Part shown: one piece after another, positions 1-36,022 of the stretch
How positions within the stretch are numbered: position 1 is the stretch's first letter
Layout: every line of letters starts with the position of its first letter
Source: Teichococcus deserti
GTDB lineage: Bacteria > Pseudomonadota > Alphaproteobacteria > Acetobacterales > Acetobacteraceae
Length of the DNA stretch: 36,022 nt
Direction: 5' to 3'
Assembly: GCF_001982615.1 (NCBI RefSeq)
Contig: NZ_MLCO01000011.1
Span: 1 to 36,022 of the forward strand
Translations under genes and position numbers: made by a program
The notes under the pieces: generated by a model
Database searches by the model: none
Seen by the model: only the letters and a program-made list of their open reading frames with translations
What the model was told of the DNA's origin: nothing

Positions 1-44
1 CCGTCGGCCTGCTCGGCGCGGCGCCGCGCCGAGCAGGCCGACGG
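1..44. repeat. Perfect 44-bp palindrome at the window edge
   Basis: Bases 1-22 and 23-44 are exact reverse complements, with the centre between 22 and 23 and no loop. Base 45 begins ordinary coding sequence of the minus-strand ABC ATPase. The mirror could continue to the left of the window, so its true length is unknown. It falls where the conserved C-terminal region of the ATPase (EHPYTVGLL) ends and would make that protein read into its own reverse complement. A fold-back join at a contig end explains this at least as well as a natural structure. Confidence 0.8.
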
Positions 45-792
45 TGTAGGGATGCTCGGGATTGGCGAAGAGCCGGGCGGCCAGGGCGCGCTCCACCACC
101 TGGCCGGCATACATGACGACGACCTCGTCGGCCTGGTCCGCCACCACGCCCAGGTCATGGGTGATCAGCACGGTGGCCGTGCCGGTCTCCCGCTTCAGCT
201 CGGCCAGGAGAGAAAGGATCTGGGCCTGGACGGTGACGTCGAGCGCCGTGGTCGGCTCGTCGGCGATCAGCAGCTTCGGCCGGCAGGCCAGCGCGATGGC
301 GATCATCACCCGCTGCCGCATGCCGCCCGACAGCTGGTGCGGATACTGGCGCGCCCGGCGGCCCGGCTCGGGGATATGCACCTGCTCCAGCGCGGCGATG
401 GCGGCGGCCGCAGCCTGCCCCCGGGACAGGCCGCGATGCAGGCGGAGCGCCTCGGCGACCTGCTCGCCGGCGGTGAAGGCCGGGTTCAGGCTGGTCATCG
501 GCTCCTGGAAGATCATCGCCATGGCAGGGCCCCGCAGGCGGCGGCGGGGCTCGGGCGGCAGCGCGGCGATCTCCTGGCCGGCCAGGCGGATGCTGCCCTC
601 CACCCGGGCGCTGCCGGGCAGCAGGCCCATGATGGCCAGGCTGGTGACGGACTTGCCGCAGCCGCTCTCGCCGACGATGGCCAGCGTCCGGCCGGGATCG
701 ACCGCGAAGGCCACCCCCTGCACCGCCGTGAAGGGGCCGCGATCGGTGCGGAAGGTGATGGCGAGGTCGGTGACCTCCAGCGCAGGCGTCAT
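1..792 (-). CDS. Oligopeptide/dipeptide ABC transporter ATP-binding protein (partial)
   Basis: This is the N-terminal part (264 codons) of a DppD/OppD-type ATPase that energises peptide or nickel uptake at the inner membrane; the 3' end is outside the window. The start is ATG at 792 ([10 protein letters not shown]). Visible motifs are Walker A GESGCGKS near residues 41-48, the Q-loop in [10 protein letters not shown], the signature LSGGMRQRV, Walker [13 protein letters not shown], the H-loop ITHDL, and the family-specific EHPYTVGLL near the cut. The [10 protein letters not shown] and HPYT motifs are typical of the peptide subfamily rather than amino-acid importers. Its permeases and binding protein are not in the window. 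The last residues before the edge lie inside the 44-bp palindrome and may be an artefact. The transported substrate cannot be read from the sequence. Confidence 0.88.
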
Positions 793-1032
793 GGGCCCCG
801 TTGGCTTGCACGTTTCGCGCCAGAGGCTGTCACCGGGCCGCAACGACCGCAAGGGGCGGCCCGGGCGGCGGCCGCAAACCGATCATCCCCCCGCCTTAAA
901 GAATAGATTTTCCATTCTTGAGCACAGCTGCAGATCAAGCAGAGTTCAGCGACAATCAAACCATCGCTATTGGACCATGTCAGCCGCCATCGCCACAACA
1001 ATCCCGTCCAGAAGGCAGGAAAGGAAAGCAAG

Positions 1033-1335
1033 ATGCTGTATGATGGCGATGATGGCTCCAACATCACTGTCTGGGCTGCCGAAGGTTTCTGGGGCGGCCA
1101 GGTTCCGATGCCCGAGCCGGTGGAAAGCCCGGAACAGGACGCCTTCCAGGCCGCGATGATCGGCTACTACTACCAGAATGCCTTCGACATGGCCGGCACG
1201 CCGGGCAGCAGCATGGGCGCGCTGACGCTGGGCGTCCTGGCCGGCACCGGCGTCGGCGAGAGCTCGGGCGGCAGCGTCGGCACCGTGACCATCGGCCCGA
1301 TCGAGACGGTCTCGATCGAGGAGAATGCCGAGTAG
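1033..1335 (+). CDS. Small protein of unknown function (100 aa)
   Basis: I do not recognise a family. The ATG at 1033 follows a purine-rich ribosome-binding stretch (aaggaaag, 1021-1028) at good spacing; a TTG at 970 in the same frame is less likely. The product begins MLYDGDDGSN. It has an aromatic acidic N-terminal half (VWAAEGFWGG, then GYYYQNAF near residues 50-57) and a Gly/Ser/Thr-rich second half, ending in the acidic EENAE. There is no signal peptide, membrane helix or cysteine. It sits alone between a divergent ABC ATPase and a strong hairpin. Its codon use fits the genome, and the AT-rich 893-925 stretch upstream is a plausible promoter area. It could be a small secreted or structural protein, but function is unknown. 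Confidence 0.6.
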   Translation: MLYDGDDGSNITVWAAEGFWGGQVPMPEPVESPEQDAFQAAMIGYYYQNAFDMAGTPGSSMGALTLGVLAGTGVGESSGGSVGTVTIGPIETVSIEENAE

Positions 1336-1344
1336 CGCCGTATC

Positions 1345-1370
1345 GGGCGGGGGAGATCCCTCCCCCGCCC
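1345..1370. terminator. Hairpin between convergent genes (bidirectional terminator)
   Basis: An 11-bp perfect stem (gggcgggggag / ctcccccgccc) with the 4-nt loop atcc lies 10 nt after the stop of the small plus-strand gene and 8 nt after the stop of the minus-strand lyase. There is no T-run on either side, so it is a stable hairpin whose terminator role is inferred from position. Confidence 0.55.
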
Positions 1371-1377
1371 TGCTGCG

Positions 1378-2301
1378 TCAGGCGTCCTGCGGCATGCCGG
1401 TGGGGATCACCGTCCTGACCAGCGTGCTGTCGAGCGCCTCGTAGTCGTGGTAGCGGATGGTCTCGTAGAGCTGCGCCCGGGTCTGCATGCGCGCCAGCAT
1501 GTTGTGGGTGCCGCCATCGGCCTTGATGGCGCCGTAGAGCTCCTCCATCGAGCGCGCCGCGACGCGCAGATGGCTGACCGGCCAGATCACCATGGCATAG
1601 CCCATGGCCTGGAATTCTTCCGCCGTGAAGAAGGGCGTGCGGCCGAACTCGGTCATATTGGCCAGCAGCTTCACCCCCGGCATGCGGCGGGCGAATTCGA
1701 CGAACATCTCCTTCGTGGTCAGCGCCTCGGGGAAGATCGCGTCGGCGCCGGCCTCGAGATAGAGCTTGGCGCGGGCCACGGCGCCGTCCATGCCCTCGCT
1801 GGCGGCGGCATCGGTGCGGGCGATCAGGTAGAGGTGGCGGCGCGCCTTGCGGGCGGCAGCGACCTTGGCCGCCATGTCATGCGCGTCGGCCAGCTTCTTG
1901 TCGTTCAGATGGCCGCATTTCTTCGGCAGCAGCTGGTCTTCCAGATGGACGGCGGCGGCGCCGGCCTCCTCGAAGCTGCGCACCATGTGCATGACGTTCA
2001 GCGCCTCGCCATAGCCGGTGTCGCCGTCGACCAGCACCGGCAGGGCGCTGGCGCGGGCCACCTGGCGGATATGCCAGGCGACGTCGTCCACCGTGATCAT
2101 GCCAAGGTCGGGCAGCCCCATGGTGGCGGACATGGCGGCGCCCGACATGTAGAGCGCCTCGAACCCCGCCTGCTTGGCCAGCAGCGCCGCGATGCCCAGA
2201 TGCGCGCCGGGCATGCGCAGGATCTGCGGCCGCTCCAGCAGGGCGCGGAAGCGCTGGCCGGCAGGCGCCTCGGGCAGGTCGTCGGCGATCACATAGGGCA
2301 T
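1378..2301 (-). CDS. Isocitrate lyase/PEP mutase superfamily, methylisocitrate-lyase-like
   Basis: This is a 307-residue cytoplasmic TIM-barrel lyase that should cleave a C-C bond in a 2-methylisocitrate- or 2,3-dimethylmalate-type acid to pyruvate or succinate products. Diagnostic features are YMSG (51-54), the metal-binding VDGDTGYGE (91-99), HLEDQ (119-123) and the catalytic loop KKCGH (127-131) with active-site Cys129. KKCGH is the methylisocitrate lyase/dimethylmalate lyase signature; PEP mutases lack this Cys. The length matches PrpB (about 295). No prpC, prpD or acn partner is near, so a propionate role is unproven. It starts 23 bp after the ion-transporter gene on the same strand and is probably co-transcribed. 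A 2,3-dimethylmalate or other C4-C7 acid lyase is equally possible. Confidence 0.85.
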   Translation of the reverse strand: MPYVIADDLPEAPAGQRFRALLERPQILRMPGAHLGIAALLAKQAGFEALYMSGAAMSATMGLPDLGMITVDDVAWHIRQVARASALPVLVDGDTGYGEALNVMHMVRSFEEAGAAAVHLEDQLLPKKCGHLNDKKLADAHDMAAKVAAARKARRHLYLIARTDAAASEGMDGAVARAKLYLEAGADAIFPEALTTKEMFVEFARRMPGVKLLANMTEFGRTPFFTAEEFQAMGYAMVIWPVSHLRVAARSMEELYGAIKADGGTHNMLARMQTRAQLYETIRYHDYEALDSTLVRTVIPTGMPQDA

Positions 2302-2324
2302 CGGACGTTGTTTCCCTGATTCGT

Positions 2325-3773
2325 TCAGACGAAGAACAGCAGCGTGGCCAGGGCGAAGGTCGGCACCAGGAAGACCAGCGCCCAGCCGACATAGCCGAAG
2401 AAGCTCGGCATCCGCACACCCTGCGCCTCGACGATGGCCTTGACCATGAAGTTGGGCGCATTGCCGATATACGAATTGGCGCCCATGAAGACGGCGCCGG
2501 CCGAGATCGCCGCCAGCACCGGCGCGCCTTCCGCCATCAGCCGCGCCGCGTCGCCGCCGGCCAGGTTGAAGAAGACCAGATAGGTCGGCGCATTGTCGAG
2601 GAAGCTGGACAGCGCCCCGGTCAGCCAGAAATAGACCCAGGGGACCGGCTGGCCGGCCGCGTCCGAGGTCAGCGCCACCAGGCTGGCCATCGGCCCGGCG
2701 GCACCCGCCTTCAGCATGGCCAGCACCGGCGCCATGGTCAGGAAGATGCCGGCGAAGAGCTTGGCGACCTCCTGCATCGCGTCCCAGCTGAAATCGTTCT
2801 CATGCCGCAGCGCCCTGGGCGTCAGCGCGATCGAGGCGAAGGTGATGGCCAGCAGCAGGCCCATGGCCACCAGCCGCTCGACGCCCACCGCCTGGCCGGC
2901 CAGCGCCACCTGCCCCGGCTGCCACAGCCCCTGCATCAGCACCACGGCCAGGACGCCGCCCAGCAGCGCCACATTGACCCAGCCGGAGATGGCCAGGCGC
3001 TCGCCGGGCGGCGCCTCGGCATGCTCGGCATGTTCCGCGGCCTCCGCCCCGGCCTCGACCTCGGCCTTCTTTTCACGGGCATAGGCGAGCGAGTCGATGA
3101 CGAAGTAGATCCCGAGCAGCAGCACGGCACAGAACAGGAACTCGCCGAGCAGGTTCTGGGTGGGCCAAAAGAAAGACACCCCCTGCAGGAAGCCGAGATA
3201 GAGCGGCGGATCACCGAGCGGGGTCAGCACGCCACCGATATTGCTGACCAGGAAGATAAAGAAAACAAAGCTGTGCATGCGGTGCCGGCGGCCGGCATTG
3301 GCGCGCAGCATCGGCCGGATCAGCAGCATCGAGGCGCCGGTGGTGCCCATGACGCTGGCCAGCAGCGTCCCCACGCCCAGGATGGTGGTGTTGACCCCCG
3401 GCGTGCCGACCAGGTGTCCGCGCAGCAGCACGCCGCCGCCGGTGGTGAACAGCGCCAGCAGCAGGGCGATGAAGGGCAGGTATTCGGCCAGCATGACATG
3501 GGCGAACTCGTCCGCCGCGGCGCCCAGGCCGAAGACGGCGGCGAAGGGCACCAGGAACAGCGCGGTCCAGACCCCGGCGATCTTGCCGAAATGCGGGTGC
3601 CACAGCTTCGGCGCCAGCAGCGGCAGCAGGGCGATGGACAGCAGCAGCCCGGCAAAAGGCAGGCCCCAGGCCAGGCTGGTCATCGCCGGTCCGGCCTCCG
3701 CCGCCGCCGCCGGCCCTGCCATTCCCAGCAGCGCCGCCGCGCCGGCCACCCCCACCCCGCCCGCCTGGCGCAT
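2325..3773 (-). CDS. NhaD/ArsB-type (ion transporter superfamily) Na+/H+ antiporter
   Basis: This 482-residue polytopic inner-membrane protein has about 12 hydrophobic segments and an apparent N-terminal signal-like segment (residues 1-28, rich in Ala/Gly, ending AAAAEAG). Family motifs include TTGGGVLLRG, MGTTGASMLLIRP, SNIGGVLTPLGDPPL and, late in the protein, SSFLDNAPTYLVF and GANSYIGNAPN. The repeated Asn/Asp-Asn-Ala-Pro motifs are typical of NhaD/CitMHS-like carriers. An acidic, His-containing linker (AEHAEHAEAPP) separates the two halves. The ATG at 3773 is chosen because GAGGGAGA lies just upstream; an in-frame GTG at 3797 would add 8 residues. It lies upstream of the lyase gene by 23 bp. 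Transport of a dicarboxylate that feeds the lyase is an alternative to Na+/H+ exchange and cannot be excluded. Confidence 0.82.
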   Translation of the reverse strand: MRQAGGVGVAGAAALLGMAGPAAAAEAGPAMTSLAWGLPFAGLLLSIALLPLLAPKLWHPHFGKIAGVWTALFLVPFAAVFGLGAAADEFAHVMLAEYLPFIALLLALFTTGGGVLLRGHLVGTPGVNTTILGVGTLLASVMGTTGASMLLIRPMLRANAGRRHRMHSFVFFIFLVSNIGGVLTPLGDPPLYLGFLQGVSFFWPTQNLLGEFLFCAVLLLGIYFVIDSLAYAREKKAEVEAGAEAAEHAEHAEAPPGERLAISGWVNVALLGGVLAVVLMQGLWQPGQVALAGQAVGVERLVAMGLLLAITFASIALTPRALRHENDFSWDAMQEVAKLFAGIFLTMAPVLAMLKAGAAGPMASLVALTSDAAGQPVPWVYFWLTGALSSFLDNAPTYLVFFNLAGGDAARLMAEGAPVLAAISAGAVFMGANSYIGNAPNFMVKAIVEAQGVRMPSFFGYVGWALVFLVPTFALATLLFFV

Positions 3774-3906
3774 GCTGTTCTCCCTCGATCCGATCACCTC
3801 GGCCTACACCGGGACGCGGCGATGGTCAGCCCCGCCCTTCCCCAAGCCGCCCGGGCGCCCTAGCTTTCACCGCAGGACGCGGGACTGCATTCCGGGGAGA
3901 CATGCG

Positions 3907-4752
3907 ATGGAAATGACGGGTGAACGGCGCATCGAGGCGCCCCGCCAGACCGTCTGGGAAGGTCTGAACGACCCTGAGGTGCTGCGCGCCTCGATCCCCG
4001 GCTGCGAATCGGTGGAGCGCACGGCGGAGGACGCCTTCCAGGCGCGCGTCGCGCTGAAGATCGGCCCGATGGCGGCCAAGTTCACCGGCAAGGTGCAGCT
4101 GAGCAATATCAACGCGCCGGCCGGCTACACCATTTCCGGCGAGGGCAATGGCGGCGCCATGGGCTTCGCCAAGGGCGGCGCCGATGTGTCGCTGGAGGAG
4201 GTCGGGCCCTCCGCCACCCTGCTGAAGTACCAGGTCAAGGCCCAGGTCGGCGGCAAGATGGCGCAGCTCGGCGCCCGGCTGATCGACAGCACGGCCAAGC
4301 AGATGGCCGACCAGTTCTTCGACCGCTTCGCCGCCACGGTCTCGACCCCGGCCGCCAGCGAGCCCACCACCCTGCCGGACGGCACCCCGGTGCGGCCGAG
4401 CCACACCGCCTCGCTGCCCGAGGGCGCGGTGCCGACCCCGGCGCCGGGCACCGAGGTGGGCGACGCGACCCCGGTCGAGCGGCTGGGTGCCGCCACCCTG
4501 GTCGGCGCGGGCCTTGCCGAGCATTCCGGCGAGACGCCGCCCGGCGGCCGCCCGGCGCCCGTCAGCACGCCGGCCGGCCATGGCCATGCCGCCCCGCCGG
4601 CCCGCAGCTATGCCAAGCCCGTCGCGGCGCCGGCCCCGGCGCTCTCCGTCTTCTCGCTGCTGCCGGAGGAGGTCTTCGGCCTGCCGCTGCTGTTCTGGGG
4701 CGGCTCGGCGGTGTTCATGGTGGTGCTGTTCCTGCTCTTCGTGCTGGGCTGA
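3907..4752 (+). CDS. coxG: CoxG-like SRPBCC protein (CO dehydrogenase subunit G family)
   Basis: This 281-residue protein has an N-terminal SRPBCC/CoxG domain (about 1-150: MEMTGERRIEAPRQTVWEGLND, IPGC at 32-35, KIGPMAAKFTGKV) and a long Pro/Thr/Ala-rich linker (about 155-245). A single C-terminal membrane segment (LLFWGGSAVFMVVLFLLFVLG) gives a tail-anchored layout. CoxG proteins help recruit or mature molybdenum hydroxylases at the membrane. The start follows ggggag (3895-3900); the larger open frame upstream is antisense to the antiporter gene. It heads the run of Cox/XdhC accessory genes, with the next gene starting 3 bp after its stop. The fold is clear, but the partner enzyme is not in this window. 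Confidence 0.9.
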   Translation: MEMTGERRIEAPRQTVWEGLNDPEVLRASIPGCESVERTAEDAFQARVALKIGPMAAKFTGKVQLSNINAPAGYTISGEGNGGAMGFAKGGADVSLEEVGPSATLLKYQVKAQVGGKMAQLGARLIDSTAKQMADQFFDRFAATVSTPAASEPTTLPDGTPVRPSHTASLPEGAVPTPAPGTEVGDATPVERLGAATLVGAGLAEHSGETPPGGRPAPVSTPAGHGHAAPPARSYAKPVAAPAPALSVFSLLPEEVFGLPLLFWGGSAVFMVVLFLLFVLG

Positions 4753-4755
4753 GGC

Positions 4756-5676
4756 GTGGCTGGACCCTTGCCGGCCCCCGGCGTCCCGGGCTCCGTCGCC
4801 GAGACCGAGCGGCTGCTGGCGGCCGGCGGCTATGTCGCCGACCGGGCGCTGGCCACCACCGTCTTCCTGGCGCTGAGCATGGGCCGGCCGCTCTTCCTGG
4901 AAGGCGAGCCCGGCACCGGCAAGACCGAGATCGCCAAGGTGCTGGCGGGCGGGCTCGGCCGGCGCCTGGTGCGGCTGCAATGCTATGACGGGCTCGACCT
5001 CTCGGCCGCCGCCTATGAGTGGAACCATGCCCGCCAGCTGATGGCCATCCGCCTGGCGGAAGCGGGCGGGGACGCGACCAGCGAAGCCGGCATCTATGAC
5101 CGCCGCTTCCTGCAGGAGCGGCCGTTGCTGGCGGCGCTGTCCGGCCCGCCGGCGGTGCTGCTGATCGACGAGCTCGACCGCGCCGACGAGCCTTTCGAAG
5201 CCTTCCTCCTGGAGATCCTGGCCGATTTCCAGCTGTCGATCCCGGAGCTCGGCACGGTGCGCGCGGAAACCCCGCCGATCGTCGTGCTGACCAGCAACCG
5301 CACGCGGGAGGTGCATGACGCCATCCGCCGGCGCTGCCTCTACCAATGGGTCGACTATCCCGACGCGGCGCGGGAACGCGCCATCCTGGCGCAGCGCATG
5401 CCCGGCCTGCCATCGGCGCTCTCGGCCCAGGTGGTGGATTTCGTCCAGCAGGTCCGCGGCGGCGACTTCTTCAAGTTCCCGGGCGTCGCCGAGACGCTGG
5501 ACTGGGCCGCCGCCCTGTCCGCGCTGGACGCCACCGAGCTGGAGCCGGTGCTGGTCGACGAGACGCTGGGCGCCCTGCTGAAATACCAGGACGACATCGC
5601 CAAGCTGCGCGGCGCCGAGGCCGCCCGCCTGGTGGAAGCGGTGAAGCAGGCGCCCGCCGCCGCCCTGCCCTTCTGA
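4756..5676 (+). CDS. coxD: MoxR/CoxD-type AAA+ ATPase
   Basis: This 306-residue MoxR-family ATPase starts at a GTG placed 3 bp after the coxG stop. Walker A is GEPGTGKT (50-57), Walker B VLLIDELDRAD (about 134-144), sensor 1 is in VVLTSNRTRE, and an arginine-finger-like IRRRC follows. In the cox system CoxD is a chaperone-like ATPase needed to assemble the CuSMoO2 active site of CO dehydrogenase. Pairing with a VWA protein is the usual MoxR-VWA arrangement. Its stop TGA overlaps the ATG of coxE (ATGA at 5674-5678), indicating translational coupling. Confidence 0.92.
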   Translation: MAGPLPAPGVPGSVAETERLLAAGGYVADRALATTVFLALSMGRPLFLEGEPGTGKTEIAKVLAGGLGRRLVRLQCYDGLDLSAAAYEWNHARQLMAIRLAEAGGDATSEAGIYDRRFLQERPLLAALSGPPAVLLIDELDRADEPFEAFLLEILADFQLSIPELGTVRAETPPIVVLTSNRTREVHDAIRRRCLYQWVDYPDAARERAILAQRMPGLPSALSAQVVDFVQQVRGGDFFKFPGVAETLDWAAALSALDATELEPVLVDETLGALLKYQDDIAKLRGAEAARLVEAVKQAPAAALPF

Positions 5677-6860
5677 TGACAGAAGGGGGCGGCCGGCTCG
5701 CCGCCAACCTGCTGGGCTTCGGCCGGCTGCTGCGCCGCGCCGGGGTGCCGGTGGGCCCGGCCGAGCTGCTGGCGGGCGCCGAGGCGCTGACCCGCATCGA
5801 GCTCGGCGACCGCGCCCAGGTGCAGGCCGCGCTGCGCGCCACCCTGGTCCACCGCGCCGAGTTCTTTTTCCTGTTTGACCATGCCTTCGGGCTGTGGTGG
5901 CGGGCGCCGTCGAACCCGGACCTGGCGGGCGACGAGGAGGACGGGTCCGACAGCAAGCCGGGCGCCGGGGCGCGACGGCTGGCGGAAGCCTTGGGCGGCA
6001 TGGCGCCGCCACCTCCTCCACCGCCGGAGGCCGAGAAGCGCGTGGATGCCAGCCTGAGCGTCAGCGCCGGCGAAGCCCTGAAAAAAATGGATTTCGAGGC
6101 GATGGACGCGGCGCAGCTGGCCGCCGCCCGCCAGGAGATCCGCCGCCTCGCCCTGCCGCTGGATGCCCGCCCGACCCGCCGCTTCCGCCCTGACCCGGCG
6201 GGCCACCGCGCCGACCTGCGCGCCACGCTGCGCGCCAGCCTGCGCCAGGGGGGCGAGATCACCGCGCTCCGCCACGCCGAGCGGGTGGAGCGGCCGCCGC
6301 CGCTGGTCGCCCTCTGCGACATTTCCGGCAGCATGAGCCGCTATGCCCAGGTGCTGCTGACCTTCCTGCATGCGGTGGCCAATGACCGCGAGCGGGTGAC
6401 CACCTTCCTCTTCGGGACGCGGCTCACCAATATCACCCGGCAGCTGCGCCACCGCGATGCCGAGGTCGCCTTCCAGATGGTCGGCCAGATCGTCCCCGAC
6501 TGGTCGGGCGGCACCCGGATCGGCGCGGCGCTGGACCGGTTCAACCATGAATGGGGCCGCCGCGTGCTGGGCCAGGGGGCGGTGGTGCTGCTGATCACCG
6601 ACGGGCTGGAGCGCGGCGACGCCAGTGATCTGGCGCGGCTGGCGTCGGCCACCGACCGGCTGCGCCATTCCTGCCGCCGGCTGATCTGGCTGAACCCGCT
6701 GCTGCGCTATGCCGGGTTCCAGCCACGGCCGCAGGGGGTGCGGACCATGCTGCCCCTGGTGCATGAGCACCGGCCGGTCCACAACATCGACAGCCTGCGC
6801 GCGCTGGTGGCCAGCCTCTCCGCCGCCCCGCCGCGCCCTTCCAGGGGATCGGGTGCATGA
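5676..6860 (+). CDS. coxE: VWA-domain protein, CoxE family
   Basis: This 394-residue partner of the MoxR-type ATPase has a C-terminal von Willebrand A domain. The MIDAS motif DISGS starts near residue 215, and LLITDG is near 305-310. The N-terminal half (LLGFGRLLRRAGVPVGPAE) matches the CoxE/VWA_CoxE family, and a Pro-rich patch (PPPPPPPEAEK) lies near 110-120. The start overlaps the coxD stop, and its own stop overlaps the ATG of the next gene. CoxE acts with CoxD in maturing the Mo/Cu site of CO dehydrogenase-type enzymes; which enzyme it serves here is not shown. Confidence 0.9.
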   Translation: MTEGGGRLAANLLGFGRLLRRAGVPVGPAELLAGAEALTRIELGDRAQVQAALRATLVHRAEFFFLFDHAFGLWWRAPSNPDLAGDEEDGSDSKPGAGARRLAEALGGMAPPPPPPPEAEKRVDASLSVSAGEALKKMDFEAMDAAQLAAARQEIRRLALPLDARPTRRFRPDPAGHRADLRATLRASLRQGGEITALRHAERVERPPPLVALCDISGSMSRYAQVLLTFLHAVANDRERVTTFLFGTRLTNITRQLRHRDAEVAFQMVGQIVPDWSGGTRIGAALDRFNHEWGRRVLGQGAVVLLITDGLERGDASDLARLASATDRLRHSCRRLIWLNPLLRYAGFQPRPQGVRTMLPLVHEHRPVHNIDSLRALVASLSAAPPRPSRGSGA

Positions 6861-7189
6861 GCGACCAGGACGATATTCTTTCCATTGCCGCCGGCTGGAT
6901 GGCGGATGGGGAAACCGTTGCGCTGGCGACGGTGGTCGAGACCTGGGGGTCGTCGCCCCGCCCCGCCGGATCGCAGCTGGCGGTGACAGCGTCTGGAAAA
7001 CTCGCCGGCAGCGTCTCCGGCGGCTGCATCGAGGGGGCCGTCGCCGAGGTCGCGCAGAAGACCATGGCCACCGGCGCGCCGCAGCTGCTGGATTTCGGCA
7101 TCAGCGACGAGCGCGCCTGGGAGGTCGGCCTGGCCTGCGGCGGCAAGCTGAAGGTCTTTGTCGAGAAGCTGGAAGGGGCCCGGGCATGA
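6857..7189 (+). CDS. XdhC/CoxI family protein, N-terminal domain only
   Basis: This 110-residue protein carries the XdhC_CoxI N-terminal domain: VALATVVETWGSSPRPAGSQ, SGGCIEG and LACGGKLKVFVE, with the conserved Cys residues of GGCIEG and ACGG. In single-chain XdhC this domain is followed by a Rossmann domain; here that domain is the next gene, so the protein is split in two. XdhC inserts the sulfurated molybdenum cofactor into xanthine dehydrogenase-type enzymes. It overlaps both neighbours by 4 bp. Split XdhC pairs are common next to cox genes. Confidence 0.9.
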   Translation: MSDQDDILSIAAGWMADGETVALATVVETWGSSPRPAGSQLAVTASGKLAGSVSGGCIEGAVAEVAQKTMATGAPQLLDFGISDERAWEVGLACGGKLKVFVEKLEGARA

Positions 7190-7902
7190 AGGCGGAAACC
7201 TTCTCCAGGCTGCACGCCGCCCGAGCCCAGGGTCGCCCGGTCGCGCTGCTGACCCGCCTGCCGGACGGCGCCCAGCTTCTGCACCCCGACGACACCCTGC
7301 CGCCTGCCCTGGCCGGGGCCGCCGCCGCCGCGCTTGCCGCCGATGCCGCGCGGACCCTGTCGGTCGACGGGCAGGACTGGTTCATCCAGCCGCACAACCC
7401 GCCGCTGCGGCTGATCGTGGTCGGCGCCGTGCATGTCGCCCAGGCGCTGGTGCCGATGGCCGCCGGCCTCGGCTATGCGATGACCGTGGTAGACCCCCGC
7501 CGCGCCTTCGCCACCGAAGAACGCTTCGGCGCCCGCGTCACCCTGGTCGACGACTGGCCGGACGAGGCCATGGCGCGCCTCGCCCCCGACCCCCGCACCG
7601 CCGTCGTCACCCTGACCCACGACCCCAAGCTGGACGACCCGGCCCTCGAGGTCGCGCTGAAGAGCCCCGCCTTCTATATCGGCGCGCTGGGCAGCCGGAA
7701 GACCCATGCCAAGCGCCTGGCGCGGCTGGCCGAGGCCGGGCTGACCGGGGCCGACTGCGCCCGCATCGCCGCCCCGGTGGGCCTGGCCATCGGCGCCGTC
7801 ACCGCCCCCGAGATCGCGCTGTCGATCATGGCCGAGGTCGTCGCCGCCCGCCGCGGCGCCGCGCTCGCCAGGCGCAGCGCGCCTGAACTGGAAAAGACAT
7901 GA
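7186..7902 (+). CDS. XdhC family protein, C-terminal Rossmann domain
   Basis: This 238-residue protein starts at an ATG overlapping the stop of the N-terminal XdhC gene. The Rossmann segment is LIVVGAVHVAQAL (about 76-88), followed by VTVVDPRRAFATEERF, VVTLTHDPKLD and YIGALGSRKTHAKRLARL. These are standard XdhC_C features; the GAVHVAQ variant of the glycine motif occurs in this branch of the family. The first 65 residues are less conserved. With the upstream protein it should form a complete molybdenum-cofactor-handling factor. Its stop overlaps the start of the MoeA/MobA-like fusion gene. Confidence 0.9.
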   Translation: MKAETFSRLHAARAQGRPVALLTRLPDGAQLLHPDDTLPPALAGAAAAALAADAARTLSVDGQDWFIQPHNPPLRLIVVGAVHVAQALVPMAAGLGYAMTVVDPRRAFATEERFGARVTLVDDWPDEAMARLAPDPRTAVVTLTHDPKLDDPALEVALKSPAFYIGALGSRKTHAKRLARLAEAGLTGADCARIAAPVGLAIGAVTAPEIALSIMAEVVAARRGAALARRSAPELEKT

Positions 7903-9545
7903 TCTTCGGCCCCACCCGGCTGGACGACGCCCAGGGTGCGGTGCTGGCGCATACCCAGCGCCTGGCCGGCCGCGTGCTGAAGAAGGGCACGGTGCTGGAC
8001 GCCGAGGCCATCGCCGCCCTGCGCGAGGCCGGCAAGCGCGAGGTCATCGCCGCCCGGCTGGAGCCCGGCGACGTTCCCGAGAACGAGGCCGCCCACCGGT
8101 TGGGCGAGGCGCTGCTGGCGCCCCTCCTGGCCCGCTCCCGCGCCGCCACCGGCCGGGTGAATATCCTGGCGGATTCCGCCGGGCTGCTGGTCGTCGATGC
8201 GGCGCTGGTCGACCGCCTGAACGCCATCGACGAAAGCGTCACCCTGGCGACGCTGCCGAACCACACGCCCGTGACCGCGCGCGAGATGCTGGCCACGGTG
8301 AAAGTCATCCCCTTCGCCGTGCCCGGCCTGGTGCTGCAGGTGGCCGAGGCGGTGCTGCGCGGCGGCACGGCGATGCAGGTGCATCCCTTCCGTCCGCTGA
8401 AGGTCGGGCTGGTGCTGACCGAGCTGCCGGGCCTCAAGGAAAGCATCATGGAGGGGGCCATCGAGGCCACCACCGAGCGGGTCCTGGGCCTTACCGGCAG
8501 CATGCTGCCGCCCGAGCGCTGCCGCCATGACGAGGCCGCCATCGCCGAGGCCCTGGCCCGGCTGCAGAAAGCCGGCGCCGAGCTGCTGCTGATCGCCGGC
8601 GCCTCGGCCGTCGTCGACCGCCGCGATGCCGGGCCGGCCGCCATCATCCGCGCCGGCGGGCGGATCGTCCATTTCGGCATGCCGGTCGATCCCGGCAACC
8701 TGATCTGCCTGGGCCGGATCGGCGAGACCCCGGCGCTGGTCCTGCCCGGCTGCGCCCGCAGCCCGAAGCTGAACGGCTTCGACTGGGTTCTGCAGCGCTT
8801 GTTCGCGGGCCTGCCCGTCGGCAGGAGCGAGGTCGCCGGCATGGGCGTCGGCGGGCTTTTGAAGGAGATCGAGCTCCGCCCGCTGCCGCGCGAGGCCGCG
8901 CCGCGCAATGCCCCTGCCCCCGGCAAGGCGCCGCGCCGGCCGCGCCAGGTGGCGGCGCTGGTGCTCGCCGCCGGCCGCTCCCGCCGCATGGCGCCGCTGA
9001 ACAAGCTGCTGGTGGAAGACCGCGCGGGCCGCCCCATGGTCGCCCGCGTCGTCGCCAATGTCCTCGACAGCCGCGCCCGCCCGGTCGTCGTCGTCACCGG
9101 CCATGAGCGCGCCCGGGTGGAAGAGGCGCTGCAGGGCAAGGGCGTGATCTTCGCCGAGGCGGAGGACTATGCCGAGGGCCTCTCCGCCTCGCTGAAGGCC
9201 GGGCTCGCCGCGCTGCCGCCGGAGGCCGAGGGCTTCATCGTCTGCCTGGGCGACATGCCGCTGGTGACGGGCGCGATGCTCGACCGGATGCTGGCCGCCT
9301 TCGACCCCGAGGAAGGCCGCGCCATCGTCATGCCGACCTTCCGCGGCAAGCAGGGCAACCCGATGCTCTGGTCCCGCGAGTTCATCCCCGAGATGCTCGA
9401 GCTGACCGGCGATGTCGGCGCCCGCCACCTGGCCGGCCGGCATGCCGAGCGGGTGGTCGAGGTGGAGATGGGCGACGACGCCGTGCTGCGCGACTTCGAC
9501 ACGCCGGAAGCGCTGCAGACCGCGCCGGATTTCGCTGGCCGATGA
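7899..9545 (+). CDS. Molybdopterin-binding / MobA-like NTP transferase fusion protein
   Basis: This 548-residue two-domain protein has a MoeA/CinA-like molybdopterin-binding region (about 1-330; e.g. TERVLGLTGSMLPPERC, LLIAGASAVVDRRD, PGNLICLGRI). A MobA/MocA-type nucleotidyltransferase follows (about 350-545). The nucleotide-binding loop is LAAGRSRRMAPLNKLL, followed by VVVTGHER, the CLGDMPLV motif and FRGKQGNPMLW. Such fusions are molybdenum cofactor cytidylyl- or guanylyltransferases that prepare the cofactor for xanthine-oxidase-family enzymes; CTP is likely because the neighbours are XdhC/Cox proteins. A short basic linker (GKAPRRPRQ, about 339-347) joins the domains. It overlaps xdhC and folK by 4 bp each. 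Confidence 0.9.
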   Translation: MIFGPTRLDDAQGAVLAHTQRLAGRVLKKGTVLDAEAIAALREAGKREVIAARLEPGDVPENEAAHRLGEALLAPLLARSRAATGRVNILADSAGLLVVDAALVDRLNAIDESVTLATLPNHTPVTAREMLATVKVIPFAVPGLVLQVAEAVLRGGTAMQVHPFRPLKVGLVLTELPGLKESIMEGAIEATTERVLGLTGSMLPPERCRHDEAAIAEALARLQKAGAELLLIAGASAVVDRRDAGPAAIIRAGGRIVHFGMPVDPGNLICLGRIGETPALVLPGCARSPKLNGFDWVLQRLFAGLPVGRSEVAGMGVGGLLKEIELRPLPREAAPRNAPAPGKAPRRPRQVAALVLAAGRSRRMAPLNKLLVEDRAGRPMVARVVANVLDSRARPVVVVTGHERARVEEALQGKGVIFAEAEDYAEGLSASLKAGLAALPPEAEGFIVCLGDMPLVTGAMLDRMLAAFDPEEGRAIVMPTFRGKQGNPMLWSREFIPEMLELTGDVGARHLAGRHAERVVEVEMGDDAVLRDFDTPEALQTAPDFAGR

Positions 9546-10033
9546 TCCTGGTCGCCCTCGGCGCCAACCTGCCCGGCGAGGACGGCCGGGCGCCGCGCGC
9601 CAGCTGCGAGGCCGCGGTCCAGGCCATCGCCGCCATTCCCGGCCTGCGGCTCGAGGCCGTCTCCCGCTGGTGGCAGACCGCGCCGGAGCCGCCCATGCCC
9701 GGCGCGCCCTGGTACGTCAACGGCGTGGTCCGCTGCGAAGGATCGCTGTCGCCGGAAGCGCTGCTCGCCGCCCTGCAGGCGATCGAGCAGGCCGCCGGCC
9801 GCCAGCGCCCCTTCCCCAACGCGCCGCGGACGCTCGACCTCGACATCATCGCCATGGGCGATCTGGTCCGCGAGCATCCCGACCCGATCCTGCCGCATCC
9901 GCGCGCCCATCTGCGCCGCTTCGTGCTGCAGCCGCTGATGGAGATCGCCCCCGGCTGGGTGCATCCCGCCCTGGGCCGGAGCGTGCAAGACCTGCTGGGG
10001 TCGCTGCCCGAAGCGGCCATGCTGCCGCTCTGA
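9542..10033 (+). CDS. folK: 2-amino-4-hydroxy-6-hydroxymethyldihydropteridine diphosphokinase
   Basis: This 163-residue HPPK transfers pyrophosphate from ATP to 6-hydroxymethyl-7,8-dihydropterin in folate synthesis. The N-terminus [10 protein letters not shown], the substrate-binding SRWWQTAP and the signature [11 protein letters not shown] (about 94-104), followed by [16 protein letters not shown], are all present. The length matches the family. It starts 4 bp inside the preceding fusion gene, so it ends the cofactor operon; folate genes folB and folP are not in the window. Joining a pterin-pathway gene to a molybdopterin module may only reflect translational coupling. Confidence 0.95.
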
Positions 10034-10071
10034 GCCGGATGGCCCCGGATCTCCCCTGGCCACCAGCGTGC

Positions 10072-10099
10072 TTGCCTTTCGCGGGTGCGGTGGCTATCT
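10072..10099 (+). promoter_or_regulatory. Possible sigma-70-type promoter of rpoZ
   Basis: TTGCCT (10072-10077) and CTATCT (10094-10099) are separated by 16 bp in the 103-bp gap between folK and rpoZ, and would start transcription about 30 nt before the rpoZ ATG. The hexamers are partial matches only. Confidence 0.35.
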
Positions 10100-10136
10100 G
10101 ACGGGTTCCGTCGGTATTGAAGTTGGAGGCCGCCCC

Positions 10137-10535
10137 ATGGCCCGCGTTACGGTCGAAGACTGCATCCTGAAGATTCCGAACCGCTTCGAGCTGGTTCTGA
10201 TCGCCGCCCAGCGCGCCCGCAACATCAGCCGCGGCGAAGAGCTGACGGTCGACCGCGACAACGACAAGAACCCGGTCGTCGCCCTGCGTGAGATCGCCGA
10301 CGAGACCGTCTCGCTGGCCGAGCTGGAGCAGGACCTGATCAAGTCGCTGCTGCGCGCGCCGGAGCCGGAGCCGGTCGAGGAAGAGGTCATCGACCTGATC
10401 GCCACCGACGAGAACATCTTCGGCGTGATGGACGTCAACGACGAGCCGCTGCCGGATTCCGCCGGCCTCGAGGACCTTTCGCCCGACGACATCGAGGCGG
10501 CCATCGCCGCCGAGCTCGCCGGCGGCCGCCGCTGA
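10137..10535 (+). CDS. rpoZ: DNA-directed RNA polymerase omega subunit
   Basis: This 132-residue omega subunit stabilises beta' and forms part of the ppGpp-binding site 1 in proteobacterial RNA polymerase. [26 protein letters not shown] and [14 protein letters not shown] are the conserved core (1-60). The acidic tail after residue 80 is typical of alphaproteobacterial omega. The ATG at 10137 follows ttggagg (10123-10129). It directly precedes rsh, the enzyme that makes the ligand omega helps to sense; rpoZ-spoT linkage is widespread in proteobacteria. Confidence 0.96.
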
Positions 10536-10548
10536 GCCGGGGGCGCGC

Positions 10549-12852
10549 TTGACATCCGGCGCCGGGATCGATTCTACCCCGGCGCCTGGCGCGCCTGAAG
10601 GGCTGGCCGGCACCCCGGCCACGCCGACCGCTTCCGCGGCGCCCCCGCCGCCGGTCGCCATCCCGATCGAGACCCCGGGCACCGAGCTCGCCCGCCGCGT
10701 CGCCGCCTATGACCCGCGCGCCGATGTCGCCCTGATCGAGGCGGCCTACAACCTCGCCGCCACCGCCCATGCCTCCCAGAGCCGGGAGAACGGCGACCCC
10801 TACATCACCCATCCGCTCGCCGTCGCCGGCATCCTGGCCGGCTACCGGCTCGACACCGGCAGCATCGCCACCGCCCTGCTGCACGACGTGGTGGAGGATA
10901 CCAGCTTCGGCCTGGCCGAGCTGGAGAAGCGCTTCGGCACCGACATTGCCCGGCTGGTCGACGGCGTCACCAAGCTGACCCGGCTGGAGCTGCAATCCGA
11001 GCGCACCAAGCAGGCGGAGAATTTCCGCAAGCTGGTCCTGGCCATGAGCGAGGACATCCGTGTCCTGCTGGTCAAGCTTGCCGACCGGCTGCACAACATG
11101 CGGACGCTGAGCTTCAAGCCGAAGCCGGAAAGCCGCGCCCGCGTCGCCCGCGAGACCATGGAGATCTATGCGCCGCTGGCCCAGCGCATCGGCATGGACG
11201 CGGTCAAGACCGAGCTGCAGTCCCTCTCCTTCCGCGAGCTGCAGCCGGACGCCTACCAGACCATCACCGCGCGCCTGGCCTTCCTGCGCGGCCAGGGTGC
11301 CGACCTGATCGACGAGATCGCCGCCGACCTGAAGGCCAAGCTCGCCGCCGCCGGCGTGCCGATCCTGGAAGTGAACGGGCGCGAGAAATCGCCCTATTCC
11401 ATCTGGCTGAAGATGCACGAGAAGAAGGTCGAGTTCGAGCAGCTCTCGGACATCATGGCCTTCCGCGTCGTCACCAACGACCGCGCCAACTGCTATGCCG
11501 CGCTCGGCGCCATCCACTCCGCCTATCGCGTGGTCCCGGGGCGGTTCAAGGACTACATCTCGACGCCCAAGCCCAACGGCTACCAGTCGCTGCACACCGG
11601 CGTGACGGTGCCCGAGCGCCGCAACGCCAAGATCGAGGTGCAGATCCGGACGCCCGACATGCACGAGGTCGCCGAATACGGCGTCGCCGCGCATTGGATG
11701 TACAAGCAGGGCGCCGCCGACGAGACGCCCAAGCGCCGCCGCTACCCCTGGGTCCGCGAGCTGCTGGAAATCCTCGAGACCGCCGCCGAGCCCGGCGACT
11801 TCCTCGAGCACACCAAGCTGGCGCTGCACCAGGACCAGGTCTTCTGCTTCACGCCGAAAGGCGACCTGATCGCCCTGCCGCGCGGCGCGACCCCCATCGA
11901 TTTCGCCTACCAGGTGCACAGCCAGGTCGGCGACGCCTGCGTCGGCGCCAAGATCAACGGCCGCATCGTGCCGCTGCGCCACCAGCTGGAGAATGGCGAC
12001 CAGGTCGAGGTCATCACCGCCCGCGGCGGCACCCCCAACCCGGCCTGGGAACGCTTCGTCGTCACCGGCAAGGCCAAGGCGCGCATCAAGCGCTTCGCCA
12101 TGGCCCGCCAGCGCAGCGAGTTCCAGGAGCAGGGCCGCAGCGCCATCGCCCGCGCCTTCCGCCAGGAAGGCCTCGACTTCGCCGAGAAGCTGGTCGAACC
12201 GGCGCTGAAGGCGCTGAAGCAGCCCGGCTTCGAGGAGCTCTGCGTCGCCGTCGGCAACGGCAATATCGGCGCCCGCGAGGTGCTGCACGCCGCCATCCCC
12301 GAGCTGCGCGGCCCGCCGCGGCCGATGGACGTGCTGCCGCTGGCCCGCGCCCGCGGCAAGCCCGGCGCCACCGTCGTCCGCACCGAGCGCCGGCGCGAGG
12401 CCTCCTCCGGCATCACCGGGCTGGTCGCCGGCATGGCGGTGCAGTTCGCCGGCTGCTGCCATCCCGTGCCGGGCGACCGCATCGTCGGCATCGTCACCAC
12501 CGGCAAGGGCGTCACCGTCCACAAGAACGACTGCCACAACCTGGAAGCCCTGGCGGCGACGCCGGAACGCTTCATCGACATCGACTGGGACTACGAGGCG
12601 GGCTCGGCCGGGGCGCATCTGGGGCGCCTCGACGTGCTGACCAGCAACGAGGATTCCGCCATCGCCGCCATGACGGTGGCCATCGCCAAGCAGAACGGCA
12701 AGCTGCACAACCTGCGCTTTGCCCATCGCGCCGCCGATTACGCGGAAGTGGTGGTCGACCTCGAGGTTTCCGACCTGCGCCACCTGTCCAACGTCATCGC
12801 AGCGCTGCGCGCCTGCCCCGGCATCATCCAGGTCGAGCGCAGCAAGGGGTGA
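10549..12852 (+). CDS. rsh: Bifunctional (p)ppGpp synthetase/hydrolase, RelA/SpoT homologue
   Basis: This 767-residue stringent-response enzyme contains an HD hydrolase domain (THPLAVAGIL, catalytic His112-Asp113 in LLHDVVEDTS). The synthetase domain has GREKSPYSIWLKM, CYAALGAIHS and RFKDYI...NGYQSLHT. A TGS domain (FTPKGDLIALPRGATPIDFAY) and a C-terminal ACT domain (from about residue 680) follow. The RFKD motif is the RxKD form found in bifunctional Rsh/SpoT rather than the ExDD of RelA. The only start that fits is TTG at 10549, 13 bp after rpoZ; it gives a Pro/Ala-rich 45-residue extension with no upstream Shine-Dalgarno of note, so the true N-terminus is uncertain. The hydrolase side chains are intact, so both activities are expected. 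Confidence 0.95.
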   Translation: MTSGAGIDSTPAPGAPEGLAGTPATPTASAAPPPPVAIPIETPGTELARRVAAYDPRADVALIEAAYNLAATAHASQSRENGDPYITHPLAVAGILAGYRLDTGSIATALLHDVVEDTSFGLAELEKRFGTDIARLVDGVTKLTRLELQSERTKQAENFRKLVLAMSEDIRVLLVKLADRLHNMRTLSFKPKPESRARVARETMEIYAPLAQRIGMDAVKTELQSLSFRELQPDAYQTITARLAFLRGQGADLIDEIAADLKAKLAAAGVPILEVNGREKSPYSIWLKMHEKKVEFEQLSDIMAFRVVTNDRANCYAALGAIHSAYRVVPGRFKDYISTPKPNGYQSLHTGVTVPERRNAKIEVQIRTPDMHEVAEYGVAAHWMYKQGAADETPKRRRYPWVRELLEILETAAEPGDFLEHTKLALHQDQVFCFTPKGDLIALPRGATPIDFAYQVHSQVGDACVGAKINGRIVPLRHQLENGDQVEVITARGGTPNPAWERFVVTGKAKARIKRFAMARQRSEFQEQGRSAIARAFRQEGLDFAEKLVEPALKALKQPGFEELCVAVGNGNIGAREVLHAAIPELRGPPRPMDVLPLARARGKPGATVVRTERRREASSGITGLVAGMAVQFAGCCHPVPGDRIVGIVTTGKGVTVHKNDCHNLEALAATPERFIDIDWDYEAGSAGAHLGRLDVLTSNEDSAIAAMTVAIAKQNGKLHNLRFAHRAADYAEVVVDLEVSDLRHLSNVIAALRACPGIIQVERSKG

Positions 12853-12899
12853 CGCGCCCCCCGTGCGGCAGTATCCAGGGGCGGGAGTAACCAGACGCC

Positions 12900-13313
12900 A
12901 TGATCATCGGCCTCGGCAACGACATCATCGACATCCGCCGCATCGAGAAGGTGCTGGCCCGCCACGGTGACCGCTTCCTCGAGCGGATCTTCACCCCGGC
13001 CGAGCGCCGCAAGGCCGACAGCCGCACCGAAAGCCTGCGCGCCGCCACCTACGCCAAGCGCTTCGCCGCCAAGGAAGCCGCCTCCAAGGCGCTGGGCACC
13101 GGCTTCCGCCAGGGGGTGTTCTGGCGCGACCTGGGCGTCGTGAACCTGTCCACCGGGCAGCCCTCGCTGCGGCTCTCGGGGGGTGCTGCCAGGCGGCTCG
13201 ACGCCATCACGCCGCAGGGACACGGGTCGCAGATCACCCTGACCATGACGGACGAATACCCCTATGCGCAGGCGGTGGTGATCATCTCCGCGGTTCGGAT
13301 CGCGCCGATCTGA
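12900..13313 (+). CDS. acpS: Holo-[acyl-carrier-protein] synthase
   Basis: This 137-residue AcpS transfers 4'-phosphopantetheine from CoA to apo-[19 protein letters not shown] supplies the Mg-binding Asp, FTPAERRKA and [16 protein letters not shown] supply the second acidic residue and CoA-binding lysines. The length fits single-domain trimeric AcpS. The ATG at 12900 follows gggcgggag. It lies 47 bp downstream of rsh. The usual neighbours (pdxJ, lepB, rnc) are not here. A terminator-like repeat follows 8-11 nt after its stop. Confidence 0.96.
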
Positions 13314-13320
13314 GAGAAGC

Positions 13321-13364
13321 AAGGCCAGGGGAATGAATTCCCCTGGACCCCTTCTTTTTTCTGT
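13321..13364 (+). terminator. Terminator-like dispersed repeat, copy 1 (after acpS)
   Basis: A hairpin (ccagggg at 13325-13331, cccctgg at 13340-13346, aat/att extending the stem) is followed by accccttcttttttctgt. All 44 bases match copy 3 (20483-20526) in reverse orientation. It sits between convergent acpS and the bestrophin gene and points with acpS. Confidence 0.75.
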
Positions 13365-13382
13365 CGGTGCTGCCGCGCGCAT

Positions 13383-14288
13383 TTACCACAGGACGTCGAC
13401 ATCCGGCTTCACCGGGGCGGCGACCTCGGCCTCGCCCAAGGCCTGCTGCAGGTCGATCTCGATGGTGCGGCAGATCGCGCTCATCGGCACGTCGTTCACC
13501 GCATTCTCGAACGGGTCCTGAAGGTCGCGGCCGATCTGCTCGAAGGCCAGCAGCATGAACCCCACCACGGTCGAGGCCAGCGGGGTGAAGAACTCCAGCT
13601 GGTCGACCAGCCCGATCGGCAGCAGCACGCAGAACACATGGCAGAAGAAGCGCGGGAACAGCGTGTACTGCCGCGGCAACGGCGTGTTCTTGATCCGCTC
13701 CATGCCGCCCTGCGCATTGGAGAAATCGACCATCAGCCGCTCGATCTGCACCTGGCGGTACTCGCTGACCCGTCCCTGCCGCGCCGCCTCCGCCAGCAGC
13801 CGCGCCGAGCCGTTCAGGATGGCGTTCGGCAGGTTGGCCTGGCCGCGCAGCGCCGCCGCCTCCGACGCCGTCAGGAAGCGCGAGGCCTCGGGCCAGGGAT
13901 CCTGCCGCCGCAGCGCGCAGCGCAGCGCGTGGACATAGGCGATCTGCCGGCAGACCAGCCGGCGTGACAGCTGCCGGCCCTCCGCGCTGTCCTCGAGGAA
14001 GCTCAGCGCCTCCCGCGCATAGGAGCGCGAGGCATTGACCATCGCCCCCCACAGCGTGCGCGCCTCCCACCAGCGGGCATAGGCGCTGTTGTTGCGGATC
14101 CCCAGGAACAGCACCAGCGCCGAGCCCAGCAGGGGCAGCGGCAGCACCGGCAGGTCCCAGGGCGTCGCCTCGCTGTGCAGCAGCGAGTAGGACAGGGTGA
14201 TGGCGATGTCCCAGACCAGGAAGATGACCAGCGGCCATCCCAGGTAGCGCAGCATCCGGTGGAACTGCGTGCGGGTTGGAATGATCAT
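13383..14288 (-). CDS. Bestrophin-like family inner-membrane protein
   Basis: This 301-residue protein resembles the bacterial bestrophin/UPF0187 (YneE) family, which includes pentameric channels. Visible are a conserved N-terminal helix-rich part (LGWPLVIFLVWDIAITL, then PLPLLGSALVLFLGIRNNSAYARWWEARTLWG) and the later membrane part (FCHVFCVLLPIGL, LASTVVGFMLLAFEQIGRDLQDPFEN). RNNSAYARWWE and GRDLQDPFEN are diagnostic. Ion selectivity cannot be told. The ATG at 14288 has an aggag about 14 nt upstream, which is distant. It lies 81 bp downstream of the YraN-family gene on the same strand. Confidence 0.9.
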   Translation of the reverse strand: MIIPTRTQFHRMLRYLGWPLVIFLVWDIAITLSYSLLHSEATPWDLPVLPLPLLGSALVLFLGIRNNSAYARWWEARTLWGAMVNASRSYAREALSFLEDSAEGRQLSRRLVCRQIAYVHALRCALRRQDPWPEASRFLTASEAAALRGQANLPNAILNGSARLLAEAARQGRVSEYRQVQIERLMVDFSNAQGGMERIKNTPLPRQYTLFPRFFCHVFCVLLPIGLVDQLEFFTPLASTVVGFMLLAFEQIGRDLQDPFENAVNDVPMSAICRTIEIDLQQALGEAEVAAPVKPDVDVLW

Positions 14289-14369
14289 CGGGCGGGGGGC
14301 CGCTCCTGTGTTCTTTCCTCCCTTGAGCCGGCTTGAACGCCCTGCCCCTCGTAAGGTTGTGTATCGGTC

Positions 14370-14735
14370 TCAGGAGGCGCGGATGACGTCCCGGATCCGC
14401 CGCATCGCGCCGGCGCCGTCCACCACGATGACGTCGAAGCGCATCCCCGCCGCGCCATGGCCGGGATGGGCCGCCAGCCAGATTTCCGCCGCCGCCCAGA
14501 GCCGCGCCTGCTGCCGCGGCGTCAGCGCCCCGGCCGCCGCTGCCAGCGTCGCGCGCTGCTTCACTTCGATGAAGATCAGGAGACGGTCGCGCTCGGCGAT
14601 CAGGTCGATCTCGCCGCCGCCGCTGCGGTAGCGCTGCTGCAAGATCTGCCAACCCTCTGACGACAGGCGCTCGGCGACGCGCGCCTCGGCCCGGCGGCCC
14701 CGTGTCTCGGCCTCGGCGCGGGAAGGTCGCGGCAT
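14370..14735 (-). CDS. YraN family (UPF0102) endonuclease-like protein
   Basis: This 121-residue protein has the YraN core: RGRRAEARVAERLSSEGW, then GGGEIDLIAERDRLLIFIEVKQR. The E-(x)n-D-(x)n-ExK arrangement (GEIDLI...FIEVKQR) is the restriction-endonuclease-like active-site pattern. The biochemical role of the family is not established; it is often found near penicillin-binding or lipoprotein genes. ATG at 14735 is used; an in-frame GTG at 14750 would add five residues. It is divergent from the penicillin-acylase gene (77 bp apart). Confidence 0.9.
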   Translation of the reverse strand: MPRPSRAEAETRGRRAEARVAERLSSEGWQILQQRYRSGGGEIDLIAERDRLLIFIEVKQRATLAAAAGALTPRQQARLWAAAEIWLAAHPGHGAAGMRFDVIVVDGAGAMRRIRDVIRAS

Positions 14736-14812
14736 CGCCCCAGTCTTCACGCGGTCGCGACTCCGCGCAAGCCGGGCTGCGGGATGCCCGGACTTGTCCT
14801 ACACCGGGAGCC

Positions 14813-17239
14813 ATGCAGAGACGCCCCGGCCGGCTGCGCCGTTTCCTCAAGCGTGGCCTGATCACGGCCATGCTCCTGGTGATCCTGGTGCTGGCCGGCG
14901 CCGGCGGGCTGCTCTGGCTCAGCCTGCCGCCGCGCGAGGGCCGCATCGACCTGGCCGGCCTCTCGGCCGAGGTCACCGTGCTGGAGGACGCCCAAGGGGT
15001 TCCCCGCATCACCGCGGCCAACGAGCTGGACGCCGCCCGCGCGCTGGGCTGGCTGCATGCCCGCGACCGCATGTTCCAGATGGAGCTGATGCGCCGCAAC
15101 GCCTCCGGCCGCCTGGCGGAGATCGCCGGCGCCGCCGCGCTGCGGCTCGACCGCATGAACCGCACCCTGGGCCTGGCCCGCCGCGCAGAGGCCGACTTCG
15201 CGGCCCTGCCCCCCGAGACCCGGGCCATGCTCGAGGCCTATGCCGGGGGGGTGAATGGCTGGATCGAGGCCAAGGGCATGCTGGCCGCGCCGGAATTCCT
15301 GGCGCTCGGCGCGCCGGAGAAGTGGCAGCCCTGGCAGAGCCTGCTCTGGGCCAAGACCATGGGCCTCTGGCTCTCCGGCAACTGGCGCAACGAGCTCGAC
15401 CGCGCCCGCCTCGCCCAGCGAATCGCGCCCGAGCGCCTGGCCGAGCTCTGGCCCTCCGACGACACGCCCGGCCGCCCCGACCAGGTCGCAGCGCTCGACC
15501 CCGGCATGCTGGACCGCCTGGCCGCCGCCATCCCGCGCTTCCCCGAGGACGCGCCGCTGCCCAGCTCCGCCTCCAATTCCTGGGCGCTGTCGGCGGCGCG
15601 CTCGGAAAGCGGCGGCGCGCTGCTGGCCAACGACCCCCACCTGGGCTTCCAGGCGCCCATCCTCTGGTACCTGGTGCGGATCGAGCTGCCGGACGGCCGC
15701 TTCCTGGCCGGCGCCTCCTCGCCCGGCGTGCCCTTCGTGGTGATCGGCCGCAACGAGCGCCTGGCCTGGGGCTTCACCACCACCCATTCCGACACCCAGG
15801 ACCTCTTCATCGAGCGGCTGGCCGGCGCCGACGGCTACGAGACCCCGGATGGCCCGCGCCCCTTCACGCTGCGGGAGGAGCTGATCCGGCTGCGCGGCGT
15901 CGCCGAGCCCGAGACGCTGACGGTCCGCGAGACCCGCCACGGCCCGGTGGTCAGCGACCTCGGCGCCAGCTTGGGCGCCACGCCCCAGCCCGGCACCGTG
16001 CTGGCCGTCGCCATGGCCAATCTGGAGCCGGGCGACCGGGCGGCGGCGGGCATGCACCGGCTGAACCGCGCCGGGTCGCTGGCCGAGGCGCGCCAGGCGG
16101 CCGAGGCCATCACCTCGCCGCCGCAGAACCTGATGGTGGCGGACGCCGCCGGCGGCATCGCCATGTACCTGACCGGCCGCGCGCCGATCCGCCGCGCCGG
16201 CGACGGCGCGCTGCCAGCGCCCGGCTGGGACGGCAGCCATGACTGGACCGGCTTCGTCCCCTTTGACGAGATGCCGCATGCCGAGAACCCGGCCGGCGGC
16301 GCCCTGGTCAATGCCAACAACCGCGTCCAGCCCGCGGGGGCCGAGCCCTATCTGGGCCGCGACTGGTTCGGCGACTGGCGCTTCCGCCGCATCCACGAAC
16401 TGCTGGGCCAGCGCCGCAAGCACCGGCCCGAGGACCTGGCCGCCATCCAGCGCGACGCCCAGAGCCTTTTCGCCGAGGAACTGCTGCCGGCGCTGCGCGC
16501 CATCCCCCGCCCGGCCGGCGCCGCCGGCGTGGCGCGCGACCTGCTGCTGGCCTGGGATGGCGAGATCGCCATCGACCGGCCGCAGCCGCTGATCTTCAAC
16601 GCCTGGTGGCCGATCGCCGCGCGGCTGGCCATGGCCAATGGCGGCGTGCCCGAGGGCGGCTGGCCGGTGATGGGCGAGTTCCTGCGGCTGGTGCTGAACC
16701 CTGACGGCCGTGGCGCGCATTGGTGCAAGCCGCAGGGCGAGGCACAGCCGCAGCCCGTCCCCGCCTTCGGCCAGGGCGGCGCCTGCACCGCACTCGTCGC
16801 CACCGCACTCCGCCAGGCGGTGGAGGAGCTGTCGCCGGTGCATGGCCCCGATCCCACCGCGTGGCGCTGGGGGGCGGCGCACCGCACCCGTTTCGAGCAT
16901 CCGCTGCTGCGCTTCATCCCGGGCCTGGGCGACTGGACGGCGATCAGCCTGCCCAGCCCCGGCGACGACCAGACCGTGAACCGCGGCGGCATGGGCCATG
17001 CGATGGAGGGCGACTTCCGCCAGGTGCACGGGCCGGGGCTGCGGATGGTGGCCGACCTGGCCTCGCCGGACGGGATCTGGGCGGTGATCGGCACCGGCCA
17101 GTCCGGCCATCCGCTGTCGCCGCATTGGGGCGACCAGGCGCGGATCTGGGCCGGGCTGGCGCCGGACGGGGTCAAGCTGCTGCGGCTGGGCGCGGTGCCG
17201 GAGGCCTCGGGCGGCAGCCTGATACTCGCCCCGCAGTAG
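14813..17239 (+). CDS. Penicillin acylase family protein (Ntn hydrolase)
   Basis: This 808-residue N-terminal-nucleophile hydrolase hydrolyses amide bonds of beta-lactam- or acyl-homoserine-lactone-like substrates. After a basic start (MQRRPGRLRRFLKRG) a single hydrophobic helix (about 15-36) could serve as signal anchor for the periplasm. The alpha part includes RDRMFQMELMRRNASGRLAE; the beta-chain start is SNSWALS, with Ser254 the predicted nucleophile after autocleavage. LLANDPHLGF, WGFTTTHSDTQDLFIE, NLMVADAAGGIAMYLTGRAP and NANNRV follow in the usual order. The ATG at 14813 is chosen because the helix lies immediately after it; the frame stays open to 14702. The natural substrate is unknown. 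Confidence 0.92.
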   Translation: MQRRPGRLRRFLKRGLITAMLLVILVLAGAGGLLWLSLPPREGRIDLAGLSAEVTVLEDAQGVPRITAANELDAARALGWLHARDRMFQMELMRRNASGRLAEIAGAAALRLDRMNRTLGLARRAEADFAALPPETRAMLEAYAGGVNGWIEAKGMLAAPEFLALGAPEKWQPWQSLLWAKTMGLWLSGNWRNELDRARLAQRIAPERLAELWPSDDTPGRPDQVAALDPGMLDRLAAAIPRFPEDAPLPSSASNSWALSAARSESGGALLANDPHLGFQAPILWYLVRIELPDGRFLAGASSPGVPFVVIGRNERLAWGFTTTHSDTQDLFIERLAGADGYETPDGPRPFTLREELIRLRGVAEPETLTVRETRHGPVVSDLGASLGATPQPGTVLAVAMANLEPGDRAAAGMHRLNRAGSLAEARQAAEAITSPPQNLMVADAAGGIAMYLTGRAPIRRAGDGALPAPGWDGSHDWTGFVPFDEMPHAENPAGGALVNANNRVQPAGAEPYLGRDWFGDWRFRRIHELLGQRRKHRPEDLAAIQRDAQSLFAEELLPALRAIPRPAGAAGVARDLLLAWDGEIAIDRPQPLIFNAWWPIAARLAMANGGVPEGGWPVMGEFLRLVLNPDGRGAHWCKPQGEAQPQPVPAFGQGGACTALVATALRQAVEELSPVHGPDPTAWRWGAAHRTRFEHPLLRFIPGLGDWTAISLPSPGDDQTVNRGGMGHAMEGDFRQVHGPGLRMVADLASPDGIWAVIGTGQSGHPLSPHWGDQARIWAGLAPDGVKLLRLGAVPEASGGSLILAPQ

Positions 17240-17339
17240 CCAAGCAGGGCGAGCGCGTTCAATTCTGCCGCCCGGGGCGCGGGCCCCGCTTCTCCCGTTG
17301 CGTCCAGGCGCGCGGCCCGCGACACTGGGGGGCAGAACC

Positions 17340-18134
17340 ATGCTGCACCGTTCCACCAAGCGCCCCCAGTTCTTCTACACGACCGCGCCGCTGCCCTGCC
17401 CGTATCTGGCGGGCCGGACGGAGCGGAAGATCGTGACCGAGCTGACCGGCCCCGATGCCGAGCCGCTGCACGACCGCCTGTCGCGCGCCGGCTTCCGTCG
17501 CAGCCACAACATCGCCTATTCGCCGGTCTGCCCGGGCTGCAACGCCTGCATCCCGATCCGCATCGATGCGGCCCGCTTCACCCCCGACCGCACCCAGCGC
17601 CGCATCGCGCGCGCCAATGCCCTGCTGCGCGGCGAGACCGTCCCCGCCCGCGCCACCGCCGAGCAGTTCGCGCTCTTCCAGCGCTACCAGAAGGCGCGGC
17701 ACCAGGATGGCGACATGGCGGCCATGGGCTTCTACGACTACCGCGCCATGGTCGAGGACACGCCGATCACCACCGGGCTGATCGAGTTCCGCGACCCCGA
17801 CGGCCAGCTGCTGGGCGCCTGCCTGACCGACTGGCTGAGCGACGGCCTCTCCGCCGTCTATTCCTTCTATGAGCCGGGGCTGGAGAAGCGCTCGCTTGGC
17901 ACCTATGCGGTGCTCTGGCTGGTCGAGCGCGCGCTGCAGCTCGGCCTGCCCTATGTCTATCTCGGCTACTGGGTGCCGCTGAGCCGCAAGATGGCCTACA
18001 AGGCCCGCTTCCAGCCCAGCGAGATCCTGCTCAGCGGCGCCTGGCGGCCGATCGAGGCCTATGCCGGCCCGACCCTGGAGCCTGTGGGTCAGCCGGGGGG
18101 TCAGCCGGGGGGTCAGCCGGTGGTCGCGCCGTAG
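17340..18134 (+). CDS. bpt: Aspartate/glutamate leucyltransferase
   Basis: This 264-residue Bpt transfers Leu from leucyl-tRNA to N-terminal Asp or Glu, marking proteins for ClpS-ClpAP degradation. Characteristic elements are RPQFFYTTAPLPCPYL, FRRSHNIAYSPVCPGCNACIPIRI with the conserved Cys cluster, RYQKARHQDGDM, and LGYWVPLSRKMAYKARFQP. The start is ATG at 17340 after a ggggggcagaacc leader. The C-terminus carries a three-unit 12-bp repeat encoding GQP-GGQP-GGQP, not needed for the fold. Its last 22 bp overlap the 3' end of the convergent epmA gene. Bpt rather than Ate is assigned on length and the CPGCNAC pattern. Confidence 0.93.
   Translation: MLHRSTKRPQFFYTTAPLPCPYLAGRTERKIVTELTGPDAEPLHDRLSRAGFRRSHNIAYSPVCPGCNACIPIRIDAARFTPDRTQRRIARANALLRGETVPARATAEQFALFQRYQKARHQDGDMAAMGFYDYRAMVEDTPITTGLIEFRDPDGQLLGACLTDWLSDGLSAVYSFYEPGLEKRSLGTYAVLWLVERALQLGLPYVYLGYWVPLSRKMAYKARFQPSEILLSGAWRPIEAYAGPTLEPVGQPGGQPGGQPVVAP
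18086..18121 (+). repeat. Three 12-bp tandem repeats in the bpt/epmA overlap
   Basis: The unit gggtcagccggg is repeated three times in register (18086-18097, 18098-18109, 18110-18121, last base changed). On the plus strand it encodes a Gly-Gln-Pro repeat at the Bpt C-terminus. On the minus strand each unit contains TGA in the epmA frame, so the copy at 18113-18115 is the epmA stop. Confidence 0.9.
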
Positions 18135-19171
18135 GGCCAGCCGCCCAGCCAGAGCGTCTCCGCGACCGTCTCCGCCCCCGCCGCCAGCATCGCCAGCCGG
18201 TCGAAGCCCAGCGCGATGCCTGCCGTCGGCGGCATGCCATGCGCCAGCGCGTCGAGGAAATCCTGGTCCACCGGCCAGCCTTCGCCATAGAGGCGGTGCC
18301 GCTCGGCGACGTCATGGGCGAAGCGACCGGCCTGCTCGGCGGCGTCGGTCAGCTCGTCGAAGGCATTGGCCAGCTCAATCCCGGCGACGAAGAGCTCGAA
18401 GCGCAGCGCCGCCCGCGGGTCAGCCGGGTCGCGCCGGGCCAGCGCCGCCTGGGGTGCCGGCCAATGCGTCAGGAAGGTCGGGCGGTCGCGGCCGAGCTCC
18501 GGCTCGATCCGTTCCAGCAGGATCCTGAAAAAAAGATCCTCCCAGCCTTCCTCGCCGCGGGGGGCGATGCCGACCGCGCTCGCCGCCGCGCGCAGGGCCG
18601 CGCCGTCGCCTTCGGTCGCCAGGATGTCGAGGCCGCCGACATATCGGGAAAAGGCTTCGGCCATGGTCAGGCGTTCGAAGGGCGCGGTGAGGTCGGTGGT
18701 GACGCCGCCATGGGTGACCCGCGGCGGCAGGACAAGGCGAAGAAAATCCTCGGTCTCGTCCATCAGCCCGTCGAGCGTGGCGCCAGGACGATACCATTCG
18801 AGCATCGTGAATTCGGGGGAATGGCGCGGGCTGACCTCGCCGTTGCGCCAGACGCGGGCCAGCTCGAAGACCGGGCCGCAGCCGGCGACCAGCAGCCGCT
18901 TGATCGCCAGCTCCGGCGAGGTGCGCAGCCAGAGCGGATAGGCGCCCTCGCCCAGGATCGGCCTGAACTCGCTGCGGAAGGCGGCCAGATGCACCTCCAT
19001 GCCCGGCGCCGGGACCAGGGCCGGCGTCTCCACCTCGGCATAGCCGCGGGCCGCGAAAAAGGCGCGGGTCTCCGACATCAGCCGCGTCCGCCGGCGCAGC
19101 GCGGGCAGGCGTTGGGCAAGACTTTCCGGGTGCCAGGACGGGAGGCTGGGTTGCGGCGGGCGATCGGGCAT
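18113..19171 (-). CDS. epmA: EF-P lysine aminoacylase EpmA (GenX/PoxA)
   Basis: This 352-residue class II lysyl-tRNA-synthetase paralogue lacks the anticodon-binding domain. EpmA attaches (R)-beta-lysine to a conserved Lys of elongation factor P to relieve ribosome stalling at polyproline. Motif 2 is FELARVWRNGE...HSPEFTMLEWYR and motif 3 GIALGFDRLAML; VETPALVPAPGMEVHL is also typical. The ATG at 19171 (MPDRPPQPSL) gives a length near the family's 325; the frame stays open to 19315 but that part is antisense to epmB. It is divergent from epmB with 36 bp between starts. efp itself is not in the window. Confidence 0.93.
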   Translation of the reverse strand: MPDRPPQPSLPSWHPESLAQRLPALRRRTRLMSETRAFFAARGYAEVETPALVPAPGMEVHLAAFRSEFRPILGEGAYPLWLRTSPELAIKRLLVAGCGPVFELARVWRNGEVSPRHSPEFTMLEWYRPGATLDGLMDETEDFLRLVLPPRVTHGGVTTDLTAPFERLTMAEAFSRYVGGLDILATEGDGAALRAAASAVGIAPRGEEGWEDLFFRILLERIEPELGRDRPTFLTHWPAPQAALARRDPADPRAALRFELFVAGIELANAFDELTDAAEQAGRFAHDVAERHRLYGEGWPVDQDFLDALAHGMPPTAGIALGFDRLAMLAAGAETVAETLWLGGWPYGATTG

Positions 19172-19207
19172 TGCGGGCTTGGGGCCTCTGGGCGTAAGCG
19201 CGCGACC

Positions 19208-20290
19208 ATGCCCGACGGTTCCGCCCATTTGAAGACCAGTCGCCTCCCTGGCTCCCGCACGCTGCGCGACGCGGCCGGCCTGGTCGCCGCCGGCCTGGTG
19301 CCGCCCGAGGCGCAATCCGGGCTGGACGCGCTGTCGAAAACCTATGCCATTGCCGTCACCCCGGCCGTCCAGGCGCTGATCGACCTAGCCGACCCTTCCG
19401 ACCCGATCGCGCGCCAGTACATCCCGGACATCGCCGAGCTGACCACCCTGCCCAGCGAGCGCAGCGATCCCACCAGCGACGCCCCCTTCACCCCGGTGAA
19501 AGGCGTGGTCCACCGCTACCCCGACCGCGCCCTGCTGAAGCCGCTGCTGACCTGCCCGGTCTATTGCCGCTTCTGCTTCCGCCGCGAAGTGGTCGGCCCC
19601 GGCGGCGGGCTGCTGTCGGAAGCCGAGCTCGACGCCGCGCTCGACTGGTTCGCCGCCACCCCCCAGCTGCGCGAGGCCATCCTGACCGGCGGCGACCCGC
19701 TGATGCTGTCGCCGCGCCGGCTGCAGCACATCCTGCGGCGCCTGTCGTCGATCCCCCATCTCGACATCATCCGCCTGCATTCGCGCGTGCCGGTCTCCGC
19801 CCCCGAGCGCATCACCCCCGAGCTGGCCGAGGTGCTGGCCGAAAGCGACAAGGCGCTGTTCCTCTGCGTCCACGCCAACCACGAACGCGAGTTCGCCGAC
19901 GATGCCCGCGCCGCGCTGAAGCGGTTGCGCCGCGCCGGCGTGGCCCTGCTCGGCCAGTCGGTGCTGCTGCGCGGCGTCAACGACAGCCCCGAGGCGCTGA
20001 CCGCGCTGTTCCGCGCCATGCTGGCCCAGCAGGTGAAGCCCTACTACCTGCACCAGCTCGACCGCGCCCCAGGCACGGCGCGCTTCGAGGTGCCCATCGA
20101 GGAAGGCCGCGCCATCCTACGCGCGCTGCGGGGGAAGCTCACCGGGCTGGCCTGGCCGGCCTATGTGCTGGACCTGCCGGATGGCGCGGGAAAAGCGCCG
20201 CTGGGGCCGGATTTTGCAAAGGCCGATGGGGATGATTGGGTCGTCGAAGGGCCCTTGGATAAAAAAACCTACAGGCAAGAGAAGACCTGA
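19208..20290 (+). CDS. epmB: EF-P beta-lysylation protein EpmB (lysine 2,3-aminomutase-like radical SAM)
   Basis: This 360-residue radical SAM, PLP-dependent aminomutase converts (S)-lysine to (R)-beta-lysine for EpmA. The iron-sulfur motif CPVYCRFC (Cx3Cx2C) lies near residue 117. TGGDPLM, LHSRVPV and the C-terminal PYYLHQLDRAPGTARFEV are conserved. The protein is shorter than clostridial lysine 2,3-aminomutase (about 416), as expected for EpmB. The start at 19208 faces epmA across 36 bp, so the two genes probably share a control region. A copy of the terminator-like repeat begins 5 nt after its stop. Confidence 0.93.
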   Translation: MPDGSAHLKTSRLPGSRTLRDAAGLVAAGLVPPEAQSGLDALSKTYAIAVTPAVQALIDLADPSDPIARQYIPDIAELTTLPSERSDPTSDAPFTPVKGVVHRYPDRALLKPLLTCPVYCRFCFRREVVGPGGGLLSEAELDAALDWFAATPQLREAILTGGDPLMLSPRRLQHILRRLSSIPHLDIIRLHSRVPVSAPERITPELAEVLAESDKALFLCVHANHEREFADDARAALKRLRRAGVALLGQSVLLRGVNDSPEALTALFRAMLAQQVKPYYLHQLDRAPGTARFEVPIEEGRAILRALRGKLTGLAWPAYVLDLPDGAGKAPLGPDFAKADGDDWVVEGPLDKKTYRQEKT

Positions 20291-20293
20291 AAA

Positions 20294-20340
20294 GGCTGGG
20301 GGAATGAATTCCCCCAGACCCCCATCTTCTTTCTGCCCAT
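20294..20340 (+). terminator. Terminator-like dispersed repeat, copy 2 (after epmB)
   Basis: A hairpin of ctggggg (20296-20302) and cccccag (20311-20317) with the same aatgaatt centre as copy 1 is followed by acccccatcttctttctg. It begins 5 nt after the epmB stop and is oriented with that gene. The stem has one paired change and extra G-C pairs relative to copy 1, so the hairpin is preserved. Confidence 0.7.
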
Positions 20341-20482
20341 TGGCCGTTTACGCCCCAGCCAATGAACCACAAGCGATACCCAGGCATCGCGGCGGGCTCA
20401 GAATCAAAAACAGCGCAACCTCGAAGGTCGCGCTGCCGCTGGGCCGGGCCACGCACTGTCGTCACGTGGACACGGCAGTCTG

Positions 20483-20526
20483 ACAGAAAAAAGAAGGGGT
20501 CCAGGGGAATTCATTCCCCTGGCCTT
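20483..20526 (-). terminator. Terminator-like dispersed repeat, copy 3 (after livM)
   Basis: This is identical over 44 bases to 13321-13364 read on the other strand: hairpin cccctgg/ccagggg followed, in the livM direction, by accccttcttttttctgt. It abuts the livM stop codon directly. Confidence 0.78.
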
Positions 20527-21531
20527 TCAAAGCCGAACTTTAAGAACCCGCCCCAGCTCGCCGATCACCCCCGCCCGGAAGGCCAGCACGCAGGCGACGA
20601 AGATGACCCCCTGGATCACCGTCACCCAGGCGCCGAATTCGGCCAGGTAGTTCTGCATGGTGACGATCACCGCCGCCCCCATGGCCGGGCCGAACACCGT
20701 GCCGAGGCCGCCGACCAGCGTCATCAGCACCACCTCGCCGGACATCGCCCAATAGACGTCGGTCAGCGTCGCGATGCCGAAGACCAGGGCCTTGGTGCCG
20801 CCGGCGATGCCGGCCAGCGTCGCCGACAGGGTGAAGGCCACCAGCTTGTAGTCGTCGGTGCGGTAGCCGAGCGAGATGGCGCGCGGCTCGTTCTCGCGGA
20901 TGGCTTTCAGGACCTGGCCGAAGGGCGAATGGACGATGCGGTTGATCAGCAGGAAGCCGGCCAGGAAGACCGCGGCCACCACCCAGTAGAAGCTCATGTC
21001 GCGGCTGAGGTCGATGATACCGAACAGGTGGCCACGGGGCACGCGCTGTATGCCGTCCTCGCCGCCGGTGAAGGGCGCCTGCAGGCAGACGAAGAAGATC
21101 ATCTGCGCCAGCGCCAGGGTGATCATGGCGAAGTAGATGCCCTGGCGGCGGATGGCGATCCAGCCGGCGACCACGCCGAGCGCCGCGCCGATCGCGCCGC
21201 CCGACAGGATGGCGAGCTCCGGCGTGAAGCCCCAGACCTTGGCGGCATGGGCGGTGACGTAGCCGCCCATGCCGAAGAACATGGCGTGGCCGAAGGAGAG
21301 CAGCCCGACATAGCCGATCAGCAGGTTGAAGGCGCAGGCGAAGAGGGCGAAGCACAGCAGCTTCATCAGGAAGACGGGGTAGAGGAAGAAGGGCCCGACG
21401 ATCAGGGCGGCGAGCAGAGCCAGGAAGGCGATGCTCTGCGCCCGGTTGAAGCCCAGCGCCGACAGGCCGAGCAGGCCCGGGGTCTCGTGCAGCGCCGGCA
21501 GGGCGGCGACGGAGGCGTGGCCAGCGGCCAT
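20527..21531 (-). CDS. livM: Branched-chain amino acid-type ABC transporter permease LivM
   Basis: This 334-residue polytopic permease is the second membrane subunit of a HAAT-family importer. LLIGYVGLLSFGHAMFFGMGGY is the LivM signature region, and KAIRENEPRAISLGY with GGLGTVFGPAMGA is the cytoplasmic EAA-like loop area. The ATG at 21531 lies 2 bp after the livH stop. It is the last gene of the operon, followed at once by the repeat terminator. Substrates of this family include Leu/Ile/Val, urea, amides and aromatic acids; the sequence does not decide. Confidence 0.93.
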   Translation of the reverse strand: MAAGHASVAALPALHETPGLLGLSALGFNRAQSIAFLALLAALIVGPFFLYPVFLMKLLCFALFACAFNLLIGYVGLLSFGHAMFFGMGGYVTAHAAKVWGFTPELAILSGGAIGAALGVVAGWIAIRRQGIYFAMITLALAQMIFFVCLQAPFTGGEDGIQRVPRGHLFGIIDLSRDMSFYWVVAAVFLAGFLLINRIVHSPFGQVLKAIRENEPRAISLGYRTDDYKLVAFTLSATLAGIAGGTKALVFGIATLTDVYWAMSGEVVLMTLVGGLGTVFGPAMGAAVIVTMQNYLAEFGAWVTVIQGVIFVACVLAFRAGVIGELGRVLKVRL

Positions 21532-21533
21532 GG

Positions 21534-22427
21534 TCAGGCCCTCCCGAACAGGCCGGCCGGGCGTGCCAGCAGCACGATGGCCATGATGACGAAGATCACG
21601 GTGGAGGAAGCCTCGGGGTAGAAGACCTTTGTTAATCCCTCCACCAACCCTAATCCGAAGCCGGTGACGACGGATCCCAGGATGGAGCCCATCCCGCCGA
21701 TGACGACGACCGCGAAGACCACGATGATCAGGCTCGACCCCATCTGCGGGTTCACCGAATAGATGGGTGCTGCCAGCACGCCGGCAAACGCCGCCAGCGC
21801 CACGCCCGCGGCATAGGTCAGGGTCACCATCCGCGGCACGTTGACGCCGAAGGCCTGGACCAGCGCGGCATTCTCAGTGGCGGCGCGCAGATAGGCGCCG
21901 AGCCGCGTCTTCTCGATCACCAGCCAGGTGACCAGGCTCATGACCAGCGCGGCGACGACGACCCAGAGCCGGTATTTCGGCAGGAACATGAAGCCCAGAT
22001 CGACCGGCGGGCCGGACAGGATCTCCGGCGGCGAATAGGGCATACCGGAGGAGCCGAACTGGTTGCGGAACAGCCCCTCGATGATCAGCGCGATGCCGAA
22101 GGTCAGCAGCAGCCCGTAGAGATGGTCCAGCTTGTAGAGCCGGCTGATCATCGTCTTCTCGAGCACGACGCCGAAGGCACCGACCACAAGGGGCGCCAGG
22201 ACCAGCGCCGGCCAGTAGCCGATGCCCAGCCAGTTCAGCATCATCCAGGCGACGAAGGCGCCCATCATGAACTGCGCGCCATGGGCGAAGTTGATGACGT
22301 TCAGCATGCCGAAGATGACGGCCAGGCCCAGCGACAGCAGCGCGTAGAAGGCGCCGTTCACCAGGCCGAGCACCACCTGCGGCAGGCCGAGCTCCAATTG
22401 GAAAAGCAGGTCTTCAAGCAAGGCCAC
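21534..22427 (-). CDS. livH: Branched-chain amino acid-type ABC transporter permease LivH
   Basis: This 297-residue membrane permease starts at GTG 22427 after caggaagac. VVLGLVNGAFYALLSLGLAVIFGMLNVINFAHG is the LivH N-terminal signature, and AVVVIGGMGSILGSVVTGFGLG is the C-terminal loop that contacts the ATPases. About eight membrane segments are visible. It lies 63 bp after the binding-protein gene, across a GC-rich hairpin. Confidence 0.93.
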   Translation of the reverse strand: MALLEDLLFQLELGLPQVVLGLVNGAFYALLSLGLAVIFGMLNVINFAHGAQFMMGAFVAWMMLNWLGIGYWPALVLAPLVVGAFGVVLEKTMISRLYKLDHLYGLLLTFGIALIIEGLFRNQFGSSGMPYSPPEILSGPPVDLGFMFLPKYRLWVVVAALVMSLVTWLVIEKTRLGAYLRAATENAALVQAFGVNVPRMVTLTYAAGVALAAFAGVLAAPIYSVNPQMGSSLIIVVFAVVVIGGMGSILGSVVTGFGLGLVEGLTKVFYPEASSTVIFVIMAIVLLARPAGLFGRA

Positions 22428-22457
22428 GTCTTCCTGCAGCAGGAGGTTCCAAGGGTC

Positions 22458-22485
22458 GGAAGGGGGCCGCCCCGGGCCCCCTCCC
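22458..22485 (-). promoter_or_regulatory. Intercistronic hairpin between binding-protein gene and livH
   Basis: ggaaggggg (22458-22466) and ccccctccc (22477-22485) can pair with one mismatch around a CG-rich loop. There is no T-run. Its place directly after the binding-protein gene suggests mRNA stabilisation or partial termination that favours the binding protein over the permeases. Confidence 0.4.
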
Positions 22486-22490
22486 GGTCC

Positions 22491-23735
22491 TCAGGTGCGG
22501 ATCAGGCTGCAGCCGCCCTGGGCCAGCGGGCGCCAGGCCTCGTCGGCCGCGGTGGTCTGCAGCAGCTTGTAGTAGTCCCAGGCGCCCTTGCTCTCCTCCG
22601 GCGTCTTCACCTCGAAGAGATAGGCCGGGTGCAGCTTGCGGCCGTCGGCGCGGATCTGCCCGGCCCCGAAGCAGTCGTCGTCGGTCGGCATGGCCTTCAT
22701 GCGCGCCACCGCCTCGGCGCCGCTGGCCTTGGCGGCCGGCGCGCCCATATCGGCCACCGCCTTCAGGTAGTGCAGGACAGAGGCGTAGCAGCCGGCATGC
22801 GACATGGCCGGGTATTGCCCGCCCATGTTGCCCTTCACCCGGTTGGTGAAGGCGCGCGTGCGCTCGTTCAGGTCCCAGTAGAAGCTCTCGGTGCAGACCA
22901 GCCCCTGCGCCGCCTTCAGGCCAAGGCTGTGGACGTCGTTGATGAACATCAGCAGCACGGCGATCTTGGTGCCGCGGCGGGTGACGCCGAATTCGGCGGC
23001 CTGCTTGACGCTGTTGATGGTGTCGGTGCCGGCATTGGCCAGGCCGATCACCTTGGCCCGGCTCTGCTGCGCCTGCAGCAGGTAGGAGGAGAAATCGGTC
23101 GACTGCAGCGGGTGGCGGACGCTGCCCAGCACCTTGCCGCCGGCGCCGGTGACGAAGCCCGTGGTGTCGCGCTCGAGCGCATGGCCGAAGGCATAGTCGG
23201 CGGTGATGAAGAACCAGCTGTCGCCGCCGGTCTTCACCATGGCGCCGCCGGTGGATTTCGCCAGCATGTAAGTGTCGTAGGTCCAGTGCACCGTGTTCGG
23301 GCTGCACTGCGCGCCGGTGAGATCCGTGGTCGCGCCCGTCGAGTTGAAATAGGCCTTGTTCTTCTCGCGGACGATGGCGTTGACCGCCAGCGCCACCGCC
23401 GAGTTCGGCACGTCGACGATGACGTCGACGCCGTCGCGGTCGATCCACTGCCGGGCGATGGTCGAGCCGACATCGGCCTTGTTCTGGTGGTCGGCGAAGA
23501 CGACCTCGACATTGACGCCCTTGGCGGCGATGCCGGAATCCTGGATCGCCTGGCGGACGCAGGCGACCGAGCCGGGGCCGGAGACGTCGCGATAGACGCC
23601 CGACTGGTCGTTCAGCACGCCGATCTTCAGCGTGGTGGACCCTTGCGCCCGGGCGCGGGCGGGAATTGCGCCGAGGGCGGGGACCAGCGCGGCGGCGGCG
23701 GCGCCCTTCAGCAGGCTGCGGCGATCTTGTGCCAT
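22491..23735 (-). CDS. ABC transporter substrate-binding protein (LivK-type, Tat signal)
   Basis: This 414-residue periplasmic binding protein has a twin-arginine-type leader (DRRSLLKGAAAAALVPALGAIPARARA, cleavage likely after ARA near 30). The mature start LKIGVLNDQSGVYRDVSGPG is the type I periplasmic-binding fold, followed by VEVVFADHQNKADVG and DVIVDVPNSAVALAV. This branch (YDTYMLAKSTGGAMVKTGGDSWFFITADYAFG) is the large alphaproteobacterial LivK-like group, many of which bind aromatic or other carboxylates rather than Leu/Ile/Val. It lies 93 bp after livF. Ligand unknown. Confidence 0.9.
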   Translation of the reverse strand: MAQDRRSLLKGAAAAALVPALGAIPARARAQGSTTLKIGVLNDQSGVYRDVSGPGSVACVRQAIQDSGIAAKGVNVEVVFADHQNKADVGSTIARQWIDRDGVDVIVDVPNSAVALAVNAIVREKNKAYFNSTGATTDLTGAQCSPNTVHWTYDTYMLAKSTGGAMVKTGGDSWFFITADYAFGHALERDTTGFVTGAGGKVLGSVRHPLQSTDFSSYLLQAQQSRAKVIGLANAGTDTINSVKQAAEFGVTRRGTKIAVLLMFINDVHSLGLKAAQGLVCTESFYWDLNERTRAFTNRVKGNMGGQYPAMSHAGCYASVLHYLKAVADMGAPAAKASGAEAVARMKAMPTDDDCFGAGQIRADGRKLHPAYLFEVKTPEESKGAWDYYKLLQTTAADEAWRPLAQGGCSLIRT

Positions 23736-23786
23736 TCTCGAGTTTCTCCCAACTGCCCCTGACCATGCCCGGGGCCGGCTGATGGG

Positions 23787-23806
23787 CCCGGCCGCGGCGG
23801 GCCGGG
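23787..23806 (-). promoter_or_regulatory. Strong hairpin between livF and the binding-protein gene
   Basis: cccggcc and ggccggg form a perfect 7-bp stem with a 6-nt loop in the 93-bp gap. There is no T-run, so this is more likely an mRNA-processing or stability element than a full terminator. Confidence 0.4.
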
Positions 23807-23828
23807 GCAGCCACCGCTTGTCGCGACG

Positions 23829-24525
<697 letters not shown>

Positions 24526-24533
<8 letters not shown>

Positions 24534-25302
24534 GCCCGGCACCCCCGGAGATGGTTGGATCGGTGCCGAGATAGGCCGCGATCACCTGCGGATTCCGGGA
24601 CACCTCGGCATAGGGGCCCTCGGCCAGGACCTTGCCGCGGGTCAGCACGGTGATGGTGTCGCAGAGGCCTTCGACCACCTTCAGATTGTGCTCGACCATC
24701 AGCACGGTGCGGCCCTGGGCCACGCGCTTCACCAGGGCGACGATGCGGTCGACGTCTTCCGCGGTCATGCCGGCGGTGGGCTCGTCCAGCAGCATCATCA
24801 CCGGGTCGAGCGCCAGCGTCGTCGCGATCTCCAGCGCCCGCTTGCGGCCATAGGGCAATTGCCCGGCCGGCAGATGGGCATATTGCGACAGCCCGACATC
24901 CTCGAGCAGTTCCCGCGCCCGGGCGTCATAGCCGCGCAGCACCGCATCCGAGCGCCAGAAGTCGAAGCTGCCGCCCCTCGCCCGCTGCAACGCGACGCGG
25001 ACATTCTCCAGCACCGTCAGATGCGGGAAGACCGCCGAAATCTGGAAGCTGCGCACCAGGCCGAGCCGCGCGACCTCGGCCGGCTTCATCTTGGTGATGT
25101 CGCGGCCGTCGAAGCGGATGCTGCCGCGGCTCGGCGGCAGGAACTTGGTCAACAGGTTGAAGCAGGTCGTCTTGCCGGCGCCGTTCGGGCCGATCAGCCC
25201 GTGGATGCTGCCGCGCCGGACCTTGAGGGAGACGTCGCCCACGGCGACGAATCCCAGGAACTCCTTGGTCAGGCCTTCCGTCTCCAGGATGCTTTCCGCC
25301 AC
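24526..25302 (-). CDS. livG: Branched-chain amino acid-type ABC transporter ATPase LivG
   Basis: This 258-residue ATPase starts at GTG 25302 after gggggacagg. Walker A is GPNGAGKTT, FQISAVFPHLTVLENV is the LivG Q-loop region, the signature is the weak form LPYGRKRALEIA, and Walker B is MMLLDEPTAGM with EHNLKVV after it. The LPYG signature variant is normal for LivG. It is the first gene of the five-gene operon, 192 bp downstream of the Rrf2 gene. Confidence 0.94.
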
Positions 25303-25458
25303 CCTGTCCCCCTTCTTGCACGTCCCTGCAGGATCCGTTCACGATCCTTTGCAACGCACCATGACGAGGCGGAAGCGCGCGCGCAAGCAAAGCTTTGCGG
25401 TCGGGAAACGTCTGGCAGCACGAGGCTTTCGCGGCAGCGGGATACCGTCGCCCGACCT

Positions 25459-25472
25459 TGACCGAGCGGTCA
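25459..25472. promoter_or_regulatory. Operator-like palindrome upstream of the liv operon
   Basis: tgaccg-ag-cggtca is a perfect 6+2+6 inverted repeat about 160 bp before livG and 23 bp after the Rrf2 stop. The form TGACCGNNCGGTCA resembles operators of TetR-family repressors. No TetR gene is in the window. Confidence 0.45.
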
Positions 25473-25494
25473 GGACGGGCTGACGGAACCGGCG

Positions 25495-25953
25495 TCAGAT
25501 GGCGAAGTTCAGCGCCTCGGGCGTGGGGCGGCGCAACCCGGCGACAGCGGCGCGGCGCAGCAGCTCGGCCACGGTCTGGCCGGCCAGGCTGTCCAGCACG
25601 GTCTTCTCCTGTTCTTCCCACAGCGGCAGGATGACGGCCTTCTGCAGCGGGCTCGGCGGCTCGGGCTGCGTGTCATCGTCGCCGGCATCGGGGTTCAGCA
25701 CGGCCGAGACCACCTCCTTCAGCGAGATGTCGCGGGCGGCGCGGCCCAGGCGATAGCCGCCCTTGGGGCCGCGGGTGCTGCCCAGGATGCCGGCGCGCGA
25801 CAGCGCCTGCAGCACCGGCTCGATGCCGCGGCGCGCCTCGCCCAGCCGGTCGGCGATGTCGCCGGCGGGCACCGTCGAGCCGCGGCCGGCGTGGAACGCC
25901 ACGTCCAGCACGATGGAAACCGCCGTCATCGCCCGATCACGCCGCAACAACAT
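25495..25953 (-). CDS. Rrf2 family transcriptional regulator without cysteines
   Basis: This 152-residue winged-helix regulator has the Rrf2 DNA-binding region (MLLRRDRAMTAVSIVLDVAFHAG, then IADRLGEARRGIEPVLQALSRAGILGSTRGPKGGYRLGR). The start at 25953 has aggggg 8 nt upstream. IscR-type members bind an Fe-S cluster through three Cys near residues 92-104; this protein has no cysteine at all, and that stretch is Asp/Pro-rich (PDAGDDDTQPEPPSP). It therefore cannot be a cluster sensor of the IscR kind. It is divergent from a cysteine synthase gene with 48 bp between starts, which recalls CymR, the cysteine-metabolism regulator that pairs with CysK in Firmicutes. Confidence 0.88.
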   Translation of the reverse strand: MLLRRDRAMTAVSIVLDVAFHAGRGSTVPAGDIADRLGEARRGIEPVLQALSRAGILGSTRGPKGGYRLGRAARDISLKEVVSAVLNPDAGDDDTQPEPPSPLQKAVILPLWEEQEKTVLDSLAGQTVAELLRRAAVAGLRRPTPEALNFAI

Positions 25954-25966
25954 TGCAAACACCCCC

Positions 25967-25995
25967 TGAACCACGCCGATCTGCCGTGATATAAT
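25967..25995 (+). promoter_or_regulatory. Promoter of the cysteine synthase gene (TATAAT box)
   Basis: A perfect TATAAT (25990-25995) stands out in GC-rich DNA. The -35 candidate (tgaacc, 17 bp upstream) is poor, as expected for an activated or repressed promoter. Initiation 7 nt downstream would be at or next to the ATG at 26002. The same AT-rich bases may serve the divergent Rrf2 gene. Confidence 0.55.
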
Positions 25996-26001
25996 GCCTT
26001 C

Positions 26002-26973
26002 ATGCCCGAAGGAAACACCCCCCGTCCCCACCGCGGCGCCGGGATGCACGAGAGCGTGCTGGCCACCATCGGCCACACCCCCCTGGTCCGCCTGCCCCGG
26101 CTCGAGGCCGCGCGCGGGCTCAAGGCGCGGCTGGCGCTGAAGCTGGAATTCTTCAACCCGCTGGGTTCGGTCAAGGACCGTATCGGCCTGGCGATGGTCG
26201 AGGCGGCCGAGCGCGAAGGCACGATCCGCCCCGGCGAATCGGTGCTGGTCGAGCCGACCTCGGGCAATACCGGCATCGCGCTGGGCCTGGTGGCCGCCGC
26301 CAAGGGCTATCGCCTGATCGTCACCATGCCGGACGGCGCCAGCATCGAGCGCCGCAAGATGCTGCGCCTGCTGGGCGCCGAGGTCGAGCTGACCCCTGCC
26401 GCCCAGGGCATGTCGGGGGCCATCGCTCGGGCCGAGGCCATCATCGCCGCCACCCCGCAGGCCTGGATGCCGCGGCAGTTCGACAACCCGGCCAACCCCG
26501 CCATCCATGCCGCGACCACCGCGGAAGAGATCTGGGCCGATACCGAGGGGCTGGTCGATGCGGTGGTCGGCGGCGTCGGCACCGGCGGCACGGTGACCGG
26601 CATCGCCCGCGCGCTGAAGCCGCGGCGGGAGGGGATGCAGGTGATCGGCGTCGAGCCGGCCGAGTCGGCCGTGCTGTCCGGCGACGATCCGGGCCCGCAC
26701 GAGATTCAGGGCATCGGTGCCGGCTTCCGCCCCGCCGTGCTGGAGCTCGGCCTGCTCGACACCGTCCGCCGCGTCACCGAGCGCGAAAGCTTCGCCGCCG
26801 CCCGGCTCTGCGCCCGGACCGAGGGTCTGCCGATCGGCATTTCCTCCGGGGCGGTGCTGCATGCCATGCTGGACCTCGCGACCCAGCCGGCAATGGAAGG
26901 CAAGCTGATCGTCGGAATCGCCGCCTCTTTCGCCGAGCGGTACCTTTCGACGGACCTTTTCGCTGGGTTGTGA
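26002..26973 (+). CDS. cysK: Cysteine synthase family protein (O-acetylserine sulfhydrylase)
   Basis: This PLP enzyme (323 residues from ATG 26002) makes cysteine from O-acetylserine and sulfide. IGHTPLVRL, the PLP-lysine motif LGSVKDRIG (Lys58), the substrate loop EPTSGNTGIAL, phosphate-binding GGVGTGGTVTGIA and late PIGISSGAVLHA are all present. An in-frame ATG at 26044 gives a protein starting 14 residues later, aligning with typical CysK (Lys at 44). Neither start has a good Shine-Dalgarno, and the TATAAT position would make the first one leaderless. It is divergent from the Rrf2 regulator gene. Confidence 0.93.
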   Translation: MPEGNTPRPHRGAGMHESVLATIGHTPLVRLPRLEAARGLKARLALKLEFFNPLGSVKDRIGLAMVEAAEREGTIRPGESVLVEPTSGNTGIALGLVAAAKGYRLIVTMPDGASIERRKMLRLLGAEVELTPAAQGMSGAIARAEAIIAATPQAWMPRQFDNPANPAIHAATTAEEIWADTEGLVDAVVGGVGTGGTVTGIARALKPRREGMQVIGVEPAESAVLSGDDPGPHEIQGIGAGFRPAVLELGLLDTVRRVTERESFAAARLCARTEGLPIGISSGAVLHAMLDLATQPAMEGKLIVGIAASFAERYLSTDLFAGL

Positions 26974-26980
26974 ACCGGTC

Positions 26981-27092
26981 CCAGTTGCGGAGGACCACCA
27001 GAGGTTGCAAATTTCCTTCCCTCATCATGGGTTCACCCCACCGAAAGTTGGTTGCAATCAGCAGCTTACTCTTGGAACGCCTCCGCAACTGG
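26981..27092. repeat. 13-bp inverted repeat with 86-nt spacing before the chemoreceptor gene
   Basis: ccagttgcggagg (26981-26993) and cctccgcaactgg (27080-27092) are perfect complements. Between the arms, ggttgcaa occurs twice (27003-27010 and 27050-27057). The region has no gene and is AT-richer than its surroundings. Confidence 0.8.
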
Positions 27093-27120
27093 TCAACAGG
27101 CTGTTAAAATCCTCTGACCA

Positions 27121-27143
27121 TCCTGCCAACAACACTGGCAGGA
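27121..27143 (+). promoter_or_regulatory. Hairpin covering the ribosome-binding site of the chemoreceptor gene
   Basis: tcctgcca (27121-27128) and tggcagga (27136-27143) form a perfect 8-bp stem with a 7-nt loop. The 3' arm holds the only Shine-Dalgarno-like bases (gcagga), 10 nt before the ATG at 27154, so the folded mRNA should hide the site. Confidence 0.65.
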
Positions 27144-27153
27144 ACTGTGTCCG

Positions 27154-29472
27154 ATGCGTGTTTTCCTCAATATGAGGGTGGGGCTGAAACTCGCTCTCTC
27201 AGCGGCGCTGACCTTCGCGCTGCTGGCCGTCCTGGTGATCCGCACCAATTCCAGCCTGACCGACGTGCTGGCCGAGAACCACGTCCTGCGCGACGCGGCC
27301 GAGGCCGATGGCGCGCTGGGCGACGCGGTCACGGAAGGCGTCCGTGCTGCCCTCTTCTCCAGCGTGGCGGTCAACGCGCAGACGCTGGACGCCGTCGCCG
27401 CCGCCCAGCGCGGCGTGCAGGAGCGCCTGGACGGGTTGCGTGCCCGGGTCGAGCAGGGTGCCGCCAAGGCCCAGCCGCGCGAGCGCGAGATGGCCATGCA
27501 GGTGCTGCCGCTGATCGACGAATACGGCCGCGCCCTGCGCGAGGTCACCGACCTGCGCACCAAGCTGATCGAGCGCCGCGACCAGGTGCTGTTCCCGGCC
27601 ATGAACGAGTATGACCAGCGCTTCGAGTCGGTCGCGGCCAGCATGGAGTTCGAGCTGACCGAGGCGTCGCGCGTCGACGAGATGCGCCAGCGCCTGATGG
27701 CCTATCACGGCGCGGTCAACGACCTGCGCGCCTCCGTGCAGCGCTTCATCGGCACGGAGGACCAGGAGCAGGCCCGCCGCCTGCGCCGCGCCATCGCGCA
27801 GCAGCGCGTGCATTTCCGCGGCGTCTCCAGCGGCCCGCTGACCGACAGCCTGCGCAACGAGGTCAACCGCATGGGCGCCGCCTCGGCCGCCATCGCGACG
27901 GCCTCGGACGAGATGGTGACCGGCCTCGGCGCGCTCGGCGAGCTGCGCGAGGGCCGCGTCGACCCCGCCCGGAGCAAGCTGGAAGCCGGCCTCGCCGGCG
28001 TCAGCGAGGCGATGGCCGAGGATTCCACCCAGCGCCAGCTGGCCAGCGAGGCCAGCCTCGGCCGGGTCAAGCAGGACACGCTGATCGCCGGCGGCCTGAT
28101 CGCCCTGGTGCTGATCCTCGCGGGCCTGGCCACCAACAGCGCCATCTCCGCCCCGCTGCGCCGGCTGGCCGTGGTGCTGAAGAAGATCGCCGATGGCGAC
28201 GCCGCGGTGACGGTGCCTGACCGCAACCGCCGCGACGAGATCGGCAATATCGCCGGTGCCGTCGAGGCGCTGCGCGGCACGGTGGGCGAGGCCTTCGCCC
28301 AGCGCCAGATGCTGGAGCAGATGCCGACCGGCGTGGTGATGAGCGATCCGAAGCAGGATTTCCGCATCACCTACGTCAATGCGCGGATGCGCGAGATCCT
28401 GACCGACCACATCCCCGAGGCCCTGCCCTGCGCGCCCGACCAGGTGACCAGCCAGAGCATCGACATCTTCGCCCGCGATCCGGAGAAGCAGCGCGCCCTG
28501 CTGGCGGATGCCGCCAACCTGCCGCATCGCGAGCGGCTGCATCTCGGCCGCGAGGTGATCGACCTCAACGTCTCCGCCATCCGCGACAGCAGCGGCGCCT
28601 ATGTCGGCCCGATGCTGGTCTGGACCCTGGTGACCGAGCAGGCGCGCCTGGCCGACACCTTCGAGGGCCAGGTCGGCGGCGTCGTCGAGAACGTCGTCTC
28701 GCGCGCCACCGAGATGCAGGCAGCCGCCCAGCAGCTGACGGGCAATGCCAAGCTGTCCGGCCAGGAAGCCAGCCTGGTGGCGGAAGCCGCCGGCCGCGCC
28801 AATGCCGACGTGCAGGCAGTCGCCGCCGCCGCCGAGGAGATGGCGGCCTCCATCGTCGAGATCACCCGCCGCGTCAGCGAGGCGGCCCAGGTGACCGACC
28901 GCGCCGTGCACGAGGCGCGCGCCACCGACACCACCATGCGCAGCCTGGCCGAAAGCGCCAACCGCATCGGCGACGTGGTGAAGCTGATCGGCGACATCGC
29001 CGGCCAGACCAATCTTCTTGCCCTCAATGCGACCATCGAGGCGGCGCGTGCGGGCGAAGCCGGCAAGGGCTTCGCCGTCGTCGCCTCCGAGGTGAAGAAC
29101 CTGGCCGGCCAGACGGCGCGCGCCACCGAGGAGATCAGCAGCCAGATCGCCGAGATGCAGGCGGTGACCAGCCGCGCCGTGGAAGCCATCCGCGGCATCG
29201 GCAGCACGGTCGAGCGGACCAACGAGATCTCCACCGCCATCGCCGCCGCCGTCGAGCAGCAGGGTGCGGCGACCCAGGAGATCGCGCGCAGCGCCAGCCA
29301 GGTGGCGGAAGCCACCGGCACCGTCAGCCAGCGCATCGGCCGCGTCCGCGAGGCCGCTCAGGAGACCGGCAGCGCCGCCAACGGCATGCTGGAGGCGACC
29401 GAGGGCCTGGCCGGCCAGGCCAACGACCTGCGCCACCGCGCCTCCGAGTTCCTGGTCGCCATCCGCGCCTAG
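27154..29472 (+). CDS. Methyl-accepting chemotaxis protein with HAMP and PAS-like domains
   Basis: This 772-residue chemoreceptor has TM1 (about 10-29), a long helical periplasmic sensor (30-308) and TM2 ([17 protein letters not shown], about 309-329). HAMP (330-380; [17 protein letters not shown]) and a PAS-like segment (about 385-495; [23 protein letters not shown]) follow. The methyl-accepting signalling region (500-772) has its tip near 620-655 ([25 protein letters not shown]). The sensor has no Cys and no heme motif. There is no C-terminal pentapeptide tether for CheR/CheB. cheA lies 5.6 kb downstream, after the flagellar block. The ligand is unknown. A clear intrinsic terminator follows. 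Confidence 0.94.
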
Positions 29473-29536
29473 TCTTCGGTCGGTCGGCGAGGGCCGGTGG
29501 CCCTTGCCGGCTGGCTTGCCTGCCCTGCCCAGTGCG

Positions 29537-29571
29537 CCCGGCCCCTCCGTCACGGAGGGCCGGGCTTTTTT
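29537..29571 (+). terminator. Intrinsic terminator of the chemoreceptor gene
   Basis: cccggcccctccg (29537-29549) and cggagggccggg (29553-29564) pair with a one-base bulge and a 3-nt loop, followed by cttttttt-type T-run (29565-29571). It ends 1 bp before the convergent rpiA stop. Confidence 0.9.
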
Positions 29572-29572
29572 G

Positions 29573-30247
29573 TCAGAGACGCTCGATGCCGGCCTCGGTG
29601 CTGATCAGCGCGGTCGCCGCCAGGCCGATGAACAGGCCGTGCTCGACGACGCCGGCCTCCGCCTTCAGCGCACGGGCCAGCGGGGCCGGCGCCGCGATCC
29701 GCTCCAGCGCGGCGTCGTAGATCAGGTTGCCGTTGTCGGTGACGAACGGCTTGTTGGCGTCGCCGCGCAGGCGGAGGGCCGTGGGGAGGTGCGCGGCCTC
29801 GAGCACGCCGGCGATGCGGGCGGCGGTGTGGCGGTGGCCGAAGGGAGTGACCTCGATCGGCAGCGGGAAGCGGCCGAGGCAGCCGACGCGCTTGCCGGCA
29901 TCGGCGATGACGATGCAGCGGGCGGAGGCCTGCCAGACCAGCTTCTCCCGCAGCAGGGCGCCGCCGCCGCCCTTGATCAGCGCCAGCTCCGGGCCGATCT
30001 CGTCGGCGCCGTCGACGGTGACGTCGATGCGGCCGACATCGTCGAGCGCGGCCAGGCGCAGGCCGAGGCGGGTCGCGAGCTCGGCCGTGGCGCGCGAGGT
30101 GGCGACGCAGGTCAGGTCGAGGCGGCGGCGCGCCAGGGCCTGCACGAAGTGGACGGCGGTGGAGCCGGTGCCCAGCCCGACGACGGTGCCGTCCTGGATG
30201 AGCTCGGCGGCGGCCTCGCCGGCCGCGCGTTTCTGGTGATCTGCCAT
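29573..30247 (-). CDS. rpiA: Ribose-5-phosphate isomerase A
   Basis: This 224-residue RpiA interconverts ribose-5-phosphate and ribulose-5-phosphate. GLGTGSTA, the active-site DGADEIGPELALIKGGGGALLREK, and the C-terminal NGNLIYD are diagnostic. The ATG at 30247 follows ggtgggg; a GTG at 30265 in the same frame would add six residues. It lies downstream of the DUF1217 gene on the same strand across a 126-bp gap with a GC hairpin, so it may be independent of the flagellar genes. Confidence 0.95.
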   Translation of the reverse strand: MADHQKRAAGEAAAELIQDGTVVGLGTGSTAVHFVQALARRRLDLTCVATSRATAELATRLGLRLAALDDVGRIDVTVDGADEIGPELALIKGGGGALLREKLVWQASARCIVIADAGKRVGCLGRFPLPIEVTPFGHRHTAARIAGVLEAAHLPTALRLRGDANKPFVTDNGNLIYDAALERIAAPAPLARALKAEAGVVEHGLFIGLAATALISTEAGIERL

Positions 30248-30347
30248 GCCGCCCCACCCTGCCACAGGGGCCCGCGCCTGGCTGCGGCGCTGGTCATCAA
30301 AGCCCCGGCAGAGAGACGGGCCAAGCGGGCAGGCGCCCGGGCTTGCG

Positions 30348-30366
30348 GGGGGATCCCCTCCCCCCG
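30348..30366 (-). terminator. Possible terminator after the DUF1217 gene
   Basis: gggggg (30348-30353) and cccccc (30361-30366) can pair around a 7-nt loop just after the DUF1217 stop; no T-run follows on the minus strand. Confidence 0.35.
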
Positions 30367-30373
30367 GCCTGCT

Positions 30374-31126
30374 TCAGGCCATGTAGGAGAAGCCGGTATT
30401 CCCGGAGATGATCAGGTAGCGGTTGATCAGCTTCTCGCGCCCTTCGGCGGTGGAGAACTCCGTCAGGTCGATGCGCTTCTCGACCTGGCGGGCCTGGGAT
30501 TCGATCGACTGGTAGGCGATCTCCTCCGGCAGCCCGGCCAGCGTCAGGGCGACGCGGCGCAGGATCTTGTCGCCGAGGACGTTGTAGACGCCGGGCGTCT
30601 TGTCCTCCATGCCGCGGATATGCAGCGCGTCGGACACTTCCGTGCTCTGGTCTGCGACCTCGGAAACGCGCTTGTACTCAATGTAGTTCGCCTTGATCTC
30701 GGCGAAGGTCTTCGGGTCCTTCAGCTTCGCCAGGCCGGACTTGGCGAAGTCGAGGTCCTGCGCCGCCGTCTTCCAGGCGCCGTTGGTCAGCTGGGAGGCG
30801 AGGTTGCCCTCGGCCTTGAGGTCGGAGGTCAGCGCCCGGGTGGCCAGCGCGACATTGTCCTCCTGCCCGGCCAGGCCATAGGCCTGCAGCAGCACCTTGC
30901 GGGCGGTCGGGTCCTTCAGCAGCGCCTCGGGCGACTCCGCCGTGTCGATCGCCTTCTGCAAGCGGTCGAGGTCGCGCTTGATCGAGGGATCCTTGGACAG
31001 GCGCGCGGTGTCCTTGTCCTCGTTCTTCAGTGTCTTGTTGTAGAGGCCGATGCGATCGGTGCCCGTCATCGCGCTGCTGTCCGAGCCGTAGCCGAACAGC
31101 GTGCCGAGATAGGGATTGATCGTCAT
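30374..31126 (-). CDS. DUF1217 family protein in the flagellar cluster
   Basis: This 250-residue, mostly alpha-helical, charged protein starts at ATG 31126 after GAGGAGG. Recognised by YNKTLKNEDKDTARLSKDPSIKRDL, GAWKTAAQDLDFAKSGLAKLKDP and RQVEKRIDLTEFSTAEGREKLINRYLI. DUF1217 proteins occur in alphaproteobacterial flagellar regions but lack an established activity. It lies 45 bp after flbT on the same strand, so it is probably part of the flagellin operon. It has no signal peptide and no cysteine; a flagellar-assembly or export-related role is an inference from context only. Confidence 0.8.
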   Translation of the reverse strand: MTINPYLGTLFGYGSDSSAMTGTDRIGLYNKTLKNEDKDTARLSKDPSIKRDLDRLQKAIDTAESPEALLKDPTARKVLLQAYGLAGQEDNVALATRALTSDLKAEGNLASQLTNGAWKTAAQDLDFAKSGLAKLKDPKTFAEIKANYIEYKRVSEVADQSTEVSDALHIRGMEDKTPGVYNVLGDKILRRVALTLAGLPEEIAYQSIESQARQVEKRIDLTEFSTAEGREKLINRYLIISGNTGFSYMA

Positions 31127-31171
31127 GGCGGCCTCCTCAAACATCCGCCGGGCGGGGGGAGCCCGGTCGGT

Positions 31172-31627
31172 TCAGCTTGGCGCGGCGGCGGAGACCGGCG
31201 CCCCGGCGCTGGCGTTCAGCATCGCGTCGTCATGCGGGAAGAGCACGCGGACGCGGCGCATCGCTTCCCAGCAGTCGCCGATCTCGAGATCGGCGATGGC
31301 CAGCGCCAGCACGCTGCGGGCGGTGGCCGAGGTGGTCGCGGCCGCGTATTCGTCGGCCAGGCCACGGGCCATGGCGACGAACTGGTCGCGCTCGTCCTCC
31401 TCGGCGATATAGGCGGCCTGGATGGCGAAGTAGACACGGCGGGCCGGGGTGCGCGCATCCTCGGGCGACATGATCTGCTTGCCGAAGAGGAAGCGGGCAC
31501 GGTTCGACAGCATGACGCTGGTGCGCGTCTTGAACTGCAGCGCCGCGCCATTGACCAGCATGCGGTCGCCGGCGCGCAGGTCGAGGACCAGGCGGCCGGC
31601 GCCGCGCGGGGAGCGGGTCTCGCTCAT
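31172..31627 (-). CDS. flbT: Flagellar biosynthesis repressor FlbT
   Basis: This 151-residue FlbT is a post-transcriptional regulator; in Caulobacter it binds the fljK flagellin leader and promotes its decay until the hook is complete. LRAGDRMLVNGAALQF, LFGKQIMSPEDARTPARRVYFAIQAAYI and LEIGDCWEAMRRVRVLFPHD are family landmarks. Its ATG overlaps the flaF stop by 4 bp. It lies downstream of the two flagellin genes whose leaders contain a matched hairpin, a plausible target. Confidence 0.93.
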   Translation of the reverse strand: MSETRSPRGAGRLVLDLRAGDRMLVNGAALQFKTRTSVMLSNRARFLFGKQIMSPEDARTPARRVYFAIQAAYIAEEDERDQFVAMARGLADEYAAATTSATARSVLALAIADLEIGDCWEAMRRVRVLFPHDDAMLNASAGAPVSAAAPS

Positions 31628-32007
31628 GCGGCGGCGCCCGTCTCCGCGACCGGCGCGCGGCCCAGCAGGCCGGCGGCGAAGCTGTCGCAGATATCGGCCA
31701 GGAAGCCGAGATCGGCGTCGTCCTTGTCGGCCTCGCGCATGGCGGCGCGGCAGACGGAGACGATCTGGCCACGCAGCGGCAGCGGCAGCTCGCAGGATTC
31801 GTGCAGCGTCAGCACGCGGACCGTGCTGAACAGGCGCGTCGCGTCGCTGCGCGCGCGGATCTTCTCGATGTCGGAGCCCTCGGTGGCCACGCGCAGGCGG
31901 CCGGAGACCAGGGCATAGACCTCGGCCTCCTGCTCGCGGAGCGACCGGGTGGCCTTCACGGCGCCATAGGCACGCAAGGCCTGGGCGTGGAAGTTGGGTG
32001 CGGACAC
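31624..32007 (-). CDS. flaF: Flagellar biosynthesis regulator FlaF
   Basis: This 127-residue FlaF is needed for flagellin synthesis or export and acts opposite to FlbT in Caulobacter. It begins MSAPNFHAQALRAYG at a GTG (32007) with gagagg upstream; ATRLFSTVRVLTLHESCELP is partly conserved. It is between the first flagellin gene (148 bp upstream) and flbT (4-bp overlap). Identity rests on the start motif, length and strict flaF-flbT pairing. Confidence 0.88.
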   Translation of the reverse strand: MSAPNFHAQALRAYGAVKATRSLREQEAEVYALVSGRLRVATEGSDIEKIRARSDATRLFSTVRVLTLHESCELPLPLRGQIVSVCRAAMREADKDDADLGFLADICDSFAAGLLGRAPVAETGAAA

Positions 32008-32081
32008 GATACCAGCCTCTCGTTTTGACGGCGGGGGGCCGCGAGGCCCCGTGTTCGGTACGGATTCGGTTGTTCAGGGCG

Positions 32082-32108
32082 GTCCGGACGGCGGGGGGTC
32101 GTCCGGAC
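32082..32108 (-). terminator. Hairpin between flagellin and flaF
   Basis: gtccggac occurs at 32082-32089 and 32101-32108; each is its own reverse complement, so they pair as a perfect 8-bp stem. A second stem (ggggcc/ggcccc, 32035-32050) lies closer to flaF. No T-run follows, so partial read-through into flaF-flbT is likely. Confidence 0.5.
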
Positions 32109-32155
32109 CTGTCAGGCCTGCCGCGGCGCGGCGGCCTCAAGCGGTGTCGCGTCGC

Positions 32156-33091
32156 TCAGCGGAAGAGCGAGAGCAGGACCTCGGGCGCCGAGTTGGCGGT
32201 GGACAGCGAGGTCGTCGCCAGCTGCTGCTGCGTCTGCAGCGCGGTCAGGCGGGCCGATTCCTTGGCCAGGTCGGCGTCGACCAGCGAGCCCAGGCCCTCT
32301 TCCATCGCGTCGATGCGGGCGCTGTTGTAGGTCAGCTGGCTCGAGATGAACTTGCTGTCGTTGCCGAGCGCGTTCGAGGTGGTGTTCACGTCGGAGCTGA
32401 GCTGCGTGAAGGTCTTCAGCGCCACGCCGCCGACGGTGACCGAGGTCACGGCCGCGCCGGTGTTGTCGACGCCCTGCAGCAGCTGCTTCGCCTCGTCGGC
32501 CGACATCGTGGTGATGCCGGTGATGTCGGTGGCGATGTCGTCGGTGAAGCTCAGATTGTCGGCCGAGGTGGCGGTCGAGTTGACCGTGTAGCTCTGGCCC
32601 TTCTCGTTGCGGGTCACTTCCATCGAGCCGCCCTCGAAGGCGGCGCCGGTCAGCGGGTCGGTCGCGGTGCTGCCCAGCAGGCGGGTGCCGTTGTAGCTGG
32701 CATCCTGCAGGGTGGTGTTCATCCGCGTGACGAGCGACTTGAACTGCTCGGTGTACTGGTTGCGCGTCTCTTCATCGAGGTTCGCGTCGGACAGCTTGGT
32801 CAGCACGGTGCTGACATCGTTCACCAGGGTGGTGGAGACGGTGTCCACCGCCTTCAGCGTGCTGGTGAGCAGGCCGTTCACGCCGCCGAGCTGGTCGTTG
32901 GCGGAGTTCAGGCCGGAGACATCGGCGCGGACCTTCTGGGCCACCGCATAGGCGGCGCCATCGTCCTTGGCGTCCGACACCTTGTAGCCGGTGGAGACCT
33001 TCTTCTGCGTCGTGTCGAGCTGCTCGTTGATCTTGTTCAACGACTGCAGGGCAACCTTGGCGCCAGAATTCGTAATGACCGAGTTGGCCAT
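32156..33091 (-). CDS. Flagellin (downstream tandem copy)
   Basis: This 311-residue filament protein has conserved N-terminal D0/D1 helices (MANSVITNSGAKVALQSLNKINEQLDTTQ) and C-terminal D1/D0 helices (MEEGLGSLVDADLAKESARLTALQTQQQLA, ending LLSLFR). The central variable domain is short. It is 87% identical (272 of 311, no gaps) to the upstream flagellin; differences cluster in the middle. No cysteine. The ATG at 33091 follows aggaa; the frame stays open 24 nt upstream. The leader has the two-hairpin structure described separately. Filament assembly is outside the cell via the flagellar type III system. Confidence 0.96.
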   Translation of the reverse strand: MANSVITNSGAKVALQSLNKINEQLDTTQKKVSTGYKVSDAKDDGAAYAVAQKVRADVSGLNSANDQLGGVNGLLTSTLKAVDTVSTTLVNDVSTVLTKLSDANLDEETRNQYTEQFKSLVTRMNTTLQDASYNGTRLLGSTATDPLTGAAFEGGSMEVTRNEKGQSYTVNSTATSADNLSFTDDIATDITGITTMSADEAKQLLQGVDNTGAAVTSVTVGGVALKTFTQLSSDVNTTSNALGNDSKFISSQLTYNSARIDAMEEGLGSLVDADLAKESARLTALQTQQQLATTSLSTANSAPEVLLSLFR

Positions 33092-33114
33092 GGCTTCAAT
33101 TCCTGTTCCCGACA

Positions 33115-33174
33115 CCGCTTGCTTTTAAGCGGCGCGATCGAAACACCCCGTCTTTTCCAGGGCGCGTCCGATCG
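33115..33174 (-). promoter_or_regulatory. Structured leader of the downstream flagellin mRNA
   Basis: In mRNA sense the 5' hairpin (33174-33135) pairs cgatcg with cgatcg, then ccc with ggg, leaving the loop ggaaaagac. The next hairpin (33132-33115) pairs ccgctt with aagcgg. The start codon is 44 nt from the end of the first hairpin. The same plan with other stem bases occurs before the other flagellin gene, which supports an RNA structure. FlbT is the candidate reader. Confidence 0.65.
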
Positions 33175-33197
33175 GACATGGAGGGTCACCGCGCGGC

Positions 33198-33279
33198 TTA
33201 TCCGCCGTACCATCCGTCTCCACCCGGTCCTTGGGCGGCGAAGGCAAATTCGGCCGAATTTATGAACGGGGTGTTTACC
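33198..33279 (-). promoter_or_regulatory. Conserved upstream block of the downstream flagellin gene
   Basis: This 82-base block aligns without gaps to 34594-34675 before the other flagellin gene. The gene-proximal part, containing ggatggtacggcggat, is identical in 40 of 47 bases. TNAA-N7-TTTACC is kept at the far end. It should contain the promoter, but neither a clear sigma-28 nor a correctly spaced sigma-54 site is visible. Confidence 0.55.
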
Positions 33280-33465
33280 ATCCTTCCCAAATCGAACCGG
33301 CCCCAAAAAAAAAGTGAGGAAGGCGGTCAGGCGCCTGAAATCGCAGCGGCCAGGCGGCACGCGATCCGACTTGGCCGGGGCCGGGAAGATGGGATTTCTC
33401 GCCGGTTTCGGCGGCAATTCGTTAACAGTTTTTGCGCGCGAGCCGGCCGCGACCGAAGACAGAAC

Positions 33466-33495
33466 GGGCCGGGCAGCGCCACCGCCGCCCGGCCC
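33466..33495 (-). terminator. Terminator hairpin after the upstream flagellin gene
   Basis: gggccgggc (33466-33474) and gcccggccc (33487-33495) form a perfect 9-bp stem around a 12-nt loop; on the minus strand it is followed by the moderately T-rich gttctgtctt. Confidence 0.65.
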
Positions 33496-33555
33496 GGTCC
33501 TGTGGCGGGGACGCCCCGCGCGCCTGGCGGCGGCGCGGCGTCCCGGCCCGGTCGA

Positions 33556-34491
33556 TCAGCGGAACAGCGAGAGCAGGACCTGCGGCGCCGAGTTGGCAGT
33601 CGACAGCGCGGTCGTCGCCAGCTGCTGCTGGGTCTGCAGCGCGGTCAGGCGGGCCGATTCCTTGGCCAGGTCGGCGTCCACCAGCGAGCCCAGGCCTTCC
33701 TCCATCGCGTCGATGCGCGAGCTGTTGTAGGTCATCTGGCTGCCGACGAACTTGCTGTCGTTGCCCAGCTGGTTCTGCGCCGAGTTCACGTCGGAGGTGA
33801 GCGAGGTGAAGGTCTTCAGCGCCACGCCGCCGACGGTGACCGAGGTCACGGCCGCGCCGGTGTTGTCGACGCCCTGCAGCAGCTGCTTGGCATCATCCGC
33901 GCTGACCGTGGTGATGCCCGAGATATCGGTGGCGATATCGTCGGTGAAGGACATCTGGTCGGCGGTGGTGCCGCTCGAGTTGACGGTGTAGCTCTGGCCC
34001 TTCTCGTTGCGGGTCACTTCCATCGAGCCGCCGGTGTAGGCGGCGCCGGTCAGGTCGTTGGTCGCGGTCGAGGAGAGCAGGCGGGTGCCGTTGTAGTTCG
34101 CGTCCTGCAGCGTGGTGTTCATCTGCGTGACGAGCGACTTGAACTGCTCGGTGTACTGGGTGCGGGTCTCGTCATCGAGGTTCGCGTCGGAGAGCTTGGT
34201 CAGCACGGTCGAGACGTCGGTCGACAGCTTGCTGGAGACGGTGTCGATCGCCTTCAGCGTGCTGGTCAGCAAGCCGTTCACGCCGCCGAGCTGGTCGTTG
34301 GCGGCATTCAGGCCGGTGACGTCGGCGCGCACCTTCTGGGCGACGGCATAGGCGGCGCCGTCATCCTTGGCGTCGGCCACCTTGAAGCCGGTCGAGACCT
34401 TCTTCTGGGTGGTGTCGAGCTGGTTGTTGATCTTGTTCAGCGACTGCAGCGCGACCTTGGCGCCGGAGTTCGTGATGACCGAGTTGGCCAT
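33556..34491 (-). CDS. Flagellin (upstream tandem copy)
   Basis: This 311-residue flagellin is the promoter-proximal copy. D0/D1 N- and C-terminal helices are intact and nearly identical to the second copy (MEEGLGSLVDADLAKESAR, APQVLLSLFR). It differs from it at 39 positions without gaps. The ATG at 34491 has aggaa 9 nt upstream; the longer frame to 34584 covers the leader hairpin. Long stretches of identity at both ends (e.g. QLLQGVDNTGAAVTSVTVGG) could reflect recent duplication or gene conversion. Each copy has its own terminator and leader, so they are independent transcription units. Confidence 0.96.
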   Translation of the reverse strand: MANSVITNSGAKVALQSLNKINNQLDTTQKKVSTGFKVADAKDDGAAYAVAQKVRADVTGLNAANDQLGGVNGLLTSTLKAIDTVSSKLSTDVSTVLTKLSDANLDDETRTQYTEQFKSLVTQMNTTLQDANYNGTRLLSSTATNDLTGAAYTGGSMEVTRNEKGQSYTVNSSGTTADQMSFTDDIATDISGITTVSADDAKQLLQGVDNTGAAVTSVTVGGVALKTFTSLTSDVNSAQNQLGNDSKFVGSQMTYNSSRIDAMEEGLGSLVDADLAKESARLTALQTQQQLATTALSTANSAPQVLLSLFR

Positions 34492-34513
34492 AGCGGTAGT
34501 TCCTGGGAACCAT

Positions 34514-34570
34514 CGCCGCCCGATCAAGGGCGACGCGATCAGACCCCTGTCTTTTCCGGGGCGCTGATCG
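34514..34570 (-). promoter_or_regulatory. Structured leader of the upstream flagellin mRNA
   Basis: In mRNA sense cgatcag pairs with ctgatcg and cccc with gggg around the loop ggaaaagaca (34570-34536). It is immediately followed by a second hairpin of cgtcgccc with gggcggcg (34535-34514, one G-T pair). The end of the first hairpin is 45 nt before the ATG, as in the other flagellin gene, and the loop bases are the same while the stems differ. Confidence 0.7.
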
Positions 34571-34593
34571 GGAAGGAAGGTCACTGAAGCGGT

Positions 34594-34675
34594 TCATCCG
34601 CCGTACCATCCATCTCCGCCCGTTCATGGGGCGGCATCGGGAATTTGGCCGCCAATTGTTAACCGGTTATTTACC
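34594..34675 (-). promoter_or_regulatory. Conserved upstream block of the upstream flagellin gene
   Basis: Gap-free counterpart of 33198-33279. It contains ggatggtacggcggat near the leader end and TTAA-N7-TTTA (34659-34673) at the far end, a near match to the TTAA-N7-TTAA site of the cell-cycle regulator CtrA. Promoter class is not determined. Confidence 0.5.
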
Positions 34676-35060
34676 GAGACGATTTTTCGGCGGGCTCGGC
34701 CGGATCGAGAATTATCTTCCTGAAATCCCGGCGAAAATATTTCCCGCAGCGTGTCTCATTCGCGAGAAGCTCCAGCTGGAGCTGGGCGGTGCAAGCCTGA
34801 TCCGAGCCATATCCGTTAACACTTTCCGAATGCCGCCGCCCGCCGAAACCCGGGCGATTCGTCCACCCTGCGCGCTCCACCGATCGCAGGCGCCAAACCC
34901 CGTATCAAGGACCCCGTGTTGAAGGGGCGCGGTCATAGACGACACCACATTAGAGAAGGACTCACAAAAGCGCTTTTCCCAGCCATTCCTGTTCGACGGG
35001 TTAACAGACTGGTCCGAACTCACCGTCATGGTGCCGCCACGAAAGCAACGGATTCGCGGC
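34676..35060. other. Divergent region between flagellin and cheA
   Basis: There is no supported gene in these 385 bp. Two perfect palindromes are present, agctccagctggagct (34768-34783) and aaaagcgctttt (34966-34977), and GTTAAC occurs at 34815-34820 and 35000-35005. The cheA promoter should lie here but no consensus is clear. Confidence 0.55.
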
Positions 35061-36022
35061 ATGGACGACCTCATTTCGGAATTCCTGGCGGAGACCAACG
35101 AGGCTCTCGCCGAATTGGACACCGCCCTGGTGGACCTCGAACGTGCCTCCGAGGATGCCGAGATTCTGGCGCGCATCTTCCGCATGGTCCATAGCGTCAA
35201 GGGCACCTGCGGCTTCCTCGGCCTGTCGCGGCTCGAGGCGGTGGCGCATGCCGCCGAATCCCTTCTCGGCCTCTATCGCGACGGCGACATCGCGGTCTCG
35301 CCCGCCGGCGTCACCGCGGTGCTGGCCGCCATCGACACCATCCGCATGATCATGGCGGGCCTGGCCGAGACCGGCGTCGAGCCCGCCGGCGATGACTCTG
35401 CCCTCGTCGCGCAGCTGAACGCCGCCTCGGAAGAGCAGCCCGCCGCCGCCGAGGTCGAGATCGAGGCCCCCGTGGTCGCCCCGGTTGCCGCCGTCGCCGA
35501 GCCCGAGCCCGCCGCGATCGCCGAGGCCCCGGCCGAGGTCGTCGCCGCGCCGGTGGCCGCCGCCGCCGCCGCCGCGGCCCCTGCCCCGGCCCCCGTCGCG
35601 GAGAAGCCGGCCGAGAAGGCGCCCGAGAAGGCGCCCGAGAAGCCCGCCGAGGAAAAAGCGGCTGCCCAGCACAATGATTCCTCGATGCCGGTGCAGGCGA
35701 TCCGCGTCTCGCTGCCGGTCCTTGACGAGCTGATGACGCTCGCCTCCGAGCTGGTGCTGGTGCGCAACCAGCTGCTGCAGGTCGCCCGCGGCCAGACCGA
35801 CACGCCTTTCGCAGCACCCCTGCAGCGGCTGTCGCGCATCACCTCCGACCTGCAGGAAGGGGTGATGAAGACCCGGATGCAGCCGGTCTCGGCCGCCTGG
35901 GCCAAGCTGCCCCGCCTGGTGCGCGACCTCGGCACCGAGCTCGGCAAGCGCATCGACCTGGTGCAGAGCGGCGGCGACACCGAGCTCGACCGCCAGGTGC
36001 TGGAGCTGATCAAGGACCCGCT
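35061..36022 (+). CDS. cheA: Chemotaxis histidine kinase CheA (partial, 3' end outside window)
   Basis: The first 320 codons of CheA are seen. The P1 HPt domain (1-120) has the phosphorylated His44 in RMVHSVKGTCGFLG. A low-complexity linker rich in Ala/Pro/Glu/Lys (about 121-210; repeats of EKAPEK) follows. The P3 dimerisation domain begins near 213 (AIRVSLPVLDELMTLASELVLVRNQLL), with LQEGVMKTRMQPV and the start of the kinase region after it. No P2 CheY-binding domain is seen between P1 and P3. The start ATG at 35061 agrees with family N-termini (MDDLISEFL); an in-frame ATG at 35028 would add 11 residues, and neither has a strong Shine-Dalgarno. Confidence 0.93.
   Translation, partial: MDDLISEFLAETNEALAELDTALVDLERASEDAEILARIFRMVHSVKGTCGFLGLSRLEAVAHAAESLLGLYRDGDIAVSPAGVTAVLAAIDTIRMIMAGLAETGVEPAGDDSALVAQLNAASEEQPAAAEVEIEAPVVAPVAAVAEPEPAAIAEAPAEVVAAPVAAAAAAAAPAPAPVAEKPAEKAPEKAPEKPAEEKAAAQHNDSSMPVQAIRVSLPVLDELMTLASELVLVRNQLLQVARGQTDTPFAAPLQRLSRITSDLQEGVMKTRMQPVSAAWAKLPRLVRDLGTELGKRIDLVQSGGDTELDRQVLELIKDP

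Follow-up and report, generated by a model that had tools for sequence, protein, structure and literature searches.

In Caulobacter crescentus, flagellin mRNA of the fljK type is reportedly under the control of the protein FlbT. Two reviews describe FlbT as a translational repressor acting on the flagellin 5' UTR, to which its binding is either stated or proposed, with repression lasting up to completion of the hook-basal body; they treat its mode of action on these leaders as unsettled (PMC3930126, PMC4347634). A later paper describes FlbT acting with the flagellin FljJ as a repressor of the five other flagellins, up to the point at which FljJ is secreted (PMC7591256), and FlbT is reported as a flagellin activator in Brucella (PMC4347634, PMC9812332, PMC8781033). 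The CsrA-FliW-flagellin system of Campylobacter and Bacillus offers a parallel, and FlaF-FlbT is proposed as an analogous system in PMC4894983; the likeness lies in a repressor of flagellin mRNA that is antagonised by a protein partner. The targets differ, however: CsrA recognises GGA, whereas the hairpins considered here have an AAAA or ARAA core, and FlbT has no detectable sequence kinship with CsrA. Among catalogued RNA families, RF01736 (flg-Rhizobiales) is described in PMC3765529 as a cis-acting flagellar element of Alphaproteobacteria that has three stem-loops.

The locus compared here with these systems lies within a window, by which we mean the whole stretch of DNA that was analysed, of 36,022 nucleotides. 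The organism is a Roseomonas/Pseudoroseomonas relative; near matches to its flagellin were found in Roseomonas sp. 18066 (96%), Roseomonas sp. GC11 (77%) and Pseudoroseomonas cervicalis ATCC 49957 (73%). The features of the locus are as follows.

34492..34586, minus strand: whole f1 leader element (89.9 bits with model R2, which was trained on it)
34536..34570, minus strand: f1 leader hairpin 1, loop region GGAAAAGACA (predicted by folding; outer stem covaries across 10 leaders)
34514..34535, minus strand: f1 leader hairpin 2, loop TTGATC (predicted by folding; covariation)
33556..34491, minus strand: flagellin f1, 311 aa (Pfam Flagellin_N and Flagellin_C over cut-off)
33465..33496, minus strand: terminator-like hairpin, 3' of f1 and 5' of the f2 leader (consensus scan only)
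33092..33191, minus strand: whole f2 leader element (89.8 bits with model R2, which was trained on it)
33135..33174, minus strand: f2 leader hairpin 1, loop region GGAAAAGAC (predicted by folding; outer stem covaries across 10 leaders)
33113..33134, minus strand: f2 leader hairpin 2, loop AAAAGC (predicted by folding; covariation)
32156..33091, minus strand: flagellin f2, 311 aa (Pfam Flagellin_N and Flagellin_C over cut-off)
31624..32007, minus strand: flaF, between f2 and flbT (Pfam FlaF, 28.5 bits, cut-off 23.6)
31172..31627, minus strand: flbT, candidate RNA-binding regulator (Pfam FlbT, E 2.9e-28)

A preliminary description had placed a two-hairpin leader on each flagellin mRNA, upstream of flbT, and the gene order bears this out, as flaF and flbT both follow the two flagellins on the same strand. 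The terminator-like hairpin after f1 suggests that f2 may be transcribed separately, as its own transcript; this hairpin is a consensus match from a scan that found two in the region against 1.4 expected.

Each leader is predicted to fold into two hairpins. The coordinates first reported for hairpin 1 (33135-33174 and 34536-34570) proved exact, on the minus strand, with GGAAAAGAC inside both hairpins (33150-33158 in f2, 34549-34557 in f1), and the second hairpin said to follow in each was found at 33113-33134 and 34514-34535. The distance from hairpin 1 to the ATG needs correction: given as 44-45 nt, it measures 43 (f2) and 44 (f1). The second-hairpin loops are unlike between the two genes (AAAAGC in f2, TTGATC in f1). 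In a folding comparison of the kind that the preliminary description had called for, the two-hairpin stretches beat dinucleotide shuffles, with z of -3.93 for f2 (0 of 200 shuffles equally good) and -2.73 for f1 (2 of 200); for the whole 150-base leaders, z was -2.27 (6/200) and -2.88 (1/200). The nine-mer GGAAAAGAC has three copies in the window, where 0.06 are expected, the third copy (7890-7898, plus strand) lying immediately 5' of the ATG of an NTP-transferase ORF and outside any hairpin loop. Upstream of hairpin 1, the genus leaders share a well-kept stretch, recognised by eye, that reads GGATGGTACGGCGGAT..CCGC and then GTGACC (34580-34611 and 33184-33215 in the window, on the minus strand). 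It is probably the promoter and RNA start; a sigma-70 scan gave no match, and no clear sigma-54 site was seen there by eye.

The structure was also compared within the genus. Six of the 17 genomes sampled carry this flagellin type, yielding ten leaders, all ten of which are predicted to fold into two hairpins. Across 15 stem pairs of the ten-leader alignment, 99.3% of cells are paired, in a set of related sequences from which the misaligned inner stem of hairpin 1 was excluded for the covariation count. Seven of these 15 pairs have changed on both sides (15 cells), with G-U intermediates included. The covariation score was 0.391 vs 0.238, and none of 500 shuffles matched the ten leaders in pairing, in both-sided changes or in this score; a fifth covariation measure, further pair types, was unremarkable (103 of 500 shuffles were as high). 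When partners were slid, pairing fell to 22.7-53.2%, a control biased toward structure, as the pairs were taken from the window's own folds. The proposal of selection on RNA structure is strongly supported by this covariation, G-U intermediates included.

The loop is kept in a narrower sense than first proposed. It is identical in f1 and f2, but relatives keep only an AAAA(G) core: hairpin 1 reads AAAAGAC or AAAAGGC in nine of the ten leaders, the letters before this core vary, the GG of the GGAAAAGAC loop varies among relatives, and the constant part is AAAAG(A/G)C. The full nine-mer is not what has been conserved. One P. cervicalis copy (L010_a) has lost the core from hairpin 1. Hairpin 2 has a similar AAAA loop in eight of the ten leaders, the loop being missing in f1 of the window and in f1 of its nearest relative (G011); each of the ten leaders retains at least one AAAA loop, and none is without both. 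A model of the whole element (R2), run against 58 genomes, scored ten flagellin leaders at 81.7 bits or more and everything else at 26.8 bits or less, the ten being its own training set. What the analysis shows directly is the structure, its covariation, its confinement to flagellin leaders of the searched genomes, and the contrast between two flagellin clades in Caulobacterales described next.

A smaller A-looped hairpin was recognised in Caulobacterales, which were reached with a flagellin query (Caulobacter-like genomes at 88% identity). The FljK-type leaders of these Caulobacter-like genomes contain short hairpins of the form C-ARAA(N)-G, often two in tandem. We defined a strict motif as a C-ARAA(N)-G hairpin loop with at least three further pairs. 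Divided by flagellin identity at 53.6%, a cut picked after the data had been seen, 38 of 41 leaders on one side and none of 20 on the other contain this motif. Because that division was post hoc, a protein tree of the 61 flagellins was built; rooted at its midpoint, it separates an FljK-type clade, with the motif in 38 of 42 leaders, from a second clade with the motif in none of 19 (branch support 100/99). The 19 flagellins of the second clade share 42-52% identity with the query, and their genes occupy downstream positions in the stretches that were fetched; PMC7591256 gives 49% identity between FljJ and the other flagellins. Judged from sequence, this clade would be FljJ-type, the co-repressor of FlbT. 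RNAalifold applied to the Caulobacterales alignment (A5) predicted no pairs, the tetraloop and pentaloop forms being out of register. A further hairpin, CTTCC-AGAAT-GGAGG, is present at about -20 in Caulobacterales leaders (e.g., L217, L219, L223-L225); its 3' arm contains the ribosome-binding stretch, and a protein that binds the loop could block translation directly.

A-looped hairpins extend beyond this order. A wider set of 74 leaders from FlbT-bearing genomes comprised 54 kept of 60 fetched, plus 20 from earlier loci; four fetched loci without a usable flagellin start (L135, L145, L146, L148) and two non-flagellin leaders (L154, L155) were excluded. The set includes three leaders from the window's own genus (L001, L028, L034) and L143, whose genome has a sole FlbT match under the cut-off (E 5.0e-4). 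An unguided count of loop 4-mers in short hairpins, with the expectation taken from dinucleotide shuffles, ranked AAAA first (23 leaders vs 7.0 expected) and AGAA second (16 vs 4.0). The comparison set from FlbT-less genomes held 23 leaders, drawn from 30 loci (L066-L095) after exclusion of three from FlbT-bearing genomes and four without a start, and includes two (L075, L082) whose last 90 bases are identical; AAAA loops occur in none of them, vs 1.26 expected. The strict motif is found in 18 of the 74 wider leaders, or in 13 of 68 once the Caulobacter-order L114, L115 and L140 and the genus second-locus L001, L028 and L034 are set aside; neither count is blind, since the motif was defined after the Caulobacterales had been inspected and the wider set had already been seen. 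It is found in none of the 23 FlbT-less leaders, although these flagellins come from other lineages and the contrast is therefore confounded by descent. Shuffles of the same leaders gave on average 0.29 leaders with the motif, and its density per kb falls from 16.2 in the 41 FljK-type leaders to 3.4 in the wider 74 and 0.08-0.09 in flanking DNA. Pairing around the loop is likewise in excess: the stem can be extended by at least three pairs at 46 of the 71 CARAANG sites, against 10.0 expected if 3' flanks were dealt among sites.

Some of these occurrences carry less weight. A CAGAAG stretch in the second-locus leader L001 meets the motif definition, as do the leaders of L028 and L034, but the hairpin appears in the minimum-energy fold of none of five second-locus leaders (L001, L028, L030, L032, L034), and the motif at this locus is therefore discounted as evidence. 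A model of the tandem canonical form (R1), trained on 32 of the 41 FljK-type leaders, matched 86 of 190 whole genomes at E<=1, which is near noise; the first hit (kin to training) and the sixth are flagellin leaders, and seven other hits that were inspected had no flagellin start within 220 bases. Among 76 loci, R1 gave 15 matches at E<=1, the best four being the flagellin leaders L114 (kin to training), L125, L097 and L103, and four of the 15 falling in loci of FlbT-less genomes.

The window hairpins do not share the strict form. None of the ten window-type genus leaders contains the C-ARAA(N)-G motif; they have A-looped tandem hairpins of other size instead, with longer stems and larger loops than the Caulobacter FljK type. 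Kinship with the canonical form is argued from the AAAA loops, the tandem layout, the location upstream of the start codon and the neighbouring flaF-flbT genes, and in our judgement the window hairpins would be a looser, derived form of that family. The Caulobacter FlbT-fljK system has the same setting, namely a flagellin 5' leader, flaF and flbT genes and tandem A-looped hairpins; in the window, the element lies in flagellin 5' leaders by gene position, FlbT and FlaF are encoded in the genome, and flaF and flbT adjoin the flagellins. RF01736 and the window element are alike as alphaproteobacterial flagellar cis RNAs with stem-loops, but RF01736 matched neither window 32000-36022 nor any of 20 other loci, and across 190 genomes it reached E<=0.001 in two and its cut-off in none. 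One sub-threshold match was inspected and lies at a flagellar rod-type gene (from an ORF reading), not a flagellin; RF01736 is a different element. Against Rfam 15, the window stretch gave three chance-level matches, none better than E 6.4, to families that have no connection with bacterial flagella, and the 20 other loci gave none at E<=0.5. That FlbT acts on flagellin leaders is known; no description of these hairpins was found in the open-licence papers searched, and a prior description is possible.

We consider it rather probable, with moderate confidence, that the hairpins are cis-regulatory RNA whose A-loops are most likely recognised by FlbT, and that flagellin mRNA is thereby held until export opens. 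Each flagellin mRNA would begin, or nearly begin, with the two tandem hairpins, as the Roseomonas form of a short A-looped family (canonically C-ARAA(N)-G on a short stem, often in tandem). The A-rich loops would be recognised by FlbT, either by itself or together with a flagellin co-repressor, and the flagellin mRNA would be kept untranslated or marked for decay; once the export channel opens, the flagellin partner would leave the cell and repression would end, a release step in which FlaF may help. We infer the recognition by FlbT, the repression step and the identity of the co-repressor here. The presence of the hairpins on the repressed clade, and their absence from the presumed co-repressor clade, fits the FlbT-FljJ scheme. 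The loop had been named the FlbT target at the outset; a link to FlbT is plausible, with circumstantial support from the restriction of canonical forms to the FljK clade and from the adjacent flaF-flbT genes, while the lack of conservation of GGAAAAGAC as such, the similar loop of hairpin 2 in eight of ten leaders and the motif's presence in only 18 of 74 wider leaders limit it. The recurrence of A-looped hairpins upstream of flagellin genes in several alphaproteobacterial lineages suggests a common signal, perhaps with FlbT as its reader, by which filament production is linked to assembly. More tentatively, and at somewhat less than even probability, tandem ARAA-loop hairpins may be RNA operators of flagellin mRNAs in much of the Alphaproteobacteria, read by FlbT and a flagellin co-repressor, present on the regulated flagellins and absent from the mRNA of the co-repressor itself; the window would then represent a lineage whose hairpins have grown larger but whose A-loops persist. 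A hairpin with a short loop core provides a concrete site for mutation, and the hairpin-free clade in the same genomes provides a natural control. Decay of the mRNA is an alternative to occlusion of the ribosome site: among the ten genus leaders, the ribosome site is predicted to pair at long range with a 5' UCC strongly in four, partially in three and not at all in three.

It is conceivable, though unlikely, that the hairpins instead stabilise the 5' end of an abundant mRNA in a general way, against 5'-end-dependent decay, with A loops present for fold stability and no dedicated reader. Stems that change while pairing persists would suit such a role, as would the position of the RNA start: a loose sigma-54-like pattern matches 29 of 42 FljK-type leaders at -84 to -94, from which FljK-type RNA in Caulobacterales would start close to the first hairpin; in the other clade the pattern matches five of 19, at -73 to -81. 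A mere stabiliser, however, would not need the restricted loop letters, with AAAA and AGAA leading the 4-mer count, and flagellins of the other clade lack the motif in the same stretches. Somewhat less probable again is that another RNA-binding factor, such as Hfq with a small RNA, ribosomal protein S1 or an RNase, reads the A-rich loops in place of FlbT. A-rich single strands are ligands of Hfq and S1, and FlbT is singled out by inference; yet the clade contrast agrees with the FlbT-FljJ specificity published in PMC7591256, and in a paper on Hfq-bound RNA of Caulobacter, a word search of the main text returned none of flagellin, fljK, fljM or flagell- (PMC11005374).

That the dyads are DNA operators or transcription attenuators is very improbable. 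They are palindromes near a probable promoter region, but conserved pairs go through G-U, which an operator dyad would not favour, and neither leader hairpin is followed by a T-run or appears in the terminator scan list. Least credible of all is a CsrA-like FlbT reading the GGA in the GGAAAAGAC loop as a CsrA-type site: the FlbT N-terminus resembles CsrA by eye and a modest-confidence model shows four short N-terminal strands there, but hhalign of FlbT against CsrA gave a probability of 1.2% (two CsrA sequences only), no CsrA stands among the best 50 of 557 PDB matches to the model, and GGA is missing from the hairpin 1 loops of L008_f1, L010_a and L021, with AGA in L008_f2 and L010_b.

A CsrA-like fold for FlbT is accordingly unsupported by profile or structure comparison. 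The model was built from four close sequences, with a pLDDT of 74 and a weak N-terminus, and a PDB sequence search with FlbT gave no match better than E 0.42. The top listed structural matches are helical, FliS being first; since that match reaches only E 0.44 and unrelated helical bundles rank beside it, a FliS-like helical half is not claimed. No FlbT relatives were found in viral contigs.

The 6.25 Mb genome encodes FlbT at three places, and no FljJ-type flagellin was identified in it. At G000:C572:5739-8527 (loci L001, L172) it has a second flagellin, in a 612 aa frame, together with a separate flbT, and the third flbT sits on C566. Within the window, a gene for a DUF1217 protein (Pfam) follows flbT at 30374-31144 (minus strand), and positions 5346-12852 (plus strand) hold genes for a CoxE-like VWA protein, XdhC, a MobA-like NTP transferase and RelA/SpoT.
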